This document shows positions 1 through 64,000 of a stretch of DNA of 64,000 nucleotides, in pieces. The stretch spans positions 119,580 to 183,579 of the forward strand of contig JABGYD010000069.1 in assembly GCA_018675425.1 (NCBI GenBank), written 5' to 3'. A program made the position numbers and the translations under genes. The notes under the pieces were generated by a model. The model saw only the letters and a program-made list of their open reading frames with translations. It was not told the origin of the DNA and searched no databases. Numbering within the stretch: the stretch's first letter is position 1; every line of letters starts with the position of its first letter. Source of the stretch: Kordiimonadaceae bacterium (GTDB taxonomy: Bacteria > Pseudomonadota > Alphaproteobacteria > Sphingomonadales > Emcibacteraceae).

Positions 1-1
1 T

Positions 2-517
2 AATTTGGATATGGTTCCGCGAACAGCTTGGGCTTTAATGGTACCATCAACAATTACATTGTTGGCTGCAGGAGAATATTGGCAGATCAGCAGTATTGCA
101 TTGGTCTTTTCCTGGTTGATTGGAGGGCTTTGGCTTTGGCTTATTTGGGACGCTCATCTTCATGATCAAACACCACGCGCTACCCGCGACCGGAAAATTG
201 AATTTATCCTCAAAATATTGATGACAGTTTTTTATATTGGTCTTGGTTCATCATCATTAGTTAACGGAGAACCACTATTTTTCACATGGGTTGCCCTAAA
301 AGCATTAATTTTTGGACTAATTTTTGCAGCTGCCATAATGATAGATATCGTATTTAAGCCAGTAGGGCCACAGCTTGCAAATTTACTGAGTGAAGGTTCA
401 TCAGATGAAACTGAATTACCCCTCTTGCGCACAATGAACCGCACACGTATTTGGGTGTGGATTGTCTATGCACTTCTTCTCATAACAGCATTGCTTGGGA
501 ATGCAAAACCCCTGTAG
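2..517 (+). CDS. Integral membrane protein of unknown function (5' partial)
   Basis: The reading frame is open to the left edge of the window, so the gene probably begins upstream and the TTG at base 5 is not a trustworthy start. About 170 residues are visible, with four hydrophobic stretches: residues 8-50 (possibly two helices), 68-88, 92-117 and the C-terminal 25. A charged segment (HLHDQTPRATRDRKIE) lies after the first stretch and an acidic loop (SEGSSDETE) before the last helix. I recognise no catalytic motif and cannot assign a family. The multi-helix layout with short loops fits a small inner-membrane protein. It ends about 190 bp before a tRNA on the opposite strand. Confidence 0.6.
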   Translation, partial: NLDMVPRTAWALMVPSTITLLAAGEYWQISSIALVFSWLIGGLWLWLIWDAHLHDQTPRATRDRKIEFILKILMTVFYIGLGSSSLVNGEPLFFTWVALKALIFGLIFAAAIMIDIVFKPVGPQLANLLSEGSSDETELPLLRTMNRTRIWVWIVYALLLITALLGNAKPL

Positions 518-570
518 TTATATATATGCGGGCCAAATACCGTTCTTCATCGTGCTCCTTTAGAAACTTT

Positions 571-604
571 CGGTTATTGTCTCAGAGATCTGACAAAATA
601 ACCG
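571..604. repeat. Inverted repeat downstream of the membrane protein
   Basis: CGGTTATT pairs with AATAACCG, and an inner GTC/GAC extends the stem after a two-base bulge, around a 10-base loop. It lies 54 bp past the stop of the first gene in the gap before the tRNA. No T-run follows on either strand, so a terminator role is only possible. Confidence 0.35.
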
Positions 605-703
605 TCTCACGATCCATAATTGGGCGAAATATATAATCTAACCCATTAAAATATAAACACTATATATAGAGAGACAGAGATTGGTTAATAATGGGATACT
701 AGA

Positions 704-778
704 TGGTGGGCGGTACAAGGTTCGAACTTGTGACCTCCTCGATGTCAACGAGGCGCTCTACCACTGAGCTAACTGCCC
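704..778 (-). tRNA. tRNA-Val (anticodon GAC)
   Basis: The reverse complement folds as a full cloverleaf: 7-bp acceptor, D arm GCTC/GAGC, anticodon stem CCTCG/CGAGG with loop TTGACAT, a 5-base variable loop, and T arm ACAAG/CTTGT with loop TTCGAAC. The anticodon is GAC, which reads valine GUC/GUU. The discriminator is A and the 3' CCA is encoded. One acceptor pair (position 5-68) is an A-C mismatch; the rest of the arm pairs. It is a single tRNA, not part of a cluster here. Confidence 0.93.
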
Positions 779-806
779 ACACAATAGGTAATTAAGTAGT
801 CTAGGA

Positions 807-834
807 TTTATACTTAACTTACACAAAGAAGCAA
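807..834 (-). promoter_or_regulatory. Probable promoter of tRNA-Val
   Basis: On the minus strand a TTGCTT -35 box and a TATAAA -10 box are separated by 16 bp. They end about 28 bp upstream of the tRNA 5' end, the right place for a sigma70-type promoter of this tRNA. Assigned by eye only. Confidence 0.45.
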
Positions 835-966
835 GTCCTATAGTATATATATTTTATTCATGGAAGATTTAATTAAAATTTGATATCATATGGTGATAGA
901 ATTATAACTATTATTGATATTTTAGAACCAGTCTTCATATTAAAAGAATAGCAGTTGGATTAATTA

Positions 967-1581
967 ATGCTTGGACCAAATACGAATCTTGAACTCTCTG
1001 TAACCAACCGATCGCAAGAAACTTTGGAGCTTCTAATGTTGCGCCGATCCCTTACTGTTAAAGATATGGTCCATCCTGGTCCCAGCGAAGAACAACTCAA
1101 GCAAATTCTTGAAATAGGCTCAAGGGTTCCCGATCATAAAAAACAGGTACCATGGAGATTTTTAACATTTGAAAAGAATACACGAAAGAAATTTGGCAAA
1201 ATATTACGGGCAATTTTTGCTAAAAATTATCCCAAAACCAATGAGAAAATGCTTGATTTTGAAGAAAATCGTTTTCTTAGAGCCCCTTTAGTAATTGCGG
1301 TCATTTCCACTGCCGACAAAGATAACCCTAAAGTACCCGAGTGGGAACAAATTTTAACAGCGGGCGCTGTCTGTCAAAATATTCTCATCGCCTCAAATGC
1401 AATGGGTTACGCTAGCCAATGGCTCACGGAATGGTATGCATATGACAAAGTAGTTCTTAAGGAATTAAACCTCAACCCTAATGAAAGAATAGCAGGTTTT
1501 ATCTACATAGGCACCGCAAGTAAACAACCAAAGGAACGTGGGCGTCCCGACCTAGCCAATCTCGTAAAAAAATGGGAGTGA
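967..1581 (+). CDS. Nitroreductase family protein
   Basis: This 204-residue protein matches the small nitroreductase (FMN, YdjA-like) fold. RRSLTVKDM near residue 26 corresponds to the FMN-phosphate-binding RRSxR region. VPDHKKQVPWRFLTF near residue 53 matches the PSxxNxQPWxF segment of YdjA-like members, which carry PDHG/K there. The tail has GFIYIGTASKQPKERGRPDL, typical of the family C-terminus that contacts FMN. Such enzymes reduce nitro compounds or quinones with NAD(P)H, usually as homodimers; the physiological substrate cannot be read here. The gene stands alone and converges on prfC. No strong Shine-Dalgarno precedes the ATG, so a start a few codons downstream is possible. Confidence 0.85.
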   Translation: MLGPNTNLELSVTNRSQETLELLMLRRSLTVKDMVHPGPSEEQLKQILEIGSRVPDHKKQVPWRFLTFEKNTRKKFGKILRAIFAKNYPKTNEKMLDFEENRFLRAPLVIAVISTADKDNPKVPEWEQILTAGAVCQNILIASNAMGYASQWLTEWYAYDKVVLKELNLNPNERIAGFIYIGTASKQPKERGRPDLANLVKKWE

Positions 1582-1636
1582 GCCATTTCAATTTAATGGG
1601 CCACAATAATGACAAAGGAAATACTTTTATAATATA

Positions 1637-3226
1637 TTAAAAGAGTTGTTCTTTTGTCTTAAGAAATTGAAGGTCTGGGTTCTCTTCAATAGCCTTATCA
1701 AGTCTCCATAAATTTCGCGCAAGAAATACTGGTGAACCGTTATGATCTTCAGCCATGTTTGCTTTATTATTATCTATAAATTTTTTCAACTTGAAGAGGT
1801 CTTCTCCTTCTACCCATCGCGCGGTATACAAAGAAGTTGCCTCAAACCGACAAGGAACGTCATATTCTGTGCGTATCCGATCAGCCATAACTTCAAATTG
1901 CAACATACCGACAACACCAACATACCACTCAGCCCCAATAACAGGCTTAAAGACACGCGCAGCACCCTCCTCTGCAAGTTGGTGTAAAGCCCGGCTCAAA
2001 TGCTTAGCTTTCATAGGTTCATCAGGTCTCACTGTTTGAATATATTCGGGGGCAAAGCTCGGAATACCAATAAATTTCAAATTTTCCCCTTCAGTCAAAC
2101 TATCGCCTATGCGCAGGTTTCCATGGTTTGGAATACCAATAATATCACCAGGCCAAGCCTCTTCTGCTAACTCTCTATCCTGGGCAAGAAATAATACAGG
2201 ATTATGCAGATTAACAAGTTTATCGTCACGAACATGTTTAAGCTTCATTCCTCGCTTAAATTTTCCGGAAACTAGTCGAAAAAATGCAATTCGATCGCGA
2301 TGTTTTGGATCCATATTAGCTTGGATTTTAAAAACAAACCCACTCACCTTTGGCTCATGAGGATCCACTTCTCTTATGGTGGACAAATATCGCCCTGGAA
2401 TTGGCGCAAAATTGGTTAGTCCATTAAGTAACTCTTTAACACCAAAGGTATTTATAGCCGAACCAAAATAAACTGGTGTTAAAGTACCTTCTAGGTATGC
2501 CTGTTGATCAAACGCTGGACAAAGCTCACGCACCATTTCTACTTCTTCACGTAACTGTTCTACTAAATCTGACGGCAATAATTCATCTAGTTTTGGGTCG
2601 TCAATACCCTCACAAACAACACCAGCATCAGGAATATTACCTTTACTCCTCTCAACTAGTATCAAACGGTCATTGATTAGGTCATAGCAGCCTTTAAAGC
2701 TTCGCCCCATGCCGATAGGCCATGTTGCCGGCGCAACATCAAGCGCCAACTTATCAGCGAGGTCATCCAGGAGATCAAACGGGTTTAAAGCTTCGCGGTC
2801 CATCTTGTTAAAAAATGAAATTACCGGCATATCGCGCAAACGACATACTTCAAAGAGTTTCCTTGTCTGCCCTTCCACGCCCTTTGCACTATCAAGAACC
2901 ATTACCGCACTATCAACTGCGGTTAAAACTCTGTATGTATCCTCAGAAAAATCTTCATGGCCGGGAGTATCAAGCAAATTAAACATATGTTTGTCATATT
3001 CAAACGACATCACAGATGAAGCTACAGAAATCCCCCGCTCTTGCTCAACCTTCATCCAATCTGAACGTGCGCGACGTCGAGCACCCCGTGCCTTAACCTC
3101 ACCAGCCATCTGAATAGCCCCACCAAAAAGCAGTAACTTTTCAGTTAACGTTGTCTTACCAGCATCGGGGTGAGCGATAATCGCAAATGTTTTTCTACGG
3201 TCTACTTCTTCATTAAGTATCGACAT
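1637..3226 (-). CDS. prfC: Peptide chain release factor 3
   Basis: The 529-residue protein has the RF3 translational GTPase layout and the usual length. The P-loop is AHPDAGKTT at residues 18-26, followed by switch region RGISVASSV, the G3 motif DTPGHEDF near residue 86 and the G4 motif NKMD near residue 140. Elongation-factor domain II and the RF3 C-terminal domain follow (VGVVGMLQFEV, then YDVPCRFE). RF3 uses GTP to eject RF1/RF2 from the ribosome after peptide release and also supports post-termination quality control. It is transcribed alone, converging with the nitroreductase, with a 456-bp gap upstream. Confidence 0.97.
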   Translation of the reverse strand: MSILNEEVDRRKTFAIIAHPDAGKTTLTEKLLLFGGAIQMAGEVKARGARRRARSDWMKVEQERGISVASSVMSFEYDKHMFNLLDTPGHEDFSEDTYRVLTAVDSAVMVLDSAKGVEGQTRKLFEVCRLRDMPVISFFNKMDREALNPFDLLDDLADKLALDVAPATWPIGMGRSFKGCYDLINDRLILVERSKGNIPDAGVVCEGIDDPKLDELLPSDLVEQLREEVEMVRELCPAFDQQAYLEGTLTPVYFGSAINTFGVKELLNGLTNFAPIPGRYLSTIREVDPHEPKVSGFVFKIQANMDPKHRDRIAFFRLVSGKFKRGMKLKHVRDDKLVNLHNPVLFLAQDRELAEEAWPGDIIGIPNHGNLRIGDSLTEGENLKFIGIPSFAPEYIQTVRPDEPMKAKHLSRALHQLAEEGAARVFKPVIGAEWYVGVVGMLQFEVMADRIRTEYDVPCRFEATSLYTARWVEGEDLFKLKKFIDNNKANMAEDHNGSPVFLARNLWRLDKAIEENPDLQFLKTKEQLF

Positions 3227-3682
3227 TGGAAATTCTCAATTAAAAAAACTCTTAAACTTCGGGAAATCTAAGAGCTTCAATAGCCATTGTACAGAGTTTA
3301 TTTAATATTTAAATTCTAAAAAACTGGAATAATTAAAATATCAGGTCTTTATTAACAAAACTGAATGCTTCTTCCCTTTAACAGCTTTATTAATTTTTAT
3401 TATTCTTAATATATAGAAAGCTCGATTTTAATACTCTATTATTAACTTCAAACCCCTAACGAAAAATAATCTTTGGATTATAAAAAACTTTAAATGGACA
3501 CTAATTAAAAACCAATCTCACTAAAGCATCTATCATTATTTTACGAAAAAGATTAAAATAATTATCAATTATTGAAATATCAATCGTGTTTTGAAATATG
3601 TACCTAACATATCAAATGCAGATTATTCAATTGATCCGCGAATGATAATGATTGATTCTAGAAGACGAAGGAGAAACAATAT
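3227..3682. other. Intergenic region between prfC and a small ORF
   Basis: This 456-bp AT-rich stretch holds the upstream regions of prfC (minus) and the small plus-strand ORF at 3683. I see no RNA gene in it. A 9-bp AT-only inverted repeat (ATTATTTTA/TAAAATAAT) lies at 3535-3562. Tandem AATGAT hexamers at 3641-3652, 31 bp before the small ORF, resemble part of a Fur box. Nothing else stands out. Confidence 0.5.
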
Positions 3683-3796
3683 ATGAGCAAGTTTCATCGC
3701 AAAAACAAAATAACTAACAAAAAAGATAAGAGACTAATAATTATTCTAGTTGTTGCTATTGTAGCCCTAATAGCTTTTTTGATAGCAGTTACTTAA
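3683..3796 (+). CDS. Small single-pass membrane protein, 37 aa
   Basis: Not in the ORF track because of its length. The ATG follows a strong Shine-Dalgarno (AAGGAG, 9 bases upstream). The product starts with a very basic N-terminus (MSKFHRKNKITNKKDKR), continues with about 19 uninterrupted hydrophobic residues (LIIILVVAIVALIAFLIAV) and stops. That is the signature of a small membrane protein with a cytoplasmic positively charged tail. No family is recognised. It lies alone, convergent with ppdK, 54 bp from its stop. A Fur-box-like repeat upstream hints at iron control (inference). Confidence 0.6.
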   Translation: MSKFHRKNKITNKKDKRLIIILVVAIVALIAFLIAVT

Positions 3797-3850
3797 ATAT
3801 TTTTATAAAAAATTATTAAATCTAATAAACTTTATACTGTAATTGTAATT

Positions 3851-6514
3851 TTATGCTTTTTTCAGTGCAGCCTGTGCCGCAGCCAGACGAGCTATTGGAA
3901 CTCGATAAGGTGAACAAGATACATAATTTAGTCCAAGGTTATGGCAAAATTCAACGGAAGCTGGATCACCTCCATGTTCTCCACAAATTCCAACTTTAAG
4001 ATCATTTCGTGTCGCTCGACCACGTTCAAAACCAATTTTTATAAGCTCTCCAACACCCTCTTGATCAAGCGTTACAAATGGATCATTTTCAAATATACCC
4101 GCCTTAAGATAATCCTCAAGAAAATGTCCGCTATCATCACGACTTATGCCATAAGTGGTTTGTGTTAAATCATTAGTACCAAAACTAAAAAACTCCGCTT
4201 CCCCAGCAATCTCGCCTGCCTGAAGAGCGGCCCGCGGTAATTCAATCATTGTACCAACCATATAGTCCATTTTTTGACCAGAACTCGAGATTATCTCATC
4301 TGCTATATTACAAATAAGCTTTTTAAGTATTTTAAGCTCTTTACTGGCAGCAACCAAGGGCACCATAATTTCCGGAATAATAGTTTCATTAAGGTTTTTC
4401 GACACTTCTAGAGCAGCCTCGATGATTGATCTTGTCTGCATCTCATATATTTCTGGAAAGGATATACCTAGACGGCAACCACGATGACCAAGCATCGGGT
4501 TAAACTCGTGAAGTTCTTCTGCCCTCCGTTTTAAAAACATCAAATCCACTCCCATAGCCTCAGCTAATTCCTTATAATCCTCTTCCTTCTGAGGAAGAAA
4601 CTCATGAAGCGGAGGATCTAAAAGACGAACCGTTACAGGGAAGCCTCGCATAATAGTGAAGAGTTTAATAAAATCATTTCTTTGAACTGGCAGAAGTTTA
4701 GAAAGGGCATCTTTTCGAGCCTCTTCAGTATTAGACATAATCATCTGTCGCACATCAATAATTCGGGAAGCATCAAAAAACATATGTTCGGTGCGACAAA
4801 GACCAATGCCCTCTGCTCCAAATTCACGTGCTGCTGATACATCGAGCGGAGTTTCAGCATTGCTTCGAACTTGGAGTGTCCGCCTATCATCAGCCCAACC
4901 CATAAGTTCAGAGAAGTGTTTGCCAAGTTCAGGTTTAATAGTAGCTACTTCACCAACCATAACCTCACCGGTCCCGCCATCAATAGTGATAAGTTCTTTA
5001 CTTTTCACCATACGCTTACCAACAGTTACAGTGCCATTATCTAAGTCGATATGCAGTCCACTTGCACCAGAGACACAAGGACGACCCATACCGCGCGCCA
5101 CTACAGCTGCGTGGGACGTCATACCTCCGCGACTGGTTAGAATACCTCTTGCTGCATGCATTCCATGGATATCTTCAGGACTTGTTTCTATGCGAACAAG
5201 AATTACGTCCACACCCTCCTTTGATAGTTTCTCCGCTTCATCAGCAGAAAAAACCATAATACCGCTTGCCGCACCAGGGGATGCGGGGAGCCCTTTAGTA
5301 ATAACGTCACGGTGTGCTTCCGGATCAAGGGTAGGATGCAACAACTGATCTAAGGCAGACGGCTCAATCCGGAGAATTGCTTCTTCCTTAGTTATGATAC
5401 CCTCATGAACCATCTCTACTGCAATTTTAAGAGCAGCCGTTGCTGTTCTTTTTCCGCTACGTGTTTGAAGTATCCAAAGTTTATTTTGTTGTACGGTAAA
5501 TTCAATATCCTGCATATCACGGTAATGCGTTTCTAGTGTTTGAAAAATATCAACAAGTTCTCTATAAACACCGTTCATACTTTCTTCCATCGACAGCATA
5601 TTTGATCCAGCATTAACCCGACCTTCTTTGGTCAGGTTTAGTGGCGTGCGAATACCTGCAACAACATCTTCGCCTTGAGCATTGATAAGGTATTCGCCGT
5701 AGTAAGAGTTATTCCCAGTCGATGGGTCACGAGTAAAAGCAACACCAGTAGCGCAGTCATCACCCATATTCCCAAATACCATAGATTGAATATTAACGGC
5801 AGTACCCCAATTATTAGAAATATTATTCAGACGGCGATAAGTCATCGCTCTATCAATCATCCACGAACCAAACACTGCGTTGATAGCACCCCAAAGCTGC
5901 TCATTGACATCCTGTGGAAACGGGTAACCAAGCTCTTCTTCAGCTTTATTTTTAAAAACCTCTGAAAGTAATTTCCAATCATCAGCTCCGAGCTCAATAT
6001 CGCTAGCAAAACCATTTTCTTCTTTATGAATTTCAAGAAGTTCCTCAAATAAATAGTGCTCAACCCCAAGTACTACGTCTGAATACATCTGAATGAAACG
6101 ACGGTAGCTGTCATAAGCAAAGCGCTCGTCACCAGATTTTCGGGCAAGAGCCTCAACGGTAATATCATTTAGCCCTAGATTTAGGACAGTATCCATCATT
6201 CCTGGCATTGAAACACGCGCACCGGAGCGAACTGATACTAATAGCGGGTTCTTATCGTCTCCAAACTTGGAGCCAACTGTATTTTCGATAGTAGATATTG
6301 AAGTTTTTACCTGTTCTACAAGACCATCTGGATAAGTATTATTATTATCAAAATATTTTTTACAAACTTCCGTCGTAATTGTAAATCCGGGAGGTACCGG
6401 AAGACCAAGGTTTGACATTTCTGCCAAATTTGCACCCTTTCCCCCTAATAAATTTTTCATGGAAGCTTTTCCATCAGCAGATCCGTCACCAAAATTATAG
6501 ATCCATTTTTCCAT
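3851..6514 (-). CDS. ppdK: Pyruvate, phosphate dikinase
   Basis: The 887-residue protein covers the full PPDK architecture. An ATP-grasp nucleotide-binding domain begins with GGKGANLAEM at about residue 25. The phosphohistidine domain carries GGMTSHAAVVARG (catalytic His near residue 465). The PEP/pyruvate TIM barrel ends in the cysteine motif CGEHGGDP near residue 840. It interconverts pyruvate + ATP + Pi with PEP + AMP + PPi and may serve gluconeogenesis or PPi-based glycolysis. It lies 6 bp after the glyS stop on the same strand and is probably co-transcribed with glyQ-glyS, an arrangement I recall from other alphaproteobacteria. Confidence 0.97.
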   Translation of the reverse strand: MEKWIYNFGDGSADGKASMKNLLGGKGANLAEMSNLGLPVPPGFTITTEVCKKYFDNNNTYPDGLVEQVKTSISTIENTVGSKFGDDKNPLLVSVRSGARVSMPGMMDTVLNLGLNDITVEALARKSGDERFAYDSYRRFIQMYSDVVLGVEHYLFEELLEIHKEENGFASDIELGADDWKLLSEVFKNKAEEELGYPFPQDVNEQLWGAINAVFGSWMIDRAMTYRRLNNISNNWGTAVNIQSMVFGNMGDDCATGVAFTRDPSTGNNSYYGEYLINAQGEDVVAGIRTPLNLTKEGRVNAGSNMLSMEESMNGVYRELVDIFQTLETHYRDMQDIEFTVQQNKLWILQTRSGKRTATAALKIAVEMVHEGIITKEEAILRIEPSALDQLLHPTLDPEAHRDVITKGLPASPGAASGIMVFSADEAEKLSKEGVDVILVRIETSPEDIHGMHAARGILTSRGGMTSHAAVVARGMGRPCVSGASGLHIDLDNGTVTVGKRMVKSKELITIDGGTGEVMVGEVATIKPELGKHFSELMGWADDRRTLQVRSNAETPLDVSAAREFGAEGIGLCRTEHMFFDASRIIDVRQMIMSNTEEARKDALSKLLPVQRNDFIKLFTIMRGFPVTVRLLDPPLHEFLPQKEEDYKELAEAMGVDLMFLKRRAEELHEFNPMLGHRGCRLGISFPEIYEMQTRSIIEAALEVSKNLNETIIPEIMVPLVAASKELKILKKLICNIADEIISSSGQKMDYMVGTMIELPRAALQAGEIAGEAEFFSFGTNDLTQTTYGISRDDSGHFLEDYLKAGIFENDPFVTLDQEGVGELIKIGFERGRATRNDLKVGICGEHGGDPASVEFCHNLGLNYVSCSPYRVPIARLAAAQAALKKA

Positions 6515-6520
6515 TATCTA

Positions 6521-8569
6521 TTAACCTTCTATTTTAGAAAATTGAGCCACAACATTCATAGTGGATCTGATGTGAGATAATAATTTAAGTCTATTTTCCC
6601 TCTCTCGTCCTACGTCACTGTTGACAGTAACTTTATTAAGAAATTCATCAATTGGACTACGTAAACTGGATAATTCTTTCATGGCCTCCGCAAAGTTTTC
6701 TGCTTTTATTGCTGCAGCCACCCTCACATCCACACCCTGCAACGCTTTATATAATTCTATTTCTTCGTCCACAGAAAGATCAGGCTGAGATACTTTCCCA
6801 TCAAATAGTTTTCCGGCTTTCTTTTCTTCGGCATGAAGAATATTTGTTGCTCTTTTATATCCAGCTAATAAGTTTTTTCCATCATTGGTGTAAATAAAAC
6901 TCTGAAGTGAATTTGCTTTTGCAAGCAGCTTAACAAAATCCCAAGAAAACTCTGCACCAATAATGTCATGGCTAATATTCTTATCTTTTGCATATATTTT
7001 CAGACGGTCCCAGAAAAAATTAAGGAGGTCATCTACATTCAATTTTTTCTTATTAAAGTTCATATAAGTTGAAACGGAATAGTTAATAACAACACTCAAA
7101 TCAATTCGTATATTATTTTCAATTATCAAACGAATTATTCCTAATGAAGCACGGCGCAATGCAAAAGGATCCTTTGACCCTGTAGGCTTTTCATTAATTC
7201 CAAAAAATCCAACTAAAATATCGATTTTTTCGGCTAGTGCTAAAGCCATACTTACTGGAGAAGAGGGACAATTATCAGAGGGACCCTTTGGTGAATATTG
7301 ATCAGCAATAGCTTCTGCAACGGCTGCGTCTTGACCTTCAGAAAGTGCAAAATATTTACCCATCAAACCTTGCAACTCTGGACATTCGTCAACCATACCA
7401 GTCACAAGATCAGATTTTGATAGCTTTGCTGCTAGTTTAGATTGTTGAACATCAGCACCAATTAAGGTAGCTATAAAACCAGATAAAGTTTCTAACCGTT
7501 CAATACGCTGGCCAACTGTTCCAAGTTTTGATTGAAATACAATTTTATTAAGCGCAATAATGTGATCAGTTAGGGTTGATTTTAAATCTTGATCCCAGAA
7601 AAATTTTGTATCGCTGAGACGGGCATGCAAGACACGCTCATTACCAGCAATAATTTTAGCACCGTTATCCTCAGTATTTATATTTGAAATAAAAATAAAT
7701 TTATTTGTTAGTTTATCATTTTTATCTTTAAGTGAAAAATATTTTTGATGAGTACGCATGGCTGATGTTAGAGCCTCCGGAGGTACAGTAAGAAAGTCCT
7801 CTTCATAAGATCCAATCATTGTAACGGGGTATTCAGTAAGCCCCGCCACCTCATTAAGTAACTGCTTATCATCAATAATATCAAGCCCATTATCCGAGGC
7901 AAGTTTATTGGCATCCTTTTGAATAGTGGAAATTCGTTCATCCCGATCGATTATCACATAAGCCTTTTTAAGACCTTGTTTATAATCAGCAAAAGAGGAT
8001 ATGAGTAATTCCATCGGTGCCATAAAACGATGACCACGGGTCATATTACTAGATAAAATTCCGTTTACTTCAAAATTCACTACTTTCCCACCGTGAATGC
8101 AAAGGATACTATGTAATGGCCTTACCCAACGTAGTGAACCCGTTCCCCAGCGTTGCGATTTTGGCCATGGAAAGTTTTGAATAACTCCTGGGAGAAATTC
8201 AGAAATAACGTCAGCAGCTGCACGACCTTTTTGTTCAATATTCGCATAAAGAAAAGTTCCCTTTTTATCTACACGTTCAAACAAATCATCGCGGGTTACA
8301 CCACACCCACGTAAAAAACCTTCTACGGCTTGATCAGGTGCATCAAAACGGGGGCCACGACGTTCCTCAGAAACATCAGGTTGCTCTGTAGATAAATTAG
8401 CAATGTGCAAAGTAAGCCGGCGAGCCGTCACATAAGATGATACAAAACTATGTTCAAGATCGGCCTCCGTAAGCTTTTCTGTTACCAGTCTTACAAGATC
8501 TTTTGATGCTTTTTCTTGCATTCGCGCGGGGATTTCTTCAGAAAAAATTTCAAGCAAAAACTCAGACAT
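6521..8569 (-). CDS. glyS: Glycine-tRNA ligase beta subunit
   Basis: The 682-residue product begins MSEFLLEIFSEEIPARM, the standard GlyS N-terminus, and ends with the DALR-type anticodon-binding region (KPTGSKDPFALRRASLGIIRLI near residue 460, then the helical tail). It forms the alpha2beta2 bacterial glycyl-tRNA synthetase with GlyQ. The beta subunit binds tRNA-Gly, while alpha forms glycyl-adenylate. Its ATG lies one base after the glyQ stop, so the two are translated together. Length is normal for the family. Confidence 0.97.
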   Translation of the reverse strand: MSEFLLEIFSEEIPARMQEKASKDLVRLVTEKLTEADLEHSFVSSYVTARRLTLHIANLSTEQPDVSEERRGPRFDAPDQAVEGFLRGCGVTRDDLFERVDKKGTFLYANIEQKGRAAADVISEFLPGVIQNFPWPKSQRWGTGSLRWVRPLHSILCIHGGKVVNFEVNGILSSNMTRGHRFMAPMELLISSFADYKQGLKKAYVIIDRDERISTIQKDANKLASDNGLDIIDDKQLLNEVAGLTEYPVTMIGSYEEDFLTVPPEALTSAMRTHQKYFSLKDKNDKLTNKFIFISNINTEDNGAKIIAGNERVLHARLSDTKFFWDQDLKSTLTDHIIALNKIVFQSKLGTVGQRIERLETLSGFIATLIGADVQQSKLAAKLSKSDLVTGMVDECPELQGLMGKYFALSEGQDAAVAEAIADQYSPKGPSDNCPSSPVSMALALAEKIDILVGFFGINEKPTGSKDPFALRRASLGIIRLIIENNIRIDLSVVINYSVSTYMNFNKKKLNVDDLLNFFWDRLKIYAKDKNISHDIIGAEFSWDFVKLLAKANSLQSFIYTNDGKNLLAGYKRATNILHAEEKKAGKLFDGKVSQPDLSVDEEIELYKALQGVDVRVAAAIKAENFAEAMKELSSLRSPIDEFLNKVTVNSDVGRERENRLKLLSHIRSTMNVVAQFSKIEG

Positions 8570-8570
8570 A

Positions 8571-9452
8571 TTACGCCCCCTCGCCCTGTGAAATTAGGTA
8601 CGCTTCGCAACAGGCTTTGGCTAGCGCACGCACTCTACCAATATAAGCTTGGCGTTCTGTAACACTGATAACACCGCGAGCATCAAGTAAATTAAAAGCA
8701 TGTGATGCCTTAATACATTGATCATAAGCTGGAAGCGGATAGTTTCCTTTTTCTAATATCAACTGACACTCGGTTTCTGCATCAGCGAAATGCCTGAACA
8801 ATACTTCTGTATTAGCTATTTCGAAGTTATATGCGGAATATTCCTGCTCGTTTTGCAAAAATACTTCGCTATATTTAACTCCTTCGCTGTTCCATCTCAG
8901 ATCATAAATATTATCAACGCCTTGAATAAACATAGCAAGACGCTCCAACCCGTAAGTCAGCTCTCCCATAACTGGCTTACAGTCAAAACCACCAACTTGT
9001 TGAAAGTAAGTAAACTGGCTGACTTCCATTCCATCACACCATACCTCCCAACCCAGTCCCCATGCTCCAAGAGTAGGACTTTCCCAATCATCTTCTACAA
9101 AACGAATGTCATGTTCCTTGCTGTTAATTCCAAGATTTTCAAGACTTTCTAGATATAGTTCCTGAATATTATCAGGTGATGGCTTAAGTACTGTCTGAAA
9201 CTGGTAGTAATGCTGCAAGCGATTAGGGTTTTTACCATAACGGCCATCGGTTGGGCGACGGCACGGTTGCACGTAAGCTGCTTTCCAAGGTTTACTTCCT
9301 AGAGAACGCAGTGTTGTAGCTGGATGAAAGGTTCCTGCACCTACTTCCATGTCATAGGGCTGTAAAATAAGGCACCCCTGATCCGCCCAAAAATGCTGTA
9401 ACTTAAGGATAAGGTTTTGGAAACAATTATCGTTCGCATTATTGCTGCTCAT
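8571..9452 (-). CDS. glyQ: Glycine-tRNA ligase alpha subunit
   Basis: The 293-residue class II synthetase subunit has the characteristic start [24 protein letters not shown], motif-2-type sequence [14 protein letters not shown] near residue 80 and [13 protein letters not shown] near residue 165. It activates glycine with ATP as part of alpha2beta2 GlyRS. It is the first gene of glyQ-glyS-ppdK, and a consensus-like promoter lies upstream. Complete and ordinary. Confidence 0.97.
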
Positions 9453-9528
9453 AAGAGAGATTCTTTCACAAAAAATAGGAATTATTTAAGAAAAATACCT
9501 ATCAGGTGAGCTAAGGTCAAGGATTCAA

Positions 9529-9559
9529 ATTATATTTAGTAATGTCGCCCCTCTGTCAA
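9529..9559 (-). promoter_or_regulatory. Probable glyQ promoter
   Basis: On the minus strand a perfect TTGACA and a perfect TATAAT occur 19 bp apart, about 75 bp upstream of the glyQ ATG. The spacing is longer than the ideal 17 bp, but an alternative AATATA sits exactly 17 bp away. No T-box or other leader structure was found in the short 5' region. Confidence 0.5.
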
Positions 9560-9605
9560 AAATTTTACTGCGTACACATATTCAAAAAACTATAAGAGTT
9601 AATTT

Positions 9606-10460
9606 TTACAATCCGTACTTTCCCCACTCTCCACGGGTTTCAATAGTTTTAATAACATCTTCAGCGATTGAGACATTTGGTCTGTGCACACCAAGTAGAC
9701 CTTTGAAAAATCCCTTTTCATCTTTTAGACGTTTAAATTTAACATCCTCCCCAAGTTTTTCTTTCATAATCGAGCGCATATCGCCTACACCATCTATGAG
9801 ACCTATTTTCGTCGCTTCCTCTCCGTTCCAAACCTGTCCAGAAAAAATATTTTTTTTAACATCCTTCAACTTATCTCCGCGGGCCTCTTTAACGAATTCT
9901 TTGAAAAAACCATGAACTTCTTTGAGAAGAGTTTTCATCATTTTAACATCCTTTTCAACTTCGGGTTTAAAAGGATCCATCAAAGATTTACTTTCACCCG
10001 CTGTATATACGCGACGTTCTATACCAAGTTTTTCGATAGCTTCTGGATAGCCAAACCCTGCACTAATAACACCTATACTTCCAACAATAGAGGCTTTATG
10101 AGCATAGATTTCTTCCCCCGCTAGGGCTAACATATATCCACCAGAAGCTGCTACGTCCTCTGCAAATGCATAAACAGGAATTTCTTTCTCTTCAGACAAT
10201 TCACGAATACGTTTAACAATCAATTCAGATTGCACGGGCGACCCACCTGGAGAATTTATGCTCAACGCAACTGCTTTTACGTTATAAATATCAAAAGCTG
10301 CTTTGATTTTATCTTCAAGATTAGATAAATTAATAGCATTACTGAACCTACCAGAAGTGCCAATCACGCCTTCGAGTGGCAAGACAGCAACAACGGGATC
10401 TGGGTTTGCCAAGGCATCAATAGGAATTTTAGCAATAAGGTTTCGAATTAATTTATTCAT
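9606..10460 (-). CDS. S49 family peptidase (SppA-like), no membrane anchor
   Basis: This 284-residue ClpP-fold serine peptidase carries the SppA catalytic pair. The Ser lies in AEDVAASGGYMLALAG near residue 115, and the Lys is in YTAGESKSLMDPF near residue 163. LSINSPGGSPVQS near residue 66 is the oxyanion-region signature. SppA enzymes usually have an N-terminal membrane helix and cleave residual signal peptides. Here the N-terminus (MNKLIRNLIAKIPIDALANPDP) is at most amphipathic, so a soluble or peripheral cytoplasmic enzyme is more likely. It is the single-domain (short) form. It follows the methyltransferase by 12 bp and belongs to the DUF2007-methyltransferase-S49 run. Confidence 0.88.
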   Translation of the reverse strand: MNKLIRNLIAKIPIDALANPDPVVAVLPLEGVIGTSGRFSNAINLSNLEDKIKAAFDIYNVKAVALSINSPGGSPVQSELIVKRIRELSEEKEIPVYAFAEDVAASGGYMLALAGEEIYAHKASIVGSIGVISAGFGYPEAIEKLGIERRVYTAGESKSLMDPFKPEVEKDVKMMKTLLKEVHGFFKEFVKEARGDKLKDVKKNIFSGQVWNGEEATKIGLIDGVGDMRSIMKEKLGEDVKFKRLKDEKGFFKGLLGVHRPNVSIAEDVIKTIETRGEWGKYGL

Positions 10461-10472
10461 AATTTTTCTTCT

Positions 10473-11219
10473 TTATTTTGTGATATCTAGATAATGGACA
10501 CGGCGGAGAATATCTTCTGCTTCATCACTGTAACTTCCATCACACTTATGTACGACCATACCTGATTTCAAGGTCAAGGGTCCATTTGCATCTTTTTGAG
10601 CACGAATTATTACCCGATTAGCATCTTTTCCTACTTTCGAATAGAAAGGATATATGATTATTGCACCTGCACTTTTACTCATGATCTTAACAATATCCCC
10701 CAAACGATCCGCCCTATGAACCACAGTTAAATATCCCTTGGGTCTAACCATCCGCATTGACCGTTCAATCCATAAATCAAGATCAACCATATCAACACCT
10801 TGGGCAACCGCTTTTGTTTTATATGGTGATGGGTTAGTTTTACCTTTTTCGTAATAAGGAGGATTACTTATGACATGATCGTAGCAATTAGCTTTGCACC
10901 CATCTATATCTCGGAATATATTCCCATTAAAATAGGAAATAAAATCTGGCCCATTTTCACGTGCAAGCGCTATAAGGTCGTCCTGTATTTCAACGCCGTG
11001 CAGCGTTAAAGTTTTTATCCCCTCTCCTAATCTGGCAGCAATAAAGGATAATATAGCCCCTGTTCCAGCCCCTACATCAAGAATTTTTTCACCTTTTTTA
11101 ACAAAAATTGATGCGGCAAGAAAAATACTATCACTGGTTATTCTATATCCTTTTATGGGTTGTTTCAGAGTGAGTAGTCCTCCTAAAAATTCATCTTTCG
11201 AAACTTTAGAATAACTCAT
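10473..11219 (-). CDS. TrmN6-like tRNA1(Val) adenine-N6 methyltransferase
   Basis: The 248-residue class I methyltransferase has the SAM site ILDVGAGTGAILSF near residue 45 and the catalytic NPPY motif in DHVISNPPYYEKG near residue 117, which marks N6-adenine or N5-glutamine methylation. The N-terminal GGLLTLKQPIKGYRITSDSIFLAA is typical of the YfiC/TrmN6 group, which methylates A37 of tRNA-Val1. A tRNA-Val(GAC) gene lies in this same window, though that is not evidence of substrate. Its ATG overlaps the stop of the DUF2007 gene (ATGA), indicating coupling. Confidence 0.82.
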   Translation of the reverse strand: MSYSKVSKDEFLGGLLTLKQPIKGYRITSDSIFLAASIFVKKGEKILDVGAGTGAILSFIAARLGEGIKTLTLHGVEIQDDLIALARENGPDFISYFNGNIFRDIDGCKANCYDHVISNPPYYEKGKTNPSPYKTKAVAQGVDMVDLDLWIERSMRMVRPKGYLTVVHRADRLGDIVKIMSKSAGAIIIYPFYSKVGKDANRVIIRAQKDANGPLTLKSGMVVHKCDGSYSDEAEDILRRVHYLDITK

Positions 11220-11491
11220 GTTTTCATATCCACATCATTATCTAGATTTTCTGCACGAATCAATCTGACTGCCTTGGCATGCTTTTCTATATCAACCATT
11301 AATCTACTTTGGATAACACCGATCCCACCACCAAGTAAACTTGCATGAGCGCCATGGACTACATATTCAATATTTTCTGCTTCAAGAAGCGCAGAAATCC
11401 TTGAAATCACAACAGCATTGTCGCTAAATAAAAGATCCTTCAAGGTAAATTTTTCCTTATTTATAAAATTTTCAGTTTGTCTTCTTGCCAA
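11216..11491 (-). CDS. DUF2007 (putative signal-transducing) protein
   Basis: This 91-residue protein matches the small DUF2007 fold: LLFSDNAVVISRISALLEAENIEYVV, then a GxG segment (LLGGGIGVIQSRLMVDIEKHAKAVRLI). Members are small ferredoxin-like or PII-like proteins of unclear function, common in alphaproteobacteria beside this methyltransferase/S49 pair. The start at 11491 is TTG. No better initiation codon lies before the conserved domain. It is the first gene of its operon and diverges from ispB with only 62 bp between them. Confidence 0.75.
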   Translation of the reverse strand: MARRQTENFINKEKFTLKDLLFSDNAVVISRISALLEAENIEYVVHGAHASLLGGGIGVIQSRLMVDIEKHAKAVRLIRAENLDNDVDMKT

Positions 11492-11553
11492 CGTAACTTG
11501 AGATGACTATTTTATGTACCCAAACATTATAAATCACAACAGGAAAAATAAAA

Positions 11554-12576
11554 GTGGGCCTTGTAATAAATTTTAATGATGAGAAAAAAGAAGACGGCCA
11601 ACAAGCCCTCTCGACACTTTTAGACCTCGTTAGTAATGACCTAGAAAAGGTGAACAGAACCATCCTTCTCAAGATGCAGAGCTCAGTGCCACTTATTCCT
11701 CAACTTGCTGGTCATCTTATCGCATCTGGTGGTAAAAGACTACGACCCATGCTCACTCTCGCTGCAAGTCATCTTTGCGGCTATGAGGGCGAGCGCCACG
11801 TTCAACTCGGAACTTGTGTAGAGTTTATCCATTCTGCGACCCTGCTTCACGATGATGTAGTAGATAAAAGTGACCTTCGCCGGGGTGAAGATACGGCAAA
11901 TGCAATCTGGGGTAATAAAGCCAGCGTGCTTGTAGGGGATTTCCTTTTCAGCAGATCATTTGAATTGATGGTTGAAGACGGCTCACTTGAAGTGCTGAAA
12001 ATTCTCTCTGGCGCATCATCAGTAATTGCTGAAGGTGAAGTTTTACAATTAGTAACAGCCAATGATACCGATACTACTGAACACGCATATATGGAAGTCA
12101 TTTGTGCTAAAACCGCCGCATTATTTGCCGCAGCCTGCGAAATTGGAGGTGTTATTGCTGAACGCCCTAAATCAGAATGTGAAGCATTGATGAGTTATGG
12201 ACAAAATCTCGGTATCATTTTTCAACTTATAGACGATGTACTAGATTATTCAGCTGAACAAAAAGTATTGGGAAAGTCTATTGGGGATGATTTTCAGGAA
12301 GGTAAAATCACCCTACCAATAGTTCTTGCGTTTAGACGCGGTAACGAGGACGAGCGCGCATTTTGGAAACGAACTATGGAAGACCTTGATCAAAGAGATG
12401 GTGATCTTGATCAAGCCATAAAACTTATGAAAAAACATAAAGCCCTTTCTGATACTGTTAAACGAGCGCGTCACTACGGATCTATTGCCCGCGATGCTCT
12501 CGCTATTTTTCCGGATAATGACTACCGTAAGGCGCTCATTGGGGTCGTCGATTTCTGCATTAACAGAGCTTACTAA
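11554..12576 (+). CDS. ispB: Polyprenyl (octaprenyl-type) diphosphate synthase
   Basis: The 340-residue trans-prenyltransferase has the first aspartate-rich motif in LLHDDVVDKSDLRRG near residue 98 and the second in FQLIDDVLDYSAE near residue 225, with the GGKRLRP substrate loop near residue 58. It elongates farnesyl diphosphate with IPP to the ubiquinone side-chain precursor. Chain length cannot be read confidently. The start is GTG with AGGAAA eight bases upstream. The next gene starts two bases after its stop. A separate short-chain synthase (ispA) lies at 46.3 kb, and a dxs gene sits beside it. Confidence 0.93.
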   Translation: MGLVINFNDEKKEDGQQALSTLLDLVSNDLEKVNRTILLKMQSSVPLIPQLAGHLIASGGKRLRPMLTLAASHLCGYEGERHVQLGTCVEFIHSATLLHDDVVDKSDLRRGEDTANAIWGNKASVLVGDFLFSRSFELMVEDGSLEVLKILSGASSVIAEGEVLQLVTANDTDTTEHAYMEVICAKTAALFAAACEIGGVIAERPKSECEALMSYGQNLGIIFQLIDDVLDYSAEQKVLGKSIGDDFQEGKITLPIVLAFRRGNEDERAFWKRTMEDLDQRDGDLDQAIKLMKKHKALSDTVKRARHYGSIARDALAIFPDNDYRKALIGVVDFCINRAY

Positions 12577-12578
12577 TT

Positions 12579-13457
12579 GTGCAAGACTTTTCACCCCCAT
12601 ATGGTGAAATTGAAGAAATAAGTCCGCTCATTAGACGTATAACAGCACCTAATCCATCCCTATATACCTTTAAAGGTACCGGTACTTATATCATTGGACG
12701 TGGAGACGTAGCAGTAATAGATCCAGGTCCAAATATGTCAACTCATCATGATGCCATCATCACTGAATTAGGTGATGAGAAAATCACACATATATTGGTC
12801 ACTCATAATCACAAAGATCATTCTCCGGGTGCACGTCCATTAGCCACTAGTTCGGGTGCCAAAATTTATGCATTTGATGTTGGTAATCAACTTTACTCCG
12901 CTGAAGAAGCTGAAGAAGGACTTGATAAAGATTTTTTTCCAGATGTAATTTTAAAAAATAATGATGAAATAAAAAGTAATAACTGGACAATTGATGTCGT
13001 GCATACCCCCGGGCATTTATCCAATCATATTTGTTTTGGATTGAGGGAAGAAAAAGCGCTTTTTACTGGTGATCACGTAATGGGTTGGTCAACTACATTA
13101 ATTTCACCACCTGACGGCAGTATGCAAGATTATTATAATAGCCTTAATATGATGATGACCCGTGACGACAAAATATATTATCCTACGCATGGTCTACCAA
13201 TTGAAAATCCTTTAAGTTTTATCAAGAATACTCTAGAACACCGCTTAAGCAGGGATCAGGAGATAATGCATGCTCTTGAAGGGCAAAGATACTCCATCAA
13301 AGACCTAATAGGCATTGTTTATCCTAACCTCAATAAAAATTTACATGATGCAGCGAGAAGAACCATTCTAGCGCACTTGATCAGATTAGTAGCGTTAGGA
13401 GAGTTAGAAAGTGATGGACAGCCAAGTGAAAGCTCAATCTATTATCGCAAACAATAA
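12579..13457 (+). CDS. Metallo-beta-lactamase-fold hydrolase (LACTB2/glyoxalase-II-like)
   Basis: The 292-residue protein has the metal-binding motif HILVTHNHKDHSPGA near residue 72, a downstream His in VVHTPGHLSNH near residue 145, and Asp in FTGDHVMGW. These are the five-ligand dinuclear zinc site of the MBL fold. The C-terminal winged-helix-like part (DLIGIVYPNLNKNLHDAARRTILAHLIRL) is what LACTB2-type members have, and those act as single-strand endoribonucleases or thioesterase-like hydrolases. The true substrate is unknown. The GTG start two bases after ispB implies translational coupling. Confidence 0.85.
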   Translation: MQDFSPPYGEIEEISPLIRRITAPNPSLYTFKGTGTYIIGRGDVAVIDPGPNMSTHHDAIITELGDEKITHILVTHNHKDHSPGARPLATSSGAKIYAFDVGNQLYSAEEAEEGLDKDFFPDVILKNNDEIKSNNWTIDVVHTPGHLSNHICFGLREEKALFTGDHVMGWSTTLISPPDGSMQDYYNSLNMMMTRDDKIYYPTHGLPIENPLSFIKNTLEHRLSRDQEIMHALEGQRYSIKDLIGIVYPNLNKNLHDAARRTILAHLIRLVALGELESDGQPSESSIYYRKQ

Positions 13458-13498
13458 AACTTATGATTAATTTAGCAAAACTTTAATTTTAAAATTTA

Positions 13499-14002
13499 TC
13501 AATGAAGCTTGCTATCAAGTTTAGCAGTACCACTTTTAATCAACTCTTTATGATCAGAATTTTTCATATTAGCACTTATAATTTGACGCGCTGCAGACGT
13601 TGCCAAATTAACCGTCAAAGCACTAATTTCTTTGAGTGCTGCAGCTTCAGCTTGAACGATTTTTTGCTCCGCAACTTCGCCGCGACGCTTAGTTATTTCT
13701 TCCATCTGCAATTTATTTTCAGAAATCATTAGCTTCACTTCTGCTTTCGCATTATCCATCAGTTCAGAAGCTTCTTTTTCAGCAGCCTGTTGGTCTTTTT
13801 CATATTTTGCGAGAAGACTTGCCGCTTCTTCACGAAGAGATTTAGCATTTTTAAGCTGTTCTTCGATCTGACATGATCTTTCATCAAGAATTTTTGCCAA
13901 AACAGCCGGGATTTTTTTCCAAACAATCAGAGCAAAGAAAAGGGTCACTGCGAGTGAAACCCAGGTTGCAGGATCCATCCAGAATGTTAAATGTTCATCC
14001 AT
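13499..14002 (-). CDS. atpF: ATP synthase F0 subunit b
   Basis: This 167-residue stator subunit has one N-terminal membrane helix (WVSLAVTLFFALIVWKKI, residues 14-31) and then a long charged coiled coil, the form of subunit b. It links F0 subunit a to the F1 head. It is the last gene of atpI-atpB-atpE-atpG-atpF, and its ATG overlaps the atpG stop (TAATG). The F1 genes are not in this window, matching the split ATP synthase operons of alphaproteobacteria. Confidence 0.93.
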   Translation of the reverse strand: MDEHLTFWMDPATWVSLAVTLFFALIVWKKIPAVLAKILDERSCQIEEQLKNAKSLREEAASLLAKYEKDQQAAEKEASELMDNAKAEVKLMISENKLQMEEITKRRGEVAEQKIVQAEAAALKEISALTVNLATSAARQIISANMKNSDHKELIKSGTAKLDSKLH

Positions 14003-14505
14003 TAATCTTCTCCCTTGAGAGAGGCATTAGTGTTAGCATCAATAACCTTCGCAACGTCTTTGACTTCGATTTTAAGCCCTGCAATTTTCAAAACAATTTC
14101 AGAACATACTTCTGTTGCAACTTCACGAACTTCACTGAGAGCTTTATTTTTAGCCTCATCAATTCTCATCTGCGCTTTATCTGCCTTTGCTGTCAGTTTC
14201 TTTGAAAGTTTTAGATATTCTTTTTCCGCAATATCCTTCAACTCTTCCCGTTTAGAAAGCACCATTGCCGCTACATTGCTGCGCGCCTCTGATTGTGACT
14301 TTTCATAAAGTACACGTGCACTTTCTGCCTTTGCTTGTAATTTTTCAGCTTCCACTAAATCACCAGCTATGGCATCCTGGCGTTTTTTAAGAACACCTGC
14401 AATCTTTGGTGCCGCACTTCCGGCCATAAAGATATAAAGAGTTGCAAAAACAACAATTAACCAGAAAATTTGCGGTACAAAAAACGCTATATCTAATTGC
14501 GGCAT
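14002..14505 (-). CDS. atpG: ATP synthase F0 subunit b'
   Basis: This is the second b-type subunit, 167 residues. It opens with MPQLDIAFFVPQIFWLIVVFATLYIFM, the b' signature in which PQLD precedes a single membrane helix, and continues as an Ala/Lys/Glu-rich coiled coil. With AtpF it forms the b/b' heterodimeric peripheral stalk found in photosynthetic and alphaproteobacterial enzymes. The AGGAGG Shine-Dalgarno just upstream is near-perfect. The symbol atpG follows alphaproteobacterial usage (also called atpF2 or atpX) and should not be confused with the gamma subunit. Confidence 0.93.
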   Translation of the reverse strand: MPQLDIAFFVPQIFWLIVVFATLYIFMAGSAAPKIAGVLKKRQDAIAGDLVEAEKLQAKAESARVLYEKSQSEARSNVAAMVLSKREELKDIAEKEYLKLSKKLTAKADKAQMRIDEAKNKALSEVREVATEVCSEIVLKIAGLKIEVKDVAKVIDANTNASLKGED

Positions 14506-14569
14506 GCTTTCCTCCTTGATCCATCTCGATCAGACCGTATCATTAAAAATCTTTTTTAAGTTAAGATTA

Positions 14570-14827
14570 TTAAGCAAAAAGGATAATGAAGGCAATAACC
14601 AGACCAAACAAGCCAGTCGCTTCAGCAAGTGCAAAACCCAGCATGGCTTGACCAAAAACTGGACCAGCAGCTGCCGGATTACGGATAGCTGCAGATACAT
14701 AGTTACCAAAAATAACGCCAATGCCAACACCAGCTCCAATAAGAGCAGTACATGCAAGACCAGCACCAATGTAACGAGCCGCTTGAACTTCTGCGTTTGC
14801 TGCGAGAGTTGCTATTTCCATTTCCAT
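14570..14827 (-). CDS. atpE: ATP synthase F0 subunit c
   Basis: The 85-residue rotor proteolipid has two helices joined by the polar loop RNPAA at residues 49-53. The proton-binding carboxylate is Glu69 in GFALAEATGLFGL. The Gly/Ala-rich first helix (GAGLACTALIGAGVGIGV) packs the c-ring. No Na+-binding signature is seen, so it is a proton-type ring. An AT-rich hairpin (AATCTT/AAGATT) directly after the stop, at 14548-14568, could tune c-subunit mRNA stability; this is inference. Confidence 0.96.
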   Translation of the reverse strand: MEMEIATLAANAEVQAARYIGAGLACTALIGAGVGIGVIFGNYVSAAIRNPAAAGPVFGQAMLGFALAEATGLFGLVIAFIILFA

Positions 14828-14891
14828 TTTATTTTCCTTTAATTATATAAATTTTAGTTTATTTTTTACGTTAGTTAATAATCATATCCAA

Positions 14892-15641
14892 TTAGTGCAT
14901 ATGAAGTGCGTCGTTTAAATAAAGACAAGTTAGCATTGCAAATACATACGCCTGAAGACAGGCAACTAGTAATTCAAGCCCGGTTAGCGCAACTATAAAC
15001 GCGAAGGGTAAGAAAGCACTTACCGCAAAAACACCTCCAAGGGCTCCAAGACTAACAACAAACCCACCAAAAACTTTCAACATAGTATGTCCCGCTACCA
15101 TATTGGCAAACAAACGAACAGACAGGCTGATAGGGCGAGATAAATAAGAAATAATTTCAATCGGAATAAGTAGTATCAGAAGATACCAGGGCGCGCCATG
15201 TGGGACAAAAAAGCTAAGAAATTTAAATCCGTGTGTGATAAATCCAATTAAAGTGACGCCAATAAAAACAAAGGTTGCCATAGCGAAGGTAACGGCGATG
15301 TGACTTGTGAATGTAAATGAATGAAGCCAAGGAACCATTCCTATGAGGTTAGCAGCTAGGACAAACATAAAGAGTGTGAAGATAAATGGAAAATACTTTC
15401 TCCCATCTGGTCCGGCCGTATCGCCAAGCATTTTAGCTATAAATTCATAACACATTTCAACACCCGATTGCCAACGATCAGGCACGAGGGCTGTTTTGCG
15501 CATACCAAAAGTTACAAAAATTGTAATAACTGCAAGCGTTGCCAACATGGCCGCTGACGAGTTAGTAAATGATATATCATAACCGGCTACATCAATTTGA
15601 ACCCAGGGTTTAACTGTAAACTGTTCGAGTGGGCTTGCCAC
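14892..15641 (-). CDS. atpB: ATP synthase F0 subunit a
   Basis: The 249-residue membrane protein has the subunit a core: PISLSVRLFANMVAGHTMLK near residue 170, which carries the stator arginine opposite the c-ring carboxylate, and LTGLELLVACLQAYVFAMLTCLYL at the end. It forms the two proton half-channels with AtpE. The start is GTG with an AGAGG-type Shine-Dalgarno; the protein then reads MASPLEQFTVKPW, typical of alphaproteobacterial AtpB. Confidence 0.96.
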   Translation of the reverse strand: MASPLEQFTVKPWVQIDVAGYDISFTNSSAAMLATLAVITIFVTFGMRKTALVPDRWQSGVEMCYEFIAKMLGDTAGPDGRKYFPFIFTLFMFVLAANLIGMVPWLHSFTFTSHIAVTFAMATFVFIGVTLIGFITHGFKFLSFFVPHGAPWYLLILLIPIEIISYLSRPISLSVRLFANMVAGHTMLKVFGGFVVSLGALGGVFAVSAFLPFAFIVALTGLELLVACLQAYVFAMLTCLYLNDALHMH

Positions 15642-15655
15642 AGTATTGTACCTCT

Positions 15656-15994
15656 TTACTTTTTATCATGTTCATTACGCGTTTCACTTGGCATAAGCTG
15701 CTTCGCGGCCCGCATAACATTTGTTATTCCTGCCGCAGATCCAAGCATAATCATAATGATCATTAGCCACGGTTTTGTATCAAAATACTGGTCCAAGTAC
15801 CAGCCTACCAAAATTCCGACCAGCAAACCTGCAACCAATTCAGCAACTAACCTAGTAGCAACCCCGTAGGTACTTGCTTCATTAAGCCCGCGGGCTTCTT
15901 TCGGATTATTTGCCTCACGTGCAACGTTTACTCGGGTGCTTAAATCATCCAACTTTGCCTTCATCTCATCCGACTTTTTCATATTGTCAGTCAA
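15656..15994 (-). CDS. atpI: AtpI-like F0 assembly protein
   Basis: The track ORF begins at 16096, but its first 34 residues look non-coding. A TTG at 15994 lies six bases after AAGGGAG and gives MTDNMKKSDEMKAK; an ATG four codons later (15982) is the alternative. The product has a charged N-terminal coiled region and two membrane helices (LVAELVAGLLVGILVGWYL and WLMIIMIMLGSAAGITNVM), the layout of AtpI/AtpZ-type proteins. These assist c-ring assembly or Mg2+ uptake. It heads the F0 operon. Confidence 0.85.
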   Translation of the reverse strand: MTDNMKKSDEMKAKLDDLSTRVNVAREANNPKEARGLNEASTYGVATRLVAELVAGLLVGILVGWYLDQYFDTKPWLMIIMIMLGSAAGITNVMRAAKQLMPSETRNEHDKK

Positions 15995-16199
15995 GTTCAG
16001 CTCCCTTGTTTGAGTATAGAAGAAAGCCAATTGTGACCTTCCAAGAAAACACCATAAAATTGAATGCAAGATAGTTTCAGACTTTACTGCTGTCAAGCAC
16101 CAAAAGATACTGTTTTTACAACCAATTTTTTATCGTTAACATATTGAAGTAAAATGATATTTCTGGACATTAAATTTCTAAAAATTAGCGAAAAAAAAA

Positions 16200-19100
16200 T
16201 TATACGTTTTCGAATTGAGAATCCATTACCCTATTGCGAATTTTTTCTGCACTATCAAGGTCAACGGAAACCAATTGCGAAACACCTCTTTCAGCCATTG
16301 TTACTCCAAAAAGGCGGTTCATTCGGCTCATACTTATAGCATTATGAGTAACAATCAAAAAGCGTGTTGAGGTATTTTTATTCATTTCATCTAATAGATC
16401 GCAGAAGCGTTCGACATTTGCATCATCAAGTGGGGCATCAACCTCATCAAGAACACAAATTGGTGATGGGTTAGTCATAAATACTGCAAAAATAAGCGAT
16501 AGGGCGGTAAGCGCCTGTTCTCCTCCACTGAGGAGACCAAGATTTTGCATTTTTTTACCTGGTGGGCTTGCCATAATCTCCAACCCCGCATCAAGTGGAT
16601 CATCAGATTCTGTGAGTTCGAGATAGGCTTCACCACCACCAAATAGCGTGATAAAAAGATTTTTAAAATGACTATTCACAGCATCGAATGCTTTTAACAT
16701 CCGTGCACGGCCTTCACGGTTGAGATCGGATATAGCTTTGTTAAGATGTCTAATAGCTTCTTCAAGCTCTTCGCGTTCATTCACGGATACGCCAAGTTGA
16801 GTATTTATTTCTTCAAGCTCTTCTTCTGCACGGAGATTAACTGCACCAAGACGCTCGCGCTCTATTTTAAGCCGCTCAAGTTTTTGATAAGACATTTCTT
16901 CATCAGGAATTTTTTCATCACTCTCCAATTCAGTGAGCATGTAAAGCCCCATCGGTTCACAGTCAAATTCTTCATGGATCCGTCGGGTAAGGTTTTCTTT
17001 TAGCTCATTATATTGCTCTAAATTAGTTTCAATGCGAACCTTTTGCTCGCGTGCTTCGCTAACATTTCCTTGGACGTTGCGCATTTCACGTTCTTTGGTC
17101 GACAACTGTTCCTCAGCTTCTGAAAGATTTAGTGCCGCTTCTTTAAGTTCGCCGCCTGCCTCATCAATTAAATTATTAAGTTTACGGCGCTCTAATACAA
17201 TTTCTCCGGGCCTACTTTCAAGAATGATTAATTCAGCCTTAGTTTCTTCACTGCGAATATTAAGATTTTCCAGATGCTTATTCATATTTTTCAATCGGCC
17301 CTGCCAATTCTCACACTCGGCTTTAACTTGCTCAAGCCGATTAATGCGCATTTCACTTTTATTATAGTGACTATCGTGGGCAATCCGTGCATCAGAGAAA
17401 TAACTTCGCTTAGCTTCTACTGCATCACGGCTCTTAATAATTTTATTTTCAAGTTCAACTGTTTCTGGAAGTTTTTTAAGATTATCAATTGCAGTCTGAT
17501 AGCGATTATTTTGATCTTTAATATCCTGACGAAGGTGTTCTAATCTATCCTTCAGAGCACTTTCTTCAGACTGATGACGTGCAGCAAGCTTTTCAAACTC
17601 AGCGAGTTCGCGCCGGGCATTGATAGCCTGCTCGTCAGATTTTCTCCATTTATCATGACACACTCGACTTATGATTTTAATTTCATTAAGTTCTTCAGAA
17701 ATATTTTTATGTTTTTCTTGAGCACTAAAAACTATTTTGTCGTTATTTTGATAATCATAAATTAGTTTTTTTAGACGATTTTTTTGGCTCAATCTGACCG
17801 CAGCACGTGAAGGTGCTTCAGGTGAAATACAAAGACCATCCCAGCGCCAGACACCACCATCAAAAGTTACCAATCGCTGACCTGATTTTAACCCACCAAT
17901 AAGTCTAAGCGCTTCTTCTTCACTCTTTACAACGCCTATTTGGCTTAATCGGCGTTTTAGAGTTAAAGGTGATTTTACAAATTTATCAAGTGTATCTATA
18001 CCTTCAGCAAACTTAGCTTGTTCAACAAGAGGTGGTAAATCCCGCCAATAAACAGCAGAAGCCGGGTCATCACCAGCATCAAGATCACTATCAAGTGCTG
18101 CACCAAGTGCCATTTCATAACCTTTGCTAACTGACAGTTTTTCAAGTATTGGAACTCCACCCTCTTCATAATCAGCACTTAAAAATTCCTCAACTGCTTG
18201 CTTTTCTGCAGTGATCCGAGCAAGATTGCCTTCACAAGTCTGATGGTGATTTCTTGCCTCCTGTTCAAGCTGTTGAATTTTTTGTTTTTTGTCCTCAGCC
18301 TCATTAAACTCCAGAAGTGTTGTGGAGATGAGTTGTTCGGCTGTAGTTAAATTTTTCTCCGCACCAACCAATGACTGAGTAAATAAATTATTATCTTCAA
18401 GGGATGCAAGTCTTTCTTCTACGGTAATTTTCTGTTCTTCAAGGTTTTGTTTTTTCTCTTTGCGCTCTTCAATCTCGCGGACATAATTAAGCCGGTCAGC
18501 ATTTCTCTCAGCTTGGATCGTCATAAGTCCTTCAAGAAGTAGTTCTGCCTCAAGAGTATCTGATTGCTTCTCTTTTAGCGTTTTAGCAAGCACCTCCATG
18601 TTTCCACTGGCACCTGAGGCTTCGTCTTCAATAGTTTTCTTTTCATTTTCTAAACGCTTTATCGTCGCAGAACCATCCCTAACGGCTTCTTTTTCACGTC
18701 CTTCATCTTGATTTATTTGTTCTAGAAGAAGGGATAATTTTTCTTGTGTTTCAGCTACCCGACGTTCTTCTCCGTCCAAGCCGTCTCTACTCAAAGTGAT
18801 GCGATGTAGTTTTGCGCCGCACTCAGCATCCCATTGACGCAGTTCCGGAAGCTTGGTGGCTATAATTGTCTGGTCTTTGCTGAGAGCCGCAAGCTCAGTG
18901 GTTACTTTTGCAACAATTAATGAAAGCTTCTGATCTTCGTGCGAAGCATCGTTAATATTTTTTTGGTTAGCCTGCCACTGCAAATATAAGAGGAGAGATT
19001 GCAATTTTCTAATTTCACCTGCAACATTTTTATAGCGCGTTGCTTGTCGGGCCTGATTTTTTAAACTTCTAATCTGGTCCTGAAGACTTACTTCAACATC

Positions 19101-19685
19101 ACCCAAACGTTCAAGGTTTTTGTTAGCGCTACGGAGTTTACTTTCAGCTTCCTTACGCCGCGAGTGAAGACCACTAATACCCGCAGCCTCCTCTAAAACA
19201 GCCCGTCGTTCTTTTGGTTTAGCACTTATTAGGGATCCTATCCGGCCCTGACTTACAAGTGACGGTGAATGAGCCCCAGTTGAAGCATCCGCAAACATCA
19301 GTTTAATATCTTTACCGCGAATTTCTTTACCATTTAATCGATATGCGGAACCACTATCACGCTCAATCCGTCTGGAAATTTCAAGATCAACCTCATCATT
19401 AAATGCTGTTGGTGCGGTGCGATCTTCATTATCAAGACTAAGAGTTACTTCAGCAAGATTTCTTGCTGGTCGGGTGGAAGTGCCAGCAAAAATAACATCG
19501 TCCATGCCGCTACCACGCATACTTTTTGCAGAATTTTCGCCCATCACCCATCGAAGGGCCTCGAGAAGGTTTGATTTTCCGCAACCATTCGGGCCAACCA
19601 CTCCTGTCAGACCTGGCTCAATCAGCAGTTCCGTCGGATCAACAAAGGACTTAAATCCTGATAGTCTTAGCCGCGTAAAGTCCAA
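16200..19685 (-). CDS. smc: Chromosome segregation protein SMC
   Basis: The 1161-residue SMC ATPase has Walker A GPNGCGKSNLLEALRW near residue 32, two long coiled coils and a hinge around residues 500-620. It ends with the ABC signature LLSGGEQALTALSL and Walker B PICVLDEVDAPLDD. It condenses and aligns chromosomes with ScpA/ScpB, which are not in the window. The start is TTG, 9 bases after an AGGAAAGGA Shine-Dalgarno, giving the conserved DFTRLRLSGFKSFVDP N-terminus with no better alternative. It follows dsbA on the same strand, as in many alphaproteobacteria. Confidence 0.96.
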   Translation of the reverse strand: MDFTRLRLSGFKSFVDPTELLIEPGLTGVVGPNGCGKSNLLEALRWVMGENSAKSMRGSGMDDVIFAGTSTRPARNLAEVTLSLDNEDRTAPTAFNDEVDLEISRRIERDSGSAYRLNGKEIRGKDIKLMFADASTGAHSPSLVSQGRIGSLISAKPKERRAVLEEAAGISGLHSRRKEAESKLRSANKNLERLGDVEVSLQDQIRSLKNQARQATRYKNVAGEIRKLQSLLLYLQWQANQKNINDASHEDQKLSLIVAKVTTELAALSKDQTIIATKLPELRQWDAECGAKLHRITLSRDGLDGEERRVAETQEKLSLLLEQINQDEGREKEAVRDGSATIKRLENEKKTIEDEASGASGNMEVLAKTLKEKQSDTLEAELLLEGLMTIQAERNADRLNYVREIEERKEKKQNLEEQKITVEERLASLEDNNLFTQSLVGAEKNLTTAEQLISTTLLEFNEAEDKKQKIQQLEQEARNHHQTCEGNLARITAEKQAVEEFLSADYEEGGVPILEKLSVSKGYEMALGAALDSDLDAGDDPASAVYWRDLPPLVEQAKFAEGIDTLDKFVKSPLTLKRRLSQIGVVKSEEEALRLIGGLKSGQRLVTFDGGVWRWDGLCISPEAPSRAAVRLSQKNRLKKLIYDYQNNDKIVFSAQEKHKNISEELNEIKIISRVCHDKWRKSDEQAINARRELAEFEKLAARHQSEESALKDRLEHLRQDIKDQNNRYQTAIDNLKKLPETVELENKIIKSRDAVEAKRSYFSDARIAHDSHYNKSEMRINRLEQVKAECENWQGRLKNMNKHLENLNIRSEETKAELIILESRPGEIVLERRKLNNLIDEAGGELKEAALNLSEAEEQLSTKEREMRNVQGNVSEAREQKVRIETNLEQYNELKENLTRRIHEEFDCEPMGLYMLTELESDEKIPDEEMSYQKLERLKIERERLGAVNLRAEEELEEINTQLGVSVNEREELEEAIRHLNKAISDLNREGRARMLKAFDAVNSHFKNLFITLFGGGEAYLELTESDDPLDAGLEIMASPPGKKMQNLGLLSGGEQALTALSLIFAVFMTNPSPICVLDEVDAPLDDANVERFCDLLDEMNKNTSTRFLIVTHNAISMSRMNRLFGVTMAERGVSQLVSVDLDSAEKIRNRVMDSQFENV

Positions 19686-19722
19686 AACAGTCCTTTCCTG
19701 TTAATTCTGCAAAAAAAAATTA

Positions 19723-20436
19723 CTAAAATTTTAATGCCGCCTCAATGGCTTTTTCCACCGCAGCATAGGTATTACCTGTTTTATTACCGTTAACTAAAAT
19801 TGTTGGTGTCGCTGTTACCTTATATTTCTGAATACCCTCCTGATGAACCGAGTAGAGGTAATCACCAATTTTTTCATTTAATAAACAGGCTTCTATTTTT
19901 CTATTATTAATTCCAAGCCGGTTTGCTACTTTTGAAACCTTATCAATTGTAGACTGCACAAAAATATTATTAGCCGTTCTTTGATCGTGAATACCCGACA
20001 ACTTTTGATATTCAGAAATATCGTACCATTGGGTCTGTTGTGTAAATAATATCTCCATAAATTTAAAATATCGTTTCTCTGGCACACAGCGTGTTAGTAT
20101 TGATGCAGAAGCGTCAATAGCATTTAGAAGAAAGCTGCGCATAACAACTTTCACTTTTCCTGTATCAACATATTTATCTTTAATTCTAGGTAAAACAAAA
20201 TTATGAAAGGTTGCGCAGTGGTTACAAGTAAGTGAGGCGTATTCAATAATTTCTACCGGCGCTTTTGGATCCCCAAGCACCATATCTTGATTTAAAAATG
20301 GCATTTCTCCCACCAATGTAGTGCTACTGTTAGATATATTTTCTTGTGCAATAACTATAGAATTTATCGAAAAAATTGCAAAGAATGCAACACCTATGAT
20401 GGTGGTTACTTTTAGCTTATTTAGTTGTTTTATCAT
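19723..20436 (-). CDS. DsbA-family periplasmic thiol-disulfide oxidoreductase
   Basis: The 237-residue protein has a signal peptide (basic start, hydrophobic core TTIIGVAFFAIFSINSIVI, likely cleavage near IAQE). A thioredoxin fold follows, with active site CNHC in YASLTCNHCATFHN near residue 70 and the cis-Pro segment KVTATPTILVNG near residue 210. The CxxC plus inserted helical domain fits DsbA/BdbD-like oxidases, also called the 27-kDa outer membrane or thioredoxin-domain protein in this locus. It should oxidise exported proteins in the periplasm. It sits between dciA and smc on the same strand. Confidence 0.9.
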   Translation of the reverse strand: MIKQLNKLKVTTIIGVAFFAIFSINSIVIAQENISNSSTTLVGEMPFLNQDMVLGDPKAPVEIIEYASLTCNHCATFHNFVLPRIKDKYVDTGKVKVVMRSFLLNAIDASASILTRCVPEKRYFKFMEILFTQQTQWYDISEYQKLSGIHDQRTANNIFVQSTIDKVSKVANRLGINNRKIEACLLNEKIGDYLYSVHQEGIQKYKVTATPTILVNGNKTGNTYAAVEKAIEAALKF

Positions 20437-20528
20437 TTTTCACCCACAATATGTTGTTATTACTATAGAAATGAAAACTATTACAAATCAAGTCCAGAAT
20501 AACAAAGTGTTATAATTTTATGTTTTTT

Positions 20529-21107
20529 TTAATCTTTACTATTAGTGCTACCTTGGCCGCGCCTCGTAAAACGCTTGGTTTTCTCTATCTCCAAGGGTTT
20601 ATCTCTAGATAAAAGCTCTGCGCCCACTTGAAATAAACTTTCTCTTAATTCACCATCTTTTATATCTATTAACATTTTATGTAGTTCGTTTTTTTGAGAA
20701 TCGGAAAGAATCGGTTGTTCGTAAATTTTTAGAGGTTTTTGTTCTTCTATAATACCATGATGGCAAATCAAACGATGAACTGCGTTAAACCCATAATAAG
20801 AGTTTATTCGGTCAATGACGAGAGGCTCTAGATGTTGCATTTCAGGAGCAAAACTTCCATTAACTCTAATATGAAGAACCCCACCTTTAGTTTCCATTTG
20901 GTTATTTTTTTTTGGCATCACAAGCCGTTCAGGTAAGCTTGAACGAGCAAGAACGGAACCGACAATTTCAGGCCAGTGCATTAGAATTTCACTGCGTGCA
21001 AAACCATAACGACGAAAGGCGACATTATTAATTCTGCGAGCAATATCCGCAATTGAACTAGTCTTGTAGGTTCGTTTTATAATTTTACTATCAACCATAA
21101 TCAGCAT
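20529..21107 (-). CDS. DciA-like DUF721 protein
   Basis: This 192-residue protein contains the DUF721/DciA domain: a long N-terminal segment with MHWPEIVGSVLARSSLPERLVMP around residue 45-65, and a KH-like domain with GGVLHIRVNGSFAPEMQHLEPLVIDRIN. DciA loads the replicative helicase DnaB in bacteria that lack DnaC. The neighbours mutY (divergent), dsbA and smc are the usual alphaproteobacterial context. The C-terminal third is variable and charged. A second in-frame ATG three codons in (MVDSKII) could be the true start. Confidence 0.85.
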   Translation of the reverse strand: MLIMVDSKIIKRTYKTSSIADIARRINNVAFRRYGFARSEILMHWPEIVGSVLARSSLPERLVMPKKNNQMETKGGVLHIRVNGSFAPEMQHLEPLVIDRINSYYGFNAVHRLICHHGIIEEQKPLKIYEQPILSDSQKNELHKMLIDIKDGELRESLFQVGAELLSRDKPLEIEKTKRFTRRGQGSTNSKD

Positions 21108-21246
21108 TATAGCCTTTTATAAAATATCAGGATATAAAAATTAAAGACCAAATTATATTTTTATGTCAAACCAAAACGATTCCTAACTTTATTTGAAAAG
21201 CTATTGTTGTATAGTTATGCTTAAGAATCACTAAAACAGAGCAAAA

Positions 21247-22344
21247 ATGAACGATATAATTCAAAAAATAGAACAAAAAGAAGAAATCGTTGACGCTATT
21301 CTTGATTGGTATGACCTCAATGCCCGTATTCTTCCATGGCGCATTTCACCTGAAGCAAAAATAGGGGGTATAGTACCGGACCCATATCACGTGTGGCTTA
21401 GTGAGATAATGCTACAACAAACAACCGTAACTGCTGTGATCCCATATTTTGAAAAATTTACAAAGGAATGGCCAACTATTCAAAAGTTGGCAGTAGCAAA
21501 TTTAGACGATATTTTGACGGCATGGGCTGGTCTTGGTTATTATGCCCGAGCCAGAAACCTATACAAGTGCGCAGTTTTTATTACTCAAAATCTTGGTGGA
21601 AAATTTCCTGAAACTTATGATGATCTTTTGCAATTGCCAGGCATTGGTAAATACACGGCCGCGGCTATCAGCTCTATTGTTTATGACACCCCAGAGACCG
21701 TGATCGATGGGAATGTAGAAAGAGTATTATCACGGATTTATAATATCAACGTTCCACTTCCTTCTTCTCGTCCAATTATTACTGATCTTGCAGAACAATT
21801 AACCCCCAGTCATCGTCCTGGTGATTATGCCCAAGCTCTTATGGATATTGGGGCTACAATTTGTAAGCCTAAGTCTCTCAAGTGCGATAGCTGCCCAGTA
21901 AAAATAAACTGCATCTCTAGATCTCTTGGTACTGCACAAAACCTCCCAATGCGTGTAAGTAAGAAGAAAAAACCAACTCGAAGAGGATATGCATTCTGGG
22001 CTGAATATGATGGTAAAGTGTGGCTACGTCGACGCCCAGAAGAGGGCCTTCTTGGAGGGATGATGGAAGTACCATCAAATGAATGGGCACCAAGCAACAG
22101 CTGGAATAACATTCCACCACCTCGCGTACCAATTATCGCCAACTGGGATATTTTACCAGGCGTTGTTAGTCATACCTTCACGCACTTTAACCTTGAGTTG
22201 AAAATAATTCGGATTGAACTAGAAGAAATGATTAACCTTCAAGAAGGCGAGTGGTGCGCTGTTAAAGAACGAGATAATTACGCCCTCCCCACTGTGATGA
22301 AAAAAATATTTTCACATGTAGGTGAACCATTACTAGATCTATGA
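21247..22344 (+). CDS. mutY: A/G-specific adenine DNA glycosylase
   Basis: The 365-residue MutY removes A opposite 8-oxoG. The catalytic Glu is in WLSEIMLQQTTV near residue 50, the helix-hairpin-helix is LPGIGKYTAAAI near residue 137, and the catalytic Asp is in VIDGNVERVLSR near residue 155. The [4Fe-4S] loop is C-x6-C-x2-C-x5-C in CKPKSLKCDSCPVKINC. The C-terminal Nudix-like domain recognises 8-oxoG (RRRPEEGLLGGMMEVPS; SHTFTHFNL). Complete, divergent from dciA, convergent with the M16 peptidase. Confidence 0.96.
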   Translation: MNDIIQKIEQKEEIVDAILDWYDLNARILPWRISPEAKIGGIVPDPYHVWLSEIMLQQTTVTAVIPYFEKFTKEWPTIQKLAVANLDDILTAWAGLGYYARARNLYKCAVFITQNLGGKFPETYDDLLQLPGIGKYTAAAISSIVYDTPETVIDGNVERVLSRIYNINVPLPSSRPIITDLAEQLTPSHRPGDYAQALMDIGATICKPKSLKCDSCPVKINCISRSLGTAQNLPMRVSKKKKPTRRGYAFWAEYDGKVWLRRRPEEGLLGGMMEVPSNEWAPSNSWNNIPPPRVPIIANWDILPGVVSHTFTHFNLELKIIRIELEEMINLQEGEWCAVKERDNYALPTVMKKIFSHVGEPLLDL

Positions 22345-22394
22345 TTATCGAGATATCAATGATGGCTTAATGCAGGATAAAGGAAAAAGGCCTG

Positions 22395-23651
22395 CTAAAA
22401 AAACTCTTCAATTTTGTCATATTTTTCAAGTTTTCCAAGTAGTCCGATGGCTCCTAAACTTAAGTTCCCAGAGTTTAAAATACGAGTTGCGCATCTCATG
22501 ATCGCCTTAGTATCAACTTGATCAATTTTTGCGAGTGTTTCCTCATGTGTAATATGGCGACCAAAAATCATTTGTTGACGACCAAGTTGCTCCATTCGAC
22601 TTGTTGTACTTTCAAGCGACATAAGGATACCTGCTTTAATTTGTGCTTTGGCTCTATTTAATTCAGGTTCACCTAATTTATTAGTAAGTTTGTGAATTTC
22701 ACCAGCAATAACAGGAATTAACTCAGTAATCTGATCCGGTCCTGTTCCAGCATGAATACCAAAGGTGCCTGCATCCGAATAGGAACCCATATATGAATAA
22801 ATAGAATAAACTAAACCACGCTTTTCTCTCACTTCTTGAAACAAACGTGACGACATACCTCCACCAAGTATCATCGACATCACTTGTGATGAGTAATAAT
22901 CTGGGTCTGAAAAAGACATTCCATCAAATCCGAACAGTATGTTGACTTGTTCTAAATCACGTTCTATCCTCACTTCACCACCAGAATATATTGCAGAAAC
23001 CTTTTCATGCTCACGACTTAATTCAAGATCACTGAAGTGATCTTCAACCATTTTTACAAATGTTTTATGTTCAAGATTTCCTGCGGCAACCACAGCCATA
23101 TTTTTCCCTTTATAATGGCTAGACATATAACGTGAGAGGTCCTCGCGGCTAAAATTATTAACAAGGTCAACTGTTCCCAAAATCGGACGCCCCATAGGTT
23201 GGTCATGATAAGCCGCCTGCTGCATGAGATCAAAAACTACATCATCCGGCGTGTCTTCAGCCTGGCCAATCTCTTGAATTATAACGCCACGTTCGCGCTC
23301 TAATTCATCTTGAACGAAGGTAGAGTTTTGTAGAATATCACTAAGAACATCAACTCCGAGCTCCAGATCTTCCTTTAGAAGCCGCGCATAGTATGTGGTA
23401 TGTTCACGCGACGTATAGGCGTTAAGGTATCCACCAACATTTTCTATTTGTTCAGCAATGTCATAAGCACTGCGTTTTCTTGTACCCTTGAAAGCCATAT
23501 GCTCAAGCATATGTGAGAGACCATTTTCAGATGCGCTCTCAAAGCGACTACCCACATCTACCCATGTACCCACTGTTACTGTTTCTAAATTTGGTAGCGT
23601 ATCACTAACAACACGCAGACCATTTTTTAAAGTGCTTACTGTGACGCTCAT
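22395..23651 (-). CDS. M16 zinc metallopeptidase (processing-peptidase-like)
   Basis: The 418-residue protein has the inverted zinc motif HxxEH in GLSHMLEHMAFKGT near residue 48 and the downstream Glu in ERGVIIQEIGQAEDTPDD near residue 125. The second M16 half lacks zinc ligands. It resembles the beta subunit of mitochondrial processing peptidase, the common alphaproteobacterial M16 protein. Its role in bacteria is presumably peptide degradation. Its ATG overlaps the thrC stop (ATGA), a pairing conserved in alphaproteobacteria. Confidence 0.92.
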   Translation of the reverse strand: MSVTVSTLKNGLRVVSDTLPNLETVTVGTWVDVGSRFESASENGLSHMLEHMAFKGTRKRSAYDIAEQIENVGGYLNAYTSREHTTYYARLLKEDLELGVDVLSDILQNSTFVQDELERERGVIIQEIGQAEDTPDDVVFDLMQQAAYHDQPMGRPILGTVDLVNNFSREDLSRYMSSHYKGKNMAVVAAGNLEHKTFVKMVEDHFSDLELSREHEKVSAIYSGGEVRIERDLEQVNILFGFDGMSFSDPDYYSSQVMSMILGGGMSSRLFQEVREKRGLVYSIYSYMGSYSDAGTFGIHAGTGPDQITELIPVIAGEIHKLTNKLGEPELNRAKAQIKAGILMSLESTTSRMEQLGRQQMIFGRHITHEETLAKIDQVDTKAIMRCATRILNSGNLSLGAIGLLGKLEKYDKIEEFF

Positions 23652-25036
23652 AAACGTTCCACTATATATTTCTTAAGTGCAATCAAGTCATTAGGTAGCT
23701 CATCAAACTCTTCATCCCTTTCAAATAAATCTGCCATATGAGGAGGTAGGTCAGGATGAATACCCGTCACGTCTTTAACTGCCTCGGGAAACTTAGCAGG
23801 ATGAGCTGTACCAAGAGTGATCATCGGTGTTGCGGGATCATTCCATTTTTTTCGCGCAGCATTTATACCAACTGCAGTATGCGGATCTAAAAGAACCCCA
23901 GCAGATTTAAAGACCTCAGAAATAGTATCTTTAGTAGCCTTTTCGTTGACACACATAGAATCAAACGTTTCTTTAGCTAGAGCTAACCGACCTTTTGATA
24001 TATTAAACTGTCCAGTTCGCTGAAGGCTTTCCATCAAACTATTAACTTGTAAACCATCCCCATCATAAAGATTAAATAGAAGCCGTTCGAAATTACTTGA
24101 AACTTGGATATCCATGCTCGGACTAATAGTTGGGATTGTTTCGCCAACTTTATATTCCCCACATGAAAGAGTTCGCGACAGAATATCGTTTATATTTGTC
24201 GCCACTATAAGCTGATCAATTGGAAGACCCATTTTTTTGGCGACATAGCCCGCATAAACATCTCCAAAATTACCAGTAGGAACGCTATATGATATTTTTC
24301 TATCCGGCGCACCTAGCGCTACTGCAGACGTAAAATAATAAACAATTTGTGCCATAACACGGGCCCAGTTGATACTATTCACAGCCGATAAATTTACCTG
24401 ATCACGGAACTCATGGTCGTTGAACAAAGCTTTGACAAGAGCCTGACAATCATCAAAATCACCTTCGATAGCAATATTATGAACATTAACTTCCTGAACG
24501 GTTGTCATCTGTTTGCGCTGAACGTCGGATACTCTACCTTTTGGGTGAAGCATAAATATATCAGCGCACTTTCGGCCTTTCACACATTCAATAGCGGCCG
24601 ACCCGGTATCGCCGGAAGTCGCGCCAACGATTGTAATTTTTTCATTACGTTTGCCCAGAACATAATCAAACAAATAGCCAAGCAATTGAAGTGCAATATC
24701 TTTAAAGGCCAGTGTTGGGCCGTGAAAAAGCTCTAGGATCCATTCATTGTTATCAATTTGAGATAATGGAGCAATTTCATCATCACGAAAACTAGAATAA
24801 GCTTTTTTAATAAGGTCCTTAAAATCACTTTCAGAAATTTCCGGACAGACATAAGGGGACATGACCGTAAATGCAATTTCTTGATAACTCTTTCCCTGCA
24901 TAGCCTTAATCTGCGTATTAGAAAATGAAGGCCAAGACTGAGGGAGGTACAGACCGCCATCGCGTGCTAGCCCAGTTAATATAACATTTTCAAAATTTAA
25001 ATCTGGGGCTTTACCGCGCGTACTTATATATTTCAC
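23648..25036 (-). CDS. thrC: Threonine synthase
   Basis: The 462-residue PLP enzyme of fold type II starts MKYISTRGKAPDLNFENVILTGLARDGGLYLPQ, the form of the E. coli/yeast-type ThrC. The PLP lysine is in HGPTLAFKDIALQLLG near residue 111, and GATSGDTGSAAIE near residue 150 is the phosphate loop. It converts O-phosphohomoserine to threonine. It lies at the end of the cox/SURF1 run, 65 bp after SURF1. A second threonine-synthase-like gene of a different subtype lies at 63.4 kb. Confidence 0.95.
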   Translation of the reverse strand: MKYISTRGKAPDLNFENVILTGLARDGGLYLPQSWPSFSNTQIKAMQGKSYQEIAFTVMSPYVCPEISESDFKDLIKKAYSSFRDDEIAPLSQIDNNEWILELFHGPTLAFKDIALQLLGYLFDYVLGKRNEKITIVGATSGDTGSAAIECVKGRKCADIFMLHPKGRVSDVQRKQMTTVQEVNVHNIAIEGDFDDCQALVKALFNDHEFRDQVNLSAVNSINWARVMAQIVYYFTSAVALGAPDRKISYSVPTGNFGDVYAGYVAKKMGLPIDQLIVATNINDILSRTLSCGEYKVGETIPTISPSMDIQVSSNFERLLFNLYDGDGLQVNSLMESLQRTGQFNISKGRLALAKETFDSMCVNEKATKDTISEVFKSAGVLLDPHTAVGINAARKKWNDPATPMITLGTAHPAKFPEAVKDVTGIHPDLPPHMADLFERDEEFDELPNDLIALKKYIVERL

Positions 25037-25101
25037 TTTTTTATCCTGTAGGTATTAATTTTATTAGTCACCGAAAAAATATGATCATCACTTACAAATT
25101 A

Positions 25102-25812
25102 TTAGCTTTTTTTAGGTTGCCTGCAGAATATAACATATATAACTAATAATACGATAGCCAGTCCGTACCATGTCAAAGCATAATCTAGATGATTATTTAC
25201 AATATTAAATTCTGTTCGTCCGGCAACAGGAAAAACTGGATCATGATCATCTACTGCCGCATATAAATACATCGGATAGACGGTCCCTAGACTATAGGTC
25301 CTGGCCATGCCATCTAAATCACCATAAAACCAATTATTATTCTGCGGTTCGTTTTCAGGTCCATACCATAGTTTTATCGATGGTTTTCTAAGGAGCCCTG
25401 TGACAGTGTGTTCAACATTTTTTATTGTTTCTAGCCTACTAACCTGATCCTTAATACGTTCTGGAACCCAGCCACGATTAACGATAATTATTTTTCCATC
25501 ATTATTAGTAAAAGGAGTATAAAGATCATATCCCGCTTCACCATTTGGTCCCACACTGTAAAGTGTCATTTCCTGCTTATTATTAAAACGACCGGTAATC
25601 TGAACAGACAAATACTCCAAATCATCCAGGTTACTTTTTTCAGGGAGTATTCTTATAGGATCCATAAATGCCCGTGTTTCGATTTGTTTAATAAGCCCGA
25701 GTTTCCATTCGAGCCTTTCAACCTGCCAATTACCCAGATAAAGTAAAAGTATCAAGATAGGTATGGTCATTATGGTAGGCCATAACTGGGGTTTAAAGTT
25801 ATAAAAAGACAT
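25102..25812 (-). CDS. SURF1 family cytochrome oxidase assembly protein
   Basis: The 236-residue protein has a membrane helix at each end (PTIMTIPILILLLYLGNWQVERLEWK and LDYALTWYGLAIVLLVIYVIF) around a periplasmic domain containing VNRGWVPE. These are SURF1 family hallmarks. SURF1 helps insert heme a into subunit I of aa3 oxidases. It belongs to the cox cluster, two bases downstream of DUF983. Confidence 0.93.
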   Translation of the reverse strand: MSFYNFKPQLWPTIMTIPILILLLYLGNWQVERLEWKLGLIKQIETRAFMDPIRILPEKSNLDDLEYLSVQITGRFNNKQEMTLYSVGPNGEAGYDLYTPFTNNDGKIIIVNRGWVPERIKDQVSRLETIKNVEHTVTGLLRKPSIKLWYGPENEPQNNNWFYGDLDGMARTYSLGTVYPMYLYAAVDDHDPVFPVAGRTEFNIVNNHLDYALTWYGLAIVLLVIYVIFCRQPKKS

Positions 25813-25814
25813 TT

Positions 25815-26195
25815 CTATTCTTCCAACCTCCCCTCTCTAGCCTTATAAACATATTGTATGGCAATCATTAGCCCTTTAACTGGTCGCAGCATTAAAATTG
25901 ATCCCACAGTTATAGTTGGTCCCCAGAGTAGAGCATGAAGCCACAATGCGGGCTGATACTTCACCTCAACAACAAGTGCAAACCCAACAACTATAAAGCC
26001 CATTATCAAAATAATAAAAACCGCAGGGCCATCACCTTTTTCAAAAACTATATAATCAAGACCACATTCACTGCATCGGTCAGAAAAATTAAGCCACCCT
26101 TTATAAAGCTTTCCCTTTCCGCATTTAGGACAACAACAGGCCAGCCCCGCCTTTATCGGCGAAACTGGAATAATTGAGTGTTCAAAATCTGGCAA
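25815..26195 (-). CDS. DUF983 membrane protein
   Basis: The 126-residue protein has an N-terminal zinc ribbon (CCPKCGKGKLYKGWLNFSDRCSECG, residues 21-45) and two membrane helices (VFIILIMGFIVVGFALVVEV; LLWGPTITVGSILML). This is the DUF983 family, recurrently encoded between ctaE and SURF1 in alphaproteobacteria and presumed to help oxidase biogenesis. The start is TTG, five bases after the ctaE stop. Confidence 0.88.
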   Translation of the reverse strand: MPDFEHSIIPVSPIKAGLACCCPKCGKGKLYKGWLNFSDRCSECGLDYIVFEKGDGPAVFIILIMGFIVVGFALVVEVKYQPALWLHALLWGPTITVGSILMLRPVKGLMIAIQYVYKAREGRLEE

Positions 26196-26200
26196 ATTAC

Positions 26201-26998
26201 TTAACCTGTAATCCCTACATAGATACAGAAGAAAAGAATAAGCCAGACTACGTCAACAAAGTGCCAATACCATGCGGCAGCTTCGAAACCAAAGTGATGA
26301 TCAGGTTTAAAGTGTCCAGCCATAGCACGGAATAAATTCACAAGAAGGAATATAGTTCCTATAAGAACATGAAAGCCATGGAACCCTGTTGCCATGTAAA
26401 AAGTCGAACTGTATATGCCATCAGCAAAACCAAATGTTGCATGACTATACTCATAAGCCTGAATACAAGTAAAAAAAGCACCAAGTGCAACAGTATAGAA
26501 AAGCATTTTCTTAAACATTACACGATCACCTTCAATAAGTGAGTGATGTGCCCAGGTTACGGTACAGCCTGAAAGAAGGAGAACCAACGTATTTACAAGC
26601 GGAAGGTGCCATGGATCAAGTGTTTCAATACCTTCTGGAGGCCACATAAAATTCACTGCCTCTGTCGGGAAGATGCTAGCATTGAAGAAAGCCCAAAACC
26701 AAGCTACGAAGAACATGACTTCTGAAATAATAAACAGAAACATGCCATACCGAAGGCCAAGTTGAACGATTGGGCTGTGATGCCCTTGATGTTCACCTTC
26801 TTTAATAACATCACCCCACCAGCTGTAGGAGCCGAATAAGGTTAAAATTCCACCAAGGCTGACAACCCACACATTATCAAAATGCATATAAAGTACTCCA
26901 CCGAAGAACATTATAAATGTTGAAAATGCGCAAAATATTGGCCAGACACTAGGGTCTACTAAATGGTAGTTGTGGTTAGGTGCATGTGAACCCGACAT
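26201..26998 (-). CDS. ctaE: Cytochrome c oxidase subunit III
   Basis: The 265-residue, seven-helix subunit III of aa3 oxidase. Typical segments are [13 protein letters not shown] at the N-terminus, [15 protein letters not shown] near residue 105 and the terminal [22 protein letters not shown]. It stabilises the oxidase and the proton path during turnover. It lies between ctaG and DUF983 on one transcript. Confidence 0.96.
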
Positions 26999-27021
26999 AA
27001 ATTAATCCTTATATTATATAT

Positions 27022-27588
27022 CTATTCAAATTGTTTATTGTAATCATCTGAGGGAAAGAAAGTATAGGAAAGGGTCATTTCTTTAATTTCTTCCACATTA
27101 TCATCATTGGCAAATTCGGGATCAATATAGAAACTTACTGCCATATCAACTTCCTCGCCCGGTTGAAGAGTTTGTTCGGTAAAACAAAAACATTCAATCT
27201 TATTAAAATAATAAGCAGTCTTGAAGGGGGTCACGTTAAAGGTTGCAACACCTGTTACCGGCTTATCACTTTGGTTTACCGCTTTATAGAAAATAAGAGC
27301 CTCTTCACCAACCTTTACTTTAACACGTCGCTGAGCAGGCTTAAAATACCATGGAAGATTTCCGTTAATATCTGCGTTAAACAGTACGGTAACCTCACGG
27401 TCTAAAATCATATTTTTATCGGGAGAGTATTCAGCCGTATTAGTGGTGCCACCTATACCTGTTACGGCACAAAACATTTGATAAAGAGGTACAGAAGCAG
27501 CAGTTAAAATTGCCATTATAAAAACAATTCCAAGCGTAAGAACAAGCGTTTTTGTATGATTATTACTCGTGTTATTGGAGGGTATCAT
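27022..27588 (-). CDS. ctaG: Cytochrome c oxidase assembly protein CtaG/Cox11
   Basis: The 188-residue protein has one N-terminal membrane helix (TLVLTLGIVFIMAILTAASVPLY) and a periplasmic immunoglobulin-like domain. The copper ligand motif is CFCF, in FNKIECFCFTEQTLQPGE near residue 133. Cox11 delivers Cu to CuB of subunit I. Its ATG is three bases after the stop of the CoxF-like gene. Confidence 0.95.
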   Translation of the reverse strand: MIPSNNTSNNHTKTLVLTLGIVFIMAILTAASVPLYQMFCAVTGIGGTTNTAEYSPDKNMILDREVTVLFNADINGNLPWYFKPAQRRVKVKVGEEALIFYKAVNQSDKPVTGVATFNVTPFKTAYYFNKIECFCFTEQTLQPGEEVDMAVSFYIDPEFANDDNVEEIKEMTLSYTFFPSDDYNKQFE

Positions 27589-27591
27589 TGT

Positions 27592-27711
27592 TTAAATCAC
27601 CCCAAGTTTTGCAAGCGTGATACAAAAAAATAAAAATACCAAAGCGCCCAGTACAGCTGCCAGGGCATAATTACGGCTTGCGCGTTTCTTATGTTCGTCA
27701 TGTATCGGCAT
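27592..27711 (-). CDS. coxF: CoxF-like small protein, 39 aa
   Basis: Too short for the ORF track. The minus strand reads MPIHDEHKKRASRNYALAAVLGALVFLFFCITLAKLGVI: a charged, His/Lys/Arg-rich N-terminus followed by one membrane helix of about 20 residues. This is the form of the CoxF-type protein often found between ctaB and ctaG in alphaproteobacteria. Its ATG shares a base with the ctaB stop (TAATG) and its stop is three bases before ctaG, so it is a genuine link in the operon. Role in oxidase assembly is inferred from position. Confidence 0.85.
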   Translation of the reverse strand: MPIHDEHKKRASRNYALAAVLGALVFLFFCITLAKLGVI

Positions 27712-28634
27712 TAAAATAATCTCCATAATAAATTTTCTAATCCAAGTATTGCAAATAATGCAAAAAGATAAAAAATTGAAAAGAAAAACACTTTTTTGGC
27801 TTTCGCACTATTTTCATCAACAGAAAATTCATCTCTGAGAAGAGCAAAAGAAAGCCATATAAAAATCCCACCAAGAAATACTGAAGTTGCACCATAAAAA
27901 ATACCAGCAAACCCAAGGTACCATGGCAGAGCCGTAACTGGGACCATTAACATTGTATACAACATAATCTGCTTCTTAGTATGAGCTTCGCCACAAACAA
28001 CAGGAAGCATTGGAATCCCAGCACTTTCATATTCTTTACATGAGAACAGTGATAAAGCCCAAAAATGTGGAGGGGTCCACATAAAAATAATTGCAAAAAG
28101 AACGAAGCTTTCAAGACTTACGTCACCTGTAACAGCGGCCCAAGCAACCATAGGAGGAAATGCACCGGATGCCCCACCAATAACAATATTTTGTGCGGTG
28201 CGGCGTTTAAGCCATATTGTGTATACAACTACATAAAGAAGTATCGTTACAGTCAAAAGTAATGCAGCCACGACATTAACAGTAAGACCCATAACAAGCA
28301 CTGAGCTTACAGCAAGTGCTACCCCAAAATGAAGAGCCGACTGTGCATCAATCCGCCCAGAAGGAATGGGGCGGCCAGCAGTGCGTTCCATTTTTGCATC
28401 AATATCGGCTTCGTACCACATGTTTAAACACCCTGAAGCCCCTGCCGCTATAGCTATACAGAGTATCGCCGTAAAACCTATAACAGGATGAATTTCACCT
28501 GGAGCAACTATCAGGCCGATCAAAGCAGTAAAAATAACAAGAGACATAACACGCGGCTTAAGCAGGCTGAAGTAGTCCCCCGCAGTGGCCGTGTAATAGC
28601 TTGAAATCTTCTGATTTACAGCTGTAATATCCAT
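27711..28634 (-). CDS. ctaB: Protoheme IX farnesyltransferase
   Basis: The 307-residue, about nine-helix UbiA-superfamily enzyme has the conserved site NMWYEADIDAKMERTAGRPIPSG near residue 92. It joins farnesyl diphosphate to heme b, giving heme o, the precursor of heme a for aa3 oxidase. It precedes the CoxF-like gene with a TAATG overlap. A hairpin lies in the 67-bp gap between coxA and this gene. Confidence 0.95.
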   Translation of the reverse strand: MDITAVNQKISSYYTATAGDYFSLLKPRVMSLVIFTALIGLIVAPGEIHPVIGFTAILCIAIAAGASGCLNMWYEADIDAKMERTAGRPIPSGRIDAQSALHFGVALAVSSVLVMGLTVNVVAALLLTVTILLYVVVYTIWLKRRTAQNIVIGGASGAFPPMVAWAAVTGDVSLESFVLFAIIFMWTPPHFWALSLFSCKEYESAGIPMLPVVCGEAHTKKQIMLYTMLMVPVTALPWYLGFAGIFYGATSVFLGGIFIWLSFALLRDEFSVDENSAKAKKVFFFSIFYLFALFAILGLENLLWRLF

Positions 28635-28663
28635 GTCATTTTTTCTTCAAAATTAACATTAAA

Positions 28664-28695
28664 TGCTATCGGCCCTAGCAATAGAACCGATAGCA
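28664..28695 (-). terminator. Hairpin between ctaD and ctaB
   Basis: A perfect 9-bp inverted repeat, TGCTATCGG/CCGATAGCA, with a 14-base loop lies directly after the ctaD stop. The minus-strand stem is followed only by TTTAATG, so full termination is doubtful. A partial terminator or an mRNA 3'-end protector that makes structural subunits more abundant than assembly factors is plausible. Confidence 0.5.
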
Positions 28696-28701
28696 AAATC
28701 T

Positions 28702-30348
<1,647 letters not shown>

Positions 30349-31215
30349 TTATTCTGTTATTTCTTGTGCAGACGCGTACTCTCGTGAACGCGGCGCATCG
30401 TTAGATGCATATTTCACTTTTGCTTCTTCAAGCCATGCTTCATACTCAACTTCAGAAACAACCTCAACATTAATTGGCATAAACCCGTGACGGATACCGC
30501 ATAGTTCGGAACACTGCCCGTAATAAAGACCTTCCTTTGTTGCCTTAAACCAGGTTTCATTAAGCTTGCCTGGCACAGCATCAATCTTCGAACCAAAAGC
30601 TGGTATTGTCCACGCATGAATTACGTCATTTGAAGTAACCTGAACTCGAATAATTTTATTCACAGGAACCACAACTCGTTCATCTGTACCTAGAAGTCTT
30701 GGGTGACCGGCAGCTTTGGCTTCAGCTTCATCAAGCATGATAGCATCAAAAGTAATTTCTTCATGATCAGGGTATTCATATGACCAATACCATTGATTAC
30801 CAGTTGCTTTAACAGTCACATCAGCTTCAGGAATCACATCCTGTTGGTAGAGCAGCCTAAACGACGGGACGGCTATTACTACTAAAATCAACACCGGAAT
30901 AACTGTCCAGGCGACCTCTAGTAGTGTGTTGTGAGTAGTTTTTGACGGAACAGGGTTTGCCTTAGCATTAAACTTCACCGCGATGTATATTATAAGGATA
31001 GTCACAAACAATGTAATCCCCAACATCATTACCGTGATCATATCATGTAATGAAACTATTCCTTCCATGATTGGTGATGCAGGCTCCATAAAACCAATCT
31101 GGCCAGGTTTTGCGCTATGGATACCATCTTCAATTGCTTGAGAAAAAGCATTGGTTGCGGTTATGAAGGTTGCTGCCATCGCAGCAAAAACTATATATAT
31201 ATATTTGAACAACAT
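30349..31215 (-). CDS. ctaC: Cytochrome c oxidase subunit II
   Basis: The 288-residue subunit has a signal sequence (MLFKYIYIVFAAMAATFITATNAFSQA), two membrane helices (near residues 55-80 and 95-120) and a periplasmic cupredoxin domain. The CuA ligands are visible as H in NDVIHAWTIPAFG and GQCSELCGIRHGFMPI (two Cys, His, Met) near residue 225. It accepts electrons from cytochrome c. It is the first gene of the cox operon, with a good AGAGGAA Shine-Dalgarno, and diverges from tldD. Confidence 0.96.
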   Translation of the reverse strand: MLFKYIYIVFAAMAATFITATNAFSQAIEDGIHSAKPGQIGFMEPASPIMEGIVSLHDMITVMMLGITLFVTILIIYIAVKFNAKANPVPSKTTHNTLLEVAWTVIPVLILVVIAVPSFRLLYQQDVIPEADVTVKATGNQWYWSYEYPDHEEITFDAIMLDEAEAKAAGHPRLLGTDERVVVPVNKIIRVQVTSNDVIHAWTIPAFGSKIDAVPGKLNETWFKATKEGLYYGQCSELCGIRHGFMPINVEVVSEVEYEAWLEEAKVKYASNDAPRSREYASAQEITE

Positions 31216-31558
31216 GTTCCTCTTTACCCCTTAAAATACGGATATGGACTTTAATATAAGGACCCAAATACGGAGGAATTAAATTCTTTAAACCTAAAAG
31301 TTAATCTATTCTTCTTTATAAAAGTGCCTTCGAAAAATCTTATACCAGAAAAACAATCTAGCTCAAGGAAACAATTCATAAAATTTGAATTTTTTTAAGT
31401 TTTTAATGAGATCTTTTTGTTACTCTATTATCCACCGAGAAACAAAACGAGTATTGTATAAAAAACTACAGCATTTGCTTGTGCTTGCAATTACAAGTAC
31501 AAGTCGATATTACTAGTCAAATCCTGTCCATCTCCATAATTAAAAAGCTTGTTTTTAT
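31216..31558. other. Divergent promoter region ctaC/tldD
   Basis: This 343-bp gap separates ctaC (minus) from tldD (plus). It is AT-rich with no RNA gene or small ORF that I can support. It contains an imperfect inverted repeat and a candidate tldD promoter near 31479-31514, described separately. A CCTTATATTAAAG stretch 30-50 bp before ctaC could be its -10 region. Confidence 0.5.
31479..31514 (+). promoter_or_regulatory. Candidate tldD promoter with overlapping inverted repeat
   Basis: TTGCAA (31486-31491) and TATTAC (31509-31514) are spaced 17 bp, a reasonable sigma70-like promoter 45 bp before tldD. An inverted repeat, CTTGTGCTTG/CAAGTACAAG (31479-31504, one mismatch, 6-base loop), covers the -35 box, so it may be an operator. 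The regulator is unknown. Confidence 0.4.
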
Positions 31559-33004
31559 ATGACTATTGATATTTTTAATAATAATTATTTTTTTGATAAT
31601 AATGATAATGGTTCTGGTCTGTCTTCCCTGCGTACTCAGCGGGGCGTGGATGAAGCGCTACACGGCATGGACGACGGAGAACTTTATTTGCAATACGCGC
31701 AATCAGAAACCTTTTCCTTTGATGATGGACGTCTAAAAAATGCAGCATATGATACCTCAAAAGGCTTTGGCCTAAGAAGTGTTTTAGGAGAAGTGACGGG
31801 CTTTGCTCATTCATCAGAACTCACCGATAGTGCCCTAAGTCGCGCAGCTGAAACAGTAAAGTCTATCAAATCAGGGCGAGGCGCATCACTAGCTATTACA
31901 CCCCATAGTAGTGACAGAAAACTCTATAGTGCTACTAACCCAATTGGTGGCGTGGACTTCAAGGAAAAAATTCGTATTCTTGAAGAAATTGATGAATATG
32001 CAAGAGCCAAAGACCCTAAAATATGCCAGGTGAGCTGCTCCATATCAGGTGAATGGCATGTTATTGAGATAATTCGTCCAGGCGGCCATCGGGTTCGCGA
32101 CATTCGACCACTTGTACGCCTCAATATCAGCGTCGTCGCAAAGCATGGTGATCGAATGGAAAGTGGTTATGAAGGATCAGGCGGGCGTTATGGTTACAAT
32201 CAGTTACTAAGTGCTAATAACTGGAAAAGTCAGGCAGACAACGCCATCCGTCAAGCTATTTTGAACCTTGACAGCGTTCCTGCCCCTGCGGGCGAAATGG
32301 ATGTAGTCTTAGGACCTGGATGGCCTGGCGTCCTCCTACACGAAGCAATTGGACATGGCCTAGAAGGCGATTTTAATAGAAAAGGAACGTCAGCCTTCGC
32401 AGGATTAATGGGTGAACGTATTGCGGCAAAAGGTGTAACTGTTGTTGATGATGGTACTCTAGAAAATAGGCGCGGCTCGCTTACAATTGACGACGAAGGA
32501 ACGCCTACTAATAATACAACACTTATCGAAGATGGCATCCTGGTTGGCTATATGCAGGACCGAATGAATGCACGCCTTATGGGGGCTTCATCTACTGGAA
32601 ATGCAAGGCGTCAAAGTTATGCACATCAACCGATGCCCCGGATGACAAATACCTACATGCTTAACGGTAATCAAGATCCTAAAGAAATTCTTTCGGGTGT
32701 GAAAGACGGTCTATACGCAGTTAACTTTGGCGGCGGTCAAGTAGATATTACTAATGGTAAATTTGTCTTTAGTTGCACAGAAGCCTACCGAATTAAAAAT
32801 GGCACAATAGCAGAACCAGTGAAGGGTGCTACTTTAATAGGAAATGGCCCTGACGTTCTGAAACGAATTACTGCCATTGGAAATGATATGAAACTGGATA
32901 ACGGCGTTGGAATTTGTGGTAAAGCAGGCCAGTCTGTGCCCGTAGGGGTTGGGCAACCGACACTTCGCCTTGATGGAATAACGGTTGGTGGAACAGATAT
33001 CTAA
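31559..33004 (+). CDS. tldD: Metalloprotease TldD
   Basis: The 481-residue TldD/PmbA-family protein has the metal motif HExxxH in LLHEAIGHGLEGDFNRKGTSAF near residue 260 and a C-terminal region with the family's GGGQVDITNGKFVFSCTEAYRI. TldD with TldE/PmbA forms a heterodimeric peptidase that processes modified peptides (microcin B17, CcdA); TldE is not seen here. Its position divergent from the cox operon is common in alphaproteobacteria. Length is normal. Confidence 0.94.
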   Translation: MTIDIFNNNYFFDNNDNGSGLSSLRTQRGVDEALHGMDDGELYLQYAQSETFSFDDGRLKNAAYDTSKGFGLRSVLGEVTGFAHSSELTDSALSRAAETVKSIKSGRGASLAITPHSSDRKLYSATNPIGGVDFKEKIRILEEIDEYARAKDPKICQVSCSISGEWHVIEIIRPGGHRVRDIRPLVRLNISVVAKHGDRMESGYEGSGGRYGYNQLLSANNWKSQADNAIRQAILNLDSVPAPAGEMDVVLGPGWPGVLLHEAIGHGLEGDFNRKGTSAFAGLMGERIAAKGVTVVDDGTLENRRGSLTIDDEGTPTNNTTLIEDGILVGYMQDRMNARLMGASSTGNARRQSYAHQPMPRMTNTYMLNGNQDPKEILSGVKDGLYAVNFGGGQVDITNGKFVFSCTEAYRIKNGTIAEPVKGATLIGNGPDVLKRITAIGNDMKLDNGVGICGKAGQSVPVGVGQPTLRLDGITVGGTDI

Positions 33005-33030
33005 AAGAGGCAATAGAAAAAATTTAAAAA

Positions 33031-34479
33031 CTATTTCCACTTCGGGGCTGTTAAACGTCTTTTTCCATCTAGTGTTTTAGGGACATTGTCTATGTCTAGA
33101 TCCGAACGATCCCACAATTGACAAGTAACTACCTTATGTTTTTGGTCAAGCCCTTCACAGTAATTAGTATATTTACAAACCCTAACTTCTTTACCTCGTC
33201 CTTTTCTTACTTTCCTAAACCAGTCTGGATCAGCTAATGATTGGCGAGCCATAGCAATTATATCCGCTTTACCTGATGTTAATATTTCTTCAGCTTGCTC
33301 ATATCCGTGAATACCACCTGCCACAATCACCGGAATATCGTAACCAGCATTGCGAATTGATTTTCTTATCTCATTTGCTGGCTCAACATTACGACCGTAT
33401 GGGCCTTTTTTATCAGACATAAATTGGGGCATACATTCATATCCACTTGGGCCGGTGTAGGGGTATACTGCTGCACCAACTTTTGGTTGCAGAGCATCTT
33501 CAAATTTACCTCCCCTTGAAAGAGAAATAAAATCCATTCCCGCACTGGCAAACTGCTCCCCAAAATAACAAGTATCTTCGAGGGTATTTCCATTTTCAAT
33601 GCAATCTTCAGATAAAAACCGACACCCTAAAATGAAGTTATCGCCCACACGTTCACGAACTGCTTTATATACCTCTAAAGGAAGACGAGCCCTATTCTCT
33701 TTATTGCCTCCGTAACCATCAGCCCGCGTATTTCTAACTGATAAGAATGAAGCCATTGTATAAGCATGAGCATAATGCAATTCCACGCCATCAAACCCTG
33801 CATCCTTTGCGCGCTTTGCTGCATCTGAAAATAGTTGAGGCAGTATTTCTGGAAGTTCATTTATACGCTGAAGTTCTGTATCAGTTACTCTATCACGGTG
33901 ACCCAGGTTTAAAGATTCAAGTTCACGGATACTCAAGACACCACTCAGTTCTTCGTCAGCTAACAACAAAAGATGATCCCTAATCTCATCTTCTGACCAA
34001 CTTTCTGCTTTTAATGCAACCCTGTGGTTTTCAGTGACTTTCAAATGGCGTTTGAAATATTTAATAGGATCCGGCCGTCTGTTCATGGCTAAAAAGTCAA
34101 TAATTTGAATAAATAATTTTGTCTTCCCACCACTGGCATCACGCACTGCATCCACAATTTTTTTCAGACCATCAATATATCTGTCATGCCCAATTCTAAG
34201 TAATGGACCAGACGGTATATCCCTTATGCCAGTTGCCTCAACAACTATTGCACCTGGCCTCCCCTCTGCGAACCTCCTATACCACTCAATAACTTCATCA
34301 GTAACTAACCCCTCTTCATTGGAACGCCAAGGGACCATCGCCGGAACCCAACTTCTTTCTTCCAATATTGTTTTACCAATTTTTATAGGTTGAAATAAAA
34401 GAGATTCATCCGCCTCTTCAGCACTCGGCCATCTTCCTGGATTAGGATGATGTTTAATTCGTTCTGTCGGTTTCCACAT
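33031..34479 (-). CDS. NADH:flavin oxidoreductase / old yellow enzyme family
   Basis: The 482-residue protein has an OYE-type FMN TIM barrel. LFQPIKIGKTILEERSWVPAMVPW starts the barrel near residue 29. The active site DGVELHYAHAYTMASFLSVRNTRADGYGG lies near residue 230, with YAHAY in place of the usual HxxH/N pair. IIAMARQSLADPDW closes the phosphate site. A Cys-containing tail follows (CKYTNYC then VTC), reminiscent of the Fe-S-binding linker of 2,4-dienoyl-CoA reductases, but the C-terminal FAD/NAD domain is absent. It follows the aryl-CoA ligase by 15 bp, so reduction of an aryl- or enoyl-CoA intermediate is likely (inference). Exact substrate unknown. Confidence 0.82.
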   Translation of the reverse strand: MWKPTERIKHHPNPGRWPSAEEADESLLFQPIKIGKTILEERSWVPAMVPWRSNEEGLVTDEVIEWYRRFAEGRPGAIVVEATGIRDIPSGPLLRIGHDRYIDGLKKIVDAVRDASGGKTKLFIQIIDFLAMNRRPDPIKYFKRHLKVTENHRVALKAESWSEDEIRDHLLLLADEELSGVLSIRELESLNLGHRDRVTDTELQRINELPEILPQLFSDAAKRAKDAGFDGVELHYAHAYTMASFLSVRNTRADGYGGNKENRARLPLEVYKAVRERVGDNFILGCRFLSEDCIENGNTLEDTCYFGEQFASAGMDFISLSRGGKFEDALQPKVGAAVYPYTGPSGYECMPQFMSDKKGPYGRNVEPANEIRKSIRNAGYDIPVIVAGGIHGYEQAEEILTSGKADIIAMARQSLADPDWFRKVRKGRGKEVRVCKYTNYCEGLDQKHKVVTCQLWDRSDLDIDNVPKTLDGKRRLTAPKWK

Positions 34480-34494
34480 TAATTAATTCCAATT

Positions 34495-36120
34495 TTAATG
34501 ACTGAGTTCTTTTAATTTATTCCTTTGAATTTTACCAGTTTGTGTTTTTGGTAAAGCTTCAACAAATTCTATTTTTCTAGGGTATTTATAGGGTGCTATT
34601 ATTTTTTTTATATAATTTTGAAATTCAATAACAAGCGCCTCCGATGGAATATTCCCGTCTTTTAAAACGATGTAAGCTTTAACAACAAAACCTCTCTCCT
34701 CATTAGGGACGCCGATGACCGCACATTCGGATATTTTTTGATTTGTATAAAGCGCATCTTCCACTTCTGGCCCAGAAATATTATACCCTGAACTAATAAT
34801 CATATCATCACACCGGCTCGTAAAATAAACATAGCCATCTTGATCCATTGAACAGAGATCACCGGTAATATTCCAACCGTTAACCACATAATCTTTTTGA
34901 CGGACATCATCTAAATACTTACAGCCAGTTGGCCCCCTAACAGCGAGGCGACCTATTTCATTCTTACCTATTGGCAAATCATTTAAATCTAAAATACATA
35001 CCTCATAACCATCAATAGCTTTACCAATCGCACCGGGGCGTATGCTTTCGTCAATGGCCGAAATAAACATGTGGGTCATTTCAGTTGAACCAAAAGCATT
35101 AATTAGTTTACCCCCATTTTTTTTGTGCCACTCCTCAAAAATATAAATTGGCAAATGTTCGCCCGAAGAGACAGCCTTTTTTAAACTAGACAAGTCATAG
35201 TGATCATAATCTTTAAGCATTTTTTTATATGCCGTTGGCGCAGTAGCACAAATTGTAGCTTTATATTTCTCAATAGCCGCCATCAGGTCAACAGCGCTTG
35301 TTTTTTCTAATAATATAGTTGTGCCCCCAACATGCAGAGGAAATGCTACAAGCATGCCTAATCCGAATGTAAATGCCATGGGAGGACTGCCAACAAATAA
35401 ATCATTTTCAGTCAGTTTAAGCAACCCCTCTCCCGCACAAATGCACATAGCCATCACATCCCGGTGGAAATGTACAGTTCCTTTAGGTGCGCCAGTTGTT
35501 CCACTTGTAAAGGCAATTAATGCAGGATCATCATGCATAGTAATAACATTTGAAAACTTAACTGGTTTGCTCTGCGCTAGAGTTTGCAGATCACCTTTTA
35601 ATGGCACTTTAGTAATCGCATCAAAAAAACAGATGCTGTTTGTTTGGATAAAATTGGTTTTCGCTACCTCCCCTTTTAAGCGCTCGTCACATAAGATAAA
35701 ATTTATTTCAGCTTTATCTATAATAGTTTTCAATTCTGGGGCACGCAACATGGGCATGGTTGATACAACTATTCCGCCCACTTTGATGATAGCTAGCCAG
35801 CAAGCAACAGCCATTGGGGTGTTGGAGGAACGAAGCAAAACGCGATTACCTTTTTTAACCCCGAAATTATCTTTAAGAAAATGAGCAATCTGATTACTTG
35901 TTTGATAAAGTTTTTTATAAGTCCATTCATTTTCTGGGCTTATAATAGCTTTTTTTTCACTACGCCCCAGCAGGATATTTTTATCAATTAACTCTACCGC
36001 ACAATTTAATTCACCAGAAAATCTTAATTCATTAAAGTTAAACAAGTAATCCGGTTGTTCAGAAATAGTTGGTAAGTTTAGTTTTACAAAATTGTCGCTA
36101 TTTTGATGAGAATTATCCAT
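34495..36120 (-). CDS. Benzoate/2-aminobenzoate-CoA ligase family enzyme
   Basis: The 541-residue ANL-superfamily adenylate-forming enzyme has the P-loop LIAFTSGTTGAPKGTVHFHRD near residue 205, the A5 motif INAFGSTEMTHMF near residue 343, the A7 motif NGWNITGDL near residue 415 and the catalytic Lys in TGKIQRNKL at the end. Overall it resembles benzoate-/2-aminobenzoate-CoA ligases more than acetyl-CoA synthetases. KynA and KynU, encoded divergently, would produce anthranilate, so anthranilate is the best-guess substrate. It starts three bases after the sulfatase stop and is followed by the OYE gene, forming a three-gene operon. Confidence 0.82.
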   Translation of the reverse strand: MDNSHQNSDNFVKLNLPTISEQPDYLFNFNELRFSGELNCAVELIDKNILLGRSEKKAIISPENEWTYKKLYQTSNQIAHFLKDNFGVKKGNRVLLRSSNTPMAVACWLAIIKVGGIVVSTMPMLRAPELKTIIDKAEINFILCDERLKGEVAKTNFIQTNSICFFDAITKVPLKGDLQTLAQSKPVKFSNVITMHDDPALIAFTSGTTGAPKGTVHFHRDVMAMCICAGEGLLKLTENDLFVGSPPMAFTFGLGMLVAFPLHVGGTTILLEKTSAVDLMAAIEKYKATICATAPTAYKKMLKDYDHYDLSSLKKAVSSGEHLPIYIFEEWHKKNGGKLINAFGSTEMTHMFISAIDESIRPGAIGKAIDGYEVCILDLNDLPIGKNEIGRLAVRGPTGCKYLDDVRQKDYVVNGWNITGDLCSMDQDGYVYFTSRCDDMIISSGYNISGPEVEDALYTNQKISECAVIGVPNEERGFVVKAYIVLKDGNIPSEALVIEFQNYIKKIIAPYKYPRKIEFVEALPKTQTGKIQRNKLKELSH

Positions 36121-36123
36121 TTT

Positions 36124-37839
36124 TTAGCGTTTATAATGATCGTTTTTATTGCTATAAGGAACATCGGTATAACCAGACTGTATGACCCCATTCCGTTCAG
36201 CATATTGACCCCATAATTTTATCATCTCATTCAATTTTTCCGTTTCAGAACTTGATAAGTCAATTCGTTCGAATGGATCATTTTTTAAATTATAAAGTTC
36301 CCAACTACCTTTTCCAAATGGCTCATTATTATCAATTATTTTCCAATCATCTTGGCGAATAGCTTTACGGCCAAACAATTCCCATCCCATATATTGCTGA
36401 TCCCCTAAATAACATTCTTTTCCAGTTAAGTAAGGAAGTAATGACCGGCCTTGTAGTGGAAATAAATCACGCCCTCTGTATTCACCTGTAGGATATTCGG
36501 TGCCCGCAACCTCAAGTAACGTTGGAACTATGTCCAATATTGTCATAAAACTGTTATCAAAAGCTGGTTTTTCACCTATTTCAGTTGGCCAAACAACAAA
36601 CGCAGGAACTTTAATTCCCCCCTCACTTGAGAAGGCTTTATGTAATTTATAGGGTGCAGAACTTACACTTGCCCAGCCGGGGCCATATGCAGTGAAGCTT
36701 CCAGGTTTACCTAAGCTTTCGGTATCAGTTGTAAATGTTTCAGGTATCCAAGAGACATTATCTTCGATGTGATAAGGATCATTACCATCTGCACCATTGT
36801 CTGACATGAATATAATTATGGTATTTTCTAGTTTACCAGAACTTCGTAAATTCTCAACAATACGGTTAATATTAAAATCCATGGCCTCGACCATTGCCGC
36901 ATATACGGCCATGTTTTTAGCTTCTTTTTGCTTTTGTATATCACTCAAATCACCCCAATTAGCCGCCATTGGGGAACGAGGAAAGTCTTCGGGTATTTTA
37001 GAAATTAGACCCAGTTTGAGCATTTTTTGCAACCGCTCGTGCATAATTTCATCGTAGCCACCATCATAACGTCCCTCATATTTTTCGATAAAATTGTCTG
37101 GTGCCTGTAATGGCCAATGTGGCGCCGTATATGATGCAAACGCAAAAAATGGCTTGTCATCTTCAATGTTATTCAAATATTCCAACATTTTATCAGTATA
37201 AGTTTTAGTAGAATAAAAATCTTCTGGCAAAATAGTTTCTTTACCATTTTCAAGATAAATGGTGGTTGGTATTTTACTAGAAGCTGCCAAATTTGAATAA
37301 TGACTGGAAGTCCCACGTGGCATAATATAAGTTTGCTCAAATCCTCGACTGTGGGGCACCTGATCATCCTCTAGGCCTAAATGCCACTTACCTGTCATTA
37401 TAGTATGGTAGCCAGCATCTTGTAAAAGTTCTGCAATAGATGCTACTCGAAAATTAAGATATCCCTCATACCCAACCTGAACACTACCCAAACCAACACC
37501 TTCGGAATCAAAACCACCAAGACCTGAAAGGTGGTTATCTACGCCCGAAAGAAGCATTGAGCGGGTAAATGAACAAATAGGGGCAGAGTAAAAGTTGGAA
37601 AACTTAACACCTTGATTAGCTAAAGTGTCTAGTGTTGGCGTGGCTATCTCTCCACCGTAAACCCCTAGATCAGAATATCCTAGGTCATCAGCAACAATTA
37701 ATAAAATATTTGGAGTATTTTCTTTCTGACTAACAAGTTCATCAGTACCCTCATTGAATGAGCAGGCCGTCATACTAGAAAAGAATATTATCAATAATAA
37801 AACTAATATGGGGTGAGTTTGACCAGTTTTTTCAAACAC
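36124..37839 (-). CDS. Lipoprotein sulfatase with unusual CSFTR signature
   Basis: The 571-residue arylsulfatase-like protein has metal ligands LLIVADDLGYSDLG near residue 55 and FMSDNGADG near residue 345. The nucleophile region reads PICSFTRSMLLSG near residue 98, where arylsulfatases of the P. aeruginosa AtsA type have CSPTRSMLLTG. The Pro/Ala needed for formylglycine maturation is Phe (TTT codon). The N-terminus has a hydrophobic stretch and lipobox-like SMTAC. The track start (TTG, 37851) lies within the TTGGAG Shine-Dalgarno. A GTG at 37839, six bases after GGAG, is better and gives MFEKTGQTHPILVLL. Predicted to be a membrane-anchored periplasmic enzyme; substrate unknown. Confidence 0.85.
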   Translation of the reverse strand: MFEKTGQTHPILVLLLIIFFSSMTACSFNEGTDELVSQKENTPNILLIVADDLGYSDLGVYGGEIATPTLDTLANQGVKFSNFYSAPICSFTRSMLLSGVDNHLSGLGGFDSEGVGLGSVQVGYEGYLNFRVASIAELLQDAGYHTIMTGKWHLGLEDDQVPHSRGFEQTYIMPRGTSSHYSNLAASSKIPTTIYLENGKETILPEDFYSTKTYTDKMLEYLNNIEDDKPFFAFASYTAPHWPLQAPDNFIEKYEGRYDGGYDEIMHERLQKMLKLGLISKIPEDFPRSPMAANWGDLSDIQKQKEAKNMAVYAAMVEAMDFNINRIVENLRSSGKLENTIIIFMSDNGADGNDPYHIEDNVSWIPETFTTDTESLGKPGSFTAYGPGWASVSSAPYKLHKAFSSEGGIKVPAFVVWPTEIGEKPAFDNSFMTILDIVPTLLEVAGTEYPTGEYRGRDLFPLQGRSLLPYLTGKECYLGDQQYMGWELFGRKAIRQDDWKIIDNNEPFGKGSWELYNLKNDPFERIDLSSSETEKLNEMIKLWGQYAERNGVIQSGYTDVPYSNKNDHYKR

Positions 37840-37910
37840 AATATTCTCCAAAATTATCTAATAGTGAACACGAACATTTTTATCGTATTATTATATATAT
37901 GTAAATATAA

Positions 37911-37928
37911 ATACGATTGTAATCGTAT
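37911..37928. promoter_or_regulatory. 18-bp palindromic operator in the kynA/sulfatase gap
   Basis: ATACGATTGTAATCGTAT is a perfect 8-bp inverted repeat with a 2-bp centre. It covers the -35 box (TTGTAA, 37917-37922) of the predicted kynA promoter. A third half-site, ATCGTATT, at 37882-37889 forms a wider palindrome with AATACGAT at 37910-37917. This is what a dimeric repressor or Lrp-type regulator site looks like. Lrp/AsnC-type KynR controls kyn genes in pseudomonads, but no regulator gene is in this window. Confidence 0.65.
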
Positions 37929-37945
37929 GCATGATATTGTATTAA
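37917..37945 (+). promoter_or_regulatory. Predicted kynA promoter
   Basis: TTGTAA and TATTAA are separated by exactly 17 bp, and the -10 ends 48 bp before the kynA GTG. The -35 lies inside the palindrome at 37911-37928, so binding there would block polymerase. Confidence 0.5.
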
Positions 37946-37993
37946 AACAATTTTTATGTAATCTTGAGTTTTTAAATTTCAAAGGGTTGTGCC

Positions 37994-38902
37994 GTGACAA
38001 GTAAAATAAAAAGTTTTATTGAAGATGGAATTGAAACCTACGAAGCTAATATCGACGGTGAAAAAATCATATGGGATAAAGGCCTGTCGTACAGTAAGCA
38101 CCTTCAAACTAAAACACTACTTGCTTGCCAAATTCCAGTATCTGAAGAACCAGAAGAATTAATGTTTATTATTGTACATCAATCAATGGAGTTATGGATA
38201 AAACAGTGTATCCACGAAATAAACTTAATCATAAAGTTCATTGGGACTAACCAATTAAATAGGGCATATAAGTCTCTTGACCGTATTGCCGTGATTTTGC
38301 GCCATATGATTAATTCCTGGGAAGTATTAGCCACATTAACACCAAATGATTTCTTGACATTTAGGCCTTATTTACAGAAAGCATCAGGTTTTCAATCTTA
38401 TCAATACAGAGAGTTAGAATTTTTATTAGGCAATAAAAAGAAAGATCTTATTTTGGTTCATAAAGACGATAAAGCCGTATACGACCACTTAGAAGACGTA
38501 CTAAATGCTCCATCACTTTATGATGTTACCTTAAAATTATTAGCTGACCGCGGGTTCAACATTCCAAGTAAAATTTTAGATCGTGATTTTTCTCAAGCAT
38601 ATGTTCCAGCGCCTGAAATTGAAGAAATTTGGCGTGAAATCTATTCAGAAGCCGATAATATGTGGGATCTATATACATTAGGTGAAAAAATCACAGCCCT
38701 CGAGTATTATTTTCAAGAATGGCGTTTTAAACACATGAAAACCGTTTCACGTGTTATTGGATATAAAAAAGGAACAGCAGGCTCTGCAGGAGTAGCTTAT
38801 CTAGTGAAGGCACTGGATAATAGTTTTTTTCCTGAACTTTGGTCAATGAGATCACAAATGACTTCACCTGAAGATCAACAATCAGATAAGTGCCCAATAT
38901 AA
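37994..38902 (+). CDS. kynA: Tryptophan 2,3-dioxygenase
   Basis: The 302-residue heme dioxygenase has the bacterial TDO substrate/heme region MFIIVHQSMELWIKQCIHEI near residue 55, QSYQYRELEFLLGN near residue 135 and the GTAGSAGVAYL loop (GTGGS equivalent) near residue 260. It opens the indole ring of L-tryptophan to N-formylkynurenine. It starts with GTG, preceded by AAAGGG. The next gene, kynU, overlaps its stop. No kynurenine formamidase is in the window. Confidence 0.95.
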   Translation: MTSKIKSFIEDGIETYEANIDGEKIIWDKGLSYSKHLQTKTLLACQIPVSEEPEELMFIIVHQSMELWIKQCIHEINLIIKFIGTNQLNRAYKSLDRIAVILRHMINSWEVLATLTPNDFLTFRPYLQKASGFQSYQYRELEFLLGNKKKDLILVHKDDKAVYDHLEDVLNAPSLYDVTLKLLADRGFNIPSKILDRDFSQAYVPAPEIEEIWREIYSEADNMWDLYTLGEKITALEYYFQEWRFKHMKTVSRVIGYKKGTAGSAGVAYLVKALDNSFFPELWSMRSQMTSPEDQQSDKCPI

Positions 38903-40140
38903 TGACTATATCTAAGAATGAGATTCAGAAGATGGATCGCGAAGATCCAATCAGAGAATTTAAAGAAAAATTTCACTTGCCCAAGGGTATAATTTATATG
39001 GATGGTAATTCTCTTGGAGCATTACCCATAGCCACTCAAAAAGTTATTAGTGATACAGTTAGTAATGAGTGGGGTGACGGACTAATTACATCTTGGCTAG
39101 ATGCTAATTGGGTAAATTCCCCTGAGAGGATTGGAAACAAAATTGCGTCGTGCATTGGCGCCAAGGATGGCGAAGTGACAGTTTGCGATTCTACATCCGT
39201 CAACCTCTTTAAGATCCTTGTTGCTGCATTGCAAATTAACAATAGCCGTGAGGTTATTTTATCAGAACAGGGAAACTTCCCTACAGATCTTTATATAATG
39301 GACGGCATTAAAAAATTATTTAAAAATAAAATTGAAACAAAAATAGTAGATCCAAAAAAATTACTAGACGCCCTTGATGAAAATGTTTCCGTACTTCTTC
39401 TAACACAAGTTCATTATAAGACGGGACTTATTAAAGACATGGAAAAAATCACAAAAAAAGCCCATGAAGTAGGAGCGTTAATAGTTTGGGATCTTAGTCA
39501 TTCTGCGGGGTCTATTCCGCTAGATCTTAATGGGTGTAATGTTGATTTTGCAACTGGTTGTGGATATAAATTTTTAAATGGGGGACCTGGTGCCCCTGCA
39601 TTTTTATTTGCTGCAAGCCGCCATCATACAAAATGTGTCCCTGTATTATCTGGCTGGTTTGGCCATTCAAATCCCTTCGAGTTTACAGATGACTATTTTC
39701 CAGCTCAAGATGTAAGAATGTTTTTATCTGGAACACCACCTGTTCTTGGTTTGAAAGCACTTGAGGTTGGTGTTGATATTTTTTGTTCTGCGGATATAGA
39801 AAAATTAAGAGATAAAGCAAAGAAGTTAGGAGCATTATTTATTAAATTATTAAATGAAAAGTGTAGCCAATATGAATTTGAAATAATAAGCCCTATCGAA
39901 GATAATCTTCGTGGAGGTCATGTTTCGCTTAGTCACAAAAATGGATACGCCATCATGCAAGCCGTCAAGGAAAAAGGGCTTATTGGGGACTTCAGGGCCC
40001 CGTCAGTATTGAGATTTGGTATCACACCTCTTTATATGACTTACGAAAACATTTTTGAAGCAATAGAGATTATTAGTAAAGTAATGGATAGTAAAGAATG
40101 GGATAATCCAGAATATATGGTTCGTGCAGAAGTTACGTAA
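38902..40140 (+). CDS. kynU: Kynureninase
   Basis: The 412-residue fold-type-I PLP enzyme has MDGNSLGALP near the start, the Asp-containing IVWDLSHSAGSIPLDL near residue 200 and the PLP lysine in ATGCGYKFLNGGPGAPAFLF near residue 222. It cleaves kynurenine to anthranilate and alanine. I use the ATG at 38902, whose first base is the last base of the kynA stop (TAATG). The track's GTG at 38890 would add four residues and overlap kynA more deeply. Anthranilate would feed the divergent aryl-CoA ligase. Confidence 0.95.
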   Translation: MTISKNEIQKMDREDPIREFKEKFHLPKGIIYMDGNSLGALPIATQKVISDTVSNEWGDGLITSWLDANWVNSPERIGNKIASCIGAKDGEVTVCDSTSVNLFKILVAALQINNSREVILSEQGNFPTDLYIMDGIKKLFKNKIETKIVDPKKLLDALDENVSVLLLTQVHYKTGLIKDMEKITKKAHEVGALIVWDLSHSAGSIPLDLNGCNVDFATGCGYKFLNGGPGAPAFLFAASRHHTKCVPVLSGWFGHSNPFEFTDDYFPAQDVRMFLSGTPPVLGLKALEVGVDIFCSADIEKLRDKAKKLGALFIKLLNEKCSQYEFEIISPIEDNLRGGHVSLSHKNGYAIMQAVKEKGLIGDFRAPSVLRFGITPLYMTYENIFEAIEIISKVMDSKEWDNPEYMVRAEVT

Positions 40141-40214
40141 CTAAAAACTTAATTTCGTTAAAATCAACTGGAAAGGGTGCATTATCGATAAAGATTAGCT
40201 TTATAAAATTGTCG

Positions 40215-40268
40215 GCTCCGCAATTATAACTAAAACCTTTCCCTCTGAAGGTTATATCAGAACGGAGC
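40215..40268 (+). other. Structured RNA element between kynU and the SNF transporter
   Basis: Nested complementary arms fall on one axis: GCTCCG/CGGAGC outside, TATAAC/GTTATA in the middle and CTT/AAG inside, separated by small internal loops. It lies 75 bp after the kynU stop and 83 bp before the transporter start. It could be a kynU 3' hairpin or a transporter leader. No known riboswitch consensus was matched. Confidence 0.4.
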
Positions 40269-40351
40269 AATCTATCCCCCTATAGTTTTTATAGCTTTTG
40301 GATATAGTATTATTTAGTTTAGAAGATTATTAAATTTACAAAGGATGTAAA

Positions 40352-41701
40352 ATGACTGCAGTCAGATCACAATTTAACTCACGTATTGGGTTTATTATGG
40401 CAGCGGCAGGTTCCGCAGTCGGATTGGGTAATATTTGGGGTTTCCCAACCCAAGTTGCTAGCAATGGCGGTGCTGCTTTTGTTCTAGTCTATCTAATACT
40501 TACCTTCTTATTAGCATACCCAGTCCTTATCGTCGAAATGACGATAGGACGTTATGCTCAATCAAATGTTGTTTCAGCTCTTAGTAAGCTCTCCGATAAC
40601 AAAATAGCCGCTAATTTTGGCTACGGTATTGGGCTATACGCAATCATCGTTGCCTGTCTAATGTTAAGTTTTTATGCAATTATATCTGGATGGTTATTTG
40701 CCCACTTGATTGGTTCTCTCAGTTCAATAATTGGATTTCCTGATTTTGAAACCTGGCTGTATGAAAATACTGTTAGTAGGAATTTAATTTTCGCTGCAAT
40801 ATTTGCAACACTTACTATTTACGTCGTAGCAAAGGGTATCGAAAAAGGTATTGAAAAGTGGTCAAAAACTTTAATGCCTATTTTATTGATTATCCTGGTA
40901 TTGCTTGCAGGCTACACATTAACATTGCCAGGGGCTCTGGCAGGCGTGCGTGTTTACCTTCTTCCAGATTTTTCTAGTCTTGCAAATCCGAGCATATACA
41001 TAAATGCGCTCGGCCAATCATTTTTTTCCCTGTCGTTGGGGATTGGTGGAATGATTGTTTATGGATCATATTTAAGTAAGAATGAAAGCATCCCAAAAAT
41101 TGGCGCTACGGTAGCATTGTTTGATGTGTTAATAGCTTTCTTAGCGGGTTTATTGATCATACCAGCCCTTTATGCGGCGCTACATTATGGAGCAAATATA
41201 TATGATGCTAATGGTCTTCTGACATCAGGTGAAAGTCTAATTTTTGAAGTTCTACCAATTTTGTTTGACATAATAGGAACTTCAGGAATTATTGTTTCTA
41301 TCTTATTCTTTTTCTTATTAAGTATTGCAGCCCTAACCTCCGCTATTTCAATTTTGGAAGTGCCGGTTTCACTAGTTATAGAAACTCAAAACTTAACAAG
41401 AAGAAAAGCAACCCTTTTAACTGGTGGAGCGGTATTTTGTGTTAGCGCAATAACTATAATAAACTTTGATATTCTTTTTCCACTAATTCTAGATTTCACA
41501 ACCAAATACAGCATAACTCTAATCAGTGCAATATTCTGTATTTATGTTGGATGGATATGGAAAAGAACCAATCTATTAAAAGAACTTCAGAGAGGAAGTT
41601 CAGATATATCAAATTCCTTATTTTGGAAAATTTGGCCTAATTATGTTAAATTTGTTTGCCCAGTTTTAATCGCACTTATTTTTACACAATTTTTTGTATA
41701 G
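40352..41701 (+). CDS. SNF-family Na+-dependent amino-acid transporter
   Basis: The 449-residue protein is a neurotransmitter:sodium symporter homologue with eleven or so helices, the typical bacterial length. Helix 1 carries GSAVGLGNIWGFPTQVASNGGAAFVLVY, the Na+/substrate-binding unwound region. SFFSLSLGIGGMIVYGSYL near residue 225 corresponds to helix 6. Bacterial members include LeuT and the tryptophan transporter TnaT. Placed after kynA-kynU, import of tryptophan or kynurenine is the likely role (inference). AAGGA lies upstream of the ATG. Confidence 0.9.
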   Translation: MTAVRSQFNSRIGFIMAAAGSAVGLGNIWGFPTQVASNGGAAFVLVYLILTFLLAYPVLIVEMTIGRYAQSNVVSALSKLSDNKIAANFGYGIGLYAIIVACLMLSFYAIISGWLFAHLIGSLSSIIGFPDFETWLYENTVSRNLIFAAIFATLTIYVVAKGIEKGIEKWSKTLMPILLIILVLLAGYTLTLPGALAGVRVYLLPDFSSLANPSIYINALGQSFFSLSLGIGGMIVYGSYLSKNESIPKIGATVALFDVLIAFLAGLLIIPALYAALHYGANIYDANGLLTSGESLIFEVLPILFDIIGTSGIIVSILFFFLLSIAALTSAISILEVPVSLVIETQNLTRRKATLLTGGAVFCVSAITIINFDILFPLILDFTTKYSITLISAIFCIYVGWIWKRTNLLKELQRGSSDISNSLFWKIWPNYVKFVCPVLIALIFTQFFV

Positions 41702-41861
41702 GTAGCTCAAAATACTAATCTGCAAGCAAGGTATAGAAGGGTATTATTTGTTAATAACCATCTTAGGATTACCGCTTCTAAGGATCCAAATAAGATGACT
41801 GAATATTAATATTTTATGATAGTTGGAGAGCTTCATTTCGAAGAATGTGCTCAAATAAAAA

Positions 41862-41893
41862 GCGGCATATTAACTTTTAAATTAATATGCCGC
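41862..41893 (-). terminator. Rho-independent terminator of hupB
   Basis: A perfect 12-bp stem, GCGGCATATTAA/TTAATATGCCGC, with an 8-base loop lies just after the hupB stop. On the minus strand it is followed by TTTTTATTT. On the plus strand it is followed by ACTTTA, so it may also stop read-through from the transporter. Confidence 0.85.
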
Positions 41894-41910
41894 ACTTTAG
41901 TAAAATAATA

Positions 41911-42186
41911 TTATTTATTAACGGCGTCTTTTAGTGCTTTACCAGCTTTAAATTTAGGTCTTGTAGAAGCTGCAATTTGTATTTTTTCACCTGTCCGTGG
42001 ATTACGACCAACAGATGCAGCTCTTTTTGCTGTACTAAAGGTACCAAAACCTGTCATGCGAACTTCCCCGCCAGCTGCCAAAGTAGCAGAAATTGAATCT
42101 AATACGCTATCAACCGCATTTGCAGCATCTGCCTTTGACAGACCGGCTGAAGCTGCGACGCTATTTACAAAATCATTTTTATTCAT
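41911..42186 (-). CDS. hupB: DNA-binding protein HU
   Basis: The 91-residue HU/IHF family protein starts MNKNDFVNSVAASAGLSKADAANAVD and has the HU signature GFGTFSTAKRAASVGRNPRTGEKI around residues 46-69. It forms a dimer that bends DNA and compacts the nucleoid. GRNPxTGE and the length favour HU over IHF. Monocistronic, with its own promoter region and a strong terminator. Confidence 0.95.
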   Translation of the reverse strand: MNKNDFVNSVAASAGLSKADAANAVDSVLDSISATLAAGGEVRMTGFGTFSTAKRAASVGRNPRTGEKIQIAASTRPKFKAGKALKDAVNK

Positions 42187-42374
42187 GTGTTTTCTCTCTA
42201 TGTTAAAATATTATTCTAAAAAATCCCCTTAATTCAACAGATAATAAACACCTTATCTGACGAAAGTAAGAATATTTTAAACATACTCTTGATAAAAAGG
42301 CAATAAGATTTGACCGTAGTTGGTTAATTATGCCATTTAGTATCACTATAGGAGCAATAATAGGCCAAATAAAA

Positions 42375-43634
42375 CTATGTTCGCTTAAAAATAGTGATAA
42401 TTTCAAGATGTGGTGAAAATAAAAATTGATCAACTGGAGTAACAGACCCCATCTTAAACCCAGCTAATGACAAATCCTGAACATCACGAGCAAAACTAAG
42501 TGGGTTACAGCTGACCATTACTAGTGTTTTTATTTTTGAATTTATAATTTCTTGGATTTGATGCTTTGCACCCGCTCGCGGTGGATCGATGATTGCAACA
42601 TCAAACTTATCAAGTTCATGAGGAAGAAGTGGGCGCATAAATAAATCGCGTAACTCTGTGGTTATCTGTTTAATCCCTGTCATAATATTAGAACTTGATT
42701 TCAATGCGCTGAGCATCTCTTTATTATTTTCAACGGCATGCACATTAGCTGTCTGAGCCGCAGCAATAGAAAAAGTTCCGCAACCTGAAAAAAGATCAAC
42801 AACATGGCTTCCATCCTGAAGGCTTGCTAGCATAATATTTATAAGTGTCTGCTGACCCTGCACGGTAGCCTGTATAAATGCCCCTTGAGGAAAAAACACC
42901 TTGTTCCCCTCAAAAGTTACATAAGGTTTTTTAAGTTCAGCAAGCATTTCATAGTAAGGTTTTTTAAGAGAAGTATCGAACCAGCTGACTCGAGCCAGAT
43001 CATTTTCTTGAGCAAAGGTTGCTAAATCCATCCGTAAGTTTAGGTCTACATCACCTTTACCTTTAAAAGCCACATCAAGACCGTTATCACCTCTAGTGAT
43101 TTGAATAGACATTTTTTGTTTATTATTGAGAAGTGTTTTTAAAAATATTTTAAGTGGAGAGATAAAATTTACGATCTCTGATACTAAAATTGGACATTCG
43201 TCTAAATCGATTAAATTATGACTGCCTTTTTCTGCGTAACCAAGGACAATATTACCATCATTTCGGCCAATAACATGAAATGTGGTGCGTCGCCTACTAT
43301 GAAGTGAACTCATTTCAAGTGGTCGAATATCTATATTTTTAAATCCTTGATTTTCAAGTGCGGTTCTGACTAGGCCTGATTTCCATAATCTATAATACTT
43401 TTCGTTGATATGCTGAACTGCGCATCCGCCACATTTTGTAAAGTGTTTACACTTCGCATCCACTCTATGGCTTGAACTATGATGAATATGACGAAGACGA
43501 CCTTTATTGCCGTCGACTTTTATATCGACCTTATCCCCAGGCGCACTAAACGGGATAAAAATACTTTTACCATCCAGAGTAGTTATACCATCACCTCGAC
43601 CACCAAGTTCCCCAATAATTACTTTATCCGTCAT
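42375..43634 (-). CDS. RlmD/TrmA-family RNA uracil-5 methyltransferase
   Basis: The protein (419 residues from the preferred start) has an N-terminal TRAM-like domain and a [4Fe-4S] cysteine set (C-x6-C-x2-C in CKHFTKCGGCAVQH near residue 62, with a fourth Cys in DECPIL). It then has the SAM site VVDLFSGCGTFSIAAA, the DPPRAGAKHQI motif and the catalytic Cys in LVMVSCNPLSFARD. It methylates a uridine in 23S rRNA or tRNA; which one is unclear. The track start (43658) overlaps tlyA by 35 bases. The ATG at 43634 (MTDKVIIGELGGRGDG) overlaps by 11 and fits the family N-terminus better. Confidence 0.88.
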   Translation of the reverse strand: MTDKVIIGELGGRGDGITTLDGKSIFIPFSAPGDKVDIKVDGNKGRLRHIHHSSSHRVDAKCKHFTKCGGCAVQHINEKYYRLWKSGLVRTALENQGFKNIDIRPLEMSSLHSRRRTTFHVIGRNDGNIVLGYAEKGSHNLIDLDECPILVSEIVNFISPLKIFLKTLLNNKQKMSIQITRGDNGLDVAFKGKGDVDLNLRMDLATFAQENDLARVSWFDTSLKKPYYEMLAELKKPYVTFEGNKVFFPQGAFIQATVQGQQTLINIMLASLQDGSHVVDLFSGCGTFSIAAAQTANVHAVENNKEMLSALKSSSNIMTGIKQITTELRDLFMRPLLPHELDKFDVAIIDPPRAGAKHQIQEIINSKIKTLVMVSCNPLSFARDVQDLSLAGFKMGSVTPVDQFLFSPHLEIITIFKRT

Positions 43635-44367
43635 ATTTGGCTCCAATAAGAAATTCAATATTTCCTTCAGGTCCTTTGATAGGGCTCTGTGTCAAACCTA
43701 TAACCTCCCAGTCCACCATATCTTCAGTGATCCAGTTTTTAATTTTATTACAAACTTCTTTATGTAGTTCGGGCTCACGAACCACCCCTCCTTTTCCAAC
43801 TTTTCCTTTTCCTACTTCGAATTGTGGTTTAATTAAAGCCACTAATATACACCCTTTTCCTGCTAGGGACATCGGTGCGGGAAGAACTGTTTGAAGGCCT
43901 ATAAAGCTTGTATCACAAACTATTAAATCAACAGGAATTGGAATTTGTTGAATGTTCAAATAGCGCGCATTTGTTTTTTCAAGCACTATGACCCTTTCAT
44001 CATTTCTAATTTTCCATGCTAATTGTCCATGACCAACATCAACTGCATAAACCTTCTTCGCACCATTTTCTAGGCACACGTCAGTGAAACCACCAGTCGA
44101 AGCACCAACATCAATTACGGTCATACCTGAAATATCTATTTTAAATTCTTGCAATCCCTTTAAAAGTTTTAGTCCCCCGCGACTAACCCAAGGGTGTTCT
44201 TTCCCGCGCACTTCTAAAACAGTATCTTCTTTGATTTGCTGCCCGGACTTTATTATTTTTTGCTCACCGGCATAAACGTGACCTGCCATTATATATGCCT
44301 GTGCGCGCGAACGAGTTTCAGCTAACCCTCGTTCAACAAGAATTTGATCTGCTCTTTTTTTAACCAT
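43624..44367 (-). CDS. tlyA: TlyA family rRNA methyltransferase/hemolysin
   Basis: The 247-residue protein has an N-terminal S4 RNA-binding domain (KKRADQILVERGLAETRSRAQAYIMAGHVY) and an FtsJ-like methyltransferase domain with SAM motif VIDVGASTGGFTDVCL near residue 85 and the KPQFEVGKGKVGKGGVVR segment. TlyA enzymes 2'-O-methylate 16S and/or 23S rRNA. It starts one base after the dxs stop and continues the xseB-ispA-dxs-tlyA order known from other bacteria. Confidence 0.93.
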   Translation of the reverse strand: MVKKRADQILVERGLAETRSRAQAYIMAGHVYAGEQKIIKSGQQIKEDTVLEVRGKEHPWVSRGGLKLLKGLQEFKIDISGMTVIDVGASTGGFTDVCLENGAKKVYAVDVGHGQLAWKIRNDERVIVLEKTNARYLNIQQIPIPVDLIVCDTSFIGLQTVLPAPMSLAGKGCILVALIKPQFEVGKGKVGKGGVVREPELHKEVCNKIKNWITEDMVDWEVIGLTQSPIKGPEGNIEFLIGAKYDG

Positions 44368-44368
44368 T

Positions 44369-46288
44369 TCACAAGGTTGAACCTACATTATTATGGCTCA
44401 GGGCCTGCAGCGCAGTTTTAACAATATCCGCTGCTGTAAGCCCAGCAATTTCGTACATTTCGTTAGGACTATTTTGATCTATAAATACATCGGGAAGTTT
44501 CATTGTACGTACTTTAAGGCCTTGTTCCATAAGTCCTTCATTTGACAGATAATCAAGAACATGACTGCCAAAACCACCAATTGATCCTTCTTCTACGGTG
44601 ATCAAAACATCATGTTCAAGAGCCAGTTTTCTAATCATTGCAAGATCAAGGGGCTTAGCAAAACGTGCATCAGCCACCGTGCAGCTCAAACCTTTAACTG
44701 CGAATTCATCTGCCGCCTTTAGCGCCTCTTCCAAACGGGTACCAAGCGACAGGATTGCAATCTGTTTGCCCTCACGAATTATACGCCCTATTCCTACCTT
44801 AAGCTCCTTACCCTCCTTAGGAATTAAGACGCCTGTACCCTCACCACGGGGGTAGCGGATTGCCGATGGGCCTAGGTTATAGGCCGCAGCAGTGGCTACC
44901 ATGTGAGTTAATTCTGCCTCATCTGCAGCTGCCATTACCACCATATTTGGTAGTGTAGTAAGGTAAGTTAAATCAAACGAACCAGCATGTGTCGGCCCGT
45001 CAGCTCCAACGAGACCGGCACGGTCAATTGCAAAACGAACTGGCAAATTTTGAACCGCTACATCATGAACCACCTGATCATAGGCTCGTTGTAAAAATGT
45101 AGAATATATAGTGGCAAAAGGTTTATAGCCTTCACATGCAAGACCGGCTGCGAAGGTCACCGCGTGTTGTTCGGCAATACCAACATCAAAACAACGTTCT
45201 GGAAATTCTTCCGCAAACTTATCAAGGCCTGTTCCTGATGGCATTGCCGCATTAATGGCAATAATTTTATCATCTTTTTTTGCTTCATTAATTAAGGCTT
45301 TAGCAAACACTCCGGTATAATTAGGTGCTTTTGGGATCGATTTATTTTGTGCCCCTGTACTCACATTAAAAGTAGATACGCCGTGATATTTATCAGCAGC
45401 ATTTTCAGCGTGAGAGTATCCCTTACCTTTTTGTGTAACAACGTGCACCAAAATTGGTCCGCTACCGGCATCACGAACGTTTTTAAGGACTGGTATAAGG
45501 TGTTCCATATTATGACCATCAACTGGACCCACGTAATAAAAACCGAGTTCTTCGAACAGCGTTCCCCCTGTTGCCATTCCCCGTGCATACTCTTCGGCCT
45601 TTTTAGCCGTTGAACTGATAGTACGTGGAAATTTTCCTACAATATTTTTGGCAAAGTCTCGAAGGTTTAAATAAGACCTTGATGATAATAGCCGAGCAAG
45701 ATATGCGCTCATAGCCCCGACAGGAGGCGCAATAGACATATCATTATCATTGAGTATCACAATGAGGCGACTATTCAATGCACCTGCATTATTCATCGCT
45801 TCATAAGCCATGCCAGCACTCATAGCGCCATCACCAATTACGGCAACAACATTCTGATCACTTTCAACATCCTTAAGATCACGTGCTACAGCCATACCTA
45901 ATCCTGCAGAAATGGATGTTGAGCTATGGCCGGCACCAAAGGGGTCATATTCACTTTCTTTTCGTTTAGTAAAACCGGCAAGACCACCACCTTTACGAAT
46001 TGTTTTCATTTTATCACGACGACCAGTAAGAATTTTATGAGGATAACATTGATGACCCACGTCCCAGATTAATTTATCATCAGGTGTATTAAACACATAG
46101 TGAATAGCCGTTGTTAGTTCGACAACGCCAAGGCCAGCGCCAAGATGACCACCTGTAAGTGAGACATTATAAATCATATCAGCACGCAACTCATCAGCAA
46201 GAGACTGAAGTTGCCCAACATTTAATTTCCGAACATCCGCCGGAATATCTATTTTATCCAGTAAAGGTGTATTTGGTTTACCATTCAT
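44369..46288 (-). CDS. dxs: 1-deoxy-D-xylulose-5-phosphate synthase
   Basis: The 639-residue transketolase-like enzyme has the thiamine-diphosphate motif [20 protein letters not shown] near residue 152, [19 protein letters not shown] near residue 75 and the pyrimidine-domain [15 protein letters not shown] near residue 365. It condenses pyruvate and glyceraldehyde 3-phosphate in the first step of the MEP pathway, supplying IPP/DMAPP to IspA (next gene upstream) and IspB. Complete. Confidence 0.97.
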
Positions 46289-46309
46289 ATGTAATTCTTC
46301 ATCTAATTT

Positions 46310-47212
46310 TTAATAATTACGGCCCACAACGAATGCAGCTAATGATCTTAATATATTTGCTTTATCGTCAAAAATTTCTAAACCTTTAATAGCTTGGTTA
46401 ATTAATTTATCAGCTTTTATTTTTGCATTTCCGGCACCTATAAGAGAAACTATAGTTGCTTTACCTGCCCGAATATCTTTTCCTGCTGTCTTACCTATAT
46501 CTAATGAGCTTCTTTCTATATCAAGTAGATCATCTACAATCTGAAATGCCAGGCCAATATCACGTCCGTAATGTTTTAACGCATCACGTCTCTTGCCTTT
46601 GACTTGAGCCAATATTGCACCAGCCTCACAGGAAAAAACAATTAATGCACCAGTCTTCATCTGCTGCATACGGTTTATTTCGTTCTCAATCAAGCTTTGA
46701 TTTTCTGATTTCAAATCAATCATTTGCCCTCCAACCATACCTAGCGCGCCAACTGCACGAGATAAAGTTGCAATAAGCTCACATCTTATTTCAGGGTCAG
46801 AATGTGTTTTGACATCTGATAAGATTTCAAAACAAAGTGTAAGAAGTGCATCTCCTGCAAGAACTGCTGTAGCCTCATCAAATTTTTTATGAACAGACGG
46901 CTTACCCCGTCTTACATCGTCATTATCCATCGCAGGTAAATCGTCGTGAATAAGTGAATAAGTGTGCAAACACTCAATTGCAGCTGCGACCCTTATCGCA
47001 TTTTCTTCTTCAACTGAAAATAGTCGTGATGTCATCACCACTAAAAATGGTCTGAGCCTTTTTCCACCTGCAAAAAGAGCATAACGCATGGCATCAATGA
47101 CCTGTTCCTCCATACCTTGAGAATCAGGAAGAACTTCGAGTAAACTTGGCTCTAGCGACGTCGCAAATTCGCCAAGCAAATTTTCTACTAGATCAAGGGA
47201 CGTCATTTTCAT
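46310..47212 (-). CDS. ispA: Farnesyl (geranyl) diphosphate synthase
   Basis: The 300-residue short-chain trans-prenyltransferase has the first Asp-rich motif SLIHDDLPAMDNDDVRRG near residue 90, with the two-residue insertion of bacterial FPP synthases, and the second in AFQIVDDLLDIE near residue 222. It makes FPP for quinones, hopanoids, undecaprenol and heme o (CtaB). It starts three bases after xseB. Confidence 0.95.
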   Translation of the reverse strand: MKMTSLDLVENLLGEFATSLEPSLLEVLPDSQGMEEQVIDAMRYALFAGGKRLRPFLVVMTSRLFSVEEENAIRVAAAIECLHTYSLIHDDLPAMDNDDVRRGKPSVHKKFDEATAVLAGDALLTLCFEILSDVKTHSDPEIRCELIATLSRAVGALGMVGGQMIDLKSENQSLIENEINRMQQMKTGALIVFSCEAGAILAQVKGKRRDALKHYGRDIGLAFQIVDDLLDIERSSLDIGKTAGKDIRAGKATIVSLIGAGNAKIKADKLINQAIKGLEIFDDKANILRSLAAFVVGRNY

Positions 47213-47215
47213 ATA

Positions 47216-47485
47216 TCAATCGCCATCATCAAGGGGCGATATGGTCAACTCACCGTTAGCGGATGAGGTAATTTTTTCAATGCGAGCAGTTGCATCTTTC
47301 AGTTTTTCCTCGCAATGAGCCTTAAGTTGGGTCCCGCGGGTATAGATATCAATTGATTGTTCCAGCGATACTTCGCCACTTTCTAGGTTTCTAACTATAT
47401 CTTCAAGAACGCCAAGAGCTTCCTCAAATTTCATTTTTTTTATGTCATCTGGAATTTCAACAGATAAAATTATTTCACTAGTCAC
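47216..47485 (-). CDS. xseB: Exodeoxyribonuclease VII small subunit
   Basis: The 89-residue protein has the XseB core MKFEEALGVLEDIVRNLESGEVSLEQSIDIYTRGTQLKAHCEEKL, a helical hairpin that binds XseA. It starts with GTG after AGGAGC. It is first in xseB-ispA-dxs-tlyA, a conserved operon; xseA is not in the window. Confidence 0.93.
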   Translation of the reverse strand: MTSEIILSVEIPDDIKKMKFEEALGVLEDIVRNLESGEVSLEQSIDIYTRGTQLKAHCEEKLKDATARIEKITSSANGELTISPLDDGD

Positions 47486-47541
47486 GCTATGCTCCTATAA
47501 TACTATCATTTATCTTATAGACGATAAATTAGGTGTTCATC

Positions 47542-47568
47542 AATGTGAAAACACGCGCTTTTCACATT
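47542..47568. repeat. 10-bp perfect inverted repeat upstream of xseB
   Basis: AATGTGAAAA and TTTTCACATT flank a 7-base GC-rich centre (CACGCGC). It lies 57 bp upstream of the xseB start and 74 bp downstream of the fadD-like stop, both on the minus strand. A minus-strand TTGACT lies just before it. It may be an operator for the xseB operon or a 3' hairpin for fadD; no T-run follows. Confidence 0.5.
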
Positions 47569-47646
47569 AGTCAATAAATACTATCTTATAGCCCCCTAGA
47601 ATGCTTAAAAATCCAAAGTTATTGCTGAGTAAAATAAACTTGTCAT

Positions 47647-49341
47647 TTAGCGATTTTTTTTGGCCTCATACTTGGCCTTCTCTTCAGAGAGCAATTCTTT
47701 TTTTGATAGTTTTCCTATCATAGTTTTAGGTAGTTTATCGCGGAACTCAATCTGAGATGGCAATTCATGTTTACCTATCTTAGACCTAATAAATGCTAGA
47801 AGGTCCTCTTCATTCAATGTCCCTACTAAGTCACGCAACTTCACAAAAGCTTTTGGTGTCTCGCCTAAATAATCATCAGGAATACCAATAACAGTGACCT
47901 CCTCTACTAAAGGATGTTTGTTTATGGCCTCCTCTATTGTTCGCGGAAAAACATTAAAACCTCCTACAAGAATAAGGTCCTTATCACGGTCCATTATAAA
48001 AGTGTAACCTTCTTTATCTATGTAACCCACGTCACCAGTTTTAAGAATATCACCAAACATTACAGCAGCTGTCGCTTCAGGGTTTTTCCAATATCCTTTC
48101 ATAACCTGCGGACCACGAATACAAATTTCGCCACTTTCGCCGTGAGGCAACATTACGCCTTCATTTTTACGGTCCATTATAAATACTTCGGTCGCGGGTA
48201 GTGGAAGGCCAACTGAGCCTGCCCTGCTGCCGACGTTACCCATGGGACTAGCATGGGTAACGGGGGAAGTTTCTGTAAGCCCATAACCTTCAGTAATATC
48301 AATATTCCACCGATCTCTATATTGCTGCCTAAGAGTAACCGGGAGCGGAGCGCCCCCAGACATAGCCATTTTAATTTTACTGATACCAATTTTATCTGCA
48401 TTTTGGTGATTAGCTAGTGCCGTAAATATTGTTGGCACCCCTGCAAACAAAGTAATTTTTTCATTAGTCATAAGCCTAATCGCATCTTCAAGTTCAAATT
48501 TAGGCACAATTATAATTCGCGCTCCCACCTTTACCCCGAAGTTAAGAATTACCGTAAGAGCAAATATATGAAAGAATGGTAAAAAGGCGACAACACTCTC
48601 TCTGCCAAAATGAATATCCGGCGGCCACCCCTCAATTTGCAACATATTAATATAGAGGTTCGAATGGGTTAGCATTGCTCCTTTAGGGATGCCGGTCGTA
48701 CCACCTGTATACTGGAGCAATGCAATATCTTTATCAGGATTAATTTTCACCACCTTATAATCGCCATTATTATCTAATAATGAATTATAGTCGACGTGGA
48801 AATCATCCTTTATAATTTCAGCTATAAGGCTTCGCTTGAAAACATTAAATAGGATTTTTTTAGAAAATGGTAAAATGTCAGAAAAATTACTAACTATAAG
48901 TTTTTTAACGTTACTTTTTTCCACAACTCTTCTAATTTTTGAGTAAAGTGATGCTAAGTCTAGTGTTATAATAAATTCAGTTTGACTATCATTTACTTGG
49001 TACAGAAGTTCTGGCTCGGAATAAAGTGGACTATAACTAACCACAGTACCACCTGCTTTTAAAACCGCAAAAAATACGACCATAAACTGAGGACAGTTCG
49101 GAAGAAAAATCCCCACTTTAACACCTTTTTTAACCCCCATATCCTGAAATGATTTACAGGCAGCCTTGACAGCCTTTTCAACATCACCATAAGTCCAAGT
49201 TTTTCCCATAAAATCGAGAGCCACATTTTGCGGAATTATAGCCGCGGTATCATCAATTAAATTATGGAGCGGTTTGCCTTTAAATTTCTGGTTCCACTTT
49301 ACGTGTGGTGGATAACTATCTAACCATGGTTTTTGGTTCAT
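47647..49341 (-). CDS. Long-chain fatty acyl-CoA ligase (FadD-like)
   Basis: The 564-residue ANL enzyme has the P-loop LLQYTGGTTGIPKGAMLTHSN near residue 213, the A5 motif TEGYGLTETSPVTH near residue 358, KTGDVGYIDKEGY near residue 450, and the catalytic Lys in MIGKLSKKELL near the end. The closest families are long-chain fatty-acid-CoA ligases, which activate fatty acids for beta-oxidation or lipids. Single gene, divergent from sua5. Only about 30% similar by eye to the ligase at 34.5 kb, so not a recent duplicate. Confidence 0.88.
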   Translation of the reverse strand: MNQKPWLDSYPPHVKWNQKFKGKPLHNLIDDTAAIIPQNVALDFMGKTWTYGDVEKAVKAACKSFQDMGVKKGVKVGIFLPNCPQFMVVFFAVLKAGGTVVSYSPLYSEPELLYQVNDSQTEFIITLDLASLYSKIRRVVEKSNVKKLIVSNFSDILPFSKKILFNVFKRSLIAEIIKDDFHVDYNSLLDNNGDYKVVKINPDKDIALLQYTGGTTGIPKGAMLTHSNLYINMLQIEGWPPDIHFGRESVVAFLPFFHIFALTVILNFGVKVGARIIIVPKFELEDAIRLMTNEKITLFAGVPTIFTALANHQNADKIGISKIKMAMSGGAPLPVTLRQQYRDRWNIDITEGYGLTETSPVTHASPMGNVGSRAGSVGLPLPATEVFIMDRKNEGVMLPHGESGEICIRGPQVMKGYWKNPEATAAVMFGDILKTGDVGYIDKEGYTFIMDRDKDLILVGGFNVFPRTIEEAINKHPLVEEVTVIGIPDDYLGETPKAFVKLRDLVGTLNEEDLLAFIRSKIGKHELPSQIEFRDKLPKTMIGKLSKKELLSEEKAKYEAKKNR

Positions 49342-49441
49342 TTCACTTCTTTTTTATTTTGAGCCCACTAAAAAATTTTAACAATAAATACAGGGTTAAA
49401 TATAAAATTTAAAGGCTAGAAATTATCGATTTTTCTAATCA

Positions 49442-49505
49442 ATAATTGCTGAAAGAAAATTTTTATATTCTATGTGGGGTTGTTATATATTATTTCAGCA
49501 ATTAT
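49442..49505. repeat. 13-bp perfect inverted repeat upstream of sua5
   Basis: ATAATTGCTGAAA and TTTCAGCAATTAT are exact reverse complements separated by 38 bases, ending 42 bp before the sua5 ATG and starting about 100 bp from the fadD-like start. They could form a long-loop hairpin in the sua5 leader or be paired regulator sites. Confidence 0.6.
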
Positions 49506-49547
49506 AAAATAGTAATAGAGAGCTTTATTCAAGTATATTGTGCAAGA

Positions 49548-50516
49548 ATGACTGATAGCCGATTTTATAGACCATCAAAGAAAACGTTTAAGTTAGCTGT
49601 AAAAAAACTTAATGATGGAGATATTCTATCATTTCCTACAGAAACAGTTTACGGTCTAGGTGCTGACGCAACAAATAACACGGCCGTCGCTAAAATTTTT
49701 TCAGCAAAAAATCGTCCTATTTTTAACCCATTGATTGTTCATGTATCTGATACCATAAATGCAAAACGCTACGTCATAATGAATACACTTGCACAAAAAT
49801 TAGCTTCTAATTTTTGGCCTGGCCCCTTTACCATGGTTTTGCCAGTCAAAAAAAACAATGGACTATCAGATTTTATAACTGCTGGCCTGGACACAGTCGC
49901 AGTGAGAGTTCCAAAGCATAAAGTAGCTCAAGAATTACTACATATATTTGACGGACCTATCGCCGCACCCAGTGCCAATAAATCAGGTAAAATAAGTCCA
50001 ACAACTGCAGCTCATGTCGACAGTGAATTTTTTGATGAGTTAGATATGATCATTGATGGCGGAGTTTGTGAAAAAGGTCTTGAATCTACTATTATACAAA
50101 TAAATGAAAATGGTATTATCCTATTGCGTCCGGGTAGTATCACACAAGAAGATATTGAAAAAATTGCTGGACAGAGCGTTAAAATGAATGAGTTGCAATC
50201 CGGTAGCCCGATCTCACCAGGCCAGTTAAAAAGTCACTATGCGCCAAACGCTAGGATGCGTCTTAATGTGCTGACACCGAAACCTGGAGAAGCCTATCTT
50301 GCTTTTGGGCATAATATTGAAACTTTAAACAGTCTAAATTTGAGCCCTACAAGAAATTTGATTGAAGCTGCAGCTAATTTATTCTCCATGATGCGTGCAC
50401 TTGACCATTTAAAAATAGAAATAATTGCTGTTGCGCCGATTCCAGCCGTTGGGCTTGGCGTCGCTATAAATGATAGGCTAGAACGTGCAGCCGCAGCTAA
50501 AGGGCCAATAGAGTGA
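49548..50516 (+). CDS. Threonylcarbamoyl-AMP synthase (Sua5 type)
   Basis: The track start adds 34 residues that look non-coding. The ATG at 49548 gives MTDSRFYRPSKKTF and the normal family N-terminus. The 322-residue protein has the YrdC-domain signature LSFPTETVYGLGADATNN near residue 28 and APSANKSGKISPT near residue 140, plus a C-terminal Sua5 domain of about 100 residues (SPGQLKSHYAPNARM). It makes threonylcarbamoyl-AMP for t6A37 of ANN-reading tRNAs. Its stop overlaps the GTG start of the next gene (GTGA). Confidence 0.92.
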   Translation: MTDSRFYRPSKKTFKLAVKKLNDGDILSFPTETVYGLGADATNNTAVAKIFSAKNRPIFNPLIVHVSDTINAKRYVIMNTLAQKLASNFWPGPFTMVLPVKKNNGLSDFITAGLDTVAVRVPKHKVAQELLHIFDGPIAAPSANKSGKISPTTAAHVDSEFFDELDMIIDGGVCEKGLESTIIQINENGIILLRPGSITQEDIEKIAGQSVKMNELQSGSPISPGQLKSHYAPNARMRLNVLTPKPGEAYLAFGHNIETLNSLNLSPTRNLIEAAANLFSMMRALDHLKIEIIAVAPIPAVGLGVAINDRLERAAAAKGPIE

Positions 50517-51937
50517 CCATCCATCAGTCACATATTCAAGCCCTAAAAAAACTAGCTGGCGCGAAAGGTGCAAGTGATGATCAAAATGTTATCCAACCTC
50601 ATCTGGCTGAACCACGCAATAAATTTATAGGGAAAACACCTCTTGTATTGTTCCCGAATACATTAGAAATGGTTTCAAAGTTCGTAACTTATTGTTATGA
50701 TAACGATATTAAAATTATTCCTCAAAGCGGCAATACCGGGCTTGTCGGAGGCAATAGTCCTGACGGTAGTGACACCCAAATTATATTGAGTATGAAACGG
50801 ATGGATAGAGTGCGAGAAAAAGATGCACTTAATCATACCATGACACTAGAAAGCGGCGTCATCTTAGCAGATGCACATACTATTGCCGAAAAAATAAATT
50901 GTCATTTTCCCATGCACCTTGCTTCTGAGGGCTCTGCAATGATTGGTGGTAATATCTCTTCAAATTCTGGTGGTATTAATGTACTCCAATATGGTGTGAT
51001 GAGAGATCTGGTTCTTGGCCTGGAGGTAGTGCTTCCAAATGGCACTATTTGGAATGGGTTAACAGGGCTTCGGAAAGATAATACTGGATATGATTTGAAA
51101 CAGCTTTTTATTGGTGCAGAAGGTACCCTTGGGATTATAACCGCCGCAACTCTGAAGCTTTTTCCTCGCCACAAGCAAAAAAATACTGCTTTTGTTGCAA
51201 TAAGAAACCCTGAGGCGGCAATTAATTTATTAAGTATGGTAAGGGAAATAAGTGGTGATAGCCTAATTGCCTTTGAAATTATTCCCCGCTTAGGTATTGA
51301 ATTTAACTTAAAGAATATGCCTGGATGTCAGGATCCATTAATGACAGACTATGATTGGTATATTCTTATGGAGTGTGCAACATCCTTGGATAGTGACCTA
51401 CTTAATCTCGAAGTAATGATGAATAAGATACTTAAAAATGCAATGGAACGAGGTTTGGTTCTTGATGGCGTTATTCCCAAAAATATAGATGAAATACGTA
51501 ATTTATGGAACCTTCGTGAAAATATATCAGAGGCACAAAAATTTGAGGGAGCAAGTATTAAACATGATATTTCTGTTCCTGTTTCAAAAATTCCTGAGTT
51601 CGTACGGCGAGGATTGGCAGCAGTTAAAGAAATAGTTCCTAATATAAGGCCTGTTCCATTTGGTCATATTGGTGACGGCAATTTACATTTTAACTTTAGT
51701 CAGCCCTTAGACATGGATAAACAGGAGTTTCTCAGCAATTATTCCAAGATAAACAAAATTGTTTACGATATTGTAGTAGAACTAGGAGGCAGTATAAGTG
51801 CCGAACACGGGATTGGTTCTCTCAAGTTGGAAGAGCTCGAACGTTATAAGTCAATTACAGAGCTAGGCCTGATGCGTGATATAAAGTACACACTAGATTG
51901 TAAGAATATTATGAACCCAGGACGAGTTATAAGATAG
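50513..51937 (+). CDS. FAD-linked 2-hydroxyacid dehydrogenase (GlcD/D2HGDH-like)
   Basis: The 474-residue flavoprotein has the PCMH FAD-binding motif IIPQSGNTGLVGGNSPDGSDTQIILSMKRMDRV near residue 66, FIGAEGTLGIITAATLKLFP near residue 203, and the C-terminal VPFGHIGDGNLHFNF and SAEHGIGSLKLEEL that bind substrate and metal. This group includes D-2-hydroxyglutarate dehydrogenase, D-lactate dehydrogenase and GlcD. No GlcE/F partners are adjacent, favouring a single-subunit D-2-hydroxyglutarate- or D-lactate-type enzyme. GTG start overlaps sua5. Confidence 0.87.
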   Translation: MTIHQSHIQALKKLAGAKGASDDQNVIQPHLAEPRNKFIGKTPLVLFPNTLEMVSKFVTYCYDNDIKIIPQSGNTGLVGGNSPDGSDTQIILSMKRMDRVREKDALNHTMTLESGVILADAHTIAEKINCHFPMHLASEGSAMIGGNISSNSGGINVLQYGVMRDLVLGLEVVLPNGTIWNGLTGLRKDNTGYDLKQLFIGAEGTLGIITAATLKLFPRHKQKNTAFVAIRNPEAAINLLSMVREISGDSLIAFEIIPRLGIEFNLKNMPGCQDPLMTDYDWYILMECATSLDSDLLNLEVMMNKILKNAMERGLVLDGVIPKNIDEIRNLWNLRENISEAQKFEGASIKHDISVPVSKIPEFVRRGLAAVKEIVPNIRPVPFGHIGDGNLHFNFSQPLDMDKQEFLSNYSKINKIVYDIVVELGGSISAEHGIGSLKLEELERYKSITELGLMRDIKYTLDCKNIMNPGRVIR

Positions 51938-51964
51938 AAATAACATAAGAAAGCAAGTTAAAGC

Positions 51965-52864
51965 ATGAAAATTGGATATATAGGCCTCGGTAAAATGGGT
52001 ATGAATATGGTAAAACTCCTTATCGATCAAGGTCATGAAATAGTTGCAAGCGATCCCAACGAATTTGCACGTAAAGAAGCTGAGGCCGCTGGTGCAGAAA
52101 CCGTCTTAGACCTAAATGAATTTAACAAAAAACTTCCTGGCGAGAAATTCATCTGGATAATGGTGCCTCATAATAATGTAGATACTGTAATCACTGACCT
52201 TACCTCTGTCTTAAGTGCTGGCGATGTTATCATGGATGGAGGAAATTCAAATTACAAAGAAACAATAATCAGAGGCGCTAAACTCAAACAAAAAGGGTTT
52301 GTTTTTATGGACGTCGGTGTCAGTGGCGGACCAAAGGGGGCTCGACAGGGTGCCTGCCTGATGATTGGTGGTAAACGTGAAAAGTTTGAAAAGTATGAAC
52401 AAATTTTCAACGATTTAAGCATAAATGGTGGATACGCTTATATGGGTGATACCGGCGCTGGTCATTTCACTAAAATGGTTCATAACGGAATTGAATATGG
52501 TATGATGCAGGCCATTGGTGAAGGTTTCGAGATTTTAAAATCTAGTGAATTTAATCTTGACTTGAACGAGGTATCACGGATTTATAATAACGGAAGTGTT
52601 ATAGAAAGTCGTCTCGTGGGTTGGTTACAAAATGGATATAAAGAAGAGGGGGTAGACTTAAAAGCTATTTCTGGAGAAATTTCACATAGTGGTGAGGGTT
52701 TATGGACTGTAGAAGAAGCTAAATTGAAAAATATTTCCGCTCCTGTTATTGAGGCATCCCTCCAATTTCGTATTAATTCAACAAACAATCCAAGTTATGC
52801 TGGAAAAGTTGTTTCCGTTCTGCGTAATCAATTTGGTGGTCATTCTGTTAAAAAAACTGATTAA
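51965..52864 (+). CDS. 6-phosphogluconate dehydrogenase, decarboxylating (short form)
   Basis: The 299-residue enzyme is of the short GntZ/YqeC class. The Rossmann motif is IGYIGLGKMGMNMVKLLIDQGH at residues 2-23, the substrate loop is DVGVSGGPKGARQGACLMIGG near residue 117, and the catalytic segment is GAGHFTKMVHNGIEYGMMQAIGEG near residue 165. It oxidises and decarboxylates 6-phosphogluconate to ribulose 5-phosphate. An acidic residue after strand 2 (ASDPN) is compatible with NAD+ preference, but this is not decisive. No zwf or pgl is nearby. Its end overlaps the convergent SRAP gene by four bases. Confidence 0.88.
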   Translation: MKIGYIGLGKMGMNMVKLLIDQGHEIVASDPNEFARKEAEAAGAETVLDLNEFNKKLPGEKFIWIMVPHNNVDTVITDLTSVLSAGDVIMDGGNSNYKETIIRGAKLKQKGFVFMDVGVSGGPKGARQGACLMIGGKREKFEKYEQIFNDLSINGGYAYMGDTGAGHFTKMVHNGIEYGMMQAIGEGFEILKSSEFNLDLNEVSRIYNNGSVIESRLVGWLQNGYKEEGVDLKAISGEISHSGEGLWTVEEAKLKNISAPVIEASLQFRINSTNNPSYAGKVVSVLRNQFGGHSVKKTD

Positions 52865-53592
52865 AAAAGCTTAAATTGATCAGTTTTTACTGGTTTTATG
52901 CACTGTTCACCGTCGTGGCCTGTATGATTGACATAAGGACTTACCTCATGCACACAAAGTTTATGATCCAAATCAACTGAGAGTTTTGAAAAAATACCTC
53001 GGTCCGGTGGATCGCTCGGACGCAACCATAAACCATAATCTTCAGGTGCTATAATAACCGGAGAACGGTGATGAATTTTTTTTACAATCCCGTTCGCCGG
53101 TTTAGTCACTAAGGATACTGTTTCTATCCAGTCTTCTCCTGCAGGACCAGCCCACCCTTCCCAAATTGCAGCAAACGTAAAGGGTGTACGGTCTAATAAA
53201 GAGATATAATAAGGGACTGGGGACGCGCCGCCGCGTTTCCATTCATAAAAACCATCTGCGGCAACCAAACATTTTCGTCGTCGAAACGAGTTTCGAAAAG
53301 ATGGTTTATCAGCTATCGTTTCTGATCTCGCATTTATTAAAGGTCTTTCGTTATTAATTTCCTTAAAAAAATGGGGAATAAGTCCCCAACGCATTAATGT
53401 TCCCTCAATCGGAGGTAGAGGAGAACCTGATATAATTGCACGGTCTTGATCTGACCCTTGCAGCCTAAGTACAGCTATCGGTTGACTAGGGGCAATATTA
53501 AAGCGGTTTGGCACCGCAAAAGATTGCTCCATATCCAGAAATCCGACAAAACTATTATGAGAATTGCTTGATAGTGAAAATCTACCGCACAT
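52861..53592 (-). CDS. SRAP family protein (YedK/HMCES-like)
   Basis: The 243-residue protein begins MCGRFSL, so removal of Met leaves the catalytic Cys2 that forms a thiazolidine crosslink with abasic sites in single-stranded DNA. Other active-site residues are visible: PLINARSETI (Asn), CLVAADGFYEWK (Glu) and IHHRSPVII (His). SRAP proteins shield abasic sites during replication. Single gene, divergent from the Nudix gene across 66 bp. Confidence 0.93.
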   Translation of the reverse strand: MCGRFSLSSNSHNSFVGFLDMEQSFAVPNRFNIAPSQPIAVLRLQGSDQDRAIISGSPLPPIEGTLMRWGLIPHFFKEINNERPLINARSETIADKPSFRNSFRRRKCLVAADGFYEWKRGGASPVPYYISLLDRTPFTFAAIWEGWAGPAGEDWIETVSLVTKPANGIVKKIHHRSPVIIAPEDYGLWLRPSDPPDRGIFSKLSVDLDHKLCVHEVSPYVNHTGHDGEQCIKPVKTDQFKLF

Positions 53593-53658
53593 TATCTATC
53601 CAATTTTATTTGATGAAATTATTGTTCAAAATAAACATATAATATATAAAAGTAAAAT

Positions 53659-54234
53659 ATGAAAAGAGAATATCCAAAGAACCCTATTATAGCAGTTGGC
53701 GTTGTTGTTTTTAGTGGGGATAGTATCCTCTTAATAAAGCGGAGAAAACCCCCAAAATTATTAGAGTGGAGCATTCCTGGTGGGGCGCAAAAACTAGGTG
53801 AAAAGCTAGCGGAAACAGCCGTCAGGGAGGTTTACGAAGAAACTTCTATATTAATTAAAAATATTACTCTTATTGATGCTGTGGATTTAATAGAGCACAA
53901 TGGTAATAAGGCAATCGAATATCATTATAGCCTTGTCGATTATATGGCTGAATATACTAGAGGTAAACTTAAGACTGGCAATGATGTAATTGATGCAAAA
54001 TGGGTTTCAATTAATGATCTAAAGGCTTATAATTTATGGATAGAGACTACTAAGGTGATTAAAACGGCGTATAAAATGAGAAAAAAAATGTACCAGATAA
54101 AGGAAAGTAGTATTTTTGAAAGGCTTATTAAAAGCATTGGCCAACACTTAAAATTTCTTGCCATCGCCTTAGCTTTTTCAACTTTGGTTTATGGTGGCAT
54201 CTACCTTCTACTTTCTTTTAGTGGAAAAATTTAA
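53659..54234 (+). CDS. Nudix hydrolase with C-terminal membrane helix
   Basis: The 191-residue protein has a Nudix box GAQKLGEKLAETAVREVYEETS (G-x5-E-x7-REVxEE) at about residues 39-60, so it should hydrolyse a nucleoside diphosphate linked to some moiety, with Mg2+. After the Nudix domain (about residues 1-140) comes a basic linker, KTAYKMRKKMYQIK, and a hydrophobic segment, FLAIALAFSTLVYGGIYLLLSF, near the end, consistent with a membrane anchor. That is unusual for Nudix enzymes. The next genes (DUF2842, EipA) are cell-envelope proteins and follow closely, so a membrane-linked role is plausible. Substrate unknown. Confidence 0.85.
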   Translation: MKREYPKNPIIAVGVVVFSGDSILLIKRRKPPKLLEWSIPGGAQKLGEKLAETAVREVYEETSILIKNITLIDAVDLIEHNGNKAIEYHYSLVDYMAEYTRGKLKTGNDVIDAKWVSINDLKAYNLWIETTKVIKTAYKMRKKMYQIKESSIFERLIKSIGQHLKFLAIALAFSTLVYGGIYLLLSFSGKI

Positions 54235-54244
54235 GGAAATAACT

Positions 54245-54472
54245 TTGTCAGAACCTTCTTCACCTAAAATATCAAAGCTTCTTTGGTTAATTTTTATGCT
54301 TATCGTAATGACGCTTTATTTACTTGTCGTCAGTCGTCTAATTGATAGCCTTTTCACCGATAATAGATCTCTCCAATTTATATGTTATTTTGTTGCAGGT
54401 ATTATATGGATTTTCCCTGCTAAATGGATTATGTTTGCAGTTAATGGCAAACCAAAATCAGGAGAAAAATAA
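54245..54472 (+). CDS. DUF2842 small membrane protein
   Basis: The track start at 54191 runs back into the Nudix gene. A TTG at 54245, seven bases after AAGGA, gives MSEPSSPKISKLLWLIF and a 75-residue product. It has two membrane helices (LLWLIFMLIVMTLYLLVVSRLI; LQFICYFVAGIIWIFPAKWIMFAV) ending in a Lys-rich tail, the DUF2842 pattern of alphaproteobacteria. Function unknown. Its stop overlaps the EipA start (TAATG). Confidence 0.8.
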   Translation: MSEPSSPKISKLLWLIFMLIVMTLYLLVVSRLIDSLFTDNRSLQFICYFVAGIIWIFPAKWIMFAVNGKPKSGEK

Positions 54473-55068
54473 TGTCTTATTTTTTTAAATTATTTGGAAT
54501 TTTCATTCTTGTTTTGTTATCGGCCTGTTCAGGAAAAAGTAATAATAACATCCCACTGCCTGCACCGACAATTCAAAATCTGGGTGGTACATATGATAGA
54601 ATAAGTATTCTTAAAGCAGCATCTGATTATTTTGGAGAAGGGTCTGAGGCTATTGCCAGCTTAGTTGAAAAATCTTTCTTAGATTTTGGCGCTCCAAATG
54701 GGTATATTATAGGTACGGAAGTGAGTGCAGCATTTATTGTTGGTCTGCGCTATGGTGATGGTACGCTCTCTCATAAAATTGAAGGTGACAGCCCCGTATA
54801 CTGGAAAGGTCCTTCAATTGGTATTGATGCAGGAGCCAACGGTTCACGGGTTTTTGCCCTTGTATATAATCTTAATGATACAGAAGAACTTTATCAGCGT
54901 TTCCCGGCAATAGAAGGTAGTTTCTATTATGTAGCTGGTTTTGGAATGAATTATCAGCAATCTGGAAAAATTATTATAGCACCTATTAGACTTGGAACTG
55001 GTCTTCGGGCAGGCGTTAATCTGGGCTACCTACAATTCTCGAAAAAAATGACTTGGAACCCATTTTAA
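54472..55068 (+). CDS. EipA-like DUF1134 envelope protein (lipoprotein)
   Basis: The 198-residue protein matches DUF1134/EipA: FGAPNGYIIGTEVSAAFIVGLRYGDGTLSHK near residue 75, VYWKGPSIGIDAGANGSRVFALVYNL near residue 107, and the terminal GLRAGVNLGYLQFSKKMTWNPF. EipA is a conserved alphaproteobacterial periplasmic protein needed for envelope integrity in Brucella and Caulobacter. Here the N-terminus is a lipoprotein signal, FILVLLSACSGKS (lipobox LSAC), whereas many EipA homologues have a plain signal peptide. Translation is coupled to DUF2842. Confidence 0.9.
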   Translation: MSYFFKLFGIFILVLLSACSGKSNNNIPLPAPTIQNLGGTYDRISILKAASDYFGEGSEAIASLVEKSFLDFGAPNGYIIGTEVSAAFIVGLRYGDGTLSHKIEGDSPVYWKGPSIGIDAGANGSRVFALVYNLNDTEELYQRFPAIEGSFYYVAGFGMNYQQSGKIIIAPIRLGTGLRAGVNLGYLQFSKKMTWNPF

Positions 55069-55823
55069 AGTGAAAATATGCCGTCAAAGGCAACTTTGAA
55101 TCCTGTGAAAAATAAAGCGGTATAGCAAATATTATAAAATACATCATTTGAAACTCTGTGATGCATCCATACTCCAATTTTAACACCAATCGGCGCAAGC
55201 GGAAGTAGAATAAGAGAAGTGAAAAAATTTTCACTCGAAAACTGGCCCAACCAAACGTAAGGGATTAGCTTTACGTAGTTAACAACAGCAAAAAAAATTA
55301 CTGATGTTGCCATCAACTTGGTTTTATCAAGCTTTAGTGGAAATAAATACATAGACAGTGGACCACCTCCAGCATGAGCAATAAAGCTCGTAAAGCCGCT
55401 CAAAGCGCCAAAAAATCCACCCTTCATGTTATTATAATTGAGGCCAGGATCATTTTTACGGCGTCTATCAATAAGATAGTATTGCATAACAAATAATACC
55501 GTCACCGTACCAACAATGATGCGAATAATATCCGCACTTAGGTATTTAAACGAGAGACCTCCAAAAAAAATGCCAATGACTGCACCAGGAATAATACTAA
55601 TGAGTGAACGCTTGTCCCATTGTCCCCAAAAAATTTTCATAGCCACAATATCCATGGCACAAAGTATTGGAAGCATAATTGCAGCTGCCTGACGTGGATC
55701 AATTATCATCGCCATCATTGGAACAGCTACAATCCCAAATCCACCAACGAACCCGCCCTTAGAGATACCTACTATTAGCACAGCCACAATGGCGACGACG
55801 TAGAATAGTGGCGTTTCAATCAC
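55065..55823 (-). CDS. TauE/SafE family anion exporter/permease
   Basis: The 252-residue protein has about eight helices with GISKGGFVGGFGIVAVPMMAMI near residue 19 and FFGALSGFTSFIAHAGGGPLSMYLFP near residue 135, the paired family motifs of TauE/SafE permeases. These export or import sulfite, sulfoacetate or other organic anions; the substrate here is unknown. Starts with GTG, five bases after the yaaA stop, so it is the second gene of a yaaA operon. Its end overlaps eipA by four bases, convergently. Confidence 0.88.
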   Translation of the reverse strand: MIETPLFYVVAIVAVLIVGISKGGFVGGFGIVAVPMMAMIIDPRQAAAIMLPILCAMDIVAMKIFWGQWDKRSLISIIPGAVIGIFFGGLSFKYLSADIIRIIVGTVTVLFVMQYYLIDRRRKNDPGLNYNNMKGGFFGALSGFTSFIAHAGGGPLSMYLFPLKLDKTKLMATSVIFFAVVNYVKLIPYVWLGQFSSENFFTSLILLPLAPIGVKIGVWMHHRVSNDVFYNICYTALFFTGFKVAFDGIFSL

Positions 55824-55828
55824 AAGAG

Positions 55829-56602
55829 TTAATCAGCAATTTTATGAAATTCATAACTTTTATCATTTGAGAGGGTTGGTATAAATTTATAACCGTCCAT
55901 CTTAAATTCCTTGAGACCTTCGACATTGCTAATTTTCTTCTGGATAATATAGCGAGCCATCATACCGCGGGCACGTTTGATCACCATACCCGGACTTTTT
56001 GCTAAACCGTCTCTGACAATTTTAAAGACTGGAGTAATAACACTACCCTTAAGATCATTTACATTTATAGATTTAAAATACTCGTTGGAGGCGCAATTAA
56101 TAATTACATCTGTATTCTGCTCACCCATCAATTTATTAAGACCGTCAGTTAAGCGACTCCCCCAAAAATCATATAAGTTTTTACCTTTTGAGCTTTGCAG
56201 ACGGCAGCCCATTTCAAGGCGATACGCTTGCATGAGGTCAAGAGGCCGAAGAATGCCATAAAGACCTGATAAAATTCTGAAATGGTTTTGTGCAAATTCA
56301 AGGTCCTCTTCGCTTAAAGTCTCTGCATCTAATCCAATATAAGTGTCTCCCTTAAATGCTAGGGCCGCCTGACGTGCATTTGATGTTGTGAATGGCTCTT
56401 CAAAATCCCTGTAACGTTGATAATTTAGATCGGCAAGTTTATCACTGACATTCATCAGTTTTCCAATTTGTGACCTTGTTAATTTACGTGCTGTTTTTAT
56501 AAGTTCTGCACTTTGATCTAGATAATCAGGGACTGACCAGTTCTGTTTTACATCATCACTTGCAAAGTCGAGTTTCTTGGCTGGCGATACAACAACAATC
56601 AT
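55829..56602 (-). CDS. yaaA: YaaA peroxide stress protein (DUF328)
   Basis: The 257-residue protein starts IVVVSPAKKLDF and contains LYGILRPLDLMQAYRLEMG near residue 110 and INCASNEYFKSI near residue 168, features of YaaA. In E. coli YaaA lowers free iron under H2O2 stress and binds DNA. It lies upstream of the TauE-type permease and diverges from the MATE pump. Confidence 0.93.
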   Translation of the reverse strand: MIVVVSPAKKLDFASDDVKQNWSVPDYLDQSAELIKTARKLTRSQIGKLMNVSDKLADLNYQRYRDFEEPFTTSNARQAALAFKGDTYIGLDAETLSEEDLEFAQNHFRILSGLYGILRPLDLMQAYRLEMGCRLQSSKGKNLYDFWGSRLTDGLNKLMGEQNTDVIINCASNEYFKSINVNDLKGSVITPVFKIVRDGLAKSPGMVIKRARGMMARYIIQKKISNVEGLKEFKMDGYKFIPTLSNDKSYEFHKIAD

Positions 56603-56780
56603 ATTATTTATCTTTCTTGTTTATAGTTCCTCTAAAAGAGACAAATTATAATACATAAATAACATACTCGCTCTATTTTTACAGTATAATTTATTAAATC
56701 AAATATCCTATTGACAATATGGCCGTATGATCTCATTGAAGAACACCATTAAATTATATTTATGAGTACAAACCCCAATA

Positions 56781-58139
56781 ATGGCTAAAGAAAAACAATC
56801 TCCTAGGGTTGACCTCACAGTTGGACCTGTGCACCACCATTTAATTAGAATGGCTCTGCCAATGGCATTAGGTTTATTGGCTAGTATGTCCTTTACCTTT
56901 GTAGATTTATATTATATTGGCATGCTTGGCAAAGATGAGCTCGCGGCTATGGGGTTCATTGTTCGTATGGTTATGATTATTATTTCCGCATCTATTGGTT
57001 TAAGTGCTGGAATATCATCTGTATTAGCTCGAGCTGCTGGCAATAAAGACCAAAATGAAATAAAAACTCTTGCTACCAACACTCTTCTTTTTACTGTAAT
57101 ACTTTCACTCACATTCACAGTTATCGGTTTACTAACTATTGACCCCTTGTTTAGAGTTATGGGCGCAGACGATAATATACTACCGCTTATCCGTGAATAC
57201 GTTACCATTTGGTATTTCTCACCACTATTTATCATGGTTCCTATGACGGGAGGATCGGTGATGAGAGCGCTTGGCGATACCGGTCTTCAGGGAAAGTTAA
57301 TGCTTTATTCAGCAATAGCTAACGCGGTTTTAGATCCAATCCTCATATTTGGACTATTTGGATTTCCAGAACTTGGGTTTTCTGGTGCAGCCTGGGCCTC
57401 ATTAATCACACGTTTTATCAGTTTTTCTGCTATCCTATATTATCTAACATTTCGTTTTCACGTAATATGTCTACGCCCTGAAACGTTAAGCAAATTCATA
57501 GTTTCTATAAAAAGAACTCTGCACGTTGGAATACCTGCAACCGCTACAAATATGATTATCCCTATTGTTGCAGCGGTCATTATCTCCATTATTGCCCGCT
57601 ATGGAAATGACGCCGTCGCAGCAACTAATGTAGCGACCACCATAGAGGCTCTTTCTTTAGTGCTTTTCTTTGCCCTTTCTTCAGTGGTTGGACCATTTCT
57701 CGGACAAAATCTTGGTGCAGGAAATTTTGCCCGTATAGAAGAATGCATTAAGATTACAACTATATTCTGCCTCGTCTGGGGAGGCTTAATGGCGATCCTT
57801 CTTGCCCTTCTTGCGACAACTATGGCCACCCTTTTTACTGACGAACCCGGAATTGTAAAAATCACAACTTCGTATCTCCTTATAGTCCCTATTTCATATG
57901 GCCTCTATGGATTAGTCATGAGCGTTAACGCTATGTTCAATAGTATTGGTAAGCCTGTGCCTGGTGTATTTATATCAACACTTCGTGTGTTTGTCTTACA
58001 GCTACCATTAGTTTATATCGCAGCACAATTTTACAGTCTAGAGATAGCTTTTATGTTTATCAGTATTTCCAATATAATTGCTGGAATAGTTGGCTATTTT
58101 TGGATTAAAAAAGCACTCTCAGAACTTAAAACCCTATAA
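56781..58139 (+). CDS. MATE family multidrug/toxin efflux transporter
   Basis: The 452-residue protein has twelve predicted helices in two homologous halves; half 1 contains MALPMALGLLASMSFTFVDLYYIGMLG. VGPFLGQNLGAGNF near residue 310 is the second-half MATE motif, which exchanges a cation for drugs or metabolites. Substrate unknown. The ATG at 56781 gives MAKEKQSPRVDLTVGPVHHHLIRMALPM. An overlapping 8-codon ORF starts 18 bp upstream in another frame. Confidence 0.9.
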   Translation: MAKEKQSPRVDLTVGPVHHHLIRMALPMALGLLASMSFTFVDLYYIGMLGKDELAAMGFIVRMVMIIISASIGLSAGISSVLARAAGNKDQNEIKTLATNTLLFTVILSLTFTVIGLLTIDPLFRVMGADDNILPLIREYVTIWYFSPLFIMVPMTGGSVMRALGDTGLQGKLMLYSAIANAVLDPILIFGLFGFPELGFSGAAWASLITRFISFSAILYYLTFRFHVICLRPETLSKFIVSIKRTLHVGIPATATNMIIPIVAAVIISIIARYGNDAVAATNVATTIEALSLVLFFALSSVVGPFLGQNLGAGNFARIEECIKITTIFCLVWGGLMAILLALLATTMATLFTDEPGIVKITTSYLLIVPISYGLYGLVMSVNAMFNSIGKPVPGVFISTLRVFVLQLPLVYIAAQFYSLEIAFMFISISNIIAGIVGYFWIKKALSELKTL

Positions 58140-58325
58140 AAATGAACATCACACGCCCCCTTTCCACATGAGCCACCAATGCTTAAACGCAACTATTATT
58201 TTTAAAGCACTTCACAGTATTAATCTGGCCATAAAACTGTTAACGACCACTTAAATCACTCAACATCGTCTCAGGTATCTTTAACAAATCTAGGTATGAA
58301 TCACAGAGACCTTGAGCCTATCATG

Positions 58326-60494
58326 CTAGCGCAACGCCTTGGCTTTTTGGCGGTAGGAATGCAGCAATAGTTCGGTATAGCCACTGGGCTGCTTATTACC
58401 TTTAAAGACGAGATCGGAGGCCGCTTGGAAAGCAATACTCTCACTGAAATCTGGCCCCATAGCGACATACTCAGGGTCGCCAACATTTTGCCTATCAACC
58501 ACTATAGCCATGCGCGTCAGGGTCTCTATTACCTGCTCCGCAGTACAGATGCCATGATGGAGCCAGTTAGCCATATGCTGACTAGAAATTCGCAATGTGG
58601 CACGATCTTCCATAAGACCGACATTGTTAATATCAGGCACCTTGGAACAGCCAACACCCTGCTCTATCCAGCGCACCACGTAACCCAGTAGACCCTGAGC
58701 ATTATTATCCAGTTCCAACTGAATTTTTTTACTATCCAGCGCACCCTCAACTAGAAGAGGTATAGTTAAAATATGGTCCACATTAACTGGCCTGCGCATC
58801 GCAATCTGATCTTGTAGGCTGGGCACATCAACTTGGTGGTAGTGCATAGCATGTAATGTAGCAGCCGTTGGCGAAGGTACCCAAGCCGTGTTAGCCCCAG
58901 ACTTTGCATGAGCAATCTTGGTTCTCATCATGTCGGCCATATTGTCTGGTATCGCCCACATGCCTTTACCTATTTGAGCCTTTCCTTTAAGGCCACAGGC
59001 CAGACCGACATCGACATTTTGATCTTCATAAGCAGAAATCCAAGGCATAGCTTTTAGATCGGCCTTAAAAGCAAATGGCCCCGCTTGCATACTGGTGTGT
59101 ATTTCATCGCCTGTACGATCAAGGAAACCGGTATTAATAAAAACAGTACGACCCTTGGCGGCACGGATACATTCCTTAAGATTTACCGAAGTGCGGCGTT
59201 CCTCATCCATAATTCCGACCTTGATAGTATGGCGAGAAAGTCCAAAGGCATCTTCAATAGCATCAAATAAATCATTAGTAAACGCCACCTCTTCGGGGCC
59301 GTGCATCTTAGGCTTAACAATATAGATACTACCAGAACTTGAGTTTTTAAGCGGCCCCGCTCTGTTGAGATCATGCAATGAGATGAGGCTAGTAATCACC
59401 GCATCCATAATCCCCTCGGGAATTTCATTACCCTGAGCATCAAGAATAGCCGGATTAGTCATCAAATGGCCAACATTACGGATAAACATAAGGCTACGAC
59501 CATTAAGGATTAGCTCCGAGCCATCGGCAGCGAGATATTCACGATCAGAATTCATGGAGCGCTCGAAACTCTTGCCGCCTCGGCTTACCGTCTCTCTAAG
59601 GTCACCCTTGATCAGTCCCAACCAATTGCTGTAGGCAAGTGCCTTATCCTCGGCGTCGACTGCAGCAACAGAATCTTCACAGTCCATAATTGTTGTCAGA
59701 GCCGCCTCGAGGACAATATCTTTTATTCCAGCCCGATCTGCAGCGCCGATATGATTTTGAGGGTCAAATTGAATTTCAAGATGTAACCTATTGTTACTAA
59801 ATAGGAGTGAGCTTGGAATTTCAATGCTTCCAAGGTAGCCACAAAACTGCTCAGGCGCAGATAGCGCAACAATAGCCCCAGTACCTAGAGTGACGCATAG
59901 CTGTTTATCAACAACTGCGTATGCTACAGCCTCAGCATGTGATCCGCTCGCCAGAGGCACGGCCCCGTCTAAAAACTCACGACCATAATCAACTACCTTC
60001 TGCCCACGAACGGGATTGTAGGCGCCACCTTTGCTCGCCCCATCGGCCTCCGAAATAACGTCATTGCCGTAAAGCGCATCGTATAAACTGCCCCAGCGGG
60101 CATTGACAGCGTTCAAGGCAAAGCGTGCATTCATTATGGGTACAACAAGCTGCGGCCCCGCCTGATGACGGATCTCCACATCAACATTGTCTGAGCTAAT
60201 GGTGAAATCAGGACCTTCAGGAACCAGATAACCGATCGATTGCAAAAATATTTTGTAGGCTGAGAAATCAAAATTGACCCGGTTTGCAACGTGCCAGCAA
60301 TCAATCTGCGCCTGCAGTGTTTCACGCTTTTTAAGAAGTTCGCGATTAATAGGCGCATATTTGCGAATTATGTCAGCAAACTTTGCCCAGAATGTATCAG
60401 GATTAATTGCGGTGTCAGGGCAAACATTAGAGGTAATTAGGTCATAGATTGGTTTGGCTATATGCAGCCCTGACCGCTCAATGCGATTGCTCAT
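58326..60494 (-). CDS. glcB: Malate synthase G
   Basis: The 722-residue single-polypeptide enzyme is full length for the G form (about 720). It contains [18 protein letters not shown] near residue 270, [17 protein letters not shown] near residue 425, and the terminal [18 protein letters not shown]. It condenses glyoxylate with acetyl-CoA to malate, in the glyoxylate shunt or glycolate use. Base composition is strikingly different: sampled lines are about 50% GC against about 37% in the MATE gene next door, and Ala/Gly/Leu codons are GC-rich. Transferred DNA, perhaps from a gammaproteobacterium, is likely (inference). No isocitrate lyase or glycolate genes are adjacent. Confidence 0.96.
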
Positions 60495-60697
60495 GGTTCG
60501 CTCTCCGATATTTCGTTATATTAAGAATGGATTTTATTAGCTGCACTCTAATTTACCAACGCTATCGCTGTGATCTTGGCTATTCAGTTAGGCTGTTTAG
60601 CACCATCACTTAGCTGAGGCAATACTAAGTTTAAGTAGTCCGAATAGTATCCCTACCAACCGGCTAGCTTAGCATTTCTATAAAAACTAACTTAAAG

Positions 60698-60711
60698 GAT
60701 CCCGAAGGGTC
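60698..60711 (-). terminator. Possible terminator after cytochrome b561
   Basis: On the minus strand GACCC-TTC-GGGATC forms a short GC-rich hairpin with a TTC loop and one bulge, followed by CTTTAAG. It lies about 30 bp past the cytochrome b561 stop and about 200 bp before the glcB start, so it would separate the two transcripts. Confidence 0.4.
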
Positions 60712-60741
60712 TCAATTAAAAAGAGTAAAATTTATTATCTT

Positions 60742-61275
60742 CTATGGTAACATGCGCCTTAGAACGTTGTCTTTTTTTCCAAAATGGTGGTAAAGGGCAA
60801 TAATAATATGAAGTAGAATACAAAATAGTGTTATTTTAGCAAATATGCCATGCATGCTAACGACTAACTCTGCAGTACTTTCTGCTTTTTCAATAAATCT
60901 TGGAACGGAGAAAAGTCCAAAAAACGATACAGTGCCACCCTTAGCCTGAACAATAGCTACTCCAACCGCAGGGAGAGCAAAAAGCAGTAAATAAAACAAC
61001 ATGTGCAGGCCGTGTGCTGCAAATGCCTGAAGATTACTGGTACCGTCTGGCATCTCAGGAACTGGATTTTGAGCACGCCAAGTGAAACGTAGGAGTATCA
61101 TAAATAAAATCAACAAACCCACGGAAAAGTGGTATCCTCCTAGCCCCATACCCTGATAGGCCTCATTTTTAAAATTTCCACCAAGCCAATATTGACCTAG
61201 GATGATAAAAAACATTCCCCAGTGAAATGTCTTTGCAACCCACCCATACGAACTAGTGCTATTTTTTGATGACAT
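60742..61275 (-). CDS. Cytochrome b561
   Basis: The 177-residue four-helix diheme protein has heme-ligand candidates in VAKTFHWGMFFIILGQYWLGG (residue 18), GGYHFSVGLLILFMILLRFTWR (residue 49), AHGLHMLFYLLLFALPAVG (residue 90) and VSMHGIFAKITLFCILLHIIIALYHHF. This is the prokaryotic cytochrome b561 family, which moves electrons between quinol and superoxide or other acceptors in the inner membrane. Monocistronic, divergent from ilvD. Confidence 0.92.
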   Translation of the reverse strand: MSSKNSTSSYGWVAKTFHWGMFFIILGQYWLGGNFKNEAYQGMGLGGYHFSVGLLILFMILLRFTWRAQNPVPEMPDGTSNLQAFAAHGLHMLFYLLLFALPAVGVAIVQAKGGTVSFFGLFSVPRFIEKAESTAELVVSMHGIFAKITLFCILLHIIIALYHHFGKKDNVLRRMLP

Positions 61276-61322
61276 GATATTTATCTTCCCCCGAGTATTT
61301 AAATGTAAATTTTTATAACCTC

Positions 61323-61347
61323 AATATGTTGCCATCGTCAACATATT
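61323..61347. repeat. 9-bp inverted repeat in the b561/ilvD gap
   Basis: AATATGTTG and CAACATATT flank a 7-base centre, 48 bp upstream of the cytochrome b561 start and about 215 bp upstream of ilvD. Being upstream of both genes, it is more likely an operator than a terminator. The 286-bp gap otherwise shows no RNA gene or supported small ORF. Confidence 0.4.
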
Positions 61348-61561
61348 TTCCTGTTAAACACAAAAGTGACAGTATCTATATAGTTGTTAATATATGCTAT
61401 GCTATTCTTAAACTCAGTAACATTTAGAAAAATTAATGGTGCTGGCATTATTACAATTATAAAAATGATTTCCTTTTCGCTTACTTATTTTATCGACAAA
61501 TGGCATAAAATTGTTATCTATTACAGATATTCTTTTATATGCCTACTGGAAAGACAGAAAT

Positions 61562-63403
61562 ATGCCCGCATATCGTTCAAAAACGTCAACCCACGGCCGC
61601 AATATGGCTGGCGCGCGCGCTCTTTGGCGAGCAACTGGTGTCACCGATCAAGATTTTGGAAAACCAATCATCGCTGTAGTAAATAGCTTTACTCAATTTG
61701 TTCCTGGACACGTTCACCTTAAGGACCTTGGCCAAATGGTCGCACGTGAAATTGAAAAAAATGGTGGAATTGCAAAAGAATTTAACACAATCGCCGTTGA
61801 TGACGGTATTGCTATGGGCCATGACGGTATGCTTTACAGCCTGCCAAGCCGAGAAATAATTACTGATAGCGTTGAGTATATGATTAATGCCCATTGCGCA
61901 GACGCCATGGTTTGCATTTCTAACTGTGACAAAATTACTCCAGGAATGCTCTCCGCAAGCTTGCGTTTGAATATTCCAACAGTTTTTGTATCCGGCGGCC
62001 CGATGGAAGCCGGACGAACAGACAGCGTAAATCATGGTCTAGATCTGGTAGATGCTATCGTTGTGGGCGTCGACCCCAATGTAGATGATGCAACTGTTAA
62101 AGAAATTGAAGAAGCAGCTTGTCCAACCTGCGGATCATGTTCTGGTATGTTTACAGCTAATAGTATGAATTGCCTCACAGAAGCTCTTGGCCTTGCACTT
62201 CCTGGCAATGGATCGGCCCTTGCTACACACAGTGACCGTAAAGATCTATTCTTAGGTGCAGCTAAGACTATAATGAATATTACAAAAGCATATTATCATG
62301 AAGATGACGAAACCGTTCTTCCTCGGAATGTAGCCTCCTTTAAAGCTTTTGAAAATGCAATGACCCTTGACATTGCTATGGGCGGCTCCACAAATACAGT
62401 CTTACATTTGCTAGCTGCGGCCCATGAGGCTGAGTGTGACTTCACTATGAAGGACATTGACAGACTTTCTAAAAAAGTTCCTAATATATGTAAATTGGCG
62501 CCTGCTTCTGAAGATTTTCATATGGAGGATGTACACCGTGCTGGTGGAGTTATAGCTATACTTGGGGAACTTGAAAAAGGCGGCTTTATCCACCAAAATT
62601 GTCCAACAGTTCAACGGAGGACCATTGGTGAAGTCATTGATTACTTCGACATAAACCGTCATCCACCAGAGGATGTTATAAAGTTTTTCAAAGCCGCCCC
62701 TGGTGGTGTACGCACAACAGAAGCATTTTCACAAAGTAAACGCTATGATGCCCTAGATCTAGACAGGGAAGAAGGCTGTATACGTTCTATTAAAAATGCT
62801 TATTCACAGGATGGTGGCCTTGCAGTATTATCAGGAAATATTGCTCTTGATGGTTGCATTGTTAAATCTGCCGGTGTTGCGAAAGAAAACTTCACCTTCA
62901 AAGGACCTGCCCGCATATACGAAAGTCAAGATAGTGCCGTTGAAGGCATCACATCGGGCGAGGTTAAAGCTGGTGAGGCTGTAGTTATTCGTTATGAGGG
63001 ACCTCGTGGTGGACCAGGAATGCAAGAAATGCTCTACCCAACGTCGTATCTTAAATCAATGGGACTGGGAACCTCCTGTGCCTTAATTACTGATGGTCGA
63101 TTTTCCGGTGGCACATCTGGACTATCTATTGGTCATGTCTCCCCGGAAGCAGCATCCGGAGGGGCAATTGCCCTCATTAAAAATGGTGATATAATTGAAG
63201 TTGATATTCCAAAACGCATCATACGCGTAGATATAAGCGACGGGGAACTTAAAAAAAGACGCGAAGCGATGGTCGCCCGCGGACCTTCATCATGGCAACC
63301 CAAAGAAATTCGGACACGCATAATTTCAAAAGCACTCAAAGCTTATGGCTTGATGGCAACATCAGCTGATAAAGGCGCAGTGCGCAGTTTAGATCACCTA
63401 TAA
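61562..63403 (+). CDS. ilvD: Dihydroxy-acid dehydratase
   Basis: The track ORF starts at 61511, but the family N-terminus [26 protein letters not shown] begins at the ATG at 61562, giving 613 residues, the usual length. Iron-sulfur ligands are in [12 protein letters not shown] near residue 120 and [23 protein letters not shown] near residue 193. It dehydrates 2,3-dihydroxy acids to 2-keto acids in isoleucine and valine synthesis. A PLP enzyme resembling threonine synthase follows nine bases later, so the pair may be one branched-chain/threonine operon. Confidence 0.96.
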
Positions 63404-63412
63404 GGATAAGCT

Positions 63413-64000
63413 ATGACCGGCGACGTTGAATATAAACTTACTAAAAAGCTCTATGAAGAAAAAAAATCTTTTGTAACTAATTTAGAATGTTCAATTACAG
63501 GTAGAGATGATTATAAGGCTGGAGAAATTCACGGACTTTCCAGGGCCGGAAGACCACTTCTCGTACGTTATGATCTCGAAGCTATAAAAAATAGCGTTAC
63601 CCGCAAAGAAATAGAAGCCCGCCCGGGGGGTTTTTGGAAATATCGAGAATTTCTTCCAGTCAATACTGCTGATGCAATGGTTAGTCTTGGGGAAGTTATG
63701 ACACCGATCATGCCACTTAAGGCTTCTGTTCCAGATGGATGTGATGTGCTGGTGAAGGACGAGGGACGCTTGCCAACCGGATCATTCAAAGCAAGAGGTC
63801 TAGCTCTCGCAGTTGCGATGGCAAAAGAACTGGGACAAAATCATCTGGCAATGCCAACCAACGGCAATGCTGGTGCGGCGCTTGCTGCTTATGCTACTTA
63901 TGCAGGACTTAAGACAACTATACTATGCCCAGATGACACCCCGATCGTGAACATTCGCGAAATTGAACTTCAGGGTGGTGATACTTATACAGTGAACGGG
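63413..64000 (+). CDS. Threonine synthase-like PLP enzyme (3' partial)
   Basis: The first 196 residues are visible before the window ends. The N-terminal region (NLECSITGRDDYKAGEIHGLSRAGRPLLVRYDL) corresponds to the degenerate zinc-ribbon of plant/archaeal-type threonine synthases. The PLP lysine is in DEGRLPTGSFKARGLALAVA near residue 125, and AMPTNGNAGAALAAYA is the phosphate loop. This subtype is unlike the thrC at 23.6 kb. It could be a second threonine synthase or a related lyase. AAGGA precedes the ATG nine bases after ilvD, implying co-expression. Confidence 0.82.
   Translation, partial: MTGDVEYKLTKKLYEEKKSFVTNLECSITGRDDYKAGEIHGLSRAGRPLLVRYDLEAIKNSVTRKEIEARPGGFWKYREFLPVNTADAMVSLGEVMTPIMPLKASVPDGCDVLVKDEGRLPTGSFKARGLALAVAMAKELGQNHLAMPTNGNAGAALAAYATYAGLKTTILCPDDTPIVNIREIELQGGDTYTVNG

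Follow-up and report, generated by a model that had tools for sequence, protein, structure and literature searches.

The locus described here raises the question of what becomes of a Cys-type sulfatase whose maturation signature has lost the residue expected at its third position. The published sulfatase signature demands Pro or Ala there (PMC5066984), and the initial annotation of the window, a 64-kb stretch of a contig from a Kordiimonadaceae bacterium, had reported CSFTR in place of C-x-P/A-x-R. The minus strand does read TGT TCA TTT ACC CGC (CSFTR; 37575-37561) within an unbroken ORF, and the Phe codon, TTT at 37569-37567, is two base changes away from every CCN Pro codon, in agreement with the annotation's count of at least two. 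The ORF list gives the gene as 36124-37851 on the minus strand, with a TTG start at 37851 and a 575-aa product. Since a GTG at 37839 is preceded by GGAG, this is the likely start, and a 571-aa product (36124..37839) is more likely than the longer one. The N-terminus reads as a hydrophobic stretch followed by SMTAC (Cys26), which is plausibly a lipobox and would make the sulfatase a lipoprotein.

A PF00884 match above cut-off (195 bits) makes the product an S1 sulfatase, and the best match to a solved protein and Foldseek place it with the PAS-type arylsulfatases. The nearest solved protein is Pseudomonas aeruginosa AtsA/PAS (1HDH, 487 bits), with which it shares about 41% identity, the fold, the Ca- and sulfate-binding residues and the Cys precursor of the nucleophile. 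It differs from that enzyme in having CSFTR instead of CSPTR, in being a predicted lipoprotein and in being encoded among genes for tryptophan catabolism. The equivalents of PAS D13, D14, C51, R55, K113, H115, H211, D317, N318 and K375 are all kept; these include every Ca and sulfate ligand by which a PAS-like S1 enzyme is recognized, and only the equivalent of Pro53 is altered among the active-site and Ca residues examined, which leaves the protein outside the [CS]-x-[PA]-x-R maturation signature. An AlphaFold model of moderate confidence (mean pLDDT 64), which served for fold assignment only, gave PAS structures as its eight best Foldseek matches (TMq 0.76-0.78) and has CSFTR opening a helix (89-98), which is its expected place. 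The codon composition of the gene resembles that of its neighbors. By these comparisons the protein is a full-length PAS-type sulfatase of ordinary fold, and the earlier remark that it is not obviously decaying holds.

Phe at this position is exceptional. In an alignment of 4058 sulfatases the position is Pro in 87% and Ala in 369 sequences (9%), with each other residue below 1% (PMC5066984). In the genus, the 113 Cys-type sulfatases examined have Pro in 100 cases, Ser in 5, Ala in 5 and Val, Ile and Phe in one each, the Ile and Val proteins being independent losses of Pro. Of 38 PAS-like proteins compared within the order, just two lack Pro, namely the CSFTR protein and a CSITR sulfatase from a second congener that lacks the formylglycine-generating enzyme (FGE). 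The suggestion that CxFxR might define a clade did not survive pattern surveys of the class (385 genomes) and the order (401 genomes), which found no further sulfatase-like CxFxR. The order survey returned 27 pattern matches in 25 genomes, judged from the matched letters alone, and five matches in the genus share the near-identical text TGTTC.TT.AC.AG...GT.ATTTC.GG, which by reading is not a sulfatase signature. In a tree the CSFTR protein stands alone on a branch of 1.11 changes per column; its sister group (92/89) is a clade of the genus whose genes adjoin SNF transporters. No orthologue was found, and selection on so long and solitary a branch is not measurable. A scan of genome contigs with the protein returned only sulfatases of 27-40% identity, mostly from Verrucomicrobia and Planctomycetes, and a scan of viral contigs returned no relatives. 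As far as these surveys reach, CSFTR is a rare singleton variant. Two Planctomycetaceae sulfatases have the non-Pro signatures CETSR and CETTR with the other catalytic residues kept, and a Ser-type PAS-like sulfatase from a Methylococcaceae genome has STPAR and an Asp in place of PAS His115.

The initial annotation had proposed a search of the genome for FGE or anSME, and neither was found. The host genome (2.2 Mb, 99.6% complete) encodes seven PF00884 proteins, all Cys-type, with the motifs CSFTR, CSPTR (twice), CSPSR, CTPSR, CMPAR and CAPSR. A search for the FGE domain (PF03781) gave zero candidates in this genome, and a search with the FGE protein of a congener gave nothing, so the host has no detected FGE with the Cu-binding Cys pair. 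The same PF03781 search gives no match in Escherichia coli. No host protein scored above the anSME cut-off (TIGR03942); a single weak radical-SAM match was rejected, being below cut-off and reading as MoaA. A COX1/COX2 pair encoded within the window indicates that the host is an aerobe, and lack of oxygen thus does not explain the missing FGE.

The motif is real and rare and the fold ordinary, but the main point of the case is its setting in a genus nearly devoid of FGE. PF03781 proteins occur in four of its 14 genomes, and only that of G013 has the catalytic Cys pair (CAANFC), located where FGE has its two Cu-binding cysteines, which form a bis-thiolate Cu site (PMC12123546). G013 has both FGE and Pro in the motif, but it is a single case. 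The PF03781 proteins of G002, G004 and G008 were rejected as FGE for want of the pair; at its position they read GGRGPL, GGAFWD, GGGYGN, GGSFGA, GMSYMG or GGGVGA. No protein of the 14 genomes reached the anSME cut-off (best score 115 bits, in G009, against 349). Nevertheless, 13 of the genomes together encode 113 Cys-type and no Ser-type sulfatases, most with CxPxR intact, and the 12 genomes that have classical sulfatases but no FGE contain 3-32 apiece. Since 13 of the 14 genomes lack a Cys-pair FGE and most are 90-99% complete, gaps in the assemblies are hard to blame. Cys-pair FGE is present in other genera of the order, adjoining the sulfatase of its genome in one instance (G017), so loss of FGE in the genus is the simplest reading of these distributions. 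The proposal that the CSFTR enzyme might be matured unusually therefore stands insofar as its host has no detectable FGE or anSME, but unusual or absent maturation would be a trait of the genus and not of this enzyme alone.

The gene neighborhood points to the kind of substrate. The sulfatase gene is followed on the minus strand, in an operon-like order, by genes for an AMP-binding acyl/aryl-CoA ligase resembling benzoate-CoA ligase (34495..36120), which starts 3 bp past the sulfatase stop, and for an Old-yellow-enzyme-type FMN oxidoreductase with the OYE domain only (33031..34479). Diverging from it on the plus strand are a tryptophan 2,3-dioxygenase (TDO)-like gene (37994..38902; TIGR03036 at 330 bits, below the cut-off of 390.7), a kynureninase gene (38890..40140; TIGR01814 above cut-off) and a gene for a Na+-dependent SNF/NSS-family transporter (40352..41701). 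CSPTR paralogues lie within kynurenine gene runs at four congeneric loci, one in the order kynureninase-RidA-3HAO-SNF (L100) and three within aldehyde dehydrogenase-RidA-3HAO-amidohydrolase-TDO (L103, L104 and L105), and four other relatives in the genus (L102, L106, L109 and L113) adjoin SNF transporters. The recurrence of PAS-type sulfatases in tryptophan/kynurenine (3-hydroxyanthranilate) runs and beside SNF genes suggests sulfated aromatic amino-acid catabolites and points to a tryptophan/kynurenine-type or other aromatic amino-acid compound as the substrate, the exact identity of which we infer from context.

The explanation that we favor, although it falls somewhat short of an even chance, is that the protein is an exported arylsulfatase that works despite its Phe in an FGE-less genus. 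It would desulfate an aromatic compound, the product of which may feed the neighboring tryptophan/kynurenine-type catabolic genes. Because the genus is almost without FGE yet rich in Cys-type sulfatases, the preference of FGE is the wrong yardstick for CSFTR; once FGE had been lost, Pro would no longer have been demanded by that enzyme and Phe could have been tolerated. The Cys would most likely still be converted to formylglycine, probably by an activity independent of FGE and anSME like that in E. coli, where a third, unidentified formylglycine-forming system is suspected (PMC8379841; PMC6189696). The two cases share Cys-type sulfatases in an FGE-less organism; that of the genus is one of comparative genomics only, with more than 100 sulfatases and no anSME above cut-off. 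That FGE loss relaxed the Pro requirement is offered as a hypothesis only, since motifs with neither Pro nor Ala are not significantly enriched in the genus (8 of 113 versus about 159 of 4058 in the published survey, p=0.14; PMC5066984) and since Pro to Leu at the equivalent position of mouse iduronate sulfatase nearly abolishes activity (0.04 versus 4.72), albeit in an FGE-dependent host and with a structural effect also allowed by the authors (PMC10185571). Retention of Pro in 100 of the 113 sulfatases counts against the favored explanation, as something still favors Pro, and so does the long branch without an orthologue; the independent change to Ile in a second FGE-less congener speaks for it. 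A more specific version, namely that the genus, after losing FGE, kept a working formylglycine-forming system distinct from both FGE and anSME and without a strict requirement for Pro, with the CSFTR and CSITR proteins as natural substrates, is possible but on the doubtful side.

An alternative is that the enzyme works without formylglycine, and that the Cys in its unmodified state, or a water that it positions, supports slow but useful hydrolysis of sulfate or phosphate esters. This would agree with the lack of FGE and anSME in the host, and the choline sulfatase of E. meliloti (Ensifer) illustrates that turnover in this fold is possible with the Cys left unmodified, being in that form a slow multiple-turnover enzyme (kcat on aryl sulfates about 0.04 s-1; PMC6189696). 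That enzyme has CxPxR, however, and its host a putative FGE; moreover, the same chemistry would have to apply to more than 100 sulfatases of the genus, in which CxPxR is conserved though nothing would read it, and we consider this alternative unlikely. It is likewise unlikely, if worth keeping in mind, that the protein is a homologue that has lost activity or entered early decay. A near-invariant motif position is broken, the branch is long and without a detected orthologue, and the mouse Pro to Leu variant is nearly dead (PMC10185571), but the intact length, the other catalytic residues, the neighbor-like codon composition and the 3-bp spacing to the next gene of the operon all speak for a gene in use.

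PAS-type enzymes are promiscuous, and a different chemistry, with the protein acting as a phosphonate or phosphodiester hydrolase or as a binding protein, had been raised at the outset. This idea gained no specific support. Both the residues and the gene context suit an arylsulfatase; every top match is a PAS enzyme, the PehA model scores far below cut-off, and the neighbors scanned include aromatic catabolism and no phosphorus genes, making such a role very improbable. Nearly as hard to credit is an FGE that tolerates Phe and is either absent from the assemblies or too divergent for the search. All congener genomes but one are drafts, but the near-complete host yields no PF03781 protein, the shortfall recurs in 13 of 14 genomes, and the same search recovers FGE in G013 and in other genera. 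Least probable of all is that a Pro codon was misread in sequencing or assembly; CSFTR is a singleton known from an assembly alone, but an error would have to comprise two adjacent substitutions without damage to the frame, and the congener's Ile variant arose independently.

The way in which E. coli, which has no FGE, forms formylglycine is a long-standing puzzle. The genus, in which a genome can encode as many as 32 sulfatases, FGE occurs in a single member and no anSME was detected, offers a natural comparison set for FGE-independent activity, and the CSFTR enzyme is a ready probe of the sequence requirements of that activity. If a system other than FGE and anSME does operate, the CSFTR and CSITR proteins would expose its different specificity and the genomes of the genus could be mined for the missing enzyme. 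Among the sulfatase-rich congeners, G002, G008 and G004 encode 32, 19 and 13 PF00884 proteins and also harbor the FGE-fold proteins without the catalytic Cys pair (L217-L223). A conceivable maturation candidate is a conserved multihaem cytochrome c-TPR protein of about 740-755 aa encoded near PAS-type sulfatases in G010, G004 and G001 (L109:9019-11235, L110:9867-12113 and L115:4923-7190).
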